Of a stretch of 64,000 bases of DNA, positions 1 to 64,000 are shown in pieces; positions within the stretch are counted from its first letter, which is position 1; every line of letters begins with the position of its first letter. This DNA is from Tsukamurella paurometabola DSM 20162 (GTDB lineage Bacteria; Actinomycetota; Actinomycetes; Mycobacteriales; Mycobacteriaceae), in contig NC_014158.1 of the NCBI RefSeq assembly GCF_000092225.1, forward strand, positions 3,782,001-3,846,000. The letters run 5' to 3'. A program made the position numbers and the translations under genes. A model generated the notes under the pieces. It ran no database searches, had not been told where the DNA came from, and saw only the letters and a program-made list of their open reading frames with translations.

Positions 1-581
1 ACACCCAGTTCCATGGCGCCGCCGAGGAGTTCCAGTACGACATCGAGCGACTCTCCGCGTTCTTCTCGGTGAGCTACGAGACCATCGCGCATCGGCTGTC
101 CACCTTGCAGCGCCCGAACCTGCGCGGGGTGCCGCTGTCGTTCGTCCGCGTCGACCGCGCCGGGAACATGAGCAAGAGGCAGAGCTCCACGGGCTTTCAC
201 TTCTCGGCATCCGGCGGAACCTGCCCGCTGTGGAACGTCTACGAAACGTTCGCCTGGCCGGGCAAGATCATCACCCAGATCGTGGAGATGCCCGACGGGC
301 GCAACTACCTGTGGGTGGCGCGCACCGTCGAGCGGAGGGCGGCGCGGTACGGACAGCCCGGCAAGACCTTCGCGATCGGCATCGGCTGCGAACTGCGGCA
401 TGCACACCGGCTGGTGTATGCCCGTGGTCTCGACCTCTCCGATGCCAACGCCACCCCGATCGGCGCCGGTTGCCGGGTGTGCGAGCGCGCCGGCTGCTCG
501 CAACGCGCCTTCCCCGCCATCGGTAAAGCACTCGATATCGACGAGCACCGCTCGACGGTGAGCCCCTACCTGGTCAAGTAG
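1..581 (+). CDS. ramB: RamB/PrpR-type short-chain fatty-acid metabolism regulator, C-terminal part
   Basis: The reading frame is open from the first base of the window, so this is the 3' part of a longer gene; the GTG at 69 is internal. The visible ~190 residues match the C-terminal half of actinobacterial regulators (RamB, PrpR; Rv0465c type) that have an N-terminal helix-turn-helix and an IrrE-like middle domain: a stretch ending [15 protein letters not shown], then the ligand-binding domain. Near its end is a cysteine cluster, [15 protein letters not shown] (about 475-520), conserved in this family; in M. tuberculosis PrpR the corresponding region binds a 4Fe-4S cluster. RamB-type proteins control acetate and glyoxylate metabolism. 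The neighbourhood (CMD-family gene next, lpd close by) resembles the Rv0462-Rv0465c area. Family assignment is firm; the choice between RamB and PrpR rests on context. Confidence 0.8.
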
Positions 582-590
582 CGTCGAATC

Positions 591-1109
591 ATGACGCGTG
601 TGACTCCCGGCGGTCTCCGCCAGCTCGGCCCGATCAATTACGCCATCAGCAGGATCGGTGCGAAGGTGATCCGCGCCGACGACATGCACTTGTTCTCCAC
701 TCTCGGCCGCAGCCGCCGGGTGTTCCTCGGCTGGCTCGGCTACTCCGGGATGCTGATGCCGTTCGGTGCGCTGAGGCGCTCGGAATCGGAGACGGTGATC
801 GTGCGCGTCGCCTACCTGCGCGACAGCGATTACGAGCTGGGCCATCACCGCCGGATCGGCGCGCAGGCCGGTCTCACCGACACCCAGTTCGAGCGGATCT
901 TCGACGGCACGGGATGGGACGACAAGAGTGCCGCGCTGCTGGCCGCCGTGACCGAGCTGGTCGAGACCAAGGCCGTGACCGACGACACGTGGGCGCGCCT
1001 GTCCGAGTTCTACACCGACCGCAAGCTCGTCGAGATCGTGCTGTTGGCCACCAATTACGACGGCCTCGCCACCACCATCGACGTCCTCGGCATCACTCCG
1101 GAGCGCTGA
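591..1109 (+). CDS. Carboxymuconolactone decarboxylase (CMD/AhpD-like) family protein
   Basis: 172-residue all-helical protein. The central segment SETVIVRVAYLRDSDYELGHHRRIGAQAG is typical in spacing of the CMD family, where AhpD uses a CxxC pair plus His for peroxidase activity. No CxxC is present, but the His pair is kept, so an AhpD-type alkylhydroperoxidase is unlikely and the reaction is unknown. It starts 9 bp after the ramB-type regulator and ends 2 bp before the next gene, so the three genes are probably co-transcribed. The order regulator-CMD protein matches Rv0465c-Rv0464c in M. tuberculosis. The substrate cannot be read from sequence. Confidence 0.75.
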   Translation: MTRVTPGGLRQLGPINYAISRIGAKVIRADDMHLFSTLGRSRRVFLGWLGYSGMLMPFGALRRSESETVIVRVAYLRDSDYELGHHRRIGAQAGLTDTQFERIFDGTGWDDKSAALLAAVTELVETKAVTDDTWARLSEFYTDRKLVEIVLLATNYDGLATTIDVLGITPER

Positions 1110-1111
1110 TC

Positions 1112-1462
1112 ATGCGAGTACACAAGGTGATCACGAACATCCCGGTGAGCGATATCGATTCCGCGCGTGGGTTTTACGCCGATTTCCTCGGCCTGTCCGA
1201 CGAGGAGTTCAACCTCGGCTGGGTGGCCCGGTTCTCCTCCCCCGACCACGCCGCGAGCGTGCAGCTGGTGACCGGAGACAAGACCGCGCAGGCCGATTCG
1301 GCGATCTCGGTGATGACCGACGACGTCGACGCCGCGTATTCCGAAGCACTGCAAGCGGGGTATGAGATCGTGCACCCGCTCACCAGCGAGGAGTGGGGAC
1401 CGCGCCGGTTCTTCGTCCGCGCCCCCGACGGCACCGTGGTCAACGTCGTCGGCCACCACTGA
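1112..1462 (+). CDS. VOC (glyoxalase/bleomycin-resistance) superfamily protein
   Basis: 116-residue single VOC-fold protein. It starts with VHKVITNIPVSDIDSARGFYADFLGL, the first beta-alpha unit of the fold, and ends with FFVRAPDGTVVNVVGHH, the typical closing strand with the DPxG-like turn. The family covers glyoxalases, dioxygenases and antibiotic-binding proteins; this short form could be a dimeric metal-dependent enzyme or a binding protein. The ATG at 1112 lies 2 bp after the stop of the CMD gene, so translation is probably coupled. A longer upstream reading in the same frame only runs through the CMD gene in the wrong frame and was not used. Confidence 0.8.
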   Translation: MRVHKVITNIPVSDIDSARGFYADFLGLSDEEFNLGWVARFSSPDHAASVQLVTGDKTAQADSAISVMTDDVDAAYSEALQAGYEIVHPLTSEEWGPRRFFVRAPDGTVVNVVGHH

Positions 1463-1471
1463 CCTGACGAA

Positions 1472-2347
1472 CTACCGCGCGGCCAGGTAGTCCGGTCGCC
1501 GCGACCGCGCGGCGAACGGCTCCTCCAGCGCATTGGACACCGCATTGAACACCACGAACAGGTTCGACCGCGGGAAGGGCGAGATGTTTCCGGCGGAGGC
1601 GTGCAGGCAGTTGCAGTCGAAGTACAGGGCACTGCCCGCGCCGCCGGTCACCTGGGTGATGCCGTACTGCTGCGCCATCGCGGCGATATCGCTCTCCTCC
1701 GGGGTACCGAAGGGCGGCCGGTAGGACTTGAGCGATTCGCGGTGGTAGTCGCCCGGTGTCTCGCCCACACAGGGCACGAACCGGCGGTGTGAGCCGGGCA
1801 GGATCATCAGCGGCCCGTTGAACCGGGTGTTCGGAGTGAGCGCCAGTGAGACGCTCACCGCCCGCGGGGTGGGCATGCCGTCCTCGGCGTGCCAGGTCTC
1901 GAAATCGCTGTGCCAGTAAAACGGTCCTCCCGCGAAGCCGGGTTTGAGGTTCACCCGGCTCTGGTGCACGTAGACATCGTCGCCGAGGAGTTGCCGGGCG
2001 ACTCCGGCCACGTCGTCGCGCGCGATGATCCGCGCGATCTCGGTGCTCAGCGTGTGCACGGAGAAGATCGAGCGCACATCACCGTTGGAGCTCTCCCGGA
2101 TCAGGCGTTCGTCGTCACCGAGTTCGGTGGCCAGGCGGTCGATCTCGGATCGCACCTGCGCGAGGTCCGGAGTGTCGAGCACATCCTCCACGGTGCGGTA
2201 ACCGTTGTCGCCGAAGAAGTTCACGGCCTCGTCGTCCCACGGCCCGTCGCGTCCGGGCCAGACCACCGGGTCGGGCCGATCCATGACGGCGCCGGCCTCG
2301 GGCAGCCGCGTGGGGTAGCGGTCGGTCAATGTCGCAGAACTGTTCAT
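1472..2347 (-). CDS. ectD: Ectoine hydroxylase (Fe(II)/2-oxoglutarate dioxygenase, PhyH family)
   Basis: 291-residue enzyme predicted to hydroxylate ectoine to 5-hydroxyectoine in the cytoplasm, using Fe(II), O2 and 2-oxoglutarate. The EctD signature is complete: FYWHSDFETWHAEDGMP gives the iron-binding His and Asp, and CLHASAGNISPFPRSN gives the distal His and the 2-oxoglutarate-binding Arg. Length fits the family (about 290-310). The start at 2347 is preceded by a GGAAGG ribosome-binding site; a GTG 36 bp further upstream is less likely. No ectA, ectB or ectC lies in the window: the next minus-strand gene encodes a DUF4253 protein. Either the biosynthetic genes are elsewhere or the cell hydroxylates imported ectoine. 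A related PhyH substrate cannot be excluded, but the signature is close to canonical. Confidence 0.88.
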   Translation of the reverse strand: MNSSATLTDRYPTRLPEAGAVMDRPDPVVWPGRDGPWDDEAVNFFGDNGYRTVEDVLDTPDLAQVRSEIDRLATELGDDERLIRESSNGDVRSIFSVHTLSTEIARIIARDDVAGVARQLLGDDVYVHQSRVNLKPGFAGGPFYWHSDFETWHAEDGMPTPRAVSVSLALTPNTRFNGPLMILPGSHRRFVPCVGETPGDYHRESLKSYRPPFGTPEESDIAAMAQQYGITQVTGGAGSALYFDCNCLHASAGNISPFPRSNLFVVFNAVSNALEEPFAARSRRPDYLAAR

Positions 2348-2505
2348 CGATACCTTCCGTCCGGCAGTGCGTGTGCACTGCATGCCTTCGCGGCGCAGAC
2401 GGATTCACGGTGACCGATGCCCCTTCCTGACCCGGCGCCGTGGATTCCGCCACGCCGCGCCCACGACGATGCCAGGGGGCACCGCCGGCTGTCCAACAAC
2501 GCCGG

Positions 2506-3282
2506 TCAGTCCCACCAGAAGTGCCAGTGGGTCCACTCCGTGAGGCCCTCGCGGTATTCGTCGGGCTCGAGTCCCTGCTCGATGTTGTCGGGGCAGAAGG
2601 CGTAATGCTCCGAGACCAACGCCTGCAGCTGGGCGGCCGATTCGGGCCGCCGCCCCACCTGCACGAGCAGCGTGTCGAAGCCGATCCCCACGAGTACCGC
2701 GCCGAACCGCTCCTCCCACGACCGCAGCACCGCGGCGAGATCGGCACCGGCGTAGTCGATGTTCGTCGCACCCCACCAGCCGAGCGCCTCCGGGGCGTCA
2801 GCCGGCCGGACCACGGGGACCAGAATCAACCCGCCGTCGGCTCCGGTCGCGAGTTCCCCAGCCACCGGGTCGGGGCCGGGCTGCGCCGGCGCCAGGCCGG
2901 TGACGCGAGGCACCGACAGCTGGGTATCCGGGTACTCCGCGGCGAACTCCGCGTCGCCGCGGGTGAGCACCGTCAGCGCGTCCTGCGGGATGGCACCGTC
3001 GGCGGTCTTGCCGTCGAGCTCACCGTCGAACCAGGGACGAGCGAGGTCGTTGTCGTCGAGCCCGTTGGCGCGCAGCGGCCACAGCCCGGTCTGCTCGAAG
3101 ACCGCGGCCAGATCGCGGATCAGCTCGTCGATCTCGTCGGTGGGCAGGAGCTCGTCGCTGATCCAGGCGACGGGGCCGCCGTCGCCTTCCTCCGCGGTGA
3201 CGATCCGGCCGGGCGGCAGCGTGATCCCGGCGAGCTCGCGGGCATCGGCGGCGGGCAGTTTCCCGGGCGTGGCGTGGAACAT
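2506..3282 (-). CDS. DUF4253-domain protein
   Basis: 258-residue soluble protein without signal peptide or membrane segment. Its C-terminal ~110 residues (GWWGATNIDYAGADLAAVLR, then SEHYAFCPDNIEQG and a tryptophan-rich end THWHFWWD) match DUF4253, a family common in actinomycetes and of unknown function. The N-terminal half is variable. The start at 3282 follows a strong AGGAGG site. The gap of about 160 bp to ectD downstream does not suggest tight coupling. No catalytic motif is recognisable. Confidence 0.7.
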   Translation of the reverse strand: MFHATPGKLPAADARELAGITLPPGRIVTAEEGDGGPVAWISDELLPTDEIDELIRDLAAVFEQTGLWPLRANGLDDNDLARPWFDGELDGKTADGAIPQDALTVLTRGDAEFAAEYPDTQLSVPRVTGLAPAQPGPDPVAGELATGADGGLILVPVVRPADAPEALGWWGATNIDYAGADLAAVLRSWEERFGAVLVGIGFDTLLVQVGRRPESAAQLQALVSEHYAFCPDNIEQGLEPDEYREGLTEWTHWHFWWD

Positions 3283-3323
3283 CGGTCTCCTCCTGCGATG
3301 ACTGACGCGTGGCTGTACGGGAA

Positions 3324-3356
3324 CGGCCCGGCACCGTCGAACTCGGTGCCGGGCCG
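3324..3356 (-). terminator. Hairpin terminator downstream of lpd
   Basis: A 13-bp perfect inverted repeat (left arm CGGCCCGGCACCG, loop of 7 nt TCGAACT) lies 18 bp beyond the lpd stop codon. There is no clear T-tract, as is usual for high-GC actinobacterial terminators. It separates lpd from the DUF4253 gene. Confidence 0.65.
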
Positions 3357-3373
3357 CCGTGGAACGGATGCTC

Positions 3374-4756
3374 CTAGAGGTTGATCATGTGGCCGGCGAG
3401 GCCGTGGATCGACTCCTGCAGCGCCTCCGACAGCGTCGGGTGCGTGTGCACGTTGCGGGCCAGCTCGTTGACGGTGAGGTCCCACTTCTGCGCGAGGGTC
3501 AGCTCGGGCAGCAGCTCGGAGACGTCGGGGCCGATGAGGTGACCGCCGAGCAGCTCGCCGTACTTGGCGTCGGAGACCAGCTTCACGAAGCCGACGGCGT
3601 CGCCGAGGCCCTGCGCCTTGCCGTTCGCCGAGTACGGGAACGTCGCGGTCTTGACGTCGTAGCCCTCGTCCTTGGCCTGCTGCTCGGTGAGGCCGAACGA
3701 GGCGACCTGCGGCTGGCAGAAGGTGGCGCGCGGCATCATGCGGTAGTCGCCCAGGGTTTGGGTCTCCGCGCCGGCGATGGTCTCCGCCGCCACGACGCCC
3801 TGCGCCTCGGCGACGTGCGCCAGCTGCAGCTTGGCGGTGACGTCGCCGATCGCGTACACGCCGGGCACATTGGTGCGCATGTAGTCGTCGATGGCGATGG
3901 CGCCGCGCTCGGTCAGCGCCACGCCCGTCTTCTCCAGGCCGAAGCCCTCGACGCGCGGCGCGAAGCCGATCGACATGAGCACCTTGGAGACGGTGATCTC
4001 GCCCGGCCCCTTGGGACCGGTGTACTTCACGACCACCTGCGAGCCCTGGTCGTCGACCGACTCGACCTTGGTGGAGGTGAGGATGTTCACGCCCAGCTTC
4101 TTGTACTGCTTGGCGATCTCCTTGGAGACATCGGCGTCCTCGTTGGGCAGCGCGCGATCGAGGAACTCGATGATGGTGACGTCCACGCCGTAGTTCTTCA
4201 GCACGTACGCGAACTCCATGCCGATGGCGCCGGCGCCCACGATGGCGATCGACTCGGGCAGGTCGCGGGTGAGGATCTGCTCCTCGTAGGTGACCACGTT
4301 GTCCGAGAGTGTGACGCCCGGGAGCAGGCGCACCGTCGAACCGGTGTCGATGATGATGTTGTCGCCCGTCACCGTCTGATCGCCGACCTGGATGGTCTTG
4401 GCGTCGACGAAGGTGCCGTAGCCGTTGATCTCGGTGATCTTGTTCTTCTTCATCAGGAAGTGAACGCCCTTGACGATCCCCTCCGACACCTTGCGGCTGC
4501 GGTCGAACGCCGCCCCGAAGTCGAACGAGACATCGCCGGAGATGCCGAACAGCTGCGCCTTATGCGTGAAGGTATGCGCCAGCTCGGCGTTCTTCAGAAG
4601 CGCCTTCGACGGGATGCAGCCCACGTTCAGGCACACACCGCCCCAGTACTTCTCCTCGATGACCGCGACCTTCTGCCCGAGTTGGGCTGCGCGGATTGCG
4701 GCGACGTAGCCTCCTGGGCCGGCGCCGAGAACAACAGTGTCAAAGTGATCAGCCAC
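3374..4756 (-). CDS. lpd: Dihydrolipoyl dehydrogenase (E3)
   Basis: 460-residue flavoprotein that reoxidises dihydrolipoamide in the pyruvate and 2-oxoglutarate dehydrogenase complexes and, in mycobacteria, in the antioxidant peroxidase complex. Seen: FAD-binding GAGPGG at residues 11-16; redox-active disulfide in [13 protein letters not shown] (Cys42 and Cys47); NAD-binding [10 protein letters not shown]; and the C-terminal HTHPTLSE with the catalytic His-Glu pair (about residues 439 and 444). Start GTG at 4756 gives the standard N-terminus [12 protein letters not shown] much longer frame running on into the antisense of the neighbouring peptidase gene is not coding. It is divergent from the prolyl oligopeptidase gene with only 30 bp between starts, so promoters must overlap. 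It corresponds to LpdC (Rv0462). Confidence 0.97.
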
Positions 4757-4786
4757 GGAATTCAGCCTAGTCCTAGTGTGGAGATC

Positions 4787-6817
4787 ATGGACCCGTACCT
4801 CTGGCTCGAAGAAGTGGAATCCGACACGTCGCTGGATTGGGCGCGCGAACGCAATGCCGATTCGGCGGCGCGGCTGGCCGGGGAGCGGTTCGAGACGATC
4901 GAGTCCGAAGTGCTCGCGATCCTCGATTCGGATGAGCGGATCCCGTCGGTGCGCCGGCGCGGCGAGTGGCTGTGGAACTACTGGATCGATGGGGAGCACC
5001 CGTACGGCCTGTGGCGGCGCACCACGCTGGAGTCCTATCGCACCGATTCTCCCGAGTGGGACGTGGTGATCGACCTGGACGCCCTGCGCGAGCAGGACGG
5101 CGAGAACTGGGTCTGGGGCGGCGCCGCCGTGTTGCGCGGCGAGTCGCCCGACGGTGCGCCCTGGGACCGCGCGCTGGTGTCGCGCTCGCGCGGCGGTGCC
5201 GACGCGACCGTGGTGCGGGAGTTCTCCATCTCGCGCCGCGAGTTCCTCGATCCCGACGCCGGCGGCTTCGCCCTGGACGAGGCGAAGAGCCGGATCTCCT
5301 GGATCGACGCCGACAGCGTGTACGTGGGCACCGACTTCGGGCCGGGTTCGCTCACCGACTCCGGCTACCCGCGGGTGGTGAAGCGGTGGCACCGTGGCAC
5401 GCCGCTGTCCGAGGCGGTCACCGTCTACGAGGGCGCGGAGTCCGATGTCTCCGTGGGCGCCGTGTACGACGACACCCCGGGCTACGAGCGGCACTTCGTG
5501 GGTCGCAGCACCGATTTCTACAACCACGAGGAGTACCTGCTCGATCCGGGATCGGGTGCGTTGGAGCTGATCGACGTGCCCACCGACGCCGAGGCCGATG
5601 TGCATCACGACCTCCTCCTGGTGTCGCCGAAGTCGCCGTGGCAGCTGCCGTCGGGGACGGTCGACCCGGGCGCTCTGGTGGCCTTCGACTTCGATGCGTA
5701 CCGGGCGGGCGGGCGCACGTTCACCACGATCTTCGCCCCGGACGCGCACACCAGCCTGCAGGGCTACGCCTGGACGAAGTCGTACCTGCTGCTGGCGACG
5801 CTGCACGATGTGCGCTCGGAGTTGCGCACGCTCGACCCGAAGGATTGGTCCGAGGTGACCACGGCCGGGCTGCCTCCGCTGGCCGAGATCGGCGTCGCCG
5901 GAACCGATCCACGGGAATCCGACGAGGTATTCCTCTCCGCGAGCTCGTTCACCCTGCCGCCCAGCCTGCTGTACGGCGAGGCCGGCGGCACCGTCGAACC
6001 GCTCAAGTCCACGCCCGCGATGTACGACGCCGACGGTGTGGTGGCCGAGCAATTCTTCGCCACCAGCGCCGACGGGACACAGATCCCCTATTTCGTGGTG
6101 CGCAAGCCGGCGAACGGCCCGCAACCCACCCTGTTGTACGGCTACGGCGGATTCGAGATCTCCTTGACGCCGGGCTATTTCGCGGGTGCCGGCCGCACCT
6201 GGATCGAACGCGGCGGGGTGTACGTGCGGGCGAACATCCGCGGCGGCGGCGAGTACGGGCCCACCTGGCACACCTCGGCGCTCAAGGAGAACCGGATGCG
6301 CTGCTACGAGGACTTCTCGGCGGTGGCCCGGGACCTGGTGGAGCGCGGTATCACCACCCGCGATCAGCTCGGCGCGATGGGCGGCAGCAACGGCGGCCTG
6401 CTCATGGGCGTGATGTACACGATGTACCCGGAGTTGTTCGGCGCCATCGTCTGCCAGGTGCCGCTGCTCGATATGAAGCGGTTCCATCTGTTGCTGGCGG
6501 GAGCATCGTGGATGGCCGAGTACGGCGATCCCGACGATCCCGAGCAGTGGAAGTACATCAGCGAGTACTCGCCGTACCAGAACCTGCCCGACGACGCGGC
6601 CGGGTACCGGCCCGCGCTGCTGGTCACCACGTCGACCCGCGACGATCGCGTGCATCCCGGGCACGCCCGTAAGTTCATCGCGGCGCTGCGCGAGCGCGGG
6701 ATCGACGTGAACTACTACGAGAACATCGAGGGCGGCCACGGCGGCGCGGCCGATAACAAGCAGGCGGCGTTCATGGCGGCCCTGGCCTACGAATTCCTGT
6801 GGAAGGAGCTGTCATGA
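4787..6817 (+). CDS. Prolyl oligopeptidase family serine peptidase (S9)
   Basis: 676-residue cytosolic S9A-type peptidase. The N-terminal two thirds form the propeller region starting [12 protein letters not shown]. The C-terminal alpha/beta-hydrolase domain carries the triad: Ser in GGSNGG, Asp in STRDDRVHP and His in EGGHGG. No signal peptide is seen. Such enzymes cut short proline-containing peptides; the exact substrate is unknown. The ATG at 4787 is chosen because it gives the family N-terminus; an in-frame GTG at 4778 would add three residues. The stop overlaps the start of the next small gene (ATGA), so the two are translationally coupled. Confidence 0.92.
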
Positions 6818-7116
6818 TCGCAGCGTTCTCGATCAGCCCGATGGGCGGCGAGGAGGGGCCGGACGGCGGTGTGGCGGAGGCGGTCGCCGAGGCCGTCGCG
6901 ATCGTCCGCGCCTCCGGCCTGCCGAACGAGACCAACGCCATGTTCACCAACATCGAGGGCGAGTGGGACGAGGTGATGGCCGTGATCAAGGCCTGCGTCG
7001 ACCGGCTCGCCGAAACCGCGCCGCGGGTCTCGCTGGTGATCAAGGCCGATGTCCGCCCCGGCTATACCGACCAGCTCGCCGCGAAGGTCGAGCGGGTCGA
7101 ACATCACCTGCGCTGA
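6814..7116 (+). CDS. MTH1187/YkoF-type thiamine-binding family protein
   Basis: 100-residue ferredoxin-fold protein. It begins [14 protein letters not shown], has the central TNAMFTNIEGEWDEVM and ends with SLVIKADVRPGY, the pattern of the MTH1187 (former DUF77) family, members of which bind thiamine or a similar small ligand as tetramers. The ATG overlaps the stop of the peptidase gene by 4 nt. The 3' end overlaps the convergent DoxX gene by 13 bp. Role in the cell is not evident. Confidence 0.8.
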   Translation: MIAAFSISPMGGEEGPDGGVAEAVAEAVAIVRASGLPNETNAMFTNIEGEWDEVMAVIKACVDRLAETAPRVSLVIKADVRPGYTDQLAAKVERVEHHLR

Positions 7117-7541
7117 AACCTGGCCTCGATGCCGAGCGGCTCGTCGAGGGCGAAGCGGCCGGGTCCGGCGCCTGCGAGGGCGAGCAGCACCAGTAACAGC
7201 AGCCACTCCGGGCTGTAGAAGAACTGGCTGAGGAATCCGGTGGGCGTGGTCGACGCGCCCATCACCGTCGGCCACACCGAGTAGAAGATGGCACCCGCCA
7301 TCGTGATCGCGAGTCCCGCGGCGGCGATGCGAGCGAGCAGCCCCAGCACGAGGAGCGCGCCGAGGATCAGCTCGGCCCAGGCGGTGACGGTGGACGCGAG
7401 GTCCGGTTCCGGTATTCCCCAGGCCGCGAAGTCGGCGGCGAACTTCTTCGGGTTCGCGGCCTTGCCCCAGCCGCTGATGAAGAACATCACCCCGACACTC
7501 GCCCGCGCCACGAGCAGCCACAGATCCCTGGCAGTAGTCAC
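7104..7541 (-). CDS. DoxX family integral membrane protein
   Basis: 145-residue protein with four hydrophobic helices and the DoxX opening LLVARASVGVMFFISGWGK. DoxX proteins are small membrane components; in mycobacteria one partners with a thiosulfate sulfurtransferase and superoxide dismutase in membrane redox control. No such partner lies next to this gene. It is monocistronic, convergent with the thiamine-binding family gene and divergent from the L,D-transpeptidase gene with 147 bp between starts. Confidence 0.85.
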   Translation of the reverse strand: MTTARDLWLLVARASVGVMFFISGWGKAANPKKFAADFAAWGIPEPDLASTVTAWAELILGALLVLGLLARIAAAGLAITMAGAIFYSVWPTVMGASTTPTGFLSQFFYSPEWLLLLVLLALAGAGPGRFALDEPLGIEARFQRR

Positions 7542-7688
7542 CCCACCGACCGTACTGTGCTCCTTCCGCCTTCCTGCGGAGGTTTCCTCCTCGTGCGGGA
7601 GTTACAACCCCGGGTGGAGTGAGAAACCTCCGCGGGAGCGAATGGATCGACCTGGTTCACGCAGCGCCGCCGTGTCATACTGTGGCGC

Positions 7689-8384
7689 ATGTTGCTCAGG
7701 AGGCGGAAGTTTCTTATGGGGTTGGCGGGAGCTCTGCCGACCCTCGTCGCGCTGTCATCGCTGAGCGTTCCGCACGCCGCTGCGGCCGAGGCCGATAGCG
7801 CGCTGCGCGATGCCGCGGTGGCGGGCGTGCCCGAGACGCAGGAGGTGATCACCGTGGCCGCACCGTCGCTGCGCTCGACCGACGTCCAGGTCTCCGCCTG
7901 GGCGAGACTGGAGCAGGGCTGGACCCGAGTCTTCGGACCCGTACCCGGCAAAGTCGGGCAGCAGGGCATCGGCGAGGGCGCCGATGGTGTGCCGCGCACC
8001 CCGTTCGGCGTCTTCCGTCTCGATCTCGCATTCGGCCGGCAGGACAACCCCGGGACCGCCCTGCCGTACACCAAGGTGACGAATCAGCACTGGTGGGACG
8101 GGAACGTCGACTCCCCCACCTACGACCGGATGGTGGTGCAGCCGCAGAGCCCCGGCCCGGAGAGTGAGAACCTCTACGACATCGGTCCCGTGTACGACTA
8201 CGCCGTCCACTTCGACAACAACCCCGCGCACACACCGGGCAAGGGTGGCGCGATGTTCCTGCACGTGAGCGACGGCCAGCCCACACTCGGATGCGTGGCG
8301 ATCAGCCGCGAGGGGATGATCTCGCTGCTCACGTGGCTCTCCCCCGCCTTCAATCCCGTTCTCGTCACCGGTCTCGCGAACTGA
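7689..8384 (+). CDS. Secreted L,D-transpeptidase-like (YkuD fold) protein
   Basis: 231-residue exported protein. The N-terminus LLRRRKFLMGLAGALPTLVAL with an AAAAEA cleavage region is a signal peptide with twin arginines and may use Tat. The catalytic motif is FLHVSDGQPTLGCVAIS, in which His, Thr/Gly and the nucleophilic Cys are present in the order of the L,D-transpeptidase family; typical enzymes have SHGC, here TLGC. Such enzymes make 3-3 crosslinks in peptidoglycan or attach proteins to it, outside the membrane. There is no Ig-like domain as in LdtMt2, so it belongs to the short class. Monocistronic by context. Confidence 0.82.
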   Translation: MLLRRRKFLMGLAGALPTLVALSSLSVPHAAAAEADSALRDAAVAGVPETQEVITVAAPSLRSTDVQVSAWARLEQGWTRVFGPVPGKVGQQGIGEGADGVPRTPFGVFRLDLAFGRQDNPGTALPYTKVTNQHWWDGNVDSPTYDRMVVQPQSPGPESENLYDIGPVYDYAVHFDNNPAHTPGKGGAMFLHVSDGQPTLGCVAISREGMISLLTWLSPAFNPVLVTGLAN

Positions 8385-8404
8385 TCCCGGGAGGCTCGAC
8401 CGAC

Positions 8405-9244
8405 CTAGGCGAGGGCGCGGATCCAGCGGTCGAGAACGGGAACCACCTTATCGGGCTCGACGATCCATTGATTGTGGCCGAGCCGGTCCGGAATACGCTC
8501 GTGCGTCACCGATTCGGCGGGGAACTTCTCCCCGACGTACCGCGACTGCCGGTCGCTGACCAGTTCGTCACCGGCGACGGCCAGGGTGAGTACCGGCGTG
8601 CGGGTTCCGGCCAGCCGGGCCTCGTAGTCCACGTCGGCGCCGTCCACATTGAAGTCTCCGGTCTGCACCAGGTGGTCGAAATCGCGGACGATGCCCTTGG
8701 GCACCTCCCCCAGACCGTCGGGGCCCGACCAGTGCCCCCGCCGGGCCGCCGCGCGCGCCGCCACCGAGGTGCCGATCCGGCGCGCCGCTCCGGACAGTCC
8801 GTCGAGTTTGTAATATCCCGTACCGCAGGCGATCAGGATGACCCCGGCCAGATTGCGCCGAGCGCGGGCCGCGTACATCGTGCCCATCAGGCCGCCAAGG
8901 CTGTGCCCCAGCAGGATTCGCTTGGCATCCGGAAACTTCTGTTTGACCAACGCGGACACCGCCGGGTAGTCCTCGACCACCACATCCTGGAAGCCGTGCG
9001 CACCGGTGGCACCACGAGGACGCGAATCACCTTGCCCGCGTAACTCGGAGACCACCGCGTTGTAGCCGGCATCGACCAGCGCCCGACCCAGATCGTCGAA
9101 GTATCCGGCCGGCACGTTCACCCCCGGCCAGATCATCAGGCACGGCGCCGCCGGATCCGGCCCCCGGAAGATCCGGACGGGATTCGTGGCGCCGTCCCGG
9201 TACGTGAGCGTGGCGACCGTGGGCCGCCGGGCCGGCGAGGTCAC
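8405..9244 (-). CDS. Alpha/beta hydrolase
   Basis: 279-residue hydrolase with nucleophile elbow GHSLGG (Ser), an N-terminal oxyanion region MIWPGVNVPAG and a C-terminal GHNQWIVEP with the likely catalytic His. The WPG and GYNAVVSELRGQG strings resemble serine aminopeptidase/lysophospholipase-like hydrolases. No signal peptide. The start is the GTG at 9244, which overlaps the stop of the upstream membrane-protein gene by 4 nt; the longer frame upstream is a shadow of that gene. Substrate unknown. Confidence 0.85.
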   Translation of the reverse strand: MTSPARRPTVATLTYRDGATNPVRIFRGPDPAAPCLMIWPGVNVPAGYFDDLGRALVDAGYNAVVSELRGQGDSRPRGATGAHGFQDVVVEDYPAVSALVKQKFPDAKRILLGHSLGGLMGTMYAARARRNLAGVILIACGTGYYKLDGLSGAARRIGTSVAARAAARRGHWSGPDGLGEVPKGIVRDFDHLVQTGDFNVDGADVDYEARLAGTRTPVLTLAVAGDELVSDRQSRYVGEKFPAESVTHERIPDRLGHNQWIVEPDKVVPVLDRWIRALA

Positions 9245-10110
9245 CAGTCCCGCCGAGCGGCGCGGCGATCCGCGATCGCGCCGAGTCCACCGAACACCAG
9301 GCCCACGGCGGCCAGCGCGCCGCCCACCGCGGCCTCGGTCAGGATCCAGGGGCGCATGCTGCGGTCGATCTGGGCTATCGCCGCATCGAAGACGGCCGGG
9401 CTCAGCGCGCCCGCACCGCTCTGTCCGGACAGGTACGACGGTGCCGCCACCCCCAGCAGCCAGGTGACGCCGGCCGCGACGGCGATACCGAGGCCCAGGT
9501 AGAAGATGAGGAACCCGCGGCGGTGCGCCGCGAGCAGCGCGAGCAGTCCGGCGACCACGGCGATCAGTGGCGCGATCCATGCGGCCTGCCGCACGGTATC
9601 GGCGACGGACGCGTACCGTCCGGCCCGGAACAGGTCACGGTTCGCGCCGGTCCCGGACAGGTCGATGGTCACCTTCTCGGGCACCGCGACCTTGACGCCG
9701 TTGGCGGCCGCAACGTCCCGGATCATCGGCGCCAAGTCGATCTCCGCCGTGGTCGCGCCGCTCATCCGCTGATCCGCGGTCGGTTCGACCAACAGCCAGG
9801 AATGGACCTGCCCCACGGCCTGGGTGAACGCACCGGGGAACTGCGGGCTGCGGGTGTACGCGGTGACGTACGGGGTGATCGAGTCCAGCGGCGGCCGGGC
9901 ATCGCCCTGTTCGGTGAGGAGCCGTTGCACCTGCTCGGAGATCTCCTGCGCCATCGCGTCCTGCACCGCACGGTCGCGACCGAGCGGCTCCATCAGCGCC
10001 GTGAACCGGTCGCGGTCGAGAACCTCGCGCTTGGCCCAGTTCGCGGGCACCGCGACGAAGGTGGCAAGGATCGCCACCAGCACCAGCAGGAAGGCCGTGA
10101 AGGAACGCAC
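9241..10110 (-). CDS. Actinobacterial membrane protein of unknown function
   Basis: 289-residue protein with one N-terminal membrane helix (SFTAFLLVLVAILATFVAV), a soluble ~150-residue part and three helices near the C-terminus (AAWIAPLIAVVAGLLALLAA, FLIFYLGLGIAVAAGVTWLL and AAVGGALAAVGLVFGGLGA). The topology suggests an extracytoplasmic middle domain. I do not recognise the family; similar proteins with the layout TM-soluble-3TM are frequent in mycolic-acid bacteria. Start is uncertain: GTG at 10110 is preferred, TTG at 10119 would add three residues. It is coupled to the downstream hydrolase by a 4-nt overlap. Confidence 0.75.
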   Translation of the reverse strand: MRSFTAFLLVLVAILATFVAVPANWAKREVLDRDRFTALMEPLGRDRAVQDAMAQEISEQVQRLLTEQGDARPPLDSITPYVTAYTRSPQFPGAFTQAVGQVHSWLLVEPTADQRMSGATTAEIDLAPMIRDVAAANGVKVAVPEKVTIDLSGTGANRDLFRAGRYASVADTVRQAAWIAPLIAVVAGLLALLAAHRRGFLIFYLGLGIAVAAGVTWLLGVAAPSYLSGQSGAGALSPAVFDAAIAQIDRSMRPWILTEAAVGGALAAVGLVFGGLGAIADRRAARRDW

Positions 10111-10149
10111 GGATGCCAACGTACTGGACGAGCTCGCCGCGACCGCGGA

Positions 10150-11085
10150 TCAGTCGCTGATCAGGTCCTTGCCGCGGCCGACGATCAGTGGATCGGTGGG
10201 CCCGACCACATCGTGGTCCTTGTTGTCGTACTCGAACTTGTTGAGGATGTAGCGCATCGCGTTGAGCCGAGCACGCTTCTTATCGTTGCTCTTGACCACG
10301 GTCCACGGCGCGTGATCGGTGTCGGTGGCGCTGAACACCTCCTCCTTAGCGGCGGTGTAGTCGTCCCACTTGTCGAGCGAGGCCAGGTCCATCGGCGAGA
10401 GTTTCCACTGCCGCACCGGGTCGATCTGACGGATCGCGAAACGGGTGCGCTGTTCGAGCTGGGTCACCGAGAACCAGAACTTGGTGAGGTCGATGCCGTC
10501 CTCGATCAGCATCCGCTCGAACAGGGGAACCTGATGCTCCCAGCGCTCATGCTGTTCATCGCTGCAGAAACCCATCACCCGCTCGACCCCGCCGCGGTTG
10601 TACCAGGACCGGTCGAACAGAACGATCTCGCCGTTCGTCGGGAAGTGGTCGATGTACCGCTGGAAATACCACTCGCCCGCCTCGCGGTCGGTGGGCTTGA
10701 CCAGCGCCACCACCCGCGCGCCACGGGGATTCATGTGCTCCATGAAGCGCTTGATGGTGCCGCCCTTGCCGGCGGCGTCGCGCCCCTCGAAGACGATCAC
10801 CAGACGCTGACCGGTGTCCTTGACCCACCGCTGCAACTTGAGCAGCTCGATCTGCAGCAGCCGCTTCTCCCGCTCGTAGTCGGAGCGGCGCATCCGTTCG
10901 CCGTACGGGTAGCCCTCGCGCCAGGTGTCCACCACGTGCCGCTCCGGCGTCAGCAGCACCGGATCGTCGTCATCGTCGTCGTTGACGGTGAAGCCGTCGG
11001 TAGCCCGCAGATCCACGATCTTCTGCAGCGCCTCGCGGCCGCTCACGGCACTCAAATCGATACCCACGGGCAGATCCAGATCCAT
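10150..11085 (-). CDS. ppk2: Polyphosphate kinase 2
   Basis: 311-residue single-domain PPK2, which moves phosphate between polyphosphate and nucleotides (mostly making GTP or ATP from the diphosphate). Walker A GRDAAGKGG and the Walker B region VLFDRSWYNRGGVERVMGF are intact, followed by the lid-module arginines and KLSPMD. The N-terminal ~80 residues include an acidic run of six aspartates, outside the catalytic core. Start ATG at 11085; a GTG one codon upstream is possible. The gene stands alone, divergent from the TetR gene with 96 bp between them. Confidence 0.95.
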   Translation of the reverse strand: MDLDLPVGIDLSAVSGREALQKIVDLRATDGFTVNDDDDDDPVLLTPERHVVDTWREGYPYGERMRRSDYEREKRLLQIELLKLQRWVKDTGQRLVIVFEGRDAAGKGGTIKRFMEHMNPRGARVVALVKPTDREAGEWYFQRYIDHFPTNGEIVLFDRSWYNRGGVERVMGFCSDEQHERWEHQVPLFERMLIEDGIDLTKFWFSVTQLEQRTRFAIRQIDPVRQWKLSPMDLASLDKWDDYTAAKEEVFSATDTDHAPWTVVKSNDKKRARLNAMRYILNKFEYDNKDHDVVGPTDPLIVGRGKDLISD

Positions 11086-11181
11086 CACGCGCGGAAGGCT
11101 ACGGTCGGCGTCCGTCGGACGAGTGAACACCGCGTGAACGCGAGACGTTCCCGGTGGCGAGTACCGAGTAAAGTGGATCTG

Positions 11182-11829
11182 ATGTCGACCACCACCGGAT
11201 CCCGCCGCCGCGCCGAGCACCTCGGCCCGGAGCGCCGCCGTCCCCAGGTGCTGGACGCCGCGCTGGAGATCGCCGCCCGCGACGGCCTCGCCGCGGTGAC
11301 CATCGGCACCGTCGCCGATCGACTGCAGGTGACCCGGCCGGTGATCTACTCCTGTTTCCCGGACCGGGTCGCGCTCATCACCGAGCTGCTCGACCGCGAG
11401 ACCGAGAAGATGATGGCCTATGTGCTCACCTCGCTGCACAACGCGCACGGCGAAGACCCGGAGCGGGCCTTCATCATCGGCGTGCAAGGCCTGTTGGCGG
11501 CCGTGAACGAGCGCGCCGACACCTGGCAGTTGCTGTTCTCCGGGATCACCGATCCCGAGGTGGTGCACCGCGTGCAGGGCGCGCGGGCCACGCTCGCGAA
11601 ACAGGCCGAGGATTGGATCCGCCCGGCCCTGATCCGCTGGTGGGACATGCAGGATCTGGACCAGAAGCTGCCGATGCTGATGGAGCTGTTCGTCTCCGCG
11701 TGCGAAGCGGCGGTGCGCACCATGCTGGCGGACCGTCCCGACGACGCCGGGCCGCAGTGGCGCGGCGATTCGGACCGGATCGGTGAGTTCTACGGCTCCG
11801 CGATCTACCGCGCCTTCCACGGCGCGTGA
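11182..11829 (+). CDS. TetR/AcrR family transcriptional regulator
   Basis: 215-residue regulator. The DNA-binding helix-turn-helix is at about residues 20-65 (ITIGTVADRLQVTRPVIYSCFPDR), where the usual YYHF of the recognition helix reads IYSCF. The C-terminal helical ligand domain is TetR-like with ~140 residues. It is divergent from ppk2 and its 3' end lies 33 bp from the convergent end of the siderophore operon. It may regulate ppk2 or itself; nothing in the sequence ties it to iron. Confidence 0.9.
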   Translation: MSTTTGSRRRAEHLGPERRRPQVLDAALEIAARDGLAAVTIGTVADRLQVTRPVIYSCFPDRVALITELLDRETEKMMAYVLTSLHNAHGEDPERAFIIGVQGLLAAVNERADTWQLLFSGITDPEVVHRVQGARATLAKQAEDWIRPALIRWWDMQDLDQKLPMLMELFVSACEAAVRTMLADRPDDAGPQWRGDSDRIGEFYGSAIYRAFHGA

Positions 11830-11862
11830 ATCCCGTCCCGGCGCACCTTCTCCCGGCGCCGG

Positions 11863-12969
11863 TCAAGGCACGAGCGCGGTGACCGGAAACGGCCCCAGCA
11901 CGGTGCGCAGCTTGTTGCGGGTCTCGTCGAGTTCGGCGTCGGGCTCGGACCCGGCCACGATGCCGCCGCCCGCGGTGGCCCGCAGCCGGGTCCCGGCCGG
12001 GTCGAGCTCCGCGCTGCGGATGGTCACGCGCCAGTGCCCGTCACCGTCCGCGGTGGTGTATCCGACGGCACCGGCGTAGAAGCCCCGGTCGCCCTCGAGC
12101 TCGGCGATGGTCCGGGCGGCGGCGAGGCGGGGGGAACCGCACACCGCGGGCGTGGGGTGCAACGCCAGCGCGAGGTCGAGGGCGGTGATCGACGGGTCCT
12201 TCAGTCGCCCGACGATCATGCTGCCCAGGTGCCACACGGGCCCGGCGCGGCTCACCGACGGTGCCGCCGGCACGTCGAGCGCGGTGCACAGCGGGCCCAG
12301 CGCGGCGGCGATCTCATCGACCACGTACGCGTGTTCCTCGCGATCCTTCGGCGACTCCAGGAGGCCGTCGGGCTCGGTGGCGGTACCGGCGAAGGGATGG
12401 CAGGACACGCGGTCGCCGTCGCGGCGCACCAGGATCTCCGGCGTCGAGCCCACCAGCCAGCGGCCGGCGAAGCCGGTTCCGGCGGGGCTCAGGTCCACGG
12501 CGAAGCCGTTGCCGTTGGCGTCGCGGGAGCGCAGCACCTCGGCCAGGATCAGCGGGTCGATGGGCTCGGCCGCGGCGAAGTCGACGGCACGTGCCAGCAC
12601 CACCTTCTGCAGGTCACCGCGGCGGATCAGGTCCACAGCGCGGCGCACCCGGGCGATGTGCTCGTCCGGTGCGGGGATCTCGGCCAGCTGGGTGAGCGCT
12701 GGCAGCTCCGGCAGGTCCGGCGCCGTCGGGAGGTCGGGGGCATGGCGGGTACTGAGGGCCTCGGGGACCGTGAGCGCAGCGGGTGCGGTGAGGTCGAAGG
12801 GCAATGCCCCGACCACGGCACCCGATCCGCGGCCGATCCCGCTGCGCAGCGCTTCCGCCGCGACCCGGGGGTCGGTGTACTCCGCGGCCACGCCGGTGCC
12901 CACCCGCTCCGCGCCGCCGGTGGCGAACACGAAGTGGGGCCGCGCACCGTCGGCGGTCCTATCGGTCAT
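11863..12969 (-). CDS. dhbC: Isochorismate synthase
   Basis: 368-residue enzyme converting chorismate to isochorismate, the first step toward 2,3-dihydroxybenzoate (DHB). The chorismate-binding core is complete: LQKVVLAR with the general base Lys, FAGTATEP, SPKDREEHAYVVDEI, HPTPAVCGSP and the end GGGIVAGSEPDAELDET. MbtI-type salicylate synthases have a similar fold, but the companions dhbB and dhbA downstream in the pathway show the product must be isochorismate. Start ATG at 12969 overlaps the dhbB stop by 4 nt. It is the last gene of the nine-gene siderophore operon. Confidence 0.95.
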   Translation of the reverse strand: MTDRTADGARPHFVFATGGAERVGTGVAAEYTDPRVAAEALRSGIGRGSGAVVGALPFDLTAPAALTVPEALSTRHAPDLPTAPDLPELPALTQLAEIPAPDEHIARVRRAVDLIRRGDLQKVVLARAVDFAAAEPIDPLILAEVLRSRDANGNGFAVDLSPAGTGFAGRWLVGSTPEILVRRDGDRVSCHPFAGTATEPDGLLESPKDREEHAYVVDEIAAALGPLCTALDVPAAPSVSRAGPVWHLGSMIVGRLKDPSITALDLALALHPTPAVCGSPRLAAARTIAELEGDRGFYAGAVGYTTADGDGHWRVTIRSAELDPAGTRLRATAGGGIVAGSEPDAELDETRNKLRTVLGPFPVTALVP

Positions 12970-13585
12970 CGAAGTGCCTCTCGCACGCTGTCCGTGGTCT
13001 CCACTCTGCCGCATCGTCCGGCCACGTACTGCAGTGCTCGCGCATGTTCGTCGGCGGAGAAGTCCGCGACGGCGTCCCGGACCACGAAGGGCTGGATATC
13101 GCGCATGAAGGCATCGAGCGCGGTGGTCATGATCCCGATGTGGGCGTAGATGCCCGCAATCACCAGCTGGTCACGGCCCCAGGTCCGCATCCGGTCCGCG
13201 AGATCGGACTTGGCGAAGGCGCTGTAGCGCCACTTGGTCAGCAGCACGTCGCTGTCCGCGGGCGCCAGTTCGTCGATGATCGCCTCGTTCTCCGGGGACA
13301 GGCCGGGGCCCCAGAAGTCGATGAGTAGCGCCCGCTCCTCGGGATCCTGATCGCCCGGCTGTGCCGTGTACACCACCGGCACGCCGGCGACGCGGGCCGC
13401 GTCGAGCAGGGCTGCGATGTTCGGAACCACAGTGGCGAGCGGCTGCTGATCGCGTTCGAAGGGCCGCACGAAGTGCTCCTGCATGTCGTGGATCAGGAGC
13501 ACCGCCCGGGCGGGGTCGGGGGTCCATTCGACGGTGTCGGCGCAGTCGACCTCGGGCAGGTCGTAGGCGACCGTCTTCGGCAGGC

Positions 13586-13589
<4 letters not shown>
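12966..13589 (-). CDS. dhbB: Isochorismatase without aryl carrier domain
   Basis: 207-residue enzyme hydrolysing isochorismate to 2,3-dihydro-2,3-dihydroxybenzoate and pyruvate. Seen: LLIHDMQEHF (catalytic Asp), LTKWRYSAF (Lys) and IAGIYAHIGIMTTALDAFM, which lacks the usual Cys exactly as EntB does. E. coli EntB and B. subtilis DhbB are about 285-310 residues because an aryl carrier protein is fused at the C-terminus. Here the protein ends right after the isochorismatase domain, and the carrier is encoded separately at 22706-22930. GTG start overlapping the dhbE stop by 4 nt. Confidence 0.95.
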
Positions 13590-15258
<1,669 letters not shown>

Positions 15259-15262
<4 letters not shown>

Positions 15263-16011
15263 ACGGTGGCGCCTCCGTCCACGGTGAGGATCTGCGCCGT
15301 GATGTGCCGGGCGGCGGGCGAGAGCAGGTAGTCGATGGCGCCGGCGATGTCCTCCGGATCGGCGATCCGGCCCAGCGGGATCCCCAGCCGGTGCCGGGAC
15401 AGGTCGCCGGCGACCGCGGAGCGGACCGCGGCCTCGCCGCCGAAAGCGGTCTGCATCGGCGTGGCGGTGGAGCCGGGAGCCACCACGTTGATTCGCACCC
15501 CGCGGTCGGCCACCTCCAGCGCCAGCGTGAGCGTCACCGAGTGCGCGGCGGCCTTCGAGGCGCCGTACGCGCCCAGGCCCACGCGGGGGCCGTTACCGGC
15601 ATTGGAACCCACCACGACCACGGAACCATTGCCGCGCTGGGCCATCCGCGAGGCAGCAGCGGTCAGCACCGCGACCGTGCCCGCCAGGTTCACCGAGATC
15701 GCGGTGTCCCAGTCGGCCTCCGTCGCATCCAGTACCGGGCCGGCGACGAGGACGCCCGCACAGTGCGCAACACGGTCGACGGGGCCGGTGGTGCGTTCCG
15801 CGGCGTCCAGCGCCGCGACCACCGCCGCCCGGTCGGACACATCGACCACGTGGGAGGTCGCGACGCCACCTGCGGCGGCCACGGCCCGGGCAGTGACGAC
15901 CAGGCCGTCGGCGTCGCGATCGGCGAGGGCGACGGGGCCGTGCTCAGCCAGCCGCAGAGCGGTCGCCGCCCCGATACCGGAGGCGGCACCGGTGATGAAG
16001 GTGTGGGCCAT
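15259..16011 (-). CDS. dhbA: 2,3-dihydro-2,3-dihydroxybenzoate dehydrogenase
   Basis: 250-residue short-chain dehydrogenase, the last step of DHB synthesis (NAD-dependent oxidation to the aromatic catechol). Seen: cofactor motif GAASGIG near the N-terminus, HCAGVL, active-site Ser region VVGSNAG and YGASK (Tyr/Lys). The C-terminal GRIADPEDIAGAIDYLLSPAARHITAQILTVDGGA is the usual SDR tail. Assignment to DhbA/EntA rather than another SDR rests on its position between dhbE and the siderophore genes. Start ATG 16011 overlaps the stop of the upstream flavoprotein gene. Confidence 0.92.
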
Positions 16012-16880
16012 CAGTGATCGTCCTCATCGAAGTCGGCGACGCCGCGTTTCCAGTAGCCGGTGATGTCGGTGTCGTGCCGGGGCAGCTTCCAGGCATCGGC
16101 GACCCAGCGGCGCAGCGGTTTCAGCGTGCCGGCTTCACCCGCCAGCCAGCAGTACCAGCGCTCCCCTTCGGGCACGCTCTGCGGGAGCGCGGCGACGGCT
16201 CGTTCGAGCACATCGGAGGTGCCGGGTGCGGCGGCCCCGCGGTGCAGCCAGTGCACCTCGAAACCGGACGGCGGATCGAGCGGGATCTCCTCGCCTGCAT
16301 CGGCGACCTCGATCAGCGCCCAGCCCGCCGCATCGCGCGGGAGCTCTTCGAGCCACCGGTCGATCGCGGGCAGCGCCGTGATATCGCCGGCCAGCAGGTA
16401 GCGGGTGTAGACGGGCGGCACCACCACACCGCCGGGAGGGCCGGCCACATGCAGGCGCTCCCCAGGGGTCACGGTCTGGGCCCAGGTGGATCCGAGTCCG
16501 CCGTCGTGCAGGGCGATGTCGATATCGAGCTCGCCCGCTGCCGCGTCATACCGGCGCACGGTGTACTCGCGGGTGACGGGCCGCGCGTCGCGCGGCCAGG
16601 ACAGCATGAGGCCGTTGCGCTGCGGGAGGCGCAGCACGCCATCCTCGCCGGGGAGAACGAACTTCACGTGATCGTCGGCGGCGTACGTGAGGAAGCCGTC
16701 GAGTTCTTCGCCGCCGAGCGTCACCCGGATCAGTGCGGAACCGATCCGGGTGGTGCGCAGTACCTCCAGATCACGGAGCCCGATCGGGTAGGGCACCCGG
16801 TCGGCGCCGATCGTAGCGCCGGCCAGCACCTCCTCGATCCGTTCCCGGTGCCGGGCACGGTGATCCACACGTGCGGTCAT
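16011..16880 (-). CDS. Siderophore-interacting flavoprotein (ferric-siderophore reductase, SIP family)
   Basis: 289-residue cytoplasmic ferric-siderophore reductase. FAD-binding REYTVRRYD and the following DGGLGSTWAQTVTPGERLHVAGPPGG are SIP signatures; the C-terminal part WYCWLAGEAGTLKPLRRWV contacts NAD(P)H, and it ends GYWKRG as in ViuB-like proteins. It is the gene directly downstream of the two half ABC transporters and overlaps them by 4 nt. In mycobacterial IrtA a domain of this family is fused to the ABC half-transporter; here it is a separate polypeptide. It likely reduces Fe(III) from the imported siderophore. Confidence 0.92.
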   Translation of the reverse strand: MTARVDHRARHRERIEEVLAGATIGADRVPYPIGLRDLEVLRTTRIGSALIRVTLGGEELDGFLTYAADDHVKFVLPGEDGVLRLPQRNGLMLSWPRDARPVTREYTVRRYDAAAGELDIDIALHDGGLGSTWAQTVTPGERLHVAGPPGGVVVPPVYTRYLLAGDITALPAIDRWLEELPRDAAGWALIEVADAGEEIPLDPPSGFEVHWLHRGAAAPGTSDVLERAVAALPQSVPEGERWYCWLAGEAGTLKPLRRWVADAWKLPRHDTDITGYWKRGVADFDEDDH

Positions 16881-18706
16881 GTCAGCTCCTCATCGGGTGT
16901 ATCGGCGTCGGCCCGGCCACGGGACCATGCGGCCCATAGCTCGGCGTACGCGCCGCCGGCCGCGGCGAGCTCGCTGTGCGGGCCGCGCTCACTGATCCGG
17001 CCGCCGCTCATGAGCACCACCTCATCGGCGCGGGCGGCCTGCGCCAGCCGGTGCGCGATCACGACAGCAGTGCGCCCCTGGGTGATCCGCTCCGCGGCGT
17101 CCTCCAGTTCGGCCGCACCGGCCGACCCCGCCTCGGCGGTGGCCTCGTCGAGGATCACCACCGGCGGGTCGAGCAGGGCCACGCGGGCGAGCGCAACCTG
17201 CTGCGCCTGCACCGGGGTCAGTGCGACGCCCTGCGCACCGACGACGACGTCGAGACCGGTGCGGCCCGCACCCTCGAGTTCTTCGGCCCAGGTGCGTGCG
17301 CCGGCCATGTCCAGGGCGGCAAGAAGCTCGTCGTCGCCGGCCTCGGGCCGCGCGAGCAGCAGATCGTCGCGGAGCGGTCCGGCGAAGACGTGCACGTCCT
17401 GCGTCACCAGGCAGATCTGCCGGGCGCGCTGCGCGGGGTCGAGTCCCGCGGTGTCGGCGCCGTCGAGCCGGACGGTGCCGCTACCCGCGGGTCGGGCACC
17501 GGCGAGGATCGCCGCGAGCGTCGACTTGCCCGCGCCGGATGCGCCGACCACGGCCACCGTACTCCCCGCGGCCACATCGAGATCCACATCGTGCAGCACG
17601 TCGCGGCCGCCGTAGGAGAACCGGATGCGCTCGGCACGCAGATCGCCGCGGGCTCGCTCCACCGGTGCCGCGACGGGTCCGTCAGTGAGCTCGTCCGCCT
17701 CGACGATCACGCCGACCACACGCTGCAGCGACGCCGTCGCTGACGAGATGGGGTCGACCACCAGCATGAGCTGGCCGATGGGCCCGAACAGCCGGAGGAA
17801 GTACAGTGTCGCGGCGGTCACCATACCGACCGTGACATCCCCGATGCGCACCAACTGGAAACCGATGCCCAGGAGCAGCGCCATCCCCAGCCATTCGGCG
17901 AAGTTGACGCGCCCGAAGAGCCGGTTGTTGATCACCCGGATGACGACGGCGAGCCGTACCACCGCCCAGGAGTGCTCACTGATGAGGGCGCGCCGCTCGT
18001 TCTGCAGGCCGAAGGCCCGGACCGTCGGCAGCCCCCGGATCGAGGCCAGCAGTTCGGCGGCCCGGCGGCCGCGCCGCCGGCGCTCCTCGAGGTACTTCTC
18101 CGGCGCCTGCCGGCGGTAGCGGCGCAGGGCGAAGTAGTAGACGGGCGCCAGCGCGAAGACGATGAGAGAGAACCGCCAGTCGAGCGCGGCCATTCCCACG
18201 AGCGTCACCGCGACCGCGAATCCCGCGCCGGTGATCGACGGCAGGGTCTCGTTGACGGTCTGCGTCAGCACCGTGACGTCGTCGGTGGTGCGGGCGATCA
18301 GATCGCCCGGCCCCACCTTCTCCAGACGCCCGAGCGGCAGGTGCACGCCACTGTCGATCACGCGCTCGCGCAGGCGCGCGATCACCCGGTCGACCGCGCC
18401 CGCCATGAGCACGAAACCGATGGCGGTGAGCAGCGCCGACAGCACCGTGGCGATGAGCATCGCGGCTCCCGCCAGCCAGACGGCGGCCGTGCCGGTCTGC
18501 CCGAACACCGCGGTCCCCGACTGCGCCAGGTCCACGATCGAGCCCATCAACCGCGGCGTCACGAGTGCCGCACCGGCCCCGCCGACGAGGAGCACGAATG
18601 CGGCGACGATCCGGGCGCGGTGCGGCCGCGCGGCCGCACCGACGACGGCCCGCACCTGGCGGGTGCTCGCCACTGTCAGATGCTGCCGGGAGTCCGTCGT
18701 GGTCAT
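16877..18706 (-). CDS. Half ABC transporter (TMD-NBD) with degenerate signature motif
   Basis: 609-residue half-transporter: six-helix membrane domain (residues ~30-330) followed by a nucleotide-binding domain. Walker [10 protein letters not shown], Walker B VVILDE and the H-loop His in VVIAHRLAQ are intact. The ABC signature, normally LSGGQ, reads LTPVQAQQ, and the D-loop Asp (usually SALD) is replaced by AEAG. Such a domain cannot complete the partner's ATP site. The upstream half-transporter has the opposite defects, so the two should form one heterodimer. Position next to the SIP flavoprotein recalls IrtAB (mycobactin import) and YbtPQ; export is also possible. 4-nt overlaps on both sides. 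Confidence 0.9.
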
Positions 18707-20385
18707 GTCCGCACCCCCTCGGCGGTCGGACCGGACCGCTGCGCGGCGGCGGCCCGCCAGGCGGGTGAGCCGGTGAGCACGAGCGTGGTGCGGCCGGTGC
18801 GCAGCCGGGTCACCCGATCGACGATCGTGGCCTCGGTGACGGAGTCGACCGCGGTGGTCGGGTCGTCGAGCACGAGCACATCGGGGTCGGCGTAGAGCGC
18901 GCGGGCGAGGGCGACGCGCTGGCGCTGCCCGCCGGACAGGGCTGTGCCGCCCTCTCCCACATCGGCGTTCAGTGCTCCGCCGTCGGCGTCGTCGGCGATC
19001 AGGTCGTCGAGTCCGGCGGCGAGCACTGCCGCGTCGAGGGTGACGGGGCTGTCGGGCCGGCGCTCGTGGACGCCGCCGAGCTCGACGTTGTCGCGCACGC
19101 TTCCTTCGAACAGGTCGCCCAGGTGCGGTGCCACCAGTACCGCGTGGCGCAGGCGGTCCGGGGCGATATCGCCGACGTCGGTGCCGCCGATGCGGGCGAG
19201 CCCGGCGGGCGGCGGCTCATTGAGCGACAGCGCGGATGTCACGGCGGTGGCATCGGCGGCCGGCACCGTGAGAACGGTGAGTGCCCGCTCGGGAACGTGC
19301 ACGTCGTCTCCGCCGATCCGCAGGGTGAGCGCGCCCGGGGGCACCGTCGCATCGCCCTGGTCGGGCAGCAGCGACGGTGCCTGCAAAACCGACAGCACTC
19401 GGGCGGCGGAGGCCTTTCCCGACGCCCACAAGACGCTGGCGACCTTGCCGATGAAGTTCATGGGCTCGGTGAGCAACTGGGCGAGGCCGACCACGGTGAT
19501 GAGCTCACCGACGGTGATGGCACCGCTCACGGCTTGCACGCCGGCCACCACGGCGATCGCGGCCACGAAGACTCCGCCGAACACGGTGAGCGTCCCCGAG
19601 AGCCGCGCGGAGGCTCGATTGGCGTGCAGCGTGGCGGCGAGCGCGCTCTGCGAACGCAGCCGGTATCGCTGCACCGCCGCGTCTTCGGCTCCGAGGCCCT
19701 TGACCACCCGCACGCCGTGCATGAGATCGGCGGCGGTGCCCGCGGCCCCGGCGGCCTCGCGCTGCTGGCCGGCGACCCGCTTCGACAGCGGCCCTCCGAT
19801 GCGGTCCGAGAGCACCACGACACCGACCGCTCCGACCAGCGTGGCGACCCCGAGCGGCCAGGAGATGGTGAGCAGCACGACGGCGGCGAACACGATGCCG
19901 ACGAGGTTGCCCACCGGGTAGATCAGCACGCCCTTGGTCCGCGCCACGGCGTTGGTATCGGCCGAGGAGATCGACAGCAGTTCGCCCGGCATCCGGCGGG
20001 GCCCGCCCAATCCGCGCGGGTCCAGGATCCGGTCGCTGATCCGCATCCGCAGCCCGTGGTCGACGAAGTTCATCGCGATCCAGCCGAGCCGCGAGGCGTA
20101 GCGGAAACTGAACGAGAGCACCGCGAAGGTGGCCGCGAGCAACAGGATCCAGCGCACCAGGGCCGCACCGTCGCCGGTGGCGACGCCGCGGTCAATCGCC
20201 CGCCCCACGATCACCGGGACGAGCATCTCGCCCAGCTGGTGCAGTGCCGACAGTGCCACCGCCGGAATCATGTAGCGCGGATGCGCGGTCATGCTGCGCC
20301 AGAGCAGCGTCCGGGGGCCGGTGTCGGCATCGACCTCGGGGACGCTGACGACGCTGTCGGCGCGGGTGGTTCGGTGGTCGGTCAT
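18703..20385 (-). CDS. Half ABC transporter (TMD-NBD) with lost Walker A
   Basis: 560-residue half-transporter with an ordinary six-helix membrane domain (residues ~30-320). In the nucleotide-binding domain the place of the Walker A loop reads [19 protein letters not shown], with no GxxGxGK[ST] and no lysine. The catalytic Glu after Walker B is Asp ([12 protein letters not shown]), and the H-loop region [13 protein letters not shown] has no His. By contrast the ABC signature [15 protein letters not shown] and the D-loop Asp are perfect. This is the mirror image of the downstream half-transporter. I conclude it supplies only the signature half of the single competent ATP site. It ends 4 nt inside the next gene and starts just after the formyltransferase stop. 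Confidence 0.9.
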
Positions 20386-20386
20386 A

Positions 20387-21325
20387 TCAGCCGAGATACG
20401 CCCCGGAGTCTCCGAGAATCTTCGCGGCGGGGTGCTCGGCGCCGTCGGCGGTGCGGACGCGTTCGATGATCACGGCGGGGTTGCCACCGCGCCAGGCGTC
20501 GGGTCCGGCGACCACGGCGATGCCGTCACCGTCGGGCACGCACACGCGGCCGGGGGTGCCGCCGTACCGCTTGGTGGACACCGAGGCGGCCGTGATCGCG
20601 AGCCGCTCACCACGGAAGACGGTGTGCGCGTTCGGGTAGGGATCGGACTGTGCGCGGATCAGGCGCTCGATGGCGTCCGCCGGCCAGGTCCAGTCGATGC
20701 AGCTGTCGTCGTCGGAGCGCTTGTGGAAGTAGGTGGCGGCGGCCGGGTCCTGCGGCACGGCGACGGCGGTGCCGGCCTCCAGCTCGCGCAGCGAGCGGGC
20801 CACCAGCGGACCGATCAGGTCCACGGTGCGGTGGAACAGGTCCACGGTGCGGTCGGCCGGCCCGACGGCGATGGACTCCTGCGCGATGATCGGGCCGGTG
20901 TCGAGGCCCTCGTCCATCAGGTGCGCGGTGACGCCGACGTGCGTCTCACCGTTGATGAGTGCCCAGATCAGCGGGGAGAATCCGGCGTACTTCGGGAGCA
21001 GTGAATCGTGGATGTTGAGCGTGCCCAGCCGCGGGAGGGAGTAGATCGACTTCGGCAGCCAGGTGCGCCAGTTGTTGGCGACGATGATGTCGGGTTGTGC
21101 CTCGGTGACCGCCTCCAACAGGCCGGCGTCGGGACGCTTGGCGAGGAACACGGGGACGCCGCGATCGGTGGCGAGCTGCTCGACCGAGTCGTTCCACATC
21201 TGCTCGTACGGGTTGTTCGAGACGGGATGGGTCACTGCCAGGGTGACCTCGTGGCCGGCGTCGAGGACGGCGGACAGTGTGCGGTGGCCCCAGGTTTGGA
21301 AGCCGAAGGTGACGACGCGCATCAT
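20387..21325 (-). CDS. N5-hydroxyornithine formyltransferase (methionyl-tRNA formyltransferase-like)
   Basis: 312-residue formyltransferase. The catalytic triad Asn-His-Asp of the formyltransferase fold lies in [18 protein letters not shown] and [14 protein letters not shown]-terminal domain of ~100 residues follows. A true methionyl-tRNA formyltransferase would sit with def or fmt housekeeping genes; here it lies between an amino-acid N-hydroxylase and siderophore genes, like CchA of coelichelin or Rft of rhodochelin. The predicted job is formyl transfer from N10-formyltetrahydrofolate to N5-hydroxyornithine. Two adjacent ATG codons (21325 and 21322) overlap the stop of the hydroxylase; the first is used. 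Confidence 0.9.
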
Positions 21326-22620
21326 GCCCCCTTGGAGAATGCGATGGTGGATTCGGGCACCAGGCCCTCGACGATATCGGTGAAGATCTCGCCGGCCCGG
21401 ACCGCGACGTTGGACAACAGGGTGGAGCCGAGGCCGTGCGTCTCCTGTGTGGCTCCCTGAATGTAGAGACCGGGAACGAGCTCGCCGTCGACGGACAGCC
21501 GGTACTCGCGGTCGATCCGCTGCCGCTCGGGGGCGACCCCGGCGAGCACCTCGGTGACGCCCAGGGAGCGGAATCCGGTGGCGCACACCACGGCGGTGTA
21601 GTCCTCGACGGTGTCGGCGCCCGTCATCCGGCTGTGCAGACCGACCCGCACGCCGTCGTCCGAGGGCGACGCCGAGGTCACGACGGTGACCGGCCGGAAG
21701 CGCAGGCGCCGGTTGCCGGTCACCTTCTCCTGGTACTCGATCGCGTACAGCTCGTTGATGAGTTCGAGGTCGACGCAGCCGTAGTTGGTGGTCGCGTGGC
21801 GGGTCATCAGCTCGGCGCGCACATCGTCGGGGGCGTCGTAGAAGTCGTCGACCGCCTCGGGGTCGAAGACCTTGTTCGCGAAGGGGCTGTCGTCGGCCGG
21901 CTGGAAGCCGTACGAGTTGAACACCGATTCGATGACGGCGTTGGGGTAGGTCCGGTGCAGGTACTGCACGACTTCGGCGGCGCTCTGGCCGCCGCCCACC
22001 ACGAGGAAGCGGTGCGGTGCGACCTCGTCGAACGCGGCGACGGCGATGTGGTCCAACAGCCGATGATTGTGGAACACGCGGGGGCCCGGCGTGGCCCACG
22101 CGGGCAGTCGCTCCGTGAGGCCGGTGGCCACCACGACCGATCGGGTCCGCACCTCGTGTGCGCCCTCGGAGTCGGTGTAGCGCACGGTCCAGCGCGCACC
22201 GTCGGGCCCCGGCTCCTCGATGCGCTCGACGGCGGTCACCTCGCTGCCGTAGTCGATGCGCGCATCGACGGACTCCGCCACCCAGGAGAGGTAGTCGGTG
22301 AACTCGACACGGGTCGGGAAGAACGTCTGGTGGTTGATGAAGTCGACGAGCCTGCCGCGCGCCTCGAGGTAGCTCAGGAAGCTGAACGGGCTGCGGGGAT
22401 TGCGCAGGGTCGCGAGGTCTTTGAGGAAGGCGATCTGCATGGTGGCGCCGTCGAGCAGCATGCCCGGGTGCCAGCCGAACCGGGGCTTGCGCTCCAGGAT
22501 CGTCATCGCGAGGTTCGTGAACCCGGCCCGGTTGTGCTCATCGACCGCTGCGGCGAGCGCCAGGTTGGACGGTCCGGCGCCGATACCGACGACGTCGACT
22601 GTCGCCTCTTGCTGTGCCAT
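21322..22620 (-). CDS. L-ornithine N5-monooxygenase
   Basis: 432-residue flavin-dependent N-hydroxylase of the PvdA/SidA class. Seen: FAD motif GIGAGPSNLALAAA at residues ~12-25, NADPH motif VVGGGQSAAEVVQYL and a C-terminal CATGFRSL. The family acts on ornithine or lysine; ornithine is favoured because a hydroxyornithine-type formyltransferase is the next gene. First gene of the minus-strand operon, with an AAGGAG ribosome-binding site. It is divergent from the aryl carrier gene over an IdeR-like box, so expression is probably induced by iron starvation. Confidence 0.94.
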   Translation of the reverse strand: MAQQEATVDVVGIGAGPSNLALAAAVDEHNRAGFTNLAMTILERKPRFGWHPGMLLDGATMQIAFLKDLATLRNPRSPFSFLSYLEARGRLVDFINHQTFFPTRVEFTDYLSWVAESVDARIDYGSEVTAVERIEEPGPDGARWTVRYTDSEGAHEVRTRSVVVATGLTERLPAWATPGPRVFHNHRLLDHIAVAAFDEVAPHRFLVVGGGQSAAEVVQYLHRTYPNAVIESVFNSYGFQPADDSPFANKVFDPEAVDDFYDAPDDVRAELMTRHATTNYGCVDLELINELYAIEYQEKVTGNRRLRFRPVTVVTSASPSDDGVRVGLHSRMTGADTVEDYTAVVCATGFRSLGVTEVLAGVAPERQRIDREYRLSVDGELVPGLYIQGATQETHGLGSTLLSNVAVRAGEIFTDIVEGLVPESTIAFSKGA

Positions 22621-22651
22621 GAGTCTCCTTCTCTAACAAAACACACCCTGG

Positions 22652-22670
22652 ATAGGATAGGCATACCTGA
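22652..22670. promoter_or_regulatory. IdeR/DtxR-like iron box between hydroxylase and carrier genes
   Basis: ATAGGATAGGCATACCTGA agrees at 14 of 19 positions with the IdeR/DtxR consensus TTAGGTTAGSCTAACCTAA. It lies 32 bp upstream of the hydroxylase start on one side and about 35 bp upstream of the carrier start on the other, so one bound repressor could shut both operons when iron is plentiful. Confidence 0.75.
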
Positions 22671-22689
22671 ACGATCCGAGTCCACTCAT

Positions 22690-22696
22690 GGAGAGG
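22690..22696 (+). promoter_or_regulatory. Ribosome-binding site deciding the carrier-protein start
   Basis: GGAGAGG lies 9 nt before the GTG at 22706. It sits inside the reading frame that would start with ATG at 22688, which itself has no purine-rich leader. This favours GTG 22706 as the true start. Confidence 0.5.
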
Positions 22697-22705
22697 AAAA
22701 CCCCT

Positions 22706-22930
22706 GTGCCCATCGCCACCGAAGACGTCCGCCAGGACATCGCCACCATCCTGGAGGTCCCCGTCACCGAACTCGGCGACGACGCCGTTCTCGCCGATCT
22801 CGGCCTCGACTCCATGCGGATGATGACCCTGGTGGAGGGGTGGCGCGCGGCGGGGAACGATATCGATTTCGCCGACCTGGCGCCGCTCCCGACACTCGGG
22901 GAGTGGCTCGAAGTCCTGGTCTCAAGTTAG
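22706..22930 (+). CDS. Free-standing aryl carrier protein
   Basis: About 74 residues (80 if translation starts at ATG 22688). A four-helix carrier protein with the phosphopantetheine serine in ADLGLDSMRMMTLVEGW, the DSxR form typical of aryl carrier domains of EntB/DhbB. It should receive DHB from DhbE and present it to the first condensation domain of the NRPS. It explains why the isochorismatase in this locus has no carrier domain. The GTG start is preferred because of the GGAGAGG at 22690. The stop codon lies inside a second IdeR-like box, and the NRPS starts 73 bp further on. Confidence 0.92.
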   Translation: MPIATEDVRQDIATILEVPVTELGDDAVLADLGLDSMRMMTLVEGWRAAGNDIDFADLAPLPTLGEWLEVLVSS

Positions 22931-22945
22931 CATAGCCAAACCAAA
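22927..22945. promoter_or_regulatory. IdeR/DtxR-like iron box upstream of the NRPS gene
   Basis: TTAGCATAGCCAAACCAAA matches 15 of 19 positions of the IdeR/DtxR consensus. It overlaps the stop codon of the carrier gene and lies 58 bp upstream of the NRPS start, suggesting that the NRPS gene has its own iron-controlled promoter. Confidence 0.75.
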
Positions 22946-23003
22946 TCTGTGATCGGTCGACGGGTGACCGATCCTCCCCGTTCCTCTCGACGCCTAGGGA
23001 GCC

Positions 23004-26000
23004 ATGTCCACGATCGACAGCGACACCCACCAAGCTCACGGAGCCGGCCTCGGCGATGCAGCCCGTGACCTGTGGATGGGGCACTATGCGGCATCCGACC
23101 CCGCGCCCTACACCACGGCGGAGACGGCGTTCTTCGGCCCGGGCGTCGACGCCGACGCACTCGCGGAGGCCACCCGCCGCGCCCTCAACGAGTCCGGGTC
23201 CGCCCGCGTGCGATTCACCGAGACCGCAGGGATCCCGGCGCGCAGGAGCCGGGCCGATGCGGTTCCCGCGATCGAGATGATCGCCGTCGACGACGAGGAC
23301 GTCGCCCGGCGGCGGTTCCGGGCGATCGCGAATCGGGCGGTCGATCCCGCCGGCGAACGCCTGATCGGTGCCGTGATCGCCGAGATCGCACCGCGCGCCG
23401 ACGAGGACGGACCGCGGGTCGCGTGGTGCCTGTGGGCACACCACCTGGTGCTCGACGGATACGGCTACGCCCTGCTCCGCAGGCGGATCGCGGAACACTA
23501 CGCCGCTGTGACGACGGGTTCCACCGCGCCGCGCTCGCGCCTGGCCGCGGCGGAGGCGGTCCCGGGTCCCGAACGCGAGACAGACTGGGCCGATACCACC
23601 GAGCCCACCGCACTGAGCCGGTGGAGTTCCGCCGACGTCCCCGCCGTCTCGGGACCGCTGCGCGCGCACCGGATCCTCGACGTCGCCGACCTCCCCCGCC
23701 CGTGGGCACCCTGGGCGATCGCCGCGATCGCCGCCTACACCGCGCGCCTGACCGGCGAAACCGATGTCACCGTGGGTGTTCCGGTACTCGGACGCGCACC
23801 GTCGACCATGGGGTCCACGCTCTCCGCCGCCTGGATCGCGGCCCTGCCGCTCACCGTCGCACCGTCGGACACCCCCGCCGCCGTCGCGGCCGCCGCCGAA
23901 TCCGCACTGCCCTGGCTGGCCGCGGGCACATACCACCGCTGCGGACCCGGCGTGCTGGTGAACGTCAAGCCCTTCGCCGGTTCGCTCACCCTGGGCGACA
24001 ACGCCGCCGACTACGAGGTTCTCGCCGAGGGCCCGATCGGCGATGTCTCCATCGCGGTCGAGTCCGTGCGCACCGCCGACGGTCAGCGACTGCGGATCGA
24101 CGTCGCGGCCAACCCGAGCGCCTACACCGCGACCGAGGTCGCCGCGCATGCCGACCGGCTCGCCGGGTTCGCTGCGGACTTCCTGCGCGAGCGGGACACC
24201 CCCGTCGCCGATCTCACGTGGTTCACCCCCGCCGACGCCATGGCATGGTCCACGGCCACGGGCGAGCGCACCCTGATCGATGTCTTCGACGACCGCGCCA
24301 CGGCCACACCCGACGCCCTCGCCGTGCTCGGGACCGACGGGACCGCCACCAGCTACGCCGAACTGCGCACCGCCTCGGAGCGGCTCGCACAGCACCTGCG
24401 CGAGGCGGGCGTCGTCGCAGGCGATCTGGTGCAGATCTCGCTCCCCCGCGGCCCCGAAGTGGTCACCGCGATCCTCGGCGTACTCCGCGCAGGTGCCGCG
24501 TACCTGCCCGTCGACCCCGGGACTCCCTCCGCCCGGGCCGATTTCATCGTCGCCGATGCCGGGCCGACCGCAGTGGTCACCGAGGGTGGCCGCGTGAGCG
24601 CGCTGACCCCCGAGCCGGGAGCGGCGCGCGTCCCGCACGGCACGGCCTACGTGATCTACACCTCGGGCTCGACCGGCACCACGAAGGGCGTCCCGATCGG
24701 TCACCACAACGTGCTGCGCCTGTTCACCGCCACCTCGTTGCGGTTCTCCGCGACGGACCGCTGGATCATGTTCCACTCCTACGCTTTCGACTTCGCGGTA
24801 TGGGAACTGTGGGGCGCACTGCTGCACGGCGGTGCGGTCGTGGTGCCGGGGGCCGCCGATGTCACCGATCCCACGCGCATCGCCGGACTGATCGAGACGC
24901 ACGGCATCACCGTGCTGAACCAGACCCCCGCCGCGTTCTACGCACTGCAGCACGAGATCGCCCCGGCGGCCGCCCGTCGCCTGCGGTACGTCATCTTCGG
25001 CGGCGAACGCCTGGAACCGGCCCGGTTGCGGCCGTGGTTCGACAGGTTCGGTGACCACGTCACCGCCGGTATCGAGGGCAGCGGCCCCGAACTGGTGAAC
25101 ATGTACGGGATCACCGAGACCACGGTGCATGTCACCGAGCACGCGCTGCGCGTGACCGACGGCGCGGCCTCGATCATCGGCCGACCCCTCGCCGACCTTC
25201 GGGCCTACGTCCTCGGCGACGACCTGCGCCCCGTGCCCCCGGGTCGGATCGGCGAGATCTTCGTAGCCGGGCCCGGCCTGTCCGCCGGATACCTGGGCCG
25301 CGACGACCTCACCGCGCAGCGGTTCCTGGCCGATCCCCGGGGCGGTGGCCGGATGTACCGCACGGGCGATCGCGCCCGGATCACCTGGGACGGCGACCTC
25401 GAATACATCGGCCGCACCGACGATCAGGTCCAACTGCGCGGACACCGTATCGAACCCGCGGAGATCGACGCCGCCGCCCTCGATCATCCGGACGTGCGCG
25501 GCGCGATCACGATCCTCACCGCCCTCCCCAGTGGCGAGGACGGCCTCGTGACCTACGTCCTGGCACCCCTCGGTGCCGAAGCGCAGATCCTCACCCACCT
25601 ACGTGGGCGCCTCCCGGCCTACATGGTGCCGTCGGCCGTGATGGCACTCGACGAGCTACCGCTGACGGTGAACGGGAAGATCGACAAGCGCGCACTTCCC
25701 CCCATCGCCTTCGACACCGTCGCAGCGAACACCGCCGACGAGGCTCTGGACAGCACCCTCGCCTCCGTGTGCGACGCCTTCGCGGAGGTGACCGGCGTGC
25801 CGACCGTGCACCCGGACGCCGGGTTCTTCGCCCTGGGCGGGCACTCGTTGCTGGCGGTCACCCTGGTCCGCCGGCTTGCGACCATCCCGGGCCTGGGCGG
25901 GCTGCGCCTCGCCGACGTCTTCGCCACCCCGACCCCGCGCGATATCGCCACGCTCGCCGGTACCGGCTCCGCGCCGGCCGGCGACGGTCCCGTCGCCGGA

Positions 26001-29000
26001 ATCGCCGGCACGGCACCGACTCCGCTGTCGCCCGCGCAGGAACGCCTGTGGTTGCTGTCCCGGCTCGACGGTGCCGATGCCTACCTCCTCGGGCTGGTGC
26101 TCCGGCCCACCGACGGCACGGACCTGGACGTGGACGCGGCGGTGGCTGCGTTGACCGACATCGCGCGGCGCCAGGAGAGCCTGCGCACTCGATTCCCCGC
26201 GCTGAACGGGTCACCGGTGCAGGAGGTGCTCGATTGGTCGCCGCGGCCGCAGGCCGTCGACGATGTCCGGGCCGCCGTGGCCGGAGCACTGGCGGAGGGA
26301 TTCGACCTGGCGGTCGCCCCGCCGGTGCGCACCTTCGCCTCCCCGGAGGGAATCGGCATCGCGATGCACCACATCATCGGAGACGAGGCCTCCCGACAAC
26401 GGCTCACCGAGGAGTTCGCGGCGGCGTACGCCGCCAGGACGGGCGGATCCGAACCGGCCGACTGGCCCACGGACGCACCGTCGTACCGCGATGTCACCCT
26501 GTGGCTGCGCCAGCGGGCCGATGGTGACGCCACCCGCCGTGACCTCGACTACTGGACCGACGCGCTCCGCGATGCCCCCGTGGAACCGCAGTGGCGCACG
26601 GACCATGCGCGTCCCGCGCTGCCCAGCGGTGCCGGGGCGACGGTGCGCGCCCACCTCCCCGCCGACGACCACACCCGCCTGCGCGCAACGGCAGAGCTCG
26701 CCGATGCCAGCGTTTTCATGTCGCTGCACGCCGCCCTCGCCGTCACGCTGCAGCGCTTCGGCGCCGGCGACGATATCTGCATCGGCACCCCCGTCGCCGG
26801 ACGCGACCATCCGGCGACCGATGCGCTCATCGGCTGCTTCATCAATACGGTCGTCCTGCGCACGGATCTGCGTGAGACCACCACCTTCGGCGAGGTCCTC
26901 ACGCATGCCCGCGAACGCGATCTGGGTGCGTTCGCGCACGCCGGCACCGCATTCGACGCCGTGGTCGACGCGGTCAATCCGCCCCGCGTGAGCGGCCGGC
27001 ACCCGCTCTTCCAGGTGATGCTCTCGCACTGGGCCGAGACCGATGGCGACACCGCACTCACCGCCGACATCGTGCGCACCGACACCGCGAAGTTCGATCT
27101 GGCCTTCCGCTGCGTGGAGACGGCCGAAGGCGTCGACGTCGAACTCGAGTACTCCACCGAGCTGTTCACTGCGGCGACCGCGCAGCGACTGCTGGACCGC
27201 TACCTGGTGGCGCTCTCCACGCTCCCCGCGGACCCGACGGCGCCGCTCGACACCGTCGACCTCTTCACCGATGCCGAGCGGGCCGATCTGCACGTGTGGT
27301 CGCACCCCACGCACGACGAGCCGGTGCGCGAGTTCTCGGCGGTCTTCCTGCCGATCGCGCGCACCGATCCCGACGCCGAAGCGCTGGTGTGCGGAGCCGA
27401 CTCCTACAGCTACGGCGATGTTCTCGCCTGGACCGATGCGCTGGGCGGACACCTGGTCTCGCTCGGCATCGGCAGGGGCGATCTGGTGGGCGTCGCACTG
27501 CCTCGCGGGGCCGCGATGGTGGCTGCCGTGGTCGCGGTGCTGCGGACCGGCGCCGCCTACGTTCCGCTCGACCCCACGTATCCCGAGGACCGGCTCGCCG
27601 ACATGATCGAGGATGCGGGGCCGAAGGTGATCCTCTCGGACGCCGACTTCGTGCGGGCCTTCGCACCCGGCGCGGCGCTCGCCGTACCGAACGGGCCTGC
27701 CGTGGAGGACGTGCGGCGTGCTGCGCCGACACCCGATGACCTCGCGTACGTGATCTACACGTCCGGATCCACCGGCCGGCCGAAGGGTGTGGAGGTGACG
27801 CACCGCGGCATCGCCGACCTGCTGGTGCTGCAACGCGATGTGATCGGCATGGGGCCGCACACCCGTGCCCTGCACTTCAGCTCGATCAGCTTCGATCTCG
27901 GTTTCTGGCAACTGATGTGGGGACTGTGCTCGGGAGGAACGCTGGTGGTGGCGCGGGATGAGGACCGGCTGCCCGGGCGCCCGCTCCTGGACGTCATCGA
28001 AGCGAACCGGGTGAACTTCGTGGGCGTGCCGCCATCGTTCGCGGCGGCCTTCCCGCCCGACGCGGACCTCGCGCCCGGAATCGACCTGATGCTCGGCGCC
28101 GAGAAGCTGACGCCGGCGCTGATCGCCCGCTTCGCACCCGGCCGCACGCTGTACAACGCCTACGGCCCCACGGAGTGCACGGTCAACGCCACCCTGGCCA
28201 CGATCTCCCCCGAGCACACCGGTCCCGTTCCGATCGGACGCCCGGACCCGGGCAAGCGGGCCTACGTGCTCGACGCGCACCGTCGCCCCGTGCCGCCCGG
28301 CACGATCGGCGAGCTCTACCTGGGTGGCCCCTCGGTGGCCCGGGGTTACCGGCACCGGCCGGAAACCACCGCGCAGAGCTTCCTGCCCGACCCCTTCGCG
28401 GCCGATGGCAGCAGGATGTACCGCACCGCCGACCTGGTGTGGTGGGGCGACGACGGGCAGCTGTACTTCGCCGGTCGCGCGGACTCCCAGGTCAAGGTGC
28501 GCGGGTTCCGGATCGAGCTCGGCGAGATCGAGACCGTGATCGGCGCCGACCCCGCGGTCGCGGACGTCGCGGTGACGGTCTCGGGCGAACGCATCGTGGC
28601 CTACGTGATCACCGTGGAGGGCGAGAGTTTCGACGCCGACAACCTGACCCGGCGCGCCCGGTCGCGGTTGCCGCAGTACATGGTTCCGGCGATCTTCGTA
28701 CCGCTGCCCGAGTTCCCTCGCCTGCCCAACGGCAAGGTCGACCCGAAGTCGCTGCCCGAACCCGCCTCGGCGCACAAGCTCACCGGACGGGGTCCGCGCA
28801 CACCCCGCGAGGAGCGGATGTGCGCCCTGTTCGCGCAGGCACTCGGGCTCGATGCGGTGGGGATCGACGACAACTTCTTCGATCTGGGCGGGCACTCGCT
28901 GCTGGCCGCCCGCCTGATGACGGAGATCGGCGCGGAGTTCTCCGTGGGTGTCACCGTGGCCACCCTGTTCGCGGCGCCCACCGTGGCGGAACTCGTCGCA

Positions 29001-29828
29001 CGTCTCGAATCCGGCGACGGTGCGGACGATTCCGGGCTCGACACGGTTCTGCCCTTCCGCACTCAGGGCGACCGCGCCCCGATCTTCTGCTTCCATCCTG
29101 CGGGTGGAATCAGTTGGGGCTATGCGGGGCTGATCCGGCACATCGACGAGCGCTACCCGCTGTACGGGATTCAGGCGTCGAACCTGGCGACGGGCGGTCG
29201 TCCGCCGGCCACGCTCAAGGAGATGGCGCGCGAATACCTCGAGCGGATGCGCGAGATCGCTCCGCACGGCCCCTACCACCTCGTCGGCTGGTCGCTCGGC
29301 GGCGTCGTCGCCCACGCCATCGCGGCCGAACTGCAGGCGGACGGCGAGCAGGTCGGGATCGTGGCGATGCTCGACTCGTTCCCCTCGGACGCGTGGCCCA
29401 CCGTCCCCACCGAGCAGGACGCGCTCGCGGCACTGCTCTACATGGTGGGCTACGACCCGCAGCCCCTGGTGGACAAGGGGATCACCCGCCAAGCAGTGAT
29501 CGACGTGCTCCGCTCCGAGGGCAGTGCCCTGGCCGGGATCACCGAGGTGACGCCGAACGCGATGATCGACAACTTCGCCAACGCGGTCACCCTGGAGGCC
29601 GAGCCCTATCAGGCCACCGTCGACGGCGATCTCCTCTTCTTCACCGCTGCACGCAATCCCGCGACCTCGGCGACCTATCCCCTGTGGGAGCCGTACTTCA
29701 CCGGCACGATCGTCAACCACGACGTCGACTGCGAGCACAAGGACATGACTCAACCCGGCCCGATCACCGAGATCGGGCGCGCCCTGAACTCCGCACTCCT
29801 GCGGGCAGAAGAAAGGAAATCCCGGTGA
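23004..29828 (+). CDS. Two-module siderophore NRPS (C-A-T-C-A-T-TE)
   Basis: 2274-residue peptide synthetase. Domains: C1 (~20-410, HHLVLDGYG at ~146), A1 (~420-925, TSGSTGTTKG at ~551), T1 (GGHSLL ~945), C2 (~1005-1430, with HHIIGDEAS where HHxxxDG is usual), A2 (~1440-1935, TSGSTGRPKG), T2 (GGHSLL ~1962), thioesterase (~2015-2274, Ser in GWSLGG ~2094). The A1 specificity residues read by alignment to GrsA are D-F-W-N-I-G-M-V-H-K, the known threonine code. A2 reads D-L-W-G-M-G-A-V-N-K, which I do not recognise; the neighbouring hydroxylase and formyltransferase suggest formylhydroxyornithine. No epimerase or cyclisation domain. C1 should accept DHB from the free carrier. Product proposed: DHB-Thr-fhOrn, possibly extended by a further fhOrn as in rhodochelin. 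The 3' end overlaps the next gene by 4 nt. No MbtH-like gene is seen in the cluster. Confidence 0.95.
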   Translation: MSTIDSDTHQAHGAGLGDAARDLWMGHYAASDPAPYTTAETAFFGPGVDADALAEATRRALNESGSARVRFTETAGIPARRSRADAVPAIEMIAVDDEDVARRRFRAIANRAVDPAGERLIGAVIAEIAPRADEDGPRVAWCLWAHHLVLDGYGYALLRRRIAEHYAAVTTGSTAPRSRLAAAEAVPGPERETDWADTTEPTALSRWSSADVPAVSGPLRAHRILDVADLPRPWAPWAIAAIAAYTARLTGETDVTVGVPVLGRAPSTMGSTLSAAWIAALPLTVAPSDTPAAVAAAAESALPWLAAGTYHRCGPGVLVNVKPFAGSLTLGDNAADYEVLAEGPIGDVSIAVESVRTADGQRLRIDVAANPSAYTATEVAAHADRLAGFAADFLRERDTPVADLTWFTPADAMAWSTATGERTLIDVFDDRATATPDALAVLGTDGTATSYAELRTASERLAQHLREAGVVAGDLVQISLPRGPEVVTAILGVLRAGAAYLPVDPGTPSARADFIVADAGPTAVVTEGGRVSALTPEPGAARVPHGTAYVIYTSGSTGTTKGVPIGHHNVLRLFTATSLRFSATDRWIMFHSYAFDFAVWELWGALLHGGAVVVPGAADVTDPTRIAGLIETHGITVLNQTPAAFYALQHEIAPAAARRLRYVIFGGERLEPARLRPWFDRFGDHVTAGIEGSGPELVNMYGITETTVHVTEHALRVTDGAASIIGRPLADLRAYVLGDDLRPVPPGRIGEIFVAGPGLSAGYLGRDDLTAQRFLADPRGGGRMYRTGDRARITWDGDLEYIGRTDDQVQLRGHRIEPAEIDAAALDHPDVRGAITILTALPSGEDGLVTYVLAPLGAEAQILTHLRGRLPAYMVPSAVMALDELPLTVNGKIDKRALPPIAFDTVAANTADEALDSTLASVCDAFAEVTGVPTVHPDAGFFALGGHSLLAVTLVRRLATIPGLGGLRLADVFATPTPRDIATLAGTGSAPAGDGPVAGIAGTAPTPLSPAQERLWLLSRLDGADAYLLGLVLRPTDGTDLDVDAAVAALTDIARRQESLRTRFPALNGSPVQEVLDWSPRPQAVDDVRAAVAGALAEGFDLAVAPPVRTFASPEGIGIAMHHIIGDEASRQRLTEEFAAAYAARTGGSEPADWPTDAPSYRDVTLWLRQRADGDATRRDLDYWTDALRDAPVEPQWRTDHARPALPSGAGATVRAHLPADDHTRLRATAELADASVFMSLHAALAVTLQRFGAGDDICIGTPVAGRDHPATDALIGCFINTVVLRTDLRETTTFGEVLTHARERDLGAFAHAGTAFDAVVDAVNPPRVSGRHPLFQVMLSHWAETDGDTALTADIVRTDTAKFDLAFRCVETAEGVDVELEYSTELFTAATAQRLLDRYLVALSTLPADPTAPLDTVDLFTDAERADLHVWSHPTHDEPVREFSAVFLPIARTDPDAEALVCGADSYSYGDVLAWTDALGGHLVSLGIGRGDLVGVALPRGAAMVAAVVAVLRTGAAYVPLDPTYPEDRLADMIEDAGPKVILSDADFVRAFAPGAALAVPNGPAVEDVRRAAPTPDDLAYVIYTSGSTGRPKGVEVTHRGIADLLVLQRDVIGMGPHTRALHFSSISFDLGFWQLMWGLCSGGTLVVARDEDRLPGRPLLDVIEANRVNFVGVPPSFAAAFPPDADLAPGIDLMLGAEKLTPALIARFAPGRTLYNAYGPTECTVNATLATISPEHTGPVPIGRPDPGKRAYVLDAHRRPVPPGTIGELYLGGPSVARGYRHRPETTAQSFLPDPFAADGSRMYRTADLVWWGDDGQLYFAGRADSQVKVRGFRIELGEIETVIGADPAVADVAVTVSGERIVAYVITVEGESFDADNLTRRARSRLPQYMVPAIFVPLPEFPRLPNGKVDPKSLPEPASAHKLTGRGPRTPREERMCALFAQALGLDAVGIDDNFFDLGGHSLLAARLMTEIGAEFSVGVTVATLFAAPTVAELVARLESGDGADDSGLDTVLPFRTQGDRAPIFCFHPAGGISWGYAGLIRHIDERYPLYGIQASNLATGGRPPATLKEMAREYLERMREIAPHGPYHLVGWSLGGVVAHAIAAELQADGEQVGIVAMLDSFPSDAWPTVPTEQDALAALLYMVGYDPQPLVDKGITRQAVIDVLRSEGSALAGITEVTPNAMIDNFANAVTLEAEPYQATVDGDLLFFTAARNPATSATYPLWEPYFTGTIVNHDVDCEHKDMTQPGPITEIGRALNSALLRAEERKSR

Positions 29829-30850
29829 CACCTCGATTCCGTCGAGCGCGTGCTGCGCTCGCCGTCACCGCCGCCGCGGCCGTACTGGTCACAGCAGGCT
29901 GCGGCTCGAACGGCTCGTCCGGCGACAGCGCTCCGTCGCAGGATGCGGGCTTCCCCGTGTCCATCCAATCGGCGCTCGGCACCGCCGAGATCAGGTCGAA
30001 GCCGCAGCGCGTCGTGACACTCGGCTGGGGCAGCACCGAGGCCGCGGTCGCGCTCGGGGTCATCCCGGTGGGCATGCGCGATATGAAGTCCGACTCCGGC
30101 ACGGTCGACGGCATCCTGCCGTGGGTGAAGGACAAACTGGGCGATGCGAAACCCGAGTTGCTCCCGGAGAGCAGCAAGTCGATTCCGATCGAGCAGATCG
30201 CGGCGCTCAAGCCGGACGTGATCCTGTCGGTGCAGTCGGGCCTCACGCCCGACCAGTACGCACAGCTGAGCAAGATCGCGCCGACGGTGGCGCAGCCCGG
30301 CAAGAACTGGCAAACGTCCTGGCAGGATCAGACCACCCTCGTCGGCAAGGCGCTCGGCAAGGAGGCCGACGCCAAGAAGCTGATCGAGGACGCCGACAAG
30401 AAGATCGCGGACGTCAAGGCCGCGAACCCCGGATTCGCCGGTAAGACGGTGGTCGCCGCGAGCGGCACCACGCCCGATGGCCTGAACCTGTACTTCGATA
30501 CCGACCCGCGGATCAAGCTGCTCGCCGGCTTCGGCTTCACTCCGCTGCCCGCGCTCACCCAGCTGCGGGAGAGCACCCAGCCGGGCAAGTTCGCCGCACC
30601 GGTGAGTTGGGAGAACGTATCGAAGTACAACGCTGACGTGCTGACCTCGTGGTACCTCGACGCTACCCAGCAGAGCGTGGAGGCCAACCCGGTCTTCACC
30701 AGTCTGACCGCGGTGCAGAAGAAGGCCTACGTGCCGCTGACCGACCCGCCGCTGGTGTTCGCGGTGAGCTCGCCGAACGTGCTCGACCTGCCGTGGCTGG
30801 TGGAGCGCTACGTTCCGTTGTTGCAGACGGCGGCGAAGAACGCGGGCTGA
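29825..30850 (+). CDS. Ferric-siderophore-binding lipoprotein (FecB/FhuD type)
   Basis: 341-residue periplasmic-type binding lipoprotein. The signal peptide ends with lipobox TAGC (Cys ~25). The mature part has the two-lobed helical-backbone fold of family PF01497: PQRVVTLGWGSTEAAVALGVIPVG, then PIEQIAALKPDVIL and a conserved C-terminal lobe. It starts with GTG overlapping the NRPS stop by 4 nt, so it is co-translated with the synthetase and is the best candidate for binding the siderophore made here. No FecCD permease lies beside it, so it probably delivers to the half-transporter pair or to a permease elsewhere. Confidence 0.93.
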   Translation: MTPRFRRARAALAVTAAAAVLVTAGCGSNGSSGDSAPSQDAGFPVSIQSALGTAEIRSKPQRVVTLGWGSTEAAVALGVIPVGMRDMKSDSGTVDGILPWVKDKLGDAKPELLPESSKSIPIEQIAALKPDVILSVQSGLTPDQYAQLSKIAPTVAQPGKNWQTSWQDQTTLVGKALGKEADAKKLIEDADKKIADVKAANPGFAGKTVVAASGTTPDGLNLYFDTDPRIKLLAGFGFTPLPALTQLRESTQPGKFAAPVSWENVSKYNADVLTSWYLDATQQSVEANPVFTSLTAVQKKAYVPLTDPPLVFAVSSPNVLDLPWLVERYVPLLQTAAKNAG

Positions 30851-30862
30851 CATCCGTACGCC

Positions 30863-30896
30863 GAGGGCCCGGGAGCACTGCTGCTCCCGGGCCCTC
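30863..30896. terminator. Strong bidirectional hairpin terminator
   Basis: 15-bp perfect stem (arm GAGGGCCCGGGAGCA) with a 4-nt loop, lying between the convergent ends of the binding-lipoprotein gene and the second siderophore-interacting protein gene; followed on the plus strand by GCCGTTTC. Confidence 0.8.
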
Positions 30897-30916
30897 GCCG
30901 TTTCTCCAGAATCGTC

Positions 30917-31813
30917 CTAGAGGCCGGCCGCCTCCAGCGCCCGTTCGTAGAGGTCGGTGGCCTCCTCCCGGGACTTGCCCGCGGCCAGCGCGTCGGCGAA
31001 CACCTGACGCAGCCGTTCGCCGCCACTGGCCTCGAATCGCTGGGTCCACTCCTCGGCGTTGTACCGCCAGTAGCCCACGATGTCGGCGCGTCCTCGCGCC
31101 CACCCCAGCCCGCGGACGTGCTTCTTGGCGGCGCGGGTGTCGGCCGCTTCACCCGAGAGCCACAGATAGGCGTCGGTGGGCAACTCGACGCGGCCGAGCG
31201 CGGCCGCCAATCCACTGGGGCCGGCACCATTGCCGGAGCCGAGCAGTTCGATCACTTCGGTGTTGGGCCGGTCGGGCAGGTAGTCGGTGTCACTCGGGTC
31301 CAGCACCTCGGCGAGCACCGTCACCGGGATCTGCGGTGGCGTGTGCTCCAGGATGCGGGCCAGCGCCGGCAGCGCCGCGAGATCGCCAGCGAGAACGTGC
31401 CGACCCGCGTCGGCGGGCGGCGAATACCAGGATCGGGGGCCTGCGGCGAGCAGTCGCCAACCCGGACGGGCGGCACGGAACCAGTCCATCGCGGGTCCGT
31501 GATCGTGCTCGGCGATGTCCACCACCATCCGGCGACCGGCCGGGTCGTAGTGGCGCACCGTGTAATTGCGGTGCCCCTGGCTGCGCTCGGTGTCCACGAT
31601 CTCCCACCCCCCGAGGGCCGACGGATCGTCCGACCGCCGGGTGCGCAGTTCGTCACCATCGGTCGAGAGGTAGAAGGCGATGGACTCATCGCCGGGCGTG
31701 ATCGGCTGATAGCCCTGTCCCGCTGCGGGATCCACGTCGAATTCGAGGCGCAGCAGGCTCTTTGAGACCTGCGCGGTCTCGGCGACGGTCAGGACGAAAT
31801 CGTTCCACTTCAT
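30917..31813 (-). CDS. Second siderophore-interacting flavoprotein (SIP family)
   Basis: 298-residue ferric-siderophore reductase family protein, distinct from the one at 16011-16880. Seen: RNYTVRHYDPAGRRMVVDIAEHDHGPAMDWF (FAD and ring-binding region, here split in words), WLSGEAADTRAAKKHVRG and the characteristic VGYWRYNAEEW near the end. It also has a C-terminal helical tail of ~45 residues beyond that motif, which the first copy lacks. The upstream gene on the same strand (114 bp away) encodes another siderophore-binding lipoprotein, so the two may form an uptake/reduction pair for the same or a foreign siderophore. Confidence 0.9.
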   Translation of the reverse strand: MKWNDFVLTVAETAQVSKSLLRLEFDVDPAAGQGYQPITPGDESIAFYLSTDGDELRTRRSDDPSALGGWEIVDTERSQGHRNYTVRHYDPAGRRMVVDIAEHDHGPAMDWFRAARPGWRLLAAGPRSWYSPPADAGRHVLAGDLAALPALARILEHTPPQIPVTVLAEVLDPSDTDYLPDRPNTEVIELLGSGNGAGPSGLAAALGRVELPTDAYLWLSGEAADTRAAKKHVRGLGWARGRADIVGYWRYNAEEWTQRFEASGGERLRQVFADALAAGKSREEATDLYERALEAAGL

Positions 31814-31927
31814 GCACTACTCCCATCGGTCGGTTCTGCGGCGCTCGAATGCCGAGCGCCCGCGCGCCTTCCCCTCACCCCGGCGTGCCCGGCAATGCCC
31901 GATCACGAACCGGGAGCGGACGACGAA

Positions 31928-32914
31928 CTACTTCGCGAACAGCTTCTCCACCACACCGAGGGTGTCGATCGCCTTGTCGAAATCGGGACGCTGCACCCAG
32001 TAGGGCAGGTCGAAGGCCCGGTTCGCGGCGAACGCCGGCAGCGCGGCGTACACCGGCTGTGCGCGCAGCGCATCCGCGGTGTAGGTCTGCCCGCTGAAAC
32101 CGATGATGAACACCGACGGCTGCGTGATCGTGGCCGGCAACTGCTCCGGGGTGATCTCGTACGAATCGCCGCCCGCGGTGTACGGCTTGAACCTGCCGGT
32201 CGCGAAGACGGGAGCCGCCTCGATGCCGACCTTGGCGAACTCGGCGGGGACACCGCGATTTTCGATCAGTCCGTAGGCCTTGCCCTGCGCGGTCATCGAT
32301 AGGTACGCCACCGGTCCGGGCGGCGGGGTGATGTTGGCCTTGACCTGGGCGATGCGGGCGTCGTACTTCGTCACGGCCTCGCGGAAGACCTGCGGCTTGC
32401 CGAAGGCGTTCGCCAGATACTCGTACTGCTGCTGCCAGCTCTCAAGCTTGTTGTCCACCAGGATGGTGGGCGCGATCGCGGTCAGCTTGTCGTAGGCGTC
32501 GTTGCCCTGCTTGAACGGGAAGCCGAGACCGCCGCCGATGATCAGGTCGGGCTTCTCGGCCGCGACCGCCTCGATGTTGTACCCGGCCGCCGGCCAGTTC
32601 ATGAACGTCGTACCCTGCTTGGCGAAGTCGTCCGCCCACGCCGGATAGGGCGTGGCGGTGGTGATATCGCGGTCGGTGTATTCGGTGACCACGGAGACGA
32701 CGGGCAGGCCCAGGTCGTACAGATAGCCGGCCAGGTTGTAGTTGAGCAGCACCACGCGCCGGGGCGCAGCGGGAACCTGCACGTCGCCCTTGACGGTGCT
32801 CACGGTGCGGGTCGCGGGCCCTTTCGAGTCGTTCGAGGTCCCCGAGTCTCCGCATCCCGCAACCAGCCCCACCGCGCACAGAACGGCGGCGAGGTACCGC
32901 ACATGCCTGGTCAT
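31928..32914 (-). CDS. Second ferric-siderophore-binding lipoprotein
   Basis: 328-residue binding lipoprotein: signal peptide with lipobox VAGC (Cys ~21), then a PF01497-type fold (PRRVVLLNYNLAGYLYDLGLPVVSV, and AVAAEKPDLIIGGGLGFPF). It differs clearly from the copy at 29825, so it may recognise another ferric siderophore. An IdeR-like box lies 22 bp upstream of the ATG, so it should be derepressed by iron starvation. No permease genes are adjacent. Confidence 0.92.
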   Translation of the reverse strand: MTRHVRYLAAVLCAVGLVAGCGDSGTSNDSKGPATRTVSTVKGDVQVPAAPRRVVLLNYNLAGYLYDLGLPVVSVVTEYTDRDITTATPYPAWADDFAKQGTTFMNWPAAGYNIEAVAAEKPDLIIGGGLGFPFKQGNDAYDKLTAIAPTILVDNKLESWQQQYEYLANAFGKPQVFREAVTKYDARIAQVKANITPPPGPVAYLSMTAQGKAYGLIENRGVPAEFAKVGIEAAPVFATGRFKPYTAGGDSYEITPEQLPATITQPSVFIIGFSGQTYTADALRAQPVYAALPAFAANRAFDLPYWVQRPDFDKAIDTLGVVEKLFAK

Positions 32915-32935
32915 AGTTCACCCTTCTCCAAGAAT

Positions 32936-32954
32936 TTAGGACAGCCTTATCAAA
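32936..32954. promoter_or_regulatory. IdeR/DtxR-like iron box upstream of second binding lipoprotein
   Basis: TTAGGACAGCCTTATCAAA matches 14 of 19 positions of the IdeR/DtxR consensus and sits just upstream of the minus-strand lipoprotein start at 32914. The divergent LLM-oxidoreductase gene starts 71 bp away and could also be affected. Confidence 0.7.
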
Positions 32955-33024
32955 CCATGAGCGACGGGTCAGGGAACAGACCGCCTGCCGCCCACGGTCG
33001 ACCGCGGTGCGGCAGAGTGGGGGT

Positions 33025-33951
33025 ATGGAGCTACGCATCTTCGTCGAACCCCAGCAGGGCGCCACCTACGCCGATCAGCTCGCCGTGGCCCGGACCGCCG
33101 AGGCGGCCGGGTTCGGGGCGTTCTTCCGTTCCGATCACTACGTCGCGATGAACGTCGACGGTGCGCCCGGCCCGACCGACTCGTGGATCACTCTGGGCGC
33201 CATCGGCCGGGAGACCTCCACGATCCGGCTGGGCACCCTGGTCACATCGGCGACGTTCCGGTTCCCCGGACCGCTCGCGATCTCGGTGGCTCAGGTCGAC
33301 GAGATGTCCGGTGGCCGTGTCGAACTCGGCCTGGGTGCGGGATGGTTCGCCGAGGAGCACGCCGCCTACGCGATCCCCTTCCCCGATGTGAAGGAGCGAT
33401 TCGCGCGGTTCGAGGAGACCCTCGAGATCGTGACCGGACTGTGGGAGGCCACAGCGCCGTACACCTTCCGCGGCGAGCACTTCTCGGTGGTCGACTCCCC
33501 CGCGCTTCCCAAGCCGGCGCAGGCGCACGTACCGATCGTGCTGGGCGGCGCAGGAAAGAAGCGCAGCGCAGCGCTCGCGGCCCGGTTCGCCGATGAGTAC
33601 AACACGCCCTTCGTCCCGGTCGAGGAGGCCGCGGCGGTGTGGGCCCGAATCGATGCCGCCGCCGAGGCAGCCGGCCGCGATCCGCAGTCGATCGTGAAAT
33701 CGGCTGCGCAGGTGGTGTGCGGTGGGCCCGACGAGGCGACGGTCGCGCGCCGCGCCGCGACCATCGGTCGCGAGCTACCCGAGCTGCGGAGCAACGGTCT
33801 CACCGGTTCCGCCACCGAGATCGTCGACAAGCTGGGCACGTTCGCCGAGGCCGGTGCCGAGCGCGTGTACCTTCAGGTGCTCGATCAGAGCGACCTCGCG
33901 CACGTCGAATGGATCGGTGCAGAGGTGTTACCGCAGGTCGCCGGGCTCTAG
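33025..33951 (+). CDS. LLM-class F420-dependent oxidoreductase
   Basis: 308-residue luciferase-like TIM-barrel enzyme. The N-terminus MELRIFVEPQQGATYADQLAVA and the segments FFRSDHYVAM and RVELGLGAGWFAEEH are typical of the actinobacterial group that uses coenzyme F420. The substrate is not predictable. Start is the ATG at 33025; an in-frame GTG 18 bp upstream would add an untypical leader. Its last 24 bp overlap the convergent DinB-like gene. Confidence 0.88.
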   Translation: MELRIFVEPQQGATYADQLAVARTAEAAGFGAFFRSDHYVAMNVDGAPGPTDSWITLGAIGRETSTIRLGTLVTSATFRFPGPLAISVAQVDEMSGGRVELGLGAGWFAEEHAAYAIPFPDVKERFARFEETLEIVTGLWEATAPYTFRGEHFSVVDSPALPKPAQAHVPIVLGGAGKKRSAALAARFADEYNTPFVPVEEAAAVWARIDAAAEAAGRDPQSIVKSAAQVVCGGPDEATVARRAATIGRELPELRSNGLTGSATEIVDKLGTFAEAGAERVYLQVLDQSDLAHVEWIGAEVLPQVAGL

Positions 33952-34455
33952 AACCCCGCGGAGGAAGGCGGCTGCGCCCAGGTGCTGGGCGCAGTCGTCG
34001 ACGATGCTCACCAGCCGAACGGCGACGGTGACCGGCGGATCCCACGCAGGGTCGATCACACGGGCGAGCTCCTCGACGCCCACGCCGGCCAGGTACCGGC
34101 GCGCCATCGCGGAGACGTCCTCGAAGTATCCGGCGAGCAGTGGCTCGCCGGCGTGGACCTGCGCGGCCTCCGCGCGGGAATGCCCGTAGCCGGTGGAGTC
34201 GGGCGGCAGGTCGAGCCCGAACCGGCCGTACCAGTCTCCTCCGGTCCAGACCTGCTCGACACCGGCGATCGGCGCCAGTTGCGCGTCGATCACCCGGGCG
34301 CTGTGCCACACCAGCCAGGCAATAGTGTTCGCCCCCGGCACGATCCGCCGATTCGCGATGTCGGTATCCAGACCTCCGGTCACCGCCTCCGCATGCTCCA
34401 GAAGCCGACCGAACGCATCAATGAGGACATCCCGCGCTGCGGTGGCGTCATCCAT
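33928..34455 (-). CDS. DinB-like four-helix protein
   Basis: 175-residue protein of the DinB/YfiT superfamily, which includes mycothiol- and bacillithiol-dependent transferases. Seen: NTIAWLVWHSARVIDAQLA with a His in the position of a metal ligand, and the C-terminal VDDCAQHLGAAAFLRG with another. Members bind a divalent metal through three His residues. Mycothiol is expected in this kind of organism, so an S-transferase role is plausible but unproven. It lies 18 bp downstream of the SDR gene on the same strand, so may be co-transcribed with it. Confidence 0.8.
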   Translation of the reverse strand: MDDATAARDVLIDAFGRLLEHAEAVTGGLDTDIANRRIVPGANTIAWLVWHSARVIDAQLAPIAGVEQVWTGGDWYGRFGLDLPPDSTGYGHSRAEAAQVHAGEPLLAGYFEDVSAMARRYLAGVGVEELARVIDPAWDPPVTVAVRLVSIVDDCAQHLGAAAFLRGVLEPGDLR

Positions 34456-34473
34456 ACCTCGACGGTACGCCGA

Positions 34474-35214
34474 TCAACCCTGCACCGTGGGCAGCACAAT
34501 CATCGATGCGACGTTGACGTTCACAGGAAGCGCCGAACTCCACACGACAGCGTCACCGATCGCGGCGGCGGAGATCGGCGGAATCTCGGCCACCAACTGT
34601 CGCAAGGACTCCTGGGCTTGCTGATCGGCCATATCGTGTCCCAGTTCGGAGGCGGTCATCCCCGGCTCGATGGCGCGCACGCGTACCCCGCGCGGGCCGA
34701 ACTCGGCGCGAAGATTGGTCGTCAGGTGGGTGACGGCCGCTTTGGTCGCGAAGTACACCGCGTACCCCGGCATGACCACGTCGGCGCCGATGGAACTGAT
34801 CAGCACCAGATCTGCCGGCCCCTCCTGTGCGGCGGCGCTCAGATCGTTGATAGCCGCCCGTGCGGTGCTGAGCAGGCCCGTCACATTGGTAGCGATCATC
34901 CGGTCCCATTCGCTGGGGTCCGCAGCGTCGAAGGGGGCTGCCAGCATGGTGCCCGCGTTGGCGACGACGAGATCGAACGGCCCTACCTCACGCCTGAGGT
35001 CGGCGACCGCTGTCTCCAGTCCAGCTCGGTCGGTGACGTCGGCGACGGCGTAGGCGCCGCCGGTTTCCGCTGCTACCGTGGCGAGCCTATCTGCGCGGCG
35101 GCCGACGAGGGCGACGCGAGCTCCGGCCGCGGCAAGGGCGGCGGCGGTAGCGGCTCCGATCCCGGATCCGGCGCCGGTGACGAGTGCTGTGCGATTCTGC
35201 AAGTCGTAGGTCAT
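34474..35214 (-). CDS. Short-chain dehydrogenase/reductase
   Basis: 246-residue classical SDR: cofactor motif TGAGSGIG near the N-terminus, NAG in VVANAGTM, active-site ISSIG and YFATK (Tyr/Lys). The tail is of the kind found in YdfG/serine-dehydrogenase-like SDRs. The start ATG at 35214 is preferred over an in-frame GTG 48 bp upstream, which gives a non-SDR leader. It is divergent from an XRE regulator gene, an arrangement in which the regulator often controls the SDR. Confidence 0.88.
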   Translation of the reverse strand: MTYDLQNRTALVTGAGSGIGAATAAALAAAGARVALVGRRADRLATVAAETGGAYAVADVTDRAGLETAVADLRREVGPFDLVVANAGTMLAAPFDAADPSEWDRMIATNVTGLLSTARAAINDLSAAAQEGPADLVLISSIGADVVMPGYAVYFATKAAVTHLTTNLRAEFGPRGVRVRAIEPGMTASELGHDMADQQAQESLRQLVAEIPPISAAAIGDAVVWSSALPVNVNVASMIVLPTVQG

Positions 35215-35260
35215 GGCAGGGGACGTTGCCTGGTCCGCACCAACGGTGGCAGACCGGGAC

Positions 35261-35281
35261 ACTACGGGGTAGTCGTGCTAC
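35261..35281. promoter_or_regulatory. Overlapping palindromes between SDR and XRE genes
   Basis: ACTACGGGGTAGT (35261-35273, arms ACTAC/GTAGT) overlaps a second palindrome GTAG-N5-CTAC (35269-35281). They lie midway in the 103-bp divergent intergenic region and are a plausible operator for the XRE regulator. Inferred from symmetry and position only. Confidence 0.4.
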
Positions 35282-35317
35282 CTGGCTGCCCCCGGGCGAT
35301 TCGGTAGCGTGAGAAGC

Positions 35318-36139
35318 GTGGACGACAACCTGCTCGGCGAGTTCCTCCGGGCCCGTCGCGAGAGGGTCGACCCAGCGACACTCGGCTTGCGCGCAATGGG
35401 CGTACGGCGAACGCCCGGCTTGCGACGTGAAGAGGTGGCGGCCCGCGCCGGGATCAGTGTCGAGTATCTCGTACGCCTGGAGCGCGGACGGGACCGAAGG
35501 CCTTCTGCCGCCGTGGTTGGCGCGCTCGCCGACGTTCTGCAGCTCGACGGCGACGGTGCCGCGCACTTGGCGCGGCTCGCTGCTCTTCCCGTCGATCGCG
35601 GCGGCGACGTGGTCGACGACATCTCGCCCATGTTGCGTCGGTTGCTCGACTCATGGCCGAATCCGACAATCGTGACCAATTCTCTGCTCGACCTGATAGG
35701 AACGAACGCCGCGGGCGAGGAGTTGCACCGCGGAATCGGGCTGCGGGTCGGCGACAATATGGCTCGATCCCTATTCCTGGATCCGCGTTCTCAGGCGGTC
35801 TTCGTGGACTACGACACCGTCGCCCGGGAAAGCGTCGGTAACCTGCGGGCGCTGTCAGGCGCCAATCCATCGCACCCGCGGCTCGTCGAGCTCGTCGGCG
35901 AGTTGTCTATACGCAGCGATCTCTTCGCCAGATTGTGGGGCGAAGGTGAGGTCCAAGCGAAGACCAACGGCGGCAAGGTGATCGCGCATCCCGACCTCGG
36001 GGTGCTGGAGTTGGAGTGGTCGACTCTTGAGGTCGCGGCTGCCCCCGGACAACTCGTCGTCGCCTACCAGGCCAGGGAGGGCACGCCCTCGGTTCGAGCG
36101 ATCGACGCGCTCGTCGCCCGTGTGGCGCGCACCTCCTGA
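35318..36139 (+). CDS. XRE-family regulator with MmyB-like ligand-binding domain
   Basis: 273-residue regulator. The N-terminus DNLLGEFLRARRERVDP and the following RRTPGLRREEVAARAGISVEYLVRLE form the XRE helix-turn-helix (residues ~10-75). The C-terminal ~160 residues are the PAS-like MmyB ligand-binding domain that binds fatty acid in related proteins. In actinobacteria such genes commonly stand divergent from an SDR gene that they regulate, as here. GTG at 35318 is chosen because it yields the family N-terminus; GTG 35309 is possible. Confidence 0.9.
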   Translation: MDDNLLGEFLRARRERVDPATLGLRAMGVRRTPGLRREEVAARAGISVEYLVRLERGRDRRPSAAVVGALADVLQLDGDGAAHLARLAALPVDRGGDVVDDISPMLRRLLDSWPNPTIVTNSLLDLIGTNAAGEELHRGIGLRVGDNMARSLFLDPRSQAVFVDYDTVARESVGNLRALSGANPSHPRLVELVGELSIRSDLFARLWGEGEVQAKTNGGKVIAHPDLGVLELEWSTLEVAAAPGQLVVAYQAREGTPSVRAIDALVARVARTS

Positions 36140-36155
36140 CCGTTGTGTTACGAGC

Positions 36156-38078
36156 TCAGCTCACCGTGCGCGCCAGGGTTCGGGCGAGGACGGTCGCGAA
36201 CTCCGCCGGGTCGGCGACGCTGCCGCCCTCCGCGAGCACCGCGGTGCCGTACAGGACCTCGGCGGCGTCCGCGAGCGATTCGTCCTCTCCTGCGTTCTCG
36301 GTGGCAGCAACCCGATCGCGCAGCGACTTCACCAGATCGTTGTCCGGGTTCAACTCCAGCGTCCGGCGAGTGCGGGGCACTTCTTGACCACTGGCCCGGT
36401 ACATCTGCTCGAGCTGGGGCGTGAGGTCGAACTCGCCACCCACGAGGCAGGCGGGTGACGTGGTGAGCCGCGAGGTCAGCCGCACACCCGAGACCTTGTC
36501 CTCCAGCACACCGGCCAGCCACTCGGTGAGCGGCTCGAAGCCCTCGGCCTGCGGTGCGTCATCGCCGAGATCAGCTTCGCCCTTGGCGACGGACACGAAC
36601 CGCTTCCCATCGAATTCGGCGCCGGGCGTCCACAGCTCATCGACCTGATCCGTGAGGAGCAGTACCTCAAACCCCTTCGCCGCGAACGCCTCCAGATGCG
36701 GCGAGGATTCGAGCTGCGAGCGAGACTCACCGGTGGCGTAGTAGATCACGTCCTGCCCCTCGGGCATGCGCGAGACGTACTCGGCCAGCCCCGTGGTTCC
36801 GTCCGCGCTGAAGGTCGACGCGAACGACGATGCCTTGAGCAGGGTGTCACGGTTGTCGTGATCGTCGAGCAACCCCTCCTTGAGGACCGCGCCGAACGAC
36901 GACCAGAAGGTGTCGTACTTCTCGCGTTCGTTCTCCTGCATCGCGGTGATCGTCTGGAGGATCCGCTTGACGAGGCGCTTGCGGATCATCACCAAGTGGC
37001 GATCGTTCTGCAGGATCTCGCGGGAGACGTTGAGCGAGAGGTCCTGCGCGTCCACGACACCGGTCACGAACCGGAGATAGCCGGGCAGCAATGCCTCGCA
37101 GTGGTCCATGATGAACACGCGCTTGACGTACAGCGCGGGCCCCGGCTTCGTGTTCCGGTAGAACATGTCGAACGGCGGCATCGTCGGGATGAACAGCAGC
37201 GCCTGGTATTCGAAGGTGCCCTCGGCGCGGACCGCGATGGTCTCCAGCGGCTCATCGAAGGCGTGGCTGACGTGCCGGTAGAAGTCGGCGTACTCCTCGT
37301 CGGTCACCTCGTCTTTGGGACGGGCCCACAGCGCCTGCATCGAGTTGAGCGTCTCGGGTCCGGTGTCGCCGGCCTCGTCGGCATCCTCCGCGGGGGCCTC
37401 CGGGGCGGCGGTGACGAGACGGATCGGGAACGCGATGAAATCGCTGTACCGGCGGACGATGCTGCGCAGCACCTGTGCGGAGGTGTAGTCGTGCAGACTG
37501 TCGTCGTCGTCCTCGGCGCGCAGATGCAGTGTGATCGTGGTGCCGTGAGCCGGGGGGACGTCGTCGCCCGTGAGATCGGTGATGGTGTAGCTGCCGTGTC
37601 CCTCGGATTCCCATCGGGTGGCAGTGTTCTCACCGGCACGGCGGGTCACCAGCGTGACTCGGTCGGCCACCATGAACGCCGAGTAGAAACCGATACCGAA
37701 CTGACCGATCAATTCGGCGGACGCACCCTGTTCCTTGGCCTGCTTCGCGGCCTCCAGCTTCTGCCGGAGTTCACCGGTGCCGGACTTGGCGAGCGTGCCG
37801 ATGAGCTCGACGACATCGTCGCGAGTCATACCGATCCCGTTGTCCGCGATCGTGAGGGTGCGCGCCTGGGCATCCGGGATCAGGTCGATGTGCAGGTCCG
37901 AGACATCGGCATCGAGATCCTTGTCCTGGTAGGCCTCGAGCCGCAGCTTGTCGAGGGCATCCGATGCGTTGGAGACCAGCTCGCGCAGGAAGATGTCCTT
38001 CTCGGAGTACACGGAGTGGATCATCAGCGACAGCAGCTGATCGGTCTCGGCCTGGAATTGCAGGGTCTGTGTGGTCAC
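36156..38078 (-). CDS. htpG: Molecular chaperone HtpG (bacterial Hsp90)
   Basis: 640-residue cytoplasmic Hsp90. The N-terminal ATPase domain has all GHKL motifs: [24 protein letters not shown] and [11 protein letters not shown]. The middle domain has YVKRVFIMD and [11 protein letters not shown] (with the catalytic Arg), and the dimerisation domain ends [12 protein letters not shown]. Start is the GTG at 38078 with GAGGAAA 4 nt before it. The length is normal. It lies next to groEL in the same direction but with a terminator between, so it is a separate unit. Confidence 0.96.
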
Positions 38079-38160
38079 GACGTTTCCTCTCGTCTCCCCG
38101 GAATCACTCACCGTCGATTATGCCAAAACTTCTTCTGCACGAACGGATCCCGGGCATAGA

Positions 38161-38200
38161 AAAGGGCCCGAGCACCGTGAAATCGGTGCCCGGGCCCTTT
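38161..38200 (-). terminator. Intrinsic terminator downstream of groEL
   Basis: 17-bp stem with a single mismatch (arms AAAGGGCCCG... and ...CGGGCCCTTT, loop TGAAAT) just beyond the groEL stop, continuing on the minus strand into TTTTC. Confidence 0.8.
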
Positions 38201-38223
38201 CGCTACGAGCCGGGTGGCGGGAC

Positions 38224-39903
<1,680 letters not shown>

Positions 39904-39987
39904 CTAGGTCGATTCGATGCCCGCGACGGACGACCCGGCGTGTCACCCCCGCGGGTTGCGCGGAGGGCCCGGTCTCACCTTCCCGAC

Positions 39988-40014
39988 CTAGCACTCACGT
40001 AATCCGAGTGCTAA
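39988..40014. promoter_or_regulatory. CIRCE element 1 (HrcA operator)
   Basis: CTAGCACTC-N9-GAGTGCTAA, matching 17 of 18 arm positions of the CIRCE consensus TTAGCACTC-N9-GAGTGCTAA. Confidence 0.93.
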
Positions 40015-40021
40015 GTCGTTT

Positions 40022-40048
40022 CTAGCACTCGACGGTGCCGAGTGCAAG
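40022..40048. promoter_or_regulatory. CIRCE element 2 (HrcA operator)
   Basis: CTAGCACTC-N9-GAGTGCAAG, a second less perfect CIRCE 7 bp beyond the first. Centre-to-centre distance is 34 bp, so two HrcA dimers could bind side by side. Confidence 0.88.
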
Positions 40049-40171
40049 GTCGAAGACGTTCGTCCACGGAGGGCCGGTAGCCGCCGCAGCGCGCGCGGCG
40101 CACGGGTCCGGCTCCGCACCGTGCTGCGGCATGGATCACAGCGCCTTCCTACCGCCGGGTAGGATCCGACC

Positions 40172-40633
40172 ATGGCAACCCCCGTACTGGAGTCGAGCGT
40201 CGTGATCGACGCCCCCATCGAGAAGGTCTGGTCGGTCGTCTCCGACCTCGAAGGCATGGGCAAGCGCAGCCCGCAGTGCAAGAAGGTTTTCGTTTTCGGC
40301 GGCCCCATCAAGGAGGGCACCCGGATGCTGAACATCAACAAGCAGGGCTGGCGCGTGTGGCCCACCAACACCAAGGTCATCGAGTTCAAGGAGAACGAGC
40401 GGATCGCCTTCCGCGTCGCCGAGAACCACACCGTGTGGAGCTTCACCTTGGTGCCCGAGGACGGCAAGGTCACCGTCGTCGAGCGTCGCGAGGCCGCGGG
40501 CGGCAGGACCACCGCGGTGAGCAGCATCCTGGTCGGCGCGCTCCTCGGAGGCAACGAGGACTTCGAGCGCGGGCTGCTCGTCGGGATGAAGCAGACGCTC
40601 TCGCACATCAAGACGGAGTCCGAAGCCGCATAG
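40172..40633 (+). CDS. SRPBCC (START-like) family protein
   Basis: 153-residue protein of the polyketide cyclase/dehydrase-like SRPBCC fold: N-terminal strand ESSVVIDAPIEKVWSVVSDLEGMGKRSPQCK, then the curved sheet and a C-terminal long helix (EDFERGLLVGMKQTLSHIK). Such proteins bind lipids or hydrophobic ligands in a deep cavity. No signal peptide. Start ATG at 40172. It stands alone, divergent from groEL2, and ends at a shared bidirectional terminator. Ligand unknown. Confidence 0.85.
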   Translation: MATPVLESSVVIDAPIEKVWSVVSDLEGMGKRSPQCKKVFVFGGPIKEGTRMLNINKQGWRVWPTNTKVIEFKENERIAFRVAENHTVWSFTLVPEDGKVTVVERREAAGGRTTAVSSILVGALLGGNEDFERGLLVGMKQTLSHIKTESEAA

Positions 40634-40644
40634 CGGACGGACAC

Positions 40645-40682
40645 CACGGAGGGCGCGCGAGGATTCTCGCGCGCCCTCCGTG
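40645..40682. terminator. Bidirectional hairpin terminator
   Basis: 17-bp perfect stem (arm CACGGAGGGCGCGCGAG), loop GATT, followed by TTT on the plus strand. It lies between the convergent SRPBCC and lipoprotein genes and serves both. Confidence 0.85.
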
Positions 40683-40684
40683 TT

Positions 40685-41857
40685 TCAGTCCGCTTCCCCC
40701 AGGACGAGATACGAGGCGTTCGCGGCCTGGAGCGCCTTCGTCGTCTGCCCGTCGGTGATGAATGCCACGTACCGTCCGCGTGCGACTGCGCACTGGGTCG
40801 TGGTGTCCTTACTCCCCTCGAACTCAGGGTGGGTCCAGCACCGTGCGCCCGGTGCGACCGTGATGGTGGTCGGCACGGAGCCCGCCGGATAGGTGCTGCG
40901 GTTCCACTCGTCTTCTTTATCCGCGAGGACACGGGCGGCCGCAGCGTCGCGGGTGCGGTACACGGAGTTGCCGCCGTATCCCACGAGATCGACGCCGGTC
41001 TCCGTGAATGCCCTTTGCGCGAACTCGATATCGGTCGAACGCCCCAGGGCGGACACGGACGTTGCCCACACCCCGGCCGCCGTGGACGGCAGAGTCAGGC
41101 GGACGATACCTTCCGGGTCCGCCTTGAGCGTGCCCAGTCTGTCCAGCGGGGTCGATGCGAAGGTCTCCAGGTTCTTCTGTTGCCGGCCAAGGAAATCGGA
41201 CAGATACTTCGCAGATTCGGCTACCGTCGGCGCCGCGGCGAACCCGCCGACGACGTACTCACCGACCTGCATGATCGCCTCGACCGACCAGTTCTTCAGC
41301 GTCTTCCACTCCGTGGAGAACGCGACCGCCGAGGGACGATCGGGAAGCGATACGGGCCTTTCCTCCGTGTCCGGATAGCGGCCCGGCTTCAGGAACTCGG
41401 GCGAGGCGACGGCCTTGGCTGCCGCTTCCCTGCTCGCCATCCGCACGACGGCGACGGTGAGCTCCCGGGTTCGATTACCAGTCGTGCCCGGCTTGTGATC
41501 GTTCGCCGAGAAGGTGGCGCCGAGCTCGAAATCGCCGACCGCATCGCTCAGCGACGACGACACCGACAGGGACAGCTTGAGCGCACCGCGATCTCCCAGA
41601 TATCCACCTCCGCCGTACCGCAATGCGGGATCGATCTCGCGCAGCAAGGGAACGGTATCCGCCAGCCTGCTGGCCTCCAGAGCCCGCGCGGTGGAGTCGT
41701 TCGGGGTCGCAATGGTGCGGGGCTTCTTCGGATAGGAGCCCACGTCGAGTTGCGCGGCGACCGCTGCTTCATCGGCTACCGGGGTTCCCCGGACCGTGGT
41801 CGAACACCCCACGAGAACCAGGGCCGAGACGGCGATCGCGGTGCTGCAGAATCGCAT
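40685..41857 (-). CDS. Putative lipoprotein, paralogue of the upstream gene
   Basis: 390-residue exported lipoprotein: signal RFCSTAIAVSALVLVGC with the lipid-modified Cys, followed by STTVRGTPVADE. It shares with the upstream gene the same start of the mature protein (CSTTV-GT-V), the spacing YPKKPRTI/YPTTPRQV, ALRYGG/AIRYGG, a mid-part GVDLVGYGGNSVYRTRDAA/GVDVVGQGSNTVYRARDAA and the end LVLGEAD/LMLKDAQ. The family is widespread in mycolic-acid bacteria (I believe the group catalogued as DUF7373) and its function is unknown. A GTG at 41878 overlapping the upstream stop is an alternative start. Co-transcribed with its paralogue. Confidence 0.8.
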   Translation of the reverse strand: MRFCSTAIAVSALVLVGCSTTVRGTPVADEAAVAAQLDVGSYPKKPRTIATPNDSTARALEASRLADTVPLLREIDPALRYGGGGYLGDRGALKLSLSVSSSLSDAVGDFELGATFSANDHKPGTTGNRTRELTVAVVRMASREAAAKAVASPEFLKPGRYPDTEERPVSLPDRPSAVAFSTEWKTLKNWSVEAIMQVGEYVVGGFAAAPTVAESAKYLSDFLGRQQKNLETFASTPLDRLGTLKADPEGIVRLTLPSTAAGVWATSVSALGRSTDIEFAQRAFTETGVDLVGYGGNSVYRTRDAAAARVLADKEDEWNRSTYPAGSVPTTITVAPGARCWTHPEFEGSKDTTTQCAVARGRYVAFITDGQTTKALQAANASYLVLGEAD

Positions 41858-41874
41858 TCGCGTTGTCGCTGAGC

Positions 41875-43059
41875 TCACTGGGCGTCCTTGAGCATCAGGT
41901 AGCCAGCGCCCAGTGCCTGGAAGGCCTGGTTCTGCTGCACGGCGGACACCTCCGCGAGATATCGCCCGACGGCGACGACGCAGTAGGTGAACCTGGAATC
42001 GGAGCCCGGGTACGGCGACAGGCGCAGGCATGCGGAGCCGGGCACTCCCGTAGCGGTCACCGGCTGCTTCTCCCCGTAGGCGCTGTTCGTCTCCGCGATG
42101 AAGGCATCCTTCAACCGCGTCGCACCGGCGGCGTCCCTGGCGCGGTACACGGTGTTACTGCCCTGACCGACGACGTCGACCCCCGCCTCGTCGAAGTCCT
42201 TCTTGGACGCGATGAGGTCCGACTGTCCGAGGAGGGCGACGGTAGCGGGCATGCTGCCGTCCCGGGTCGGATCGGACTGCGGGGGTGCCAGCGTGTATTT
42301 GGCGACCCCGGCCTCGTCCATCGGGAGCTGCGCGACCTTGTCCAGCGGTGTCGGGGTGAATCCGTCGAGTCCCTTCGTCTGTCGGTCGAAGTACGCGCGG
42401 ACCTGATCCGGCGACCAGTTGCCGTAGACAGCGATCACGTACTGCTTGTACGCGAGGAAGGCCACCGTCGACGGGTCCTGGTTCATCAGCTTGTAGTCCG
42501 CCGTGTACGCGATCGCGGCCGAGTAGCCGGGGATGTCGACAGGGTTGCGATCCGGAGTGGAGGCACTGTCCTTATCGCGCAGCCGTGGCGTGACCGCGGC
42601 CGCGGCCGCGGCGCCGTCCGGCATACGGAATACACCCGCGGTCACCGCGCGGTTCTTGACGTTCGGATCGACGGCCCCACCGCTGTGGACGTTGCTCGCG
42701 CCCATCAGGAAGCCCAGCTCGCGTCGGTCCAGCGCACCGTCCGCGACGGGCCCGAAGGTGGAGCGCACACTCGACGGCCCGGCAATGAGCCTGCCCGCGG
42801 CGAACCTACTGCCGCCGTAGCGAATGGCCGAATCGATATCGCTGATCCGCGGCGCCGTCTCAGCCATGCGGCGCCCCTCCAACGCCAGTGCCATATCGGC
42901 GCTCGGCGGACCCACCTGCCGCGGCGTCGTCGGATATGTCCCCGTGTCCGGCCGCGGCACCGCCGACGGATCCTCGACGGCCGTTCCGGCGACCGTCGTC
43001 GAGCATCCGGCGAGAGCGAGCCCCGCCAGCGCCACCACGGCTGCATACGCTTTCCTCAT
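41875..43059 (-). CDS. Putative lipoprotein, first of a tandem pair
   Basis: 394-residue lipoprotein with signal RKAYAAVVALAGLALAGC (Cys ~19). Two Cys near the C-terminus (GSACLRLSPYPG and FTYCVVAVGRY) could form a disulfide; the paralogue has the matching pair (ARCWTH and TQCAVARGRY). This suggests an oxidising extracytoplasmic location. No catalytic motif is seen. The two genes are 17 bp apart (or overlapping if GTG 41878 is used) and result from an old tandem duplication, since identity is limited to short blocks. Confidence 0.8.
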   Translation of the reverse strand: MRKAYAAVVALAGLALAGCSTTVAGTAVEDPSAVPRPDTGTYPTTPRQVGPPSADMALALEGRRMAETAPRISDIDSAIRYGGSRFAAGRLIAGPSSVRSTFGPVADGALDRRELGFLMGASNVHSGGAVDPNVKNRAVTAGVFRMPDGAAAAAAVTPRLRDKDSASTPDRNPVDIPGYSAAIAYTADYKLMNQDPSTVAFLAYKQYVIAVYGNWSPDQVRAYFDRQTKGLDGFTPTPLDKVAQLPMDEAGVAKYTLAPPQSDPTRDGSMPATVALLGQSDLIASKKDFDEAGVDVVGQGSNTVYRARDAAGATRLKDAFIAETNSAYGEKQPVTATGVPGSACLRLSPYPGSDSRFTYCVVAVGRYLAEVSAVQQNQAFQALGAGYLMLKDAQ

Positions 43060-43244
43060 CGAGTCCCCTCACTCCTCGCGATCCGTGCGACCTGCACGCA
43101 GGATATTCGACGGTGAACCGCATCGACCGCCGTACGGTTGCACACGGTGCGGTGCGACCATGCAAACAGCGGGCACCAACGCGCGGCTTAAGCCGCGCTA
43201 TCGTGAGCCCGACTACGGTTCCCTGCGACGGTGGAGGCTTCCCC

Positions 43245-44612
43245 ATGACCGAGACCAGCGTTCGAGACATCGTCCGCGGACTTCTCCCGCAGGCCCGCGC
43301 CGATCTGGCGGAACTGGTCGCGCTGCCCTCCGTGCACGCCTCTCCCGAATTCGGCGAGGAACCGAACCGGGCCGCCGCGCACTGGGTCGCCGACGCCTTC
43401 GGCGGCGCCGGGATCGAGAACATCGAGCAGATCTCGACATCGGACGGATCGATCGCGGTGGTCGGCCACACCCCGGCGCCCGCCGGAGCCAAGACCGTGC
43501 TCCTGTACAGCCACTTCGATGTGCAGCCGCCCGGCCCCCGCGAGCAGTGGGAATCCGATCCGTTCACCCTCACCTCGCGCCCGGGCCCGGGTGCCGGGGC
43601 CGAGCGCTGGTACGGGCGCGGCGCCGCCGACTGCAAGGGCAACCTGGTCGCGCACCTCACCGCCCTGCGCGCCGTGCGGGAGGCCACGGGCGGCCTGCCG
43701 GTGGGGGTACGGGTCATCGTCGAGGGGTCCGAAGAGGGCGGCGGCGAGGGCCTCGACGATCTGATCGCGCAGCGTCCCGACCTCGCCCACGCCGATCTCA
43801 TCCTCATCGCCGACACCGGCAACGTCGCTGTGGGACGTCCGACGCTGACCACCTCGCTGCGGGGGGTCGCGAGCGTGCGGGTCGAACTCACCACCGGCCG
43901 ATCCGACCTGCACTCGGGCCAATTCGGCGGCGCCGCCCCCGATGCGCTCGCGGCACTGATCGCGCTGCTGGCGACGCTGCGCGATGAACGCGGGAACACC
44001 ACGATCGACGGCCTCGACACCTCCGCCCGCTGGGCCGGCGAGCCCTACGACGAGGCTGCCTTCCGCGCTGACGCCGCGCTTGTCGACGGCACCGAGATAC
44101 TCGGCTCCGGCCTGATCGGCGATCAACTCTGGGCGCGACCGGCCGTCACCGTGATCGGCCTCGACGCCCCCGCCACCGCCACTGCGGCAGCAGCGATCGC
44201 GCCCCGCGCCGCCGCGCTGCTGAACCTGCGGGTACCGCCGGGCACCGATCCCCGCGCCGCGGGCGACCTGCTGGTCGCGCACCTGAAGGCGCACACGCCG
44301 TGGGGTGCGCACGTCGACGCCGAGGTGGAGTCCACCGGCGAGCCCTTCGCCGCCGACACCACCGGCCCCGGCTACGACGCCCTGCGCGCCGCCCTCACCG
44401 AGGCCTACGACGGTGCCGAGGTGGTCACCAGTGGCCAGGGCGGTTCGATCCCGCTGTGTACGCGGTTGCGCAAGGCCGCGCCGTCCGCCGAGATCGCGCT
44501 GCTCGGCGTCGAGGAGCCGCTGTGCCGGATCCACGCACCCAACGAATCGGTCGACCCCCGCGAACTGGAGCGGACCGCGCTCGCCGAGGCGATCCTGCTG
44601 ACCTCGCTGTGA
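43245..44612 (+). CDS. M20 family metallopeptidase
   Basis: 455-residue di-zinc peptidase/deacylase. Metal ligands and catalytic residues are in LLYSHFDVQPPG (His, Asp), WYGRGAADCKGN (bridging Asp), IVEGSEEGGGEG (catalytic Glu and ligand Glu), LIADTGN (Asp) and the C-terminal CRIHAPNES (His). The Q-P-P-G and D-C-K-G strings fit the dipeptidase/CNDP-like group. The start at 43245 has GGAGG 8 nt before it. The last 4 nt overlap moeA (GTGA). Also cytosolic; substrate unknown. Confidence 0.9.
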   Translation: MTETSVRDIVRGLLPQARADLAELVALPSVHASPEFGEEPNRAAAHWVADAFGGAGIENIEQISTSDGSIAVVGHTPAPAGAKTVLLYSHFDVQPPGPREQWESDPFTLTSRPGPGAGAERWYGRGAADCKGNLVAHLTALRAVREATGGLPVGVRVIVEGSEEGGGEGLDDLIAQRPDLAHADLILIADTGNVAVGRPTLTTSLRGVASVRVELTTGRSDLHSGQFGGAAPDALAALIALLATLRDERGNTTIDGLDTSARWAGEPYDEAAFRADAALVDGTEILGSGLIGDQLWARPAVTVIGLDAPATATAAAAIAPRAAALLNLRVPPGTDPRAAGDLLVAHLKAHTPWGAHVDAEVESTGEPFAADTTGPGYDALRAALTEAYDGAEVVTSGQGGSIPLCTRLRKAAPSAEIALLGVEEPLCRIHAPNESVDPRELERTALAEAILLTSL

Positions 44613-45817
44613 AACCAGTCGACGAACACCGGGCCGCGGTCGCCGCGCTGATCCCGGCCGCGCGCACCATCGAGGCGGCTCCGTCGGACGCCCTGGACCG
44701 GGCGCTTGCGCGGGATGTCGCGGCGCCGATCTCGTTGCCGCCGTTCACCAATTCCGCGATGGACGGGTACGCGGTGCGCACCGAGGATGCGATCGCGGCC
44801 GCGGTCCTTCCCGTCGCCGCAGACATTCCGGCCGGCCGTACCGATGTACCGCCGCTCGTTCCCGGGACGGCGCACCGCATCATGACCGGCGCCCCGGTGC
44901 CCGATGGTGCCGACGCGATCGTCCCCGTCGAGCACACCGACGGCGGAACCGACGAAGTCCGGATCGACGTGGCGCCTCAGGCCGGCCGGTTCCTGCGCCG
45001 TGCCGGCGACGACATCGCCGCGGGCGAGACCGCGCTCACGGCCGGAGAGGTCGTCGGACCCGCGGCCGTCGGACTTGCCGCGGCTCTCGGGCTCACGACG
45101 GTGCCCGTACTCGCACCTCTGCGCGTGCTCGTCCTCTCGACCGGCTCCGAACTGGTCGAGCCCGGCGGCACCCTGGCACCGGGACAGATCTACGAGTCCA
45201 ACGCGCCGATGCTGGCCGCAGCCCTGGCGCAGGCCGGGGCCGACGCGGAGGTCCTGCACTTCGTCGAGGACTCCGCCGACGTGCTGCTCGCCCGGCTCGC
45301 CGAGCGGGTGGCGCGCGGTGGAGTCGACCTACTGGTCACCACGGGCGGTGTCAGTGCGGGCGCCTACGAGGTGGTCAAGGACGCCTTCACCGGGCGCGGC
45401 CTGGAGTTCACGAAGGTGGCCATGCAACCCGGGATGCCGCAGGGATGCGGCACCGTCGACCTGGGCGGCGTCCGCGTCCCCGTGGTCACCTTCCCCGGTA
45501 ACCCGGTCAGTGCCCTGGTGTCCTTCGAAGTCTTCCTCCGGCCCGCCCTGCGGGCGGCGATGGGCCTGCCGGCGGACCGTCCACGGCGGCGTGCCGTGCT
45601 TGCAGAAGCAGTCGATTCCGTGCCCGGGAAGCGCCAATTCCAGCGCGGACGGCTGGTCCGGGGAGCCGACGGTACCGATTCGGTCTCGGTTGTCGGTGGG
45701 CCGGGGTCGCACTACCTACGATGGTTGTCGAAGGCCGATTGTCTGTTGGACATCCCGCCCGCGGTCGAACATCTGGCCGCAGGCGAGCCGGTGGACGTCA
45801 TCGACCTGACCCGCTGA
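44609..45817 (+). CDS. moeA: Molybdopterin molybdenumtransferase
   Basis: 402-residue enzyme that inserts molybdate into adenylylated molybdopterin, the last step of molybdenum cofactor synthesis. Seen: NSAMDGYAV, HRIMTGAPVPDGADAIVP, STGSELVEPGG, TTGGVSAGAYEVVKD and FPGNPVSALVSFEVF, covering all four MoeA domains. GTG start coupled to the peptidase gene. Other moa genes are not in the window. Position upstream of psd and pssA matches moeA2 (Rv0438c). Confidence 0.95.
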   Translation: MKPVDEHRAAVAALIPAARTIEAAPSDALDRALARDVAAPISLPPFTNSAMDGYAVRTEDAIAAAVLPVAADIPAGRTDVPPLVPGTAHRIMTGAPVPDGADAIVPVEHTDGGTDEVRIDVAPQAGRFLRRAGDDIAAGETALTAGEVVGPAAVGLAAALGLTTVPVLAPLRVLVLSTGSELVEPGGTLAPGQIYESNAPMLAAALAQAGADAEVLHFVEDSADVLLARLAERVARGGVDLLVTTGGVSAGAYEVVKDAFTGRGLEFTKVAMQPGMPQGCGTVDLGGVRVPVVTFPGNPVSALVSFEVFLRPALRAAMGLPADRPRRRAVLAEAVDSVPGKRQFQRGRLVRGADGTDSVSVVGGPGSHYLRWLSKADCLLDIPPAVEHLAAGEPVDVIDLTR

Positions 45818-45832
45818 CCTCAGGAGGCAGTC

Positions 45833-46144
45833 ATGATCACCCAGTACACCGCCGATACCGTCATGCTCGCGTCGAAGAACTTCAGCCCCGGCTGGTTCGC
45901 GTGGATCATCATCGGCGGCCTCGCCGGATGGATCGCCAGCAAGATCATGGGCACCGACAAGTCACAGGGCATCATCCTCAACGTCGTGGTCGGCTGCGTC
46001 GGCGGTTGGCTGGGGGGTTACGTCTTGCGCCTCTTCGACGTGCAGACCGGCGGGTTCGGCTGGTTCCTCACCTTCGTCACGGCGCTGGTCGGTGCCTGCA
46101 TCCTGCTCTTCGTCGTGAAGCTGGTCACCGGTCGCAAAGGCTGA
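45833..46144 (+). CDS. GlsB/YeaQ/YmgE family small membrane protein
   Basis: 103-residue protein with three hydrophobic segments: WFAWIIIGGLAGWIAS, GIILNVVVGCVGGWLGGYVL and FLTFVTALVGACILLFVV. The GLAGWIASKIMG and N-V-V-V-G-x-V-G-G-W-L-G pattern defines the transglycosylase-associated (PF04226) family, often stress-induced in bacteria; molecular role unknown. A full AGGAGG site precedes the ATG. The gene sits between moeA and psd. Confidence 0.9.
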   Translation: MITQYTADTVMLASKNFSPGWFAWIIIGGLAGWIASKIMGTDKSQGIILNVVVGCVGGWLGGYVLRLFDVQTGGFGWFLTFVTALVGACILLFVVKLVTGRKG

Positions 46145-46200
46145 CCCCCTCGGGTGAGACACTGTGACCCGACCATGACCGTGAATCGAGAGGAACCGAG

Positions 46201-46923
46201 GTGGCGCGTCGCCCCCAGACGCCGGTCGACGGCCAGCTCACCGAGCACTCCACCGGGCTGGGCCACGTCACCGAGCTGATCCGTCATACCGTCCCACCCC
46301 TGCACCCCGCGGGCACCCCGTTCATCGCGGGGTCGCTCGCGGTGGCGGCGGTGGGCTACCGGAAGGGCTGGATCCGCGTCCCCGCACTGCTCACGGCCGC
46401 CGCGTGCGCCGGATTCTTCCGGCACCCGCCGCGCGTGCCTCCGACCGCCGAGGGCGTCGCCGTGGCACCCGCCGACGGCGAGGTAACGCTGGTCGACACG
46501 CACGTGCCGCCCGCCGAGCTCGACCTCGGCGACCAACCGCTGCCGCGCGTGTCGATCTTCCTCTCGGTGTTCGACGCGCACGTTCAGCGCGCACCGCTCG
46601 CCGGTGTCGTCGATGCCGTCGTGCACACTCCCGGCGCCTTCCTCTCCGCCGACCTCCCCGAGGCCAGCGACGCCAACGAGCGCACCACGGTCCGGCTCGC
46701 CACCGAGCACGGCCCCGTCGGCGTCGTGCAGATCGCGGGTCTGGTGGCGCGCCGCATCCGCACCGACTGCGCCGTCGGCGACCAACTCGAGCGCGGCGAG
46801 ACCTACGGCATCATCCGGTTCGGCTCGCGGGTCGACACCTACTTCCCGGCGGGCACCGAGCTCACCGCCTACAGCGGTCAGCGCGCGGTGGCCGCGGAGA
46901 CCGTGATCGCGCACCTGCCGTGA
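46201..46923 (+). CDS. psd: Phosphatidylserine decarboxylase
   Basis: 240-residue proenzyme that makes phosphatidylethanolamine. It is of the short bacterial type: FFRHPPRVPP, APADGEV, SIFLSVFDAHVQRAP with the catalytic His, and the self-cleavage site IIRFGSR, where cleavage between Gly and Ser yields the pyruvoyl group. An N-terminal hydrophobic part anchors it to the membrane. GTG start. It overlaps pssA by 4 nt, so substrate maker and user are produced together. Confidence 0.95.
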   Translation: MARRPQTPVDGQLTEHSTGLGHVTELIRHTVPPLHPAGTPFIAGSLAVAAVGYRKGWIRVPALLTAAACAGFFRHPPRVPPTAEGVAVAPADGEVTLVDTHVPPAELDLGDQPLPRVSIFLSVFDAHVQRAPLAGVVDAVVHTPGAFLSADLPEASDANERTTVRLATEHGPVGVVQIAGLVARRIRTDCAVGDQLERGETYGIIRFGSRVDTYFPAGTELTAYSGQRAVAAETVIAHLP

Positions 46924-47819
46924 CCACGAAATCCGGGCCGGCCGACACCCCCCAGCGCCCCATCGGTGTCCTCCTCCTGCCGTCGATCCTGACGGTGGCG
47001 GGCCTGTGCGCGGGCCTGACCGGAGTGCGGTTCGCCGCGGAGGGCAAGGTCGACCTGGCGATCGCACTGGTCGTGGTGGCCGCGATCCTGGACGGCCTGG
47101 ACGGACGCGTGGCGCGATTGCTGAGTGCGTCCACCAAGATCGGCGCCGAGCTGGATTCGCTCGCCGATGCGATCAACTTCGGCGTGACTCCGGCGCTGAT
47201 GCTGTATTTCGTGTGCTTCCCCGGCAATCCCGCCGGGTGGATCGTGGTGCTGGTCTACGTGGTGGCGATGGTGTTGCGGCTGGCCCGGTTCAACACCCTC
47301 GCCGCCGATCCGACCGCACCCGCGTACACCAAGGACTTCTTCGTCGGGGTGCCCGCGCCGGCCGGTGCGATGCTGGTACTGGCTCCGCTGGCCGCCCGCC
47401 AGGAATGGGGCGAGGGCTGGTGGTCGAGTACGCCGGTGGTGGGCGGATGGACGCTGTTCGTCGCTGCGCTCACGGTCTCGCGGATCCCCACCTCCAGCTT
47501 CAAGACGATGACGGTGCAGCCCGCCAAGGCGGCAGGCGTGCTGATCGCGGTCGCGGGACTGGTCGCGCTGATCCTCACCTATCCGTACATCGCGCTGCTG
47601 GTCGTGGTGGCGGTCTACCTGCTGCACATCCCGTTCGCGTGGCGTTCGCAGCGCTGGGTTGCGGCCCGGCCGTCGGCCTGGGACAGCAAACCGGCCGAGC
47701 GGCGCGCCATGCGCCGCGAACAGCGCCGACCCGTGCGCCCGCGGCGCCGGGCCGCCCACCAGGGCACGCGACGCTCCGCCGCGCGCCTCGGCCTGCGCCG
47801 GCCCACCCGCGAGGACTGA
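46920..47819 (+). CDS. pssA: CDP-diacylglycerol--serine O-phosphatidyltransferase
   Basis: 299-residue integral membrane enzyme joining serine to CDP-diacylglycerol to give phosphatidylserine. The CDP-alcohol phosphotransferase motif is complete: DGLDGRVAR, then GAELDSLAD (pattern DG-x2-AR-x8-G-x3-D-x3-D with a small variation in the first spacing). About six to eight membrane helices, and a highly basic Arg-rich C-terminal tail of ~45 residues. GTG start overlapping psd. Confidence 0.95.
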   Translation: MTTKSGPADTPQRPIGVLLLPSILTVAGLCAGLTGVRFAAEGKVDLAIALVVVAAILDGLDGRVARLLSASTKIGAELDSLADAINFGVTPALMLYFVCFPGNPAGWIVVLVYVVAMVLRLARFNTLAADPTAPAYTKDFFVGVPAPAGAMLVLAPLAARQEWGEGWWSSTPVVGGWTLFVAALTVSRIPTSSFKTMTVQPAKAAGVLIAVAGLVALILTYPYIALLVVVAVYLLHIPFAWRSQRWVAARPSAWDSKPAERRAMRREQRRPVRPRRRAAHQGTRRSAARLGLRRPTRED

Positions 47820-47852
47820 CGACGCTGCGCTGCGGGCTCTACTGTTGACACT

Positions 47853-50054
47853 GTGCCGAACCTTTCGCTCACCGTCCGCCTGCAGACCTCCGCGCTGGAG
47901 GCCCGACGGGGCATCGTCCGGATCCACCCCGAAGCGCTGGCCGCGCTCGGCCTGCGGGAATGGGACGGGATCGAACTCCTCGGCTCGCGTCGCACCGCCG
48001 CCGTCGTGGCAGCGGCCCCGTCCGGCACCGCACCCGGAACCGCCCTGCTCGACGAGCTGACGATCACCAACTGCGGGCTCCGCGAGGACGCGACGGTGGT
48101 GATCTCGCCCGCCACCGTGTACGGCGCCAAGCGGGTGCTGCTGCGAGGTTCGACCCTCACACGCAACGCCCTCGACGGTGCCGCGCTCCGGCAGGCGCTG
48201 CTGGGCAAGGTGATGATGCCGGGCGACAGCGTCTCCCTGCTCCCCCGCGATCTGGGCCCTGGAACGTCGAACGCGGATGCGACGCAGCAGCTCTCGCGAC
48301 TGGTCGGGATCACGTGGACGAACGAGCTGCTGACCGTGGTCTCCGTGGATCCGGCGCCGGGACCGGTGTCGGTACAGCCGAATTCCGCGGTGCTGTGGGC
48401 CGATGACGCCGGTGCCGCGCCGGCGGGCGGCGAGGTCACGGTCACTGTGGAACAGCCACTTCCCGAGGCCGAGGCGGATGCCGCGCAGGTGCGCCCCGTG
48501 TCCGATCTGGTGGGCGCCGACACCGCGGTCAAGCGGCTCACCGAGTGGCTCAGCCTGGCTCTCGACGAGCCGGAGCTGCTCGCCACCCTCGGCGCGCCCG
48601 CCCGGCTCGGCGTGCTGATCACCGGCCCCACGGGCGGCGGTAAGGCCACCGTCGCCCGCTCCGTCGTCGCGCCGCGCCCGCTGATCGAGCTCGACGGTGC
48701 CTTCACCGGAGCGCTGGAGCCCGAGGCCCGGCTCGCCCGGGTCCGCGATGCGGTCGCGCGGGTGCGCGCCGCGGTCGACGGTTCGGGAGCGGCGCTCCTG
48801 GTCCGCGATATCGAGGCCCTGCTGCCGGCACAGCGGGAGCCGGTGTCCACCATGATTCTCGACGAGCTCCGCAAGGCGGTGGCGACACCGCGGGTGGCCT
48901 TCCTCGCCACCACTTCCGCGCCGAGTGAGGTGGATTCGCGGCTGCGCGAACCCGATCTGGCGGACCGGACGGTGGCGATCGACCTCCCGGATGCGAAGCA
49001 GCGCGAGCGACTGCTTGCGCTCCTGCTCCAGGACGCCCCGACCGACCATGTGGATCTGTACGAGGTGGCGCTCAAGGCACCGGGATTCGTGGCCGCCGAT
49101 CTCGCCGCGCTGTGCCGAGAGGGTGCGCTCCGCGCCGCCGCCCGCGTGGTGGGCACCGACGAGAAGGTCTCGATCACCCAACCCGATCTGGTGGGCGCGC
49201 TCGGCGTCATCCGCCCGGTGTCGCGGTCGGCGGCGGAGGAGGTCTCCGTCGGATCGATCACTCTCGACGATGTGGGCGATATGGTCGAGACGAAGCAGGC
49301 CCTCACGGAGACGGTGCTGTGGCCGCTGCGCCACCCCGATACCTTCGCCCGGCTCGGTGTGGAGCCGCCGCGCGGCGTCCTGCTCTACGGTCCGCCCGGG
49401 TGCGGAAAGACCTTCGTGGTCAGGGCATTGGCCGCCTCCGGCCAGTTGTCCGTGCACGCGGTCAAGGGTGCGGAGCTGATGAACAAATGGGTCGGCGAAT
49501 CCGAGAAGGCGGTGCGTGATCTGTTCGCACGGGCCCGGGGCAGCGCCCCGTCGCTGATCTTCCTGGACGAGGTCGACGCCCTGGCCCCGCGGCGCGGCCA
49601 GTCCTCGGATTCCGGTGTGGGAGACAAGGTCGTGGCCGCCCTGCTCACCGAGCTCGACGGCGCGGAACCACTGCGCGACGTGGTGGTGCTGGGCGCGACG
49701 AACCGTCCCGATCTGGTGGATCCCGCGCTACTGCGTCCGGGTCGGTTGGAGCGGCTGATCTTCGTGCCGCCGCCGGACGCCGAGGCACGTGCCGAGATCC
49801 TGAGAACGGCGTCGCGGGCAATTCCGTTGGCGGACGTGGACCTATCCGCCCTGGCCGAGCAACTCGACGGCTACTCGGCTGCCGACTGCACCGCCCTGCT
49901 CCGAGAGGCCGCACTCACCGCGATGCGCCGGGACATGGACACCGCCACCGTGACCGCCGACGACGTCGAAGCCGCCAGACGGGTGGTGCGTCCGTCACTG
50001 GACCCGGCGCAGGTCGCCGATCTCCAGGCCTACGCGGACCGCCGGAGCACGTAG
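47853..50054 (+). CDS. Cdc48/VCP-like double AAA ATPase
   Basis: 733-residue AAA protein, homologue of Rv0435c. The N-terminal ~200 residues form a Cdc48-N-like double-psi barrel region (HPEALAALGLREWDGIEL). The first AAA domain (~215-440) is degenerate: Walker A GPTGGGKAT has Ala after Lys, and Walker B LLVRDIEAL lacks the catalytic Glu. The second (~470-715) is canonical: GPPGCGKT, LIFLDEVDAL, sensor ATNRPD and arginine finger region RPGRLERL. It should be an ATP-driven unfoldase or remodeller; partner unknown. It follows pssA by 33 bp and probably ends the psd-pssA operon. Confidence 0.9.
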   Translation: MPNLSLTVRLQTSALEARRGIVRIHPEALAALGLREWDGIELLGSRRTAAVVAAAPSGTAPGTALLDELTITNCGLREDATVVISPATVYGAKRVLLRGSTLTRNALDGAALRQALLGKVMMPGDSVSLLPRDLGPGTSNADATQQLSRLVGITWTNELLTVVSVDPAPGPVSVQPNSAVLWADDAGAAPAGGEVTVTVEQPLPEAEADAAQVRPVSDLVGADTAVKRLTEWLSLALDEPELLATLGAPARLGVLITGPTGGGKATVARSVVAPRPLIELDGAFTGALEPEARLARVRDAVARVRAAVDGSGAALLVRDIEALLPAQREPVSTMILDELRKAVATPRVAFLATTSAPSEVDSRLREPDLADRTVAIDLPDAKQRERLLALLLQDAPTDHVDLYEVALKAPGFVAADLAALCREGALRAAARVVGTDEKVSITQPDLVGALGVIRPVSRSAAEEVSVGSITLDDVGDMVETKQALTETVLWPLRHPDTFARLGVEPPRGVLLYGPPGCGKTFVVRALAASGQLSVHAVKGAELMNKWVGESEKAVRDLFARARGSAPSLIFLDEVDALAPRRGQSSDSGVGDKVVAALLTELDGAEPLRDVVVLGATNRPDLVDPALLRPGRLERLIFVPPPDAEARAEILRTASRAIPLADVDLSALAEQLDGYSAADCTALLREAALTAMRRDMDTATVTADDVEAARRVVRPSLDPAQVADLQAYADRRST

Positions 50055-50057
50055 CGT

Positions 50058-50128
50058 TCTGAAACCGGCGATTTTCGAGGACTCGCGGAAATATGCGTCA
50101 CTGCGGCCTGGATTGCGCCGGTTTCAGA
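50058..50128. repeat. Palindrome-ended repeat, left copy
   Basis: Starts TCTGAAACCGGCG and ends CGCCGGTTTCAGA: a perfect 13-bp inverted repeat around 45 bp. Its inner part (ATTTTCGAGG..., then AAATA..., GGATT) resembles the inner part of the copy at 51083-51144. The right arm runs over the stop codon of the AbiEi/DUF559-like gene. Confidence 0.7.
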
Positions 50129-51008
50129 AGTCGGGTGCCCCGCGATGTCGGCGGCGCTTGATCACAGCGGTGACCTCGGCGAAGAAGCCGTCCCAACCAC
50201 CCATCACGTCGTGGTAGTCCACCCGGAGAATCCGATAGTTCCCCACGGTGGCCGCCCGGTCGCGTCGGATATCCGCCCGGCGTTGCGCCCCACCGTGATA
50301 GGCCTCGCTGTCGCACTCGATGATGAGCTTGTCGCCTACGAGGAGATCGACACGCCCCACACCCGGGATCTGAACTTGGCTCCGCACCCGAATGCCGGCG
50401 CGCTGCAATCGGAATCGGGTGATCGACTCGGTGCCCGAACCAGCGTACGGGTCCAACCGGTCCAACAGCCCGGTCACCCGCTGCGGCGCGTTCGCGAAGA
50501 GTCGGCGCAGATTCTCGGTAGTGAACGGGACAGGCATCCGCAAGGTCGAATCCAGGACGGCGACGAGGATATCCGCGGGCAGGCAGTTCGCCGCGCACGT
50601 CAGAGCGATTCCGAGCGGGTCCACCGCTCGCGTCGGCGTTCGCAACGGGTGGAAGGAACGGCATTGCCGGGGAAATCGTGGGCGGGAACGGTGCTCGGAC
50701 CATCGCACGTGGAGTCGGCCGTCCCGCGGTGGAATCCATACGCCGGTGCGGTACGCGAGAGCGGAGACGCAAGTGAGCACCGCACCCGCACGGACCGCCG
50801 CGACGACATCGGACCTCGCTCCGGGCAGTTGGTACCAGCCGCGACGAATCACCCGCAGGTCCCCACGTCTGCGCAGTTCATCGACGATAGATGCGTCTAT
50901 GCCCACCTGGATGAGACGTCGGCGCGAGACCACGCCTCCGTCGGCCGCTGCGCACTGCACCACCAGATTCCTCGCGTCCATGAATCGATCGTCACTCTGG
51001 TACACCAT
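50124..51008 (-). CDS. AbiEi-antitoxin-like / DUF559 endonuclease-like protein
   Basis: 294-residue protein with two parts. The N-terminal ~90 residues (GGVVSRRRLIQVGIDASIVDELRRRGDLRVIRRGWY) form the winged-helix domain of type IV AbiEi antitoxins. The C-terminal ~110 residues match the DUF559 group of Vsr-like PD-(D/E)XK nucleases: GTESITRFRLQRAG, then VDLLVGDKLIIECDSEAYH with the Asp and Glu-x-Asp of the active site, and a late RILRVDYHDVM. No toxin partner is adjacent. The gene is bracketed by two related palindrome-ended repeats, which suggests that it was acquired as a unit. Start ATG at 51008. Confidence 0.8.
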   Translation of the reverse strand: MVYQSDDRFMDARNLVVQCAAADGGVVSRRRLIQVGIDASIVDELRRRGDLRVIRRGWYQLPGARSDVVAAVRAGAVLTCVSALAYRTGVWIPPRDGRLHVRWSEHRSRPRFPRQCRSFHPLRTPTRAVDPLGIALTCAANCLPADILVAVLDSTLRMPVPFTTENLRRLFANAPQRVTGLLDRLDPYAGSGTESITRFRLQRAGIRVRSQVQIPGVGRVDLLVGDKLIIECDSEAYHGGAQRRADIRRDRAATVGNYRILRVDYHDVMGGWDGFFAEVTAVIKRRRHRGAPDF

Positions 51009-51082
51009 CGATCGGACGCCTGGGGCGACGGGCTGTGGAGAAACGAGGTTCCATACGCTTCGCTGTGCACGGCCCGGTTACC

Positions 51083-51144
51083 GAAACCGGCACTATCCGA
51101 GGTCACAGCGCAAATAGCAGCGCGACCAGATTATCGCCGGTTTC
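51083..51144. repeat. Palindrome-ended repeat, right copy
   Basis: Starts GAAACCGGC and ends GCCGGTTTC (9-bp inverted repeat). It shares the end sequences and inner features (TCCGAGG, CAAATA, AGATT) with the copy at 50058-50128, in the same orientation. It lies 74 bp before the start of the AbiEi/DUF559-like gene. Confidence 0.65.
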
Positions 51145-51152
51145 TGACGCGG

Positions 51153-51602
51153 TCAGCCCTTGCTGATCAGGTAGTAGACGGCATTGGGGACGGCTCCGCC
51201 GTCCACGGTGCTCACGGTGACCACATAGCCCTTGCCGGAGAACTGAGCGGACCGGCTGCCCCCCTCGGGACCGTCGCCGAGCGCCAGATAGCCCGCATCG
51301 GTCAGTTTCTTCTTCGCCACATCGAAGCCACCGGGCTGCGCCTGCACGGTCACGTTGTACACGGTGGTGCCGCCCTGGGCACGCTCACCGGCGTCGATGA
51401 GCGTCCCGTCGACCAGCGGAACCTCGTCCTTGGGGAACGACGCGGGGAGCGAGACCGAGGTCGCGGGCTGCGCCGGCTCGTCGCCGCATCCCGCACTCAG
51501 GAGCACCGCGCCGGCGGCCATGACGGCCGCAAGGCCCCGCGTCGCGCGGCGCGGCCGGTGGCGAGCGGCTACCCGCGAACGTGTGGTCGGACGATCCGTC
51601 AT
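51153..51602 (-). CDS. Putative small lipoprotein
   Basis: 149-residue exported protein. A long basic N-terminus (RSRVAARHRPRRATRG) precedes the hydrophobic core LAAVMAAGAVLLSAGC with the lipobox Cys (~39). The mature part of ~110 residues (TVYNVTVQAQPGGFDVAKKKLTDAGY and YVVTVSTVDGG) has the strand-helix pattern of small PASTA-like or PepSY-like domains but no firm match. It may be Tat- or Sec-exported. Divergent from the Mrp operon with 75 bp between; function unknown. Confidence 0.75.
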   Translation of the reverse strand: MTDRPTTRSRVAARHRPRRATRGLAAVMAAGAVLLSAGCGDEPAQPATSVSLPASFPKDEVPLVDGTLIDAGERAQGGTTVYNVTVQAQPGGFDVAKKKLTDAGYLALGDGPEGGSRSAQFSGKGYVVTVSTVDGGAVPNAVYYLISKG

Positions 51603-51677
51603 CTGGTCCCTTCAGCTCCCGACATACTGCACCGGTAGGATGCCAAAGCGAACGACACCCCGCTCAAACAGGACGGA

Positions 51678-54581
51678 GTGCCCTTGCTTGTCATCCTTAT
51701 CTGCTTGTCATTGGCGACCTTAGCCGCCCCCGTGGTGGTAGGCCGGTTCGGCGCGCGCGGCTTCCTCGGCCTCGCTGTCGTGCCCGCCGCGGCCCTGGTG
51801 TGGATCCTCACCCAGTGGCCGCGATCCGGCGAACCCGATCGCACCGAGACCCTGCGCTGGGTCCAGGCGCTCAATATGAACTTCGACCTGCGGCTCACGC
51901 CGCTGGCCGCGGTGATGTCCGTGCTCGTGCTCGGCATCGGCGCGGTGATCCTGGTGTACTGCGCCGGGTACTTCACCGACACCTCCAATACGCGCAAGCT
52001 CCCCACCTTCGCGGCGGAGTTGGTGGCGTTCATGGCGGTCATGTTCGGTCTCGTCGTGAGCGACAACATGCTCGCCATGTACGTCTTCTGGGAGCTCACA
52101 TCGGTGCTGAGCTTCCTTCTGGTCGGCTATTACGCCGAACGCGCGACGAGCCGCCGCGCCGCGACGCAGGCCCTGTTGGTCACCACCCTCGGCGGCCTCG
52201 CGATGCTGGTCGGCATCATCGAGCTCGGCGAGCACTACGGCACCTATCTGTTCTCGGAGGTGATCGCACAGGCGGTCGCCGACCCGTCGACCATCTCGAT
52301 CGGCGTCGAGATCGGCGTCGTGCTCATCCTGATCGGCGCGATCAGTAAGTCGGCGATCGCGCCCTTCCACTTCTGGCTCCCCGGCGCGATGGCGGCGCCG
52401 ACTCCGGTGTCCGGCTACCTGCATGCTGCGGCCATGGTGAAGGCCGGCATTTTCCTGGTGGCCCTCATCGCGCCCCCGTTCTCGCACCTCACCTCGTGGC
52501 GGGTGATCGTCTTCGGGCTCGGTATCAGCACGATGATCCTGGCCGGCTGGCGCGCGCTGCGCGAATTCGACCTCAAACTGATCCTCGCCTTCGGCACCGT
52601 CAGCCAGCTGGGCATGCTGCTCGTGCTGGTCGGAACCGGCGAACGCAATGTCGCGCTGGCGGGCATCACTCTGCTCACCGCGCACGCGCTGTTCAAGGCC
52701 ACCCTGTTCATGGTGGTCGGCATCATCGATCATGCGGCCGGTACGCGCGATATCCGCCGCCTGGCCCGGCTCGGCGATAAGCAGCCGGTGCTCGCGGGTA
52801 TCGCGGCGCTGGCCGCCGCCTCGATGGCGGGCCTGCCGCCGCTGTACGGCTTCGTCGGTAAGGAGGCGATGCTCGAATCGATGCTGCACGCCGACCTGCC
52901 GAAACCACTGCCGGTGCTGCTGGTGATCGGGCTGTGCGCGGGTTCCGCGCTCACCGTCGCGTACAGCATCCGTTTCCTGTGGGGCGCCTTCGGACGCAAG
53001 GGGCAGGTGGCGCCGACCCGGTCCGTCGCCGAACTGCATGCCCCGGGCCCGATCTTCCTCGCCGGCCCTGCTCTGCTCGCGGTGCTGAGCCTGGTGGCAG
53101 GTTTCGCATCGCCGTGGCTCGATCACGTGCTCAGCGGTTACCCGGATTCGCAGTTCCCACCCGCGGACGACCCGTACCACCTGGCACTCTGGCACGGCTT
53201 CACGCTACCGCTGCTGCTCACCGTGCTGATCGTGGCGACCGGCATCCTGATCGTGCAGCCGAACAGCCCGTTCTCCCGGCTGCGCCGCCGAAACAGCTTG
53301 CTGCTCGGCAACGCCGACCGGCTCTACGACGCCACCCTGCGCGCCGCCGACGTGGTCTCGCTGCGCATCACGCAGACCACGCAGCGAGGCTCGCTGCCGC
53401 TCACCCAGGGCACGATCCTGCTGACCCTCATCCTGTTGCCGATGGCCATGTACGCCTTGGGCGCGCGGGCCAAGCCGCAGTTGCGGATCGAGGCCTCGCC
53501 GGTCTTCATGGCAGTGGCGGTGCTGATGTGCGTCGCCTCGCTCACGGCCGTCGTGCTGCGCAACCGCCTGGCGACGGTGCTCGTGGTCAGCGTCACGGGC
53601 TACGGCACCGGCGTGATCTTCGCGATCTACGGCGCCCCCGACCTCGCCCTCACGCAGTTCCTGGTGGAGACCATCACCTTGGTCGTGTTCGTGCTGGTGC
53701 TGCGCAAGTTGCCGGCGGAAGCCCCGATCACGGGTAGCCGCCCGACCCGGGCCATGCGCGTGCTGTTGGGCATCGGCGTGGCCGCGATGGTCGTCGTGGT
53801 GGGCATCGCCGCCCGCGCGGCACGTGTGGCCGCGCCGGTGGCCGAACGCCTGCCGGATCAGGCCTACAAATTCGGCTACGGCAACAACACCGTCAACGTG
53901 ACCCTCGTCGACATCCGAGCCTGGGACACGTTCGGCGAGATCTCGGTGCTGCTGGTGGCGGCGACGGGCGTGGCCTCACTGGTCTTCCGCAATCGGCGCT
54001 TCGGCTCGGCGCCGCGGATGTCGTCGGAGGCGACGGCCGCCGCGGCGGAGGCACCGGGCACCACATGGCTGCGGGGCAGCGCATTGCGCGATCCGCGGCA
54101 CCGGTCGCTGGTCCTGGAGGTCACCTCGCGCATGGTCTTCCCGACGATCATGGTGGTGTCGATCTACTTCTTCTTCGCCGGGCACAACGCTCCGGGCGGC
54201 GGTTTCGCCGGTGGCCTGACCGCCGGCCTCGCGCTGGTCCTGCGGTACCTCGCCGGCGGCCGGTACGAGATCGGTGAGACGCTTCCCCTGGACGCGGGCA
54301 AGGTGCTGGGCACCGGACTGCTCCTGGCAGCGAGCGGCACCGTGGTCTCGATCCTGGTGGGCGCGCCCGCGATGTCGTCGCAGGCCTTCGAATTCCATCT
54401 GCCGGTCTTCGGAGACGTGAAGTTCGTGACGGTGCTCATCTTCGATGCCGGCGTCTATCTCATCGTGGTCGGCCTCGTGCTCGATGTGCTGCGCAGCCTC
54501 GGGGCCCGCCTCGACCTGGAGGGCTCCCCCGCCGACCAGACCTCGCCGTTGCCCGTCGCGACCGGTGGAGGTGCGCGATGA
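51678..54581 (+). CDS. mrpA: Fused MrpA-MrpB subunit of Mrp-type Na+/H+ antiporter
   Basis: 967-residue membrane protein. Residues ~1-800 are MrpA, homologous to NuoL: proton-channel helices with FPFHFWLPGAMAAPTPVSGYLHAAAMVKAG (given in words: the SAIAPFHFWLPG and PTPVSGYLHAAAMVKAG boxes). Residues ~810-967 are the MrpB domain (FFAGHNAPGGGFAGGL). In Bacillus the two are separate genes; in actinobacteria fusion is usual. The Mrp complex exchanges cytoplasmic Na+ (or K+) for protons and supports alkali and salt resistance. GTG start with AGGACGG site. First of six overlapping genes. Confidence 0.96.
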   Translation: MPLLVILICLSLATLAAPVVVGRFGARGFLGLAVVPAAALVWILTQWPRSGEPDRTETLRWVQALNMNFDLRLTPLAAVMSVLVLGIGAVILVYCAGYFTDTSNTRKLPTFAAELVAFMAVMFGLVVSDNMLAMYVFWELTSVLSFLLVGYYAERATSRRAATQALLVTTLGGLAMLVGIIELGEHYGTYLFSEVIAQAVADPSTISIGVEIGVVLILIGAISKSAIAPFHFWLPGAMAAPTPVSGYLHAAAMVKAGIFLVALIAPPFSHLTSWRVIVFGLGISTMILAGWRALREFDLKLILAFGTVSQLGMLLVLVGTGERNVALAGITLLTAHALFKATLFMVVGIIDHAAGTRDIRRLARLGDKQPVLAGIAALAAASMAGLPPLYGFVGKEAMLESMLHADLPKPLPVLLVIGLCAGSALTVAYSIRFLWGAFGRKGQVAPTRSVAELHAPGPIFLAGPALLAVLSLVAGFASPWLDHVLSGYPDSQFPPADDPYHLALWHGFTLPLLLTVLIVATGILIVQPNSPFSRLRRRNSLLLGNADRLYDATLRAADVVSLRITQTTQRGSLPLTQGTILLTLILLPMAMYALGARAKPQLRIEASPVFMAVAVLMCVASLTAVVLRNRLATVLVVSVTGYGTGVIFAIYGAPDLALTQFLVETITLVVFVLVLRKLPAEAPITGSRPTRAMRVLLGIGVAAMVVVVGIAARAARVAAPVAERLPDQAYKFGYGNNTVNVTLVDIRAWDTFGEISVLLVAATGVASLVFRNRRFGSAPRMSSEATAAAAEAPGTTWLRGSALRDPRHRSLVLEVTSRMVFPTIMVVSIYFFFAGHNAPGGGFAGGLTAGLALVLRYLAGGRYEIGETLPLDAGKVLGTGLLLAASGTVVSILVGAPAMSSQAFEFHLPVFGDVKFVTVLIFDAGVYLIVVGLVLDVLRSLGARLDLEGSPADQTSPLPVATGGGAR

Positions 54582-55153
54582 TCGTCGACATCGGACTGTT
54601 CGCGGCGATCGCCGTCATGATGGCCACGGGCGTGTACCTGATCCTGGACCGCAGCCTGACCAGGATGCTGATGGGCATCATCCTCGCCGGCAACGCGGTG
54701 AACCTGCTTCTGCTCTCACTGGCTTCCCCGCCCGGGAACCCGCCGATCATGGGCTATTTCTCCGAGGGACGCGATTCCCTGGCCGATCCGCTGGCGCAGG
54801 CCCTGATCCTCACGGCCATCGTGATCACCATGGGTATGGCGGCCTTCATCCTCGCGCTGGCCTACCGTTCCTTCACCATCAACACCGACGACGAGGTCGA
54901 CGACGACCCCGAAGACACCAAGGTGCTCGAACGCGATGTCGATCGCGCATCGGAGGACCCCGACTTCGACGCCTCGGACGACCCGATCACTGGCGCACCG
55001 TCGGCACTCGGCGACGCATTCGGTCCCGACGGTGAGCCGCTCACCGCCGAGGAGCTGCGCAAGGCGCGGGTCGACGCGGTGGACACGGGGGCGATGCCGA
55101 TCCCGGCACGTATCCACGAGGAACCAGCAGAGCGGAAGGAGGACGACCGATGA
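54578..55153 (+). CDS. mrpC: Mrp antiporter subunit C
   Basis: 191-residue subunit homologous to NuoK, with three membrane helices in the first ~110 residues (VDIGLFAAIAVMMATGVYLIL, MLMGIILAGNAVNLLLLSL and QALILTAIVITMGMAAFILAL). Usual length is about 113. The extra ~80 residues form a very acidic, probably cytoplasmic tail (DDEVDDDPEDTKVLERDVD...). Overlaps mrpA and mrpD by 4 nt. Confidence 0.95.
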   Translation: MIVDIGLFAAIAVMMATGVYLILDRSLTRMLMGIILAGNAVNLLLLSLASPPGNPPIMGYFSEGRDSLADPLAQALILTAIVITMGMAAFILALAYRSFTINTDDEVDDDPEDTKVLERDVDRASEDPDFDASDDPITGAPSALGDAFGPDGEPLTAEELRKARVDAVDTGAMPIPARIHEEPAERKEDDR

Positions 55154-56829
55154 CCGAAGAGTTCATGCGGAGCCTGCTCCCGCTGCCCACGGTGCTGCCG
55201 CTGGTGGCCGCGGCGCTGAGCCTGGTGGTCGGCCGGCATCCGCGGTTGCAGCGGCTGGTCGCGCTGATCTCGCTCACCGCGCTGGTCGTGGTCTCGGCGT
55301 TGATGCTCTACTACACCGACCGCAACGGCACGATCGCGCTGAACATGGGAGGCTGGGGCGACCGGGACGGCGGCGGTAGCCCGCTCGGCATCACGCTGGT
55401 GGCCGACCAGTTGTCGGCGATGATGCTGCTGGTCTCCACGGTCGTGCTGCTGGGCGTGCTCGTGTACTCGGTGGGACAGGGTATCCGCGACGGCGACGAG
55501 AACCAGCCGGTGTCGATCTTCTTCCCCACCTACCTGGTGCTGGCCGCGGGCGTGTGCAACGCCTTCCTCTCGGGCGACCTGTTCAACCTGTTCGTCTCCT
55601 TCGAGATGCTGCTCGCCGCGAGCTTCGTCCTGCTCACCGTGGGAGGCAGTGCCGACCGCATCCGGGCCGGCGTGTCGTACGTGATGGTGTCGATGGTCTC
55701 CTCGGTGGTGTTCCTCCTCGGCATCGCCTACGCCTACTTCGCAACCGGCACGCTGAATCTGGCCGATATGGCGATCAAGCTGCAGGACCTGCCGTCGGGG
55801 ACGAGGACCACCTTGTTCGCGGTGCTGCTCGTGGCGTTCGGCATCAAGGCGGCGGTGTTCCCGCTGTCCACCTGGCTACCCGACTCCTATCCGACGGCAC
55901 CCGCGCCGGTAACCGCTGTGTTCGCGGGCTTGCTGACCAAGGTGGGCGTGTACGCCATCATCCGCGCTCACACGCTGCTGTTCCCGGGTGGCGCCGTCGA
56001 CGATGTCCTACTGGTGGCCGCGCTCCTCACCATGATCGTGGGCATCCTGGGCGCCATCGCGCAGACCGATATCAAACGTCTGCTCTCGTTCACCCTGGTC
56101 AGTCACATCGGCTACATGATCTTCGGTATCGCGTTGTCCACACCGCTGGGCCTCAGTAGCGCGATCTACTATGTGGCGCACCATATTCTGGTGCAGACCA
56201 CACTGTTCCTGGTGGTGGGACTGATCGAACGGCAGGCTGGTGCCGCATCGCTGCGCCGCCTGGGCGGTATCGCGGCGGCCAGCCCGGTACTCGCGATCCT
56301 GTTCTTCCTGCCCGCCCTGAACCTCGGTGGTATTCCGCCGTTCTCGGGCTTCATCGGCAAGGTGGGCCTGCTGGAGGCGGGCGTGCAGGTGGGTTCGGTG
56401 CTGGCGTGGATCCTGGTCGCGGGCAGCGTGATCACCAGCCTGCTGACCCTGTACGCGGTAGCCCGGGTGTGGACGAAGGCGTTCTGGCGTGCCCGCGCGG
56501 ACGCACCGGAGGGCCAGCTGGCGGTGGCGCATCCGGAGGCCCTGCTCGACGACGGCGACGTGATCGAATTCGCCGACCGGGAAGACCCGGGCCGGATGCC
56601 GATCGGGATGGTGGCGCCCACGGCGGCACTGTTCGCGGTGGGCCTGGCGATCGCAGTGTGGGCCGGCCCGATGTTCGACGTGACCAACCGCGCTGCAGAG
56701 CAGCTCATCGGCCGCGCCGACTACGTCGCGGCGGTCCTCGGACCGGACGCGGTGCGCGAGCTCAAGTACGCCGACGGGACGCCCGTGGTGCCCGCCGAAG
56801 GTCGACAGGCGGGTGAGCGGCATGGCTAA
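55150..56829 (+). CDS. mrpD: Mrp antiporter subunit D
   Basis: 559-residue NuoM/N-like proton-translocating subunit. Key boxes are present: LFNLFVSFEMLL with the conserved helix-5 Glu, GIKAAVFPLSTWLPDSYPTAPAPV with the conserved Lys, and FTLVSHIGYM. About 14 helices. A hydrophilic insertion near residues 450-480 (EGQLAVAHPEALLDDGD) makes it ~60 residues longer than the Bacillus protein. Confidence 0.96.
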   Translation: MTEEFMRSLLPLPTVLPLVAAALSLVVGRHPRLQRLVALISLTALVVVSALMLYYTDRNGTIALNMGGWGDRDGGGSPLGITLVADQLSAMMLLVSTVVLLGVLVYSVGQGIRDGDENQPVSIFFPTYLVLAAGVCNAFLSGDLFNLFVSFEMLLAASFVLLTVGGSADRIRAGVSYVMVSMVSSVVFLLGIAYAYFATGTLNLADMAIKLQDLPSGTRTTLFAVLLVAFGIKAAVFPLSTWLPDSYPTAPAPVTAVFAGLLTKVGVYAIIRAHTLLFPGGAVDDVLLVAALLTMIVGILGAIAQTDIKRLLSFTLVSHIGYMIFGIALSTPLGLSSAIYYVAHHILVQTTLFLVVGLIERQAGAASLRRLGGIAAASPVLAILFFLPALNLGGIPPFSGFIGKVGLLEAGVQVGSVLAWILVAGSVITSLLTLYAVARVWTKAFWRARADAPEGQLAVAHPEALLDDGDVIEFADREDPGRMPIGMVAPTAALFAVGLAIAVWAGPMFDVTNRAAEQLIGRADYVAAVLGPDAVRELKYADGTPVVPAEGRQAGERHG

Positions 56830-57523
56830 GCGGTTGGTGAATCGGATCCTGCCCGACCTGCACGACGGCCGGGCCGTCCTCGCGAAACTCGCACAGCTGG
56901 TGTGGCTGGACGCGGTGTGGGTGATGTTGTGGGGCCGGATCACGCCCGGCAACATCGCGGCCGGCCTCCTGGTGGGTGCAGCGATCCTGCTGCTCCTACC
57001 GTTGCCGCCGGTGCCGGTGGAGGGCCGCGTGCACATCGGCTCGCTGCTCAAGCTGGTGATCGTCTTCGTGGGCGACATGATCAAGTCGTCGGTGCAGGTG
57101 GCGTGGCTCGCGCTGCGGCCGGGACCGCCGCCGATGAGCGCCGTGCTGCGCGCGAAGGTGGAGGTCAAGTCCGATCTGGTGCTCACACTCCTGGTCGACA
57201 TGATGAACCTGATCCCGGGCACGATGGTGCTCGACATCGACACCAAGCGCCGACTGTTGTACGTGCACGTGGTGGATGTCAGCAGTGAGAAGGCGGTGCG
57301 GCAGTTCTACCGCAGCACGGCGCGGCTGGAGCGGCTGTGCATCAGCGCCTTCGAGCGTGACAACGAGTGGCACGCGAGCCCGATGCACGGTGTGGACGAC
57401 GAGGAGTACCACCGCGTCTCGCTCGCCGAGCGGACCCGGCTCGACGCCCGTGCGATGGCGCAGCCGGAGATCGACTACCGCCGGAAGAAGGAGAACGGCG
57501 CGACCCAGGAGGGGCAGTCATGA
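56813..57523 (+). CDS. mrpE: Mrp antiporter subunit E
   Basis: About 236 residues with N-terminal membrane helices (VWVMLWGRITPGNIAAGLLVGAAILLLLP) and the MrpE core SVQVAWLALRPGPPPMSAVLR, LTLLVDMMNLIPGTMVLDID and LYVHVVD. The usual size is ~160; the C-terminal ~75 residues are a charged cytoplasmic extension. The start is uncertain: GTG at 56813 or ATG at 56822, both inside the end of mrpD. Needed for assembly of the complex in other species. Confidence 0.93.
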   Translation: MSGMAKRLVNRILPDLHDGRAVLAKLAQLVWLDAVWVMLWGRITPGNIAAGLLVGAAILLLLPLPPVPVEGRVHIGSLLKLVIVFVGDMIKSSVQVAWLALRPGPPPMSAVLRAKVEVKSDLVLTLLVDMMNLIPGTMVLDIDTKRRLLYVHVVDVSSEKAVRQFYRSTARLERLCISAFERDNEWHASPMHGVDDEEYHRVSLAERTRLDARAMAQPEIDYRRKKENGATQEGQS

Positions 57524-57819
57524 CCGTGGTCTTCGTAGTGACCGGCGTGATCCTCGTGGCCGCGGCGTTCATCACCGCCTACCGGCTCCTGGTGGGCCCC
57601 AACACTCTCGATCGAGTGGTGGCCGTCGACGCGTTGGTCGCGATCGCCATGGGCGGCCTCGCGGTGTGGGCGGCGTACAGCGGCAACTCGTCGGTGATCC
57701 CCGGCGTGGTGGCGCTCTCGCTCATCGGATTCGTCGGCTCCACATCGGTCGCCCGGTTCCGTGTGCCCGACGATGCCGGTACCGCCAAGCCCGAGAGTCC
57801 GAAGGACGGTGAGCGCTGA
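57520..57819 (+). CDS. mrpF: Mrp antiporter subunit F
   Basis: 99-residue subunit with three helices: VVFVVTGVILVAAAFITAY, VVAVDALVAIAMGGLAVWAAY and VIPGVVALSLIGFVGSTSVA. The motif RLLVGPNTLDRVVAVD is the family hallmark. Start ATG at 57520 overlaps the mrpE stop (ATGA); a longer frame reaching into mrpE was rejected. Confidence 0.94.
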   Translation: MTVVFVVTGVILVAAAFITAYRLLVGPNTLDRVVAVDALVAIAMGGLAVWAAYSGNSSVIPGVVALSLIGFVGSTSVARFRVPDDAGTAKPESPKDGER

Positions 57820-58151
57820 TGGTTCTCGACGTGATCGCAGCGGCCCTCATGCTGACCGGCGCCGTGTTCGCGTTGACGGCGGCGATCGGCATCGTCCGGT
57901 TCCCGGACACCCTCACCCGCATGCACGCGGCCACCAAACCGCAGACCATGGGACTGCTGCTCCTGCTCGGTGGTTCCGCGGTGCTACTGCGGCACTCGGT
58001 GGACGTGTGGATGCTGATCCTGGCCGGACTGTTCGCCCTGTTGACCGCCCCGGTGGTGGCGCACCGGGTGGGACGGGTGGCCTACCAGGAGCAGCGCCTA
58101 CGCGACAAGACGATCGCCGTCGACGATATGGAGACCGGCGCCCGGGATTAG
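57819..58151 (+). CDS. mrpG: Mrp antiporter subunit G
   Basis: 110-residue subunit with three helices and the hallmark GIVRFPDTLTRMHAATKPQTMG. Its ATG overlaps the mrpF stop (TGATG). Last gene of the Mrp operon; its final 4 nt overlap the end of the convergent PLP-enzyme gene, so no terminator lies between the two operons. Confidence 0.95.
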   Translation: MVLDVIAAALMLTGAVFALTAAIGIVRFPDTLTRMHAATKPQTMGLLLLLGGSAVLLRHSVDVWMLILAGLFALLTAPVVAHRVGRVAYQEQRLRDKTIAVDDMETGARD

Positions 58152-59158
58152 CGGGGCGCGGCGCGACCGGCCCACCGCATCCGGGACCACGGCAGCACCA
58201 CATCCTCGGGGCGCTGCACCAGGGCCGGCCCCGCGGGTACGGACCCGACCTCTCCCGACAGCACCGGTGCGTATCGGTGCCCTGTATCCGGCAGCACCTG
58301 GACGGTGACGTCCACGGGCGGTCCGTCCTCGGCGATCCGTTCGTGGCCGGCCGCGATCATGCCCGCACCCGAGGACAATCCGGCGAACACCGCGTGTTCG
58401 GAGAGCAGGGCGCGGGTACCGGAACGGGCCACCTCGAAGGAGATCCAGTGGATCACGTCGTACAGCCTGTGGCGCACGTTGTCGAACCGGATCGACGATC
58501 CGATCCCGGCGATCAGCATGTCCGGGTCGTCGACGTGCTCCGACCCGAACGTGATACTGCCGAAGGGCTGCACGCCCACCAGTTCGACGGTGAGCCCGGC
58601 GTCCTCGAAGCCCAGACGTAGCGCGCCACTGGAGACCCCGGAACCGACGGGCGCCACCAACCGCACCGAGGCCGCACCGGCGCGGGTCAGTTCGGCCGCG
58701 ACCGAGCGAGCGATGTCGCGATACCCGAGATAGTGCACCGGATCGTGGTACTGCCGCATCCAGTGCAGCGACGGGTTCTCGGCGAGCAATTCGCGGATGC
58801 GCTGCACCCGGCGGTCCTGATCCAGCTTGAGAGAGGCGGACGGCGGCATCTGTTCGAGGTCGACGCCCAGTGCGATCAGTTGAAGCCGTAGTGTCTCATC
58901 GATCGTGGTCGATCCCACTATCCGACACCGGATCCCGGCCTCATGGCAGGCCAGCGCGAGAGCGTAGGCGTAGATCCCCGACGAGGAATCGATGACGGTG
59001 CCGCCCGGCGCCACCCGCCCCGCCGAGATCGCCGCCGCGAGCGCCGCGCGAGCGGATGCCACCTTCATCGATTCGAAGCGCAGCAGATACCCGTCGTCGC
59101 GCGCCCGGATCAACGCCGGATTGCTGAGCGCCGCAGCGATATGCCCGACGGCCTTCAC
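58148..59158 (-). CDS. Cysteine-synthase-like PLP enzyme (fold type II)
   Basis: 336-residue PLP enzyme. The Schiff-base Lys lies in RFESMKVASARAAL, the phosphate or substrate loop corresponds to IDSSSGIYAYALALACHEAG, the glycine loop to PVGSGVSSGALRLGF, and GLSSGAGMIAA is the late serine loop. These match the order in cysteine synthase, SbnA and cystathionine beta-synthase, but the loops are unusual (SSSG instead of TSGNT), so it is not a housekeeping CysK. Fold-II enzymes of this group do beta-replacement on activated serine (O-acetyl- or O-phosphoserine). The gene just upstream encodes a small-molecule kinase, so a phosphorylated amino acid is a reasonable substrate. Last gene of the operon; ATG overlaps the kinase stop. 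Confidence 0.85.
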   Translation of the reverse strand: MKAVGHIAAALSNPALIRARDDGYLLRFESMKVASARAALAAAISAGRVAPGGTVIDSSSGIYAYALALACHEAGIRCRIVGSTTIDETLRLQLIALGVDLEQMPPSASLKLDQDRRVQRIRELLAENPSLHWMRQYHDPVHYLGYRDIARSVAAELTRAGAASVRLVAPVGSGVSSGALRLGFEDAGLTVELVGVQPFGSITFGSEHVDDPDMLIAGIGSSIRFDNVRHRLYDVIHWISFEVARSGTRALLSEHAVFAGLSSGAGMIAAGHERIAEDGPPVDVTVQVLPDTGHRYAPVLSGEVGSVPAGPALVQRPEDVVLPWSRMRWAGRAAPR

Positions 59159-60066
59159 GCCGCACCTCCGATCGGGACGGGCCGCGGACCGAGTCGCAGC
59201 CCCTGTTCCGCGGCGCGGATCCGGGTGCGGCGCAGACCTTCGGAGGAATGCGTATGCGGGAACAGCACACCGGCGACGTTGCCGGAATGAGCCACCTGGA
59301 CGCCGAGTGCGCCGCCGCTGTCCGCCACCGCGATCAGGGTCTCCAGTCCGGGTTTGTAGTGACGGCTCTGGTTGAGCCGGGCGCTCCGGGTCGCGACGGC
59401 GCCGACTCCGCGGGCGTCACCGGCACGGACCGCCGCGCGAAGTTCCTCACGCAGCTCCTCGTACACCGTGATGCCGGCGGCGCCGGCCAGCGGCAGGTCG
59501 AGCGTGTCCACGGGGCCCCCGAGCCGGCAGTGCACCAGGAGCATGGCGGGGAGGGCCTCGCCGAGATCTTCGATCACGTGTCCGTGCCGGTGCGCGAACA
59601 GCACCGGCCGGTCGGACCAGAGCGGATCCGAGGCCCCCTCGGCCGCGACGCTGAGCAATGCCAGCGCCTGCGTGTCGAGTTCGACGTCGGCAGCATCGGC
59701 GACGGCCCGTGCCGCGGCGAGCACGTCGGCGGTCGATGAGCCGAGTCCCATTCCGACCGGGATCGTTCTGTCGATGCGCAGTTCTCCTCCGGTGAAACGG
59801 ATCTCACCGCGTTCGCGGAGGTGCGCGATCGTCGCCCGGGCCGCGGCGCGGGCCTTGTGCAGGCGGCGCGTTCCGCCGGGGGCACAATGTGCGCGGACTG
59901 CGCCGGTGTGGTCGGGTACGAATTCGGCGACCGAGGTGAGGCTGCGCACCGGCACAGTTACCAGGCCGGGACATTCGCCGATCGCGGTGCAGTGGAAGCG
60001 TCCCTGGAGGAATTCGCCGTGGTGGCCGGTGCTGCGTCCCACACCACGGCCGCGGGCGCCCGCCAT
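59155..60066 (-). CDS. GHMP-family kinase (PduX/threonine-kinase-like)
   Basis: 303-residue kinase with the GHMP ATP-binding motif PVGMGLGSSTADVLAAARA (~residues 110-128). The N-terminus GRSTGHHGEFLQGRF matches the G-x-x-GE-x-x-QG start of PduX-type L-threonine kinases. A C-terminal GVQVAHSGNVAGVLF is the third GHMP motif. Likely substrate: a small hydroxy amino acid such as threonine or serine. Start is ATG 60066 overlapping the MFS stop (TGATG); the longer frame upstream is a shadow of the MFS gene. It feeds, I infer, the PLP enzyme encoded next. Confidence 0.85.
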   Translation of the reverse strand: MAGARGRGVGRSTGHHGEFLQGRFHCTAIGECPGLVTVPVRSLTSVAEFVPDHTGAVRAHCAPGGTRRLHKARAAARATIAHLRERGEIRFTGGELRIDRTIPVGMGLGSSTADVLAAARAVADAADVELDTQALALLSVAAEGASDPLWSDRPVLFAHRHGHVIEDLGEALPAMLLVHCRLGGPVDTLDLPLAGAAGITVYEELREELRAAVRAGDARGVGAVATRSARLNQSRHYKPGLETLIAVADSGGALGVQVAHSGNVAGVLFPHTHSSEGLRRTRIRAAEQGLRLGPRPVPIGGAA

Positions 60067-61268
60067 CAGATCGTCTCCGACAGCGGCATTCGGCGCACCG
60101 CGCGCCAGGCGAACAGCAAGGCGAGCAGCGTGGCCGCACCGAGGGCCAGCCCGACCCCGGTCCAGCCGCCCGCGGCGAGGGCGGCGCCCGCAAGGGAGGC
60201 TCCAGCGAACACCCCGATGCTCTGCGCCGCACCGTTGAGCGACAGGACGGTCCCCCGCACGGGACCGGCGGTCCTGACCAACGTCGTAGTGACGGCGGCC
60301 GCGATGACGGCGTGGGACGCGGATACCACGGCGACCATCGCCCAGGCGACCGGGACGATCGGGGCGGTGTACAGGAGCGTCATCGCGGCGGATGCGACGA
60401 TGACGGCCGCGGCCGCGAACCGGAGCAGGGTGCGCGCACTCCGATCCTGCATCACCCTGCCCCCGAAGAAGTTCCCGAGGAAGAAGGCGAGGCCGCTGGT
60501 CGCCCAGACCAGGGAGAACCAACCGGTGCCGATGCCGAACCGCTCGCCGAAGGCCGCCGCGATGTAGGCCAGTGACCCCATGAAGGCGAGGGTGCGCAGC
60601 AGGGAGATCGAGAGCACCTGCGGTGCACCGGGAATCGAACGGACGGCGCGGAACGCCTCGAGGTAGCTCACCCTGGTGTTCCCGCCGTTCGGATCACGGC
60701 GGCGGGCGAGGAGCACGGCGACCGCGAGGAGCACCGCAGCGGTCGCCGCCATATCGGCGCGCCATCCCCACAGGACGGCGGGCAGGGCGAGCACCGGCGC
60801 GGCGAGCACGGCGGTGAGCGTCATCGTCGAGGAGACCAGGGTAGCGGCACGCGCCGACGCGGCTTCGGAGTCGAACCGATCCGCGGCCATCGCCGACAGG
60901 GCCGGATTCAGCACTGCGGTCCCTGCCCCGATGAGCAGACAGAACGCGACCCACGCGGTGGTGCTGCCCTGCAGCGAAAGAGCGCAGCCCACGGCGAGGA
61001 CGAGCACCGCGAGCGCCGCGACGGCAGAGCGGGAGAGCCTGTCCAGCAGGGGCGCGGCAGCGACCCCCACGACCAGCGCGGCGACCCCGCCGAGCCCTCG
61101 GAGACCGCCGATCAGGTCGACCCCGGCGTGGGCGTCGGCGGCGATCGCCACGAGGAAGTTGGCCATGATGGTGAACGGCACGAGTCCGAGCGCGGCGGCG
61201 GCGAGTATCGGCCAGATCGCGCGGACGAGCACTCGATCGGGCAGTGGCCCGGCGGTGGGGGCATTCAT
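60066..61268 (-). CDS. MFS transporter
   Basis: 400-residue transporter with about 12 hydrophobic helices in two halves (first half to ~200, linker RRRDPNGGNTRVSYLEAFRAVRS, second half to the end). It resembles drug/metabolite efflux MFS proteins, like SbnD in the staphyloferrin B locus. The tight linkage (4-nt overlap with the DUF364 gene, 1-nt overlap with the kinase) suggests export of the small molecule made by the kinase and PLP enzyme. Direction of transport cannot be read from the sequence. Confidence 0.88.
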   Translation of the reverse strand: MNAPTAGPLPDRVLVRAIWPILAAAALGLVPFTIMANFLVAIAADAHAGVDLIGGLRGLGGVAALVVGVAAAPLLDRLSRSAVAALAVLVLAVGCALSLQGSTTAWVAFCLLIGAGTAVLNPALSAMAADRFDSEAASARAATLVSSTMTLTAVLAAPVLALPAVLWGWRADMAATAAVLLAVAVLLARRRDPNGGNTRVSYLEAFRAVRSIPGAPQVLSISLLRTLAFMGSLAYIAAAFGERFGIGTGWFSLVWATSGLAFFLGNFFGGRVMQDRSARTLLRFAAAAVIVASAAMTLLYTAPIVPVAWAMVAVVSASHAVIAAAVTTTLVRTAGPVRGTVLSLNGAAQSIGVFAGASLAGAALAAGGWTGVGLALGAATLLALLFAWRAVRRMPLSETI

Positions 61269-62059
61269 CGCGCACCCCGGTACAGGTACATCGGCGAGGC
61301 GTCGGCCGAGAATTGGGAGAACGGGAAGTGCTCGGCCGACAATGCAGACAGGCCGGAGCCGAGGAAGGCGCGTGCGACCGCGGCGCCGCTCTGCGCGTAG
61401 ACGGCCAGAGGGATGTCGCGGGCGCGACACGTCGCAAGAATCTCATCGAAAGTGCCGTTGCCCAGTGTCATTCCCGTGGCCACCACGGCATCCGCCCGCT
61501 CGATCACCTCACGGTGGTCGGCGAAAACGCGATCGTCCCACTGCGTGCGCTCCAGGTTCCGGTCCGCGAGCAGAGGCTCACCGCCACGCTCACGGATCGC
61601 CGCGACGAGCGGGTTGACCACCCCGATCAGCGCGACCCGGGCGCCGGCGGGAAAGGTGAGCAGTTCGGCGACGGCGGCGTCGCGGGCCTCGGCGCGGACA
61701 TCGGGGGTACCGGTGGGGAGAACGCGCAGCTCGGCGCGGGGGTCGTCGCGGTGCGGGGCACGAGCCCCGAGCGCGGCATCGGCCGCCGCGATTCGCACGG
61801 GCTGCGATCGATGCTCCAGCAAGGCGGCCAGTGGCTCACCGGAGAGGTCGGCGACGCTGCTGTCGAGTTCGCCCTCTTCGAAAGCACAGGCGCCGAAGGC
61901 ATCGGCGACCCGCACCAGTACGTACCGATTGCGGTAGCGGTGCGCGCTACCGGCGAGACGGGTTCCGTGGGTCACGAAGAATACGCTGCGAGCCACCTCG
62001 TCGCCCGCGACCTCCCGGGCCGACTCGACCACCTGGGCCACGGTTGCGGGTGCGGTCAT
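61265..62059 (-). CDS. DUF364 (putative heavy-metal chelation) family protein
   Basis: 264-residue protein. The N-terminal ~90 residues correspond to the DUF4213-like enolase-N-like part (FVTHGTRLAGSAHRYRNRYVLVRV, with LSGEPLAALLEHRS). The C-terminal part has GARVALIGVVNPLVAAIRERGGEPLLADRNLE and ADAVVATGMTLGNGTFDEIL, the nucleotide-like Rossmann half of DUF364. Proteins of this family occur next to metal transporters and are called putative heavy-metal chelators; no reaction is proven. It stands between the binding lipoprotein and the MFS gene, overlapping both by 4 nt. Confidence 0.82.
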   Translation of the reverse strand: MTAPATVAQVVESAREVAGDEVARSVFFVTHGTRLAGSAHRYRNRYVLVRVADAFGACAFEEGELDSSVADLSGEPLAALLEHRSQPVRIAAADAALGARAPHRDDPRAELRVLPTGTPDVRAEARDAAVAELLTFPAGARVALIGVVNPLVAAIRERGGEPLLADRNLERTQWDDRVFADHREVIERADAVVATGMTLGNGTFDEILATCRARDIPLAVYAQSGAAVARAFLGSGLSALSAEHFPFSQFSADASPMYLYRGAR

Positions 62060-63054
62060 CGGGCGGCTCCGCTCTGTTCGAGGTAGTCGGCGAGGGACGC
62101 CGCTGCATCCAGGTTGCGGGGCCCCGACACCAGTTCGGCGTAGTCGATGACACGGATCCGGTTCTCGCGCACCGCGGGTGAATCCTTGATCGGCGACTGC
62201 GTGCGCAGGTAGTCGATCTTCTGCTGTGCGGGTTGTTTGTCGTAGTCGACGATCACGATCACTTCCGGCTGTGCCGAGACCACCGATTCCCAACCGACGG
62301 CTGTCCACCGGGCATCGACATCGTGCGTCACGGACCGCCCACCGGCGAGCGAAACCACCTGGTCGGCCGCGGTTCGACGACCGGCGGTGTAGGGCTCGGC
62401 GGTGCCCGAGTCATACACCAGGACGGAGGGTTTCACCTCCTTACGGTCGGCGCGTTCCCGGAGAGCCCGCTCGCGGCCACGCAGGTTGTCCACCAGCGAT
62501 GCGGCCCGGTCGGGGACGCGGAACACGGCACCCAGATTGATCAGATCGGCGTAGGTATCGGCAAGCGGGTTCGCGTCGCGGGCGGTGGGCCGGTCACCGT
62601 AGTTGTAGCAGGTCTCCTCCTGCATGTAGCTGTTGATGCCGAGCTTGCCGAGGGATTCGGGGGTCACTCCGCGGGCCGGACTGAAGCCGGCCTGCCAGCC
62701 CGCGAACACCCAGTCGGCCTGGGCCGCGACGAGCGGCTCCTGGGTAAGCACGCCGTCGCTGAGGATCGGCACCTTGCTGTACTCGGCACGGTACGGCGAC
62801 CTGGCGATCACACCGTGGACGGTCTTCGGAAGGACGATGCCCTTGATCCGGTCGGTGAGACCGAGTGCGAACATCTTCTCGATGGCCGAGACGTCGTAGG
62901 GTACGGCCGCCGTGGGCGACGGGTATTGCTGGCGTACACCGCAGTTGGTGACCTCGATACGATCGGCGCCGTTGTCGGCGGTACGGGCGCCGCAGGCGGC
63001 GGTGACCGCGATGATCGCAGCCAAGCCTGCGGCGAGCAGGGAACGGGAGGGCAT
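62056..63054 (-). CDS. ABC transporter binding lipoprotein (FecB/BtuF type)
   Basis: 332-residue lipoprotein: signal RSLLAAGLAAIIAVTAAC with lipobox TAAC (Cys ~21). The mature part has the two-lobed fold of metal-chelate and cobalamin binding proteins (PYDVSAIEKMFALGLTDRIKGIV, EPLVAAQADWVFAGW, VGWESVVSAQPEVIVIVDY). Two further Cys occur (TNCGVRQ and EETCYNYGD). Ligand is unknown: iron, another metal chelate or a corrinoid. A GAAAGGA site precedes the ATG, 14 bp after the ATPase gene. Confidence 0.9.
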   Translation of the reverse strand: MPSRSLLAAGLAAIIAVTAACGARTADNGADRIEVTNCGVRQQYPSPTAAVPYDVSAIEKMFALGLTDRIKGIVLPKTVHGVIARSPYRAEYSKVPILSDGVLTQEPLVAAQADWVFAGWQAGFSPARGVTPESLGKLGINSYMQEETCYNYGDRPTARDANPLADTYADLINLGAVFRVPDRAASLVDNLRGRERALRERADRKEVKPSVLVYDSGTAEPYTAGRRTAADQVVSLAGGRSVTHDVDARWTAVGWESVVSAQPEVIVIVDYDKQPAQQKIDYLRTQSPIKDSPAVRENRIRVIDYAELVSGPRNLDAAASLADYLEQSGAAR

Positions 63055-63068
63055 GGTGTCCTTTCGGG

Positions 63069-63818
63069 TCAGAGCTCGAAGCTCACGCGCGGCCGCCCCT
63101 CGGCGGTGGGCACGATGGTGGGTCGGATGCCGTAGACGGCGAAGAGTCGTTCCGGGTCGAGCACGGATGCCGGGGAACCCGCCGCGACCACGGAGCCGCG
63201 ATCGAGCAGCACGAGCTGATCACAGCTCTGGGCGGCCAGGTCGATGTCGTGGATGGCCATGACGGTCGTCTTGTCGGTGCGGCGCACGTACCTCAGTAGG
63301 TCGATCTGATGCCGCACGTCGAGATGATTGAGCGGCTCGTCGAGCAGCAGCACCGGGGTGTCCTGCGCGAGCGCCCGCGCGATCAGGACGCGCTGGCGTT
63401 CGCCGCCGGACAGGTCGAGCACACTGCGCGCGCGCAGATGGCCGGTGCCGGTCGATTCCATCGCCGCGGCGACCGCCCGGCGCGCCCCCGGCGTACCCGC
63501 GTCGCCGTGCGGGAATCGCCCTAGCAGGACGGTCTCCGCGGCGGTGAACCCGAGGTGCCCGGTTTCGCTCTGGGTGACGGCCGCGACGAGGCGCGCACCC
63601 TCGCGCCGGTGGACCGTCGCAAGGTCGCGGCCACCGATGCGCACGGTCCCCGCGTCGGGAGTCAGCGCGCGGTAGAGGCAGCGCAGCAGTGTCGATTTTC
63701 CGCTGCCGTTGGGACCGATGAGTCCCACGTGCGCACCGGGTTCCACCTCGAGCCGGACGCGGTTGAGCACCGTCCGACCGCCCAGTGCGACCGTCACGCC
63801 GTCGATGTCGATCCTCAT
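63069..63818 (-). CDS. ABC transporter ATPase (FecE/FepC/BtuD type)
   Basis: 249-residue ATPase of a FecBCD-type importer. Walker A GPNGSGKST, signature LSGGERQR, Walker B VLLLDEPLNHLD and the H-loop AIHDIDLAAQ are all intact. The D-x-x-L-N-H-L-D string is typical of iron-siderophore, haem and cobalamin importers. ATG overlaps the permease stop (TCAT/ATGA arrangement). Confidence 0.95.
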   Translation of the reverse strand: MRIDIDGVTVALGGRTVLNRVRLEVEPGAHVGLIGPNGSGKSTLLRCLYRALTPDAGTVRIGGRDLATVHRREGARLVAAVTQSETGHLGFTAAETVLLGRFPHGDAGTPGARRAVAAAMESTGTGHLRARSVLDLSGGERQRVLIARALAQDTPVLLLDEPLNHLDVRHQIDLLRYVRRTDKTTVMAIHDIDLAAQSCDQLVLLDRGSVVAAGSPASVLDPERLFAVYGIRPTIVPTAEGRPRVSFEL

Positions 63819-64000
63819 GCGGCACCGCCGAGGAGTCCATCGCGTCGCCGCAGCAGGTAGAGGAACACGGGGACGCCGACCAGCGCCGAGACGATGCCGA
63901 GCGGCAACTCGCGTGGCGCCACGACGAGCCTGCTGATCAGGTCGACCCAGACCAGCAGCAGCGCACCCACCAGGGGCGCCAGCAGCAATACGCGGGAATG
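63815..64000 (-). CDS. FecCD-family permease, C-terminal fragment
   Basis: The last 61 residues of a permease that continues beyond the right edge of the window. Seen: LLAPLVGALLLVWVDLISRL (a membrane helix) and the family ending ELPLGIVSALVGVPVFLYLLRRR. This is the near-invariant C-terminus of FecCD/BtuC permeases. It is the upstream partner of the ATPase and binding lipoprotein, so the import system is complete at least in these parts; more genes of the operon may lie outside. Confidence 0.93.
   Translation of the reverse strand, partial: HSRVLLLAPLVGALLLVWVDLISRLVVAPRELPLGIVSALVGVPVFLYLLRRRDGLLGGAA

Follow-up and report, generated by a model that had tools for sequence, protein, structure and literature searches.

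A run of seven genes on the minus strand occupies the end of the window (the whole stretch of 64,000 nucleotides of Tsukamurella paurometabola DSM 20162 that was analysed). It had been described in a preliminary description, made from the sequence alone, as six whole genes plus a truncated one, mostly overlapping, and this layout was confirmed by the open reading frames, by Pfam matches and by five overlaps of 1-4 nt. The genes and the evidence for their assignment are as follows:

58148..59158, minus strand: fold-II PLP enzyme, SbnA-like (PALP, 100 bits; NCBIfam; conserved K32)
59155..60066, minus strand: GHMP kinase, presumed amino-acid hydroxyl kinase (GHMP_kinases_N; alignment with relatives)
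60066..61268, minus strand: MFS transporter, presumed exporter (MFS_1, 94 bits)
61265..62059, minus strand: DUF364 protein, member of the predicted biosynthetic module (PF04016; co-inheritance with the kinase and the PLP enzyme)
62056..63054, minus strand: substrate-binding protein of the importer (Peripla_BP_2, 50 bits)
63069..63818, minus strand: ABC ATPase of the importer (ABC_tran, 109 bits)
63815..64000, minus strand: FecCD-type ABC permease, 3' part (open reading frame; whole-protein tblastn matches in relatives)

Read from the permease, the junctions overlap by 4, 4, 4, 1 and 4 nt, and the sole gap (14 nt) lies between the genes for the ATPase and the binding protein. The permease gene, which ends at 63815 in a 4-nt overlap with the ATPase gene, runs beyond the window to a called start at L009:7874 (or 7910), 873 bases past the window end. 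The MFS gene starts with an ATG at 61268 and encodes 400 amino acids.

SbnA is the closest relative of the PLP enzyme among solved structures, in keeping with the resemblance noted earlier. It is also the top NCBIfam model (TIGR03945), but the score of 117.4 bits is well short of the cut-off of 349.95. Lysine K32 of the enzyme is invariant in 20/20 alignment rows. The kinase matches the GHMP N-terminal domain with 47.5 bits and the C-terminal domain with 21.7 bits, barely above the cut-off of 21, and the DUF364 protein belongs to PF04016 (45.5 bits, gathering cut-off 23) and has a conserved stretch, FPFSQFSA. For the ATPase all top NCBIfam models are below cut-off, as are those for the binding protein (F420-0 model, 160 of 392 bits; EitA model, 93 of 640 bits), whose closest solved structures are 4mlz and 4n01. 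A relation to EitABCD was considered and rejected, as the EitA score is far below the cut-off and the literature gave virulence-gene surveys only. NIS synthetases were found neither among the six complete operon genes by Pfam nor by eye among the called neighbours, and the earlier statement that an NRPS or NIS synthetase is lacking holds for the operon genes.

The seven genes are found in identical order in all seven named Tsukamurella loci (L061-L067), in T. tyrosinosolvens and in one 2.2 Mb genome from another genus of the family (L181), and this recurrence indicates that the arrangement is not due to chance. Four genomes of the own genus lack DUF364. Pairwise dN/dS values were between 0.11 and 0.30 (six genes, two comparisons each). 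Linkage was analyzed in DUF364-anchored loci (best 80 of 281). Near DUF364, a PLP enzyme was present in 78/80 of these loci, the kinase in 61/80, the MFS family in 72/80 and an importer in 69/80, the importer being missing from the remaining 11, some of which are ended by contig ends. DUF364, kinase and PLP enzyme occurred together in 60/80 loci; a further 18/80 contained DUF364 and the PLP enzyme with no kinase in the available DNA (again some are ended by contig ends), suggesting that the kinase step is not indispensable. In a sample that was not anchored on DUF364, PLP enzymes at least 43% identical to that of the window were accompanied by DUF364 in 9/12 loci and by a relative of the kinase in 9/12. 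Linkage of the kinase and PLP enzyme with transporters, whose absence from other genomes the preliminary description had named as fatal to its proposal, was thus seen in many genomes. Carriers of the cassette include Streptomyces, Nocardiopsis, Amycolatopsis, Tsukamurella, Kocuria, Rothia and others. In a tree of the PLP enzymes the kinase-linked enzymes were not firmly united (support 78/50), and window-type enzymes with and without a kinase were intermixed.

Comparison of pairwise distances in 46 loci separated the operon into two blocks. Distances correlated strongly among DUF364, kinase and PLP enzyme (rho 0.93-0.94) and among the importer genes (rho 0.86-0.90), and weakly between the two blocks (rho 0.31-0.41). 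By these sequence distances, DUF364 is inherited alongside the kinase and the PLP enzyme and not alongside the importer, indicating that it is part of the biosynthetic unit and that the importer is exchangeable.

The earlier suggestion to search upstream of the permease for an IdeR, Zur or MntR box yielded a Zur-type site. This candidate operator lies at the promoter, 0.9 kb beyond the window end. It agrees with the published actinobacterial Zur 21-mer at 14/15 fixed bases and with the Zur box of Streptomyces, as given in PMC5472717, at 10/11. When published motifs were used and both ends of intergenic regions were scanned, the 21-mer was found at up to 4 mismatches in 76/157 cassette promoter regions versus 5/428 others; the loci are not independent, as many are from Streptomyces with near-identical sites. 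Among 76 loci, 9 fall short of the 21-mer at 4 mismatches. A first count at 2 mismatches gave 66/157 versus 8/428, with a motif chosen after seeing the operon site and with long divergent intergenic regions scanned at one end only, by which some sites were missed. In the own genome this first motif gave 16 sites at 2 mismatches, compared to 2 for a reversed control. Of 15 sites inspected, 6 were intragenic and 5 intergenic with no evident link to zinc; Zur-like sites precede the genes for AztD (400 bits, cut-off 400), a ZnuA-family protein and CobW/zinc-free ribosomal proteins. The operon promoter thus has a Zur-type box in common with the zinc genes of its genome. A FUR-family gene lies near the cassette in 9/80 loci (best 80 of 281; Pfam-checked in one). 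Judged from these sites, zinc is most likely the metal handled. Iron control by IdeR was rejected, since the intergenic DNA of L009 contains no IdeR-like site at up to 5 mismatches.

We therefore consider it probable that the operon encodes a Zur-controlled zincophore system that operates with neither an NRPS nor a NIS synthetase. Under zinc scarcity Zur would leave the promoter and the operon would be transcribed. The GHMP kinase would phosphorylate serine or threonine at the side-chain hydroxyl, and the SbnA-like enzyme would eliminate this phosphate and add the amine of an amino acid, giving an N-linked amino polycarboxylate. DUF364 may catalyze an additional biosynthetic step, the MFS protein would move the ligand out of the cell and the FecBCD-type importer would bring the zinc complex back in. 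A metallophore pathway of kinase, PLP enzyme, MFS and FecBCD proteins had been proposed before; the linkage with DUF364 and transporters and the likeness to SbnA speak for it, while the place it gave to the kinase is weakened by the 18/80 loci that lack one. More tentatively, and at somewhat short of even chances, the cassettes may form a distinct class of zincophore systems that is widespread in actinobacteria, with a core of DUF364 and the SbnA-like enzyme, with or without the amino-acid kinase. In this view DUF364 would be an enzyme dedicated to building the ligand, and the ligand would be of the aspergillomarasmine type, a small N-linked amino polycarboxylate. Several cassettes would share this one core and combine it with interchangeable importers (FecBCD of two types, or Opp/Nik-like) and with tailoring genes for methyltransferase-like proteins, 2OG oxygenases, an ATP-grasp ligase and enolase superfamily members.

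If correct, the zincophore reading provides a biological setting for DUF364, for which the first structure paper, in the part consulted, only suggests a link to metal chelation (PMC2954201). It would also represent a compact, synthetase-free pathway for zinc scavenging that is invisible to searches for NRPS/NIS genes. It predicts repression by zinc, the operator named above and a small ligand that disappears when either of two genes is deleted. Open-licence literature on DUF364, metallophores, EDDS/EDHA and zincophores contained no description of the cassette that we could find.

We regard it as unlikely that the operon is instead the known Aes pathway, by which the aminopolycarboxylates EDDS or EDHA are made. 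Excerpts of published work present EDDS as a zincophore that is likewise under Zur control and made outside NRPS/NIS routes (PMC4993170, PMC6103462, PMC9252823), and part of another report mentions aes homologues in several actinobacteria (PMC10702961). Both systems use SbnA-like logic; the operon has the SbnA-like PLP enzyme expected of an Aes type (PALP, SbnA likeness), though under the SbnA cut-off, and in 12/80 loci (best 80 of 281) there is a TauD-like gene near the cassette, which could conceivably account for the hydroxyarginine in EDHA. However, the ethylenediamine part of EDDS/EDHA, as inferred from the names, needs a decarboxylase, and decarboxylase and OCD (SbnB-type) families are absent by Pfam from the six complete window genes. 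A better, putative fit to Aes is given by L306 and L309 from the genus Corynebacterium, in which genes of the OCD family, for a decarboxylase, an SbnA-like enzyme and a MATE protein form a candidate Aes cluster; as in the operon, transporter genes adjoin. One of these two loci has a TauD gene and one has IdeR-like sites. Judged from these candidate loci, from which decarboxylase and OCD are inferred as Aes hallmarks, the operon differs by its kinase and DUF364 and by the lack of decarboxylase and OCD genes. The window-type PLP enzyme is also rare in Corynebacterium (2/151 genomes, one copy broken). An operon of L302 with a PLP enzyme, a FAD protein and a LysA-type protein was not supported as Aes, the FAD protein occurring in 0/392 Streptomyces genomes and 0/25 of another genus (no positive control).

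A salvage system, in which FecBCD imports a foreign chelate and the kinase, PLP enzyme and DUF364 degrade it or free its metal, would explain why enzymes and importer share one operon here. We think this quite improbable: the two modules differ in history, the MFS family is present in 72/80 loci (best 80 of 281), and kinases and SbnA-like enzymes are typically building and not degrading types. Zinc-sparing metabolism, with the kinase and PLP enzyme replacing zinc enzymes of amino-acid synthesis, has a precedent in the zinc-free stand-ins of Zur regulons, such as the ribosomal genes of the own genome, but is very unlikely as it leaves no role for the MFS protein (72/80) and the importer (69/80; best 80 of 281). 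The earlier alternative of corrinoid salvage by a PduX-like kinase and BtuFCD can practically be dismissed: despite a weak likeness of the binding protein and ATPase to B12 transporters, the BtuF model scored 43.9 bits (cut-off 234), the PLP enzyme is of fold II, the promoter has a Zur-type operator, and Rfam did not detect the cobalamin riboswitch that was to be looked for, either in L009 at E values up to 1 or, at the gathering threshold, in 7 relatives. A stretch of the kinase, HGEFLQG, may resemble PduX; no PduX-named model was among the NCBIfam hits.

Other known systems also come close to the operon. The staphyloferrin B locus similarly combines a PLP enzyme (SbnA, the nearest solved structure) with an exporter and an importer, and its SbnI is a kinase that activates serine, parallel to the operon kinase. 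The operon differs in that it lacks a NIS synthetase and SbnB, its kinase is of the GHMP type and its PLP enzyme reaches 117 of 350 bits with the SbnA model. Clusters L012, L013 and L014 likewise have a GHMP kinase (36-43% identical) beside a related PLP enzyme, but carry additional ATP-grasp and ArgH genes and, in the stretch viewed, neither DUF364 nor an importer. In fungal aspergillomarasmine synthesis a cysteine-synthase-like enzyme couples an activated serine to an amino acid; compared to that route, the operon is bacterial and has its own kinase, DUF364, transporters and a Zur-type operator.

The host genome (4.48 Mb) consists of two contigs, and the window lies on a contig of 4,379,918 bases; those of its close relatives that bear names belong to Tsukamurella. 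A minus-strand gene series encodes, in order, a permease, an ATPase, a binding protein, a DUF364 protein, an MFS transporter, a GHMP kinase and a fold-II PLP enzyme, all functions being predictions from sequence. The genes are joined by overlaps of 4, 4, 4, 1 and 4 nt and a single 14-nt gap. The start of the MFS gene was placed as follows:

61268, minus strand, start of the MFS gene

The PLP gene (58148-59158) and an MnhG-type gene (57819-58151) converge, and their ends share 4 nt. The T. tyrosinosolvens record L010 (NZ_LR134468.1, 'plasmid 26') has neighbouring genes in common with the window chromosome, namely those for superoxide dismutase, deformylase and an Mnh antiporter; it was entered as a plasmid but may be part of a chromosome.

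The preliminary description had proposed a search for a metal-regulator box upstream of the permease, and a Zur-like palindrome was found there (L009:7888-7902); 13 bases separate it from the called start of the permease gene (L009:7874), and an alternative upstream TTG start (364-aa ORF) would place it within the gene. The palindrome agrees with the Streptomyces Zur box at 10/11 fixed positions and with the actinobacterial 21-mer at 14/15, both as quoted in PMC5472717. In the own genome, TGANAATNATTNTCA at 2 mismatches gave 16 sites and the reversed control 2. Fifteen of the Zur-like sites were viewed, nine being intergenic and six within genes. The best one (0 mismatches) lies upstream of AztD, another upstream of a ZnuA-family protein, and a third between a CobW-like gene and genes named by eye as zinc-free L28, L33, S14 and S18; this L33 has no cysteine and this L28 one, while the other copy of L28 carries two CxxC pairs. 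Five more intergenic sites are without evident zinc link. A 1-mismatch site at G000:C1:1661122-1661136 (L208) lies inside a coding region.

Relatives were collected by a single genome-collection scan with the DUF364 alignment, and the best 80 of 281 were analysed. The cassette promoter region was available for 76 of these 80 loci, and 67 of the 76 contain a site with at most 4 mismatches to the Zur 21-mer. By region, such sites occur in 76/157 cassette regions versus 5/428 others (block shuffles, 0.06% and 0.14%), counts which overstate the independence of the loci. Such sites are nevertheless seen in several genera (Tsukamurella, Rothia, Nocardiopsis, Amycolatopsis, Kibdelosporangium) and in a 2.2 Mb genome of another genus of the family (L181).

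Profile searches of the locus DNA of the best 80 relatives identified DUF364, kinase and PLP enzyme in 60 loci and DUF364 and PLP enzyme without kinase match in 18; one locus (L121, cut by a contig end) has DUF364 and kinase only, and one (L074) DUF364 alone. Twelve of the 80 loci (L061-L070, L075, L114) contain matches to all seven proteins of the window operon, and the window's gene order is kept in 11 of them (L075, the seven Tsukamurella and the three Kocuria/Rothia loci). The PLP enzyme matched at E <= 1e-20 in 25 of 197 sampled genomes of the class. Among the 12 fetched loci with a PLP enzyme of at least 43% identity, DUF364 and a kinase relative were each present in nine, in a sample drawn by PLP enzyme instead of DUF364. 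In the PLP tree, the enzymes of the window, L010, L181, L068 and L070 cluster (support 95/99) within a window-type clade of 25 rows (100/100). DUF364 relatives occur in 30/301 genomes of the own family, 12 of the 30 belonging to the own genus; none was found in four listed own-genus genomes. A 2.4 Mb genome (L318) has a decayed copy, with the PLP match in pieces and the Zur-like site still there.

Pairwise protein distances were compared across the 46 loci having all six proteins. Correlations were 0.93-0.94 among DUF364, kinase and PLP enzyme, 0.86-0.90 among binding protein, permease and ATPase, and 0.31-0.41 between the two sets. Common host ancestry lifts all correlations, yet does not explain this gap. 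The 80 loci carry one FecBCD type (34), another (32), Opp-type genes alone (3) or no importer in the locus DNA (11), the FecBCD types being split by binding-protein identity and the second possibly including unrelated importers; four FecBCD loci additionally carry Opp-type genes.

Residues K32, Q136 and Y137 of the PLP enzyme are kept in 20/20 aligned relatives. K32 aligns with the lysine of the SMKD motif in SbnA, and Y137 with the SbnA tyrosine in chain 5d84 (phenylalanine in 5d87). SbnA uses O-phosphoserine and glutamate as substrates. GHMP motifs are present in the kinase. The enzyme-set correlation ties DUF364 to kinase and PLP enzyme, and with low confidence we would assign it a second condensation or a tailoring step; the first DUF364 structure paper proposed an enzyme linked to metal chelation or siderophores (PMC2954201). 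Streptomyces relatives (L102, L108, L115, L116, L119, L126, L130 and others) encode an extra protein of ~250 aa (f7; 41/80 loci), which is without Pfam match and reads like a methyltransferase. Other extra genes encode FUR-family proteins (9/80) and the 2OG oxygenases TauD (12/80) and PhyH (6/80).

Relatives of the kinase occur on 73 plasmid records, 10 of which were inspected; a PLP enzyme adjoins the kinase in seven, three of which also have ATP-grasp and ArgH genes. There ArgH would release fumarate from an aspartate adduct, from which we infer aspartate as amine donor in those clusters. Friulimicin and pacidamycin offer a parallel. According to PMC12471526, one diaminobutyrate-containing lipopeptide cluster has cysteine-synthase and argininosuccinate-lyase genes and a second is described without them. 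The window operon has no ArgH gene, and its ligand could therefore be the uncleaved adduct, a polycarboxylate. In rhizobia and relatives (L321, L322), kinases of this GHMP group stand beside NTP transferase, CDP-alcohol phosphatidyltransferase and asparagine-synthase-like genes, which is a different pathway.

A second cassette built round DUF364 and PLP enzyme was observed in L182-L197 and L252-L271 (15/20 of the latter; e.g. L184:4813-11116). It comprises ATP-grasp ligase, DUF364, PLP, enolase-superfamily, MFS and methyltransferase genes, an Opp- or Fec-type importer and, in some, the kinase; all four loci checked (L184, L194, L252, L260) have a Zur-like site with 1-2 mismatches. A third, minimal set (DUF364, PLP enzyme and MFS) occurs in L263, L264, L265, L269 and L270, two of them with Opp genes, and none of these five has a Zur-like site at 2 mismatches. 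The DUF364 count for the family of genome G197 (134/297) pools the window type with both of these cassettes.

The literature presents EDDS as a zincophore under Zur control, made outside the NRPS and NIS routes (PMC4993170, PMC6103462, PMC9252823), and EDHA as an iron-responsive siderophore with an aesA-D operon (PMC10702961, PMC8914351). Two Corynebacterium-genus loci are candidates for this Aes type. L309 (4282-12580) has OCD-family, decarboxylase, SbnA-like, MATE and FecBCD genes and two 4-mismatch IdeR-like sites; L306 (5696-14918) has TauD, OCD, decarboxylase, SbnA-like, MATE and Opp genes and a 2-mismatch Zur-like site. An SbnA-like enzyme, an FAD/NAD(P) protein and a LysA-type decarboxylase are encoded in a row in L302:4155-7854 and L307, the SbnA-like enzyme of this row scoring 338.8 bits against a cut-off of 349.95; genes of similar size occur in L304, L308 and L316. 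The window cassette has no decarboxylase gene and would in this differ from the Aes type as described, to which L306 and L309 correspond better. By this comparison with the Aes description, the window cassette would work like an aminopolycarboxylate zincophore system.
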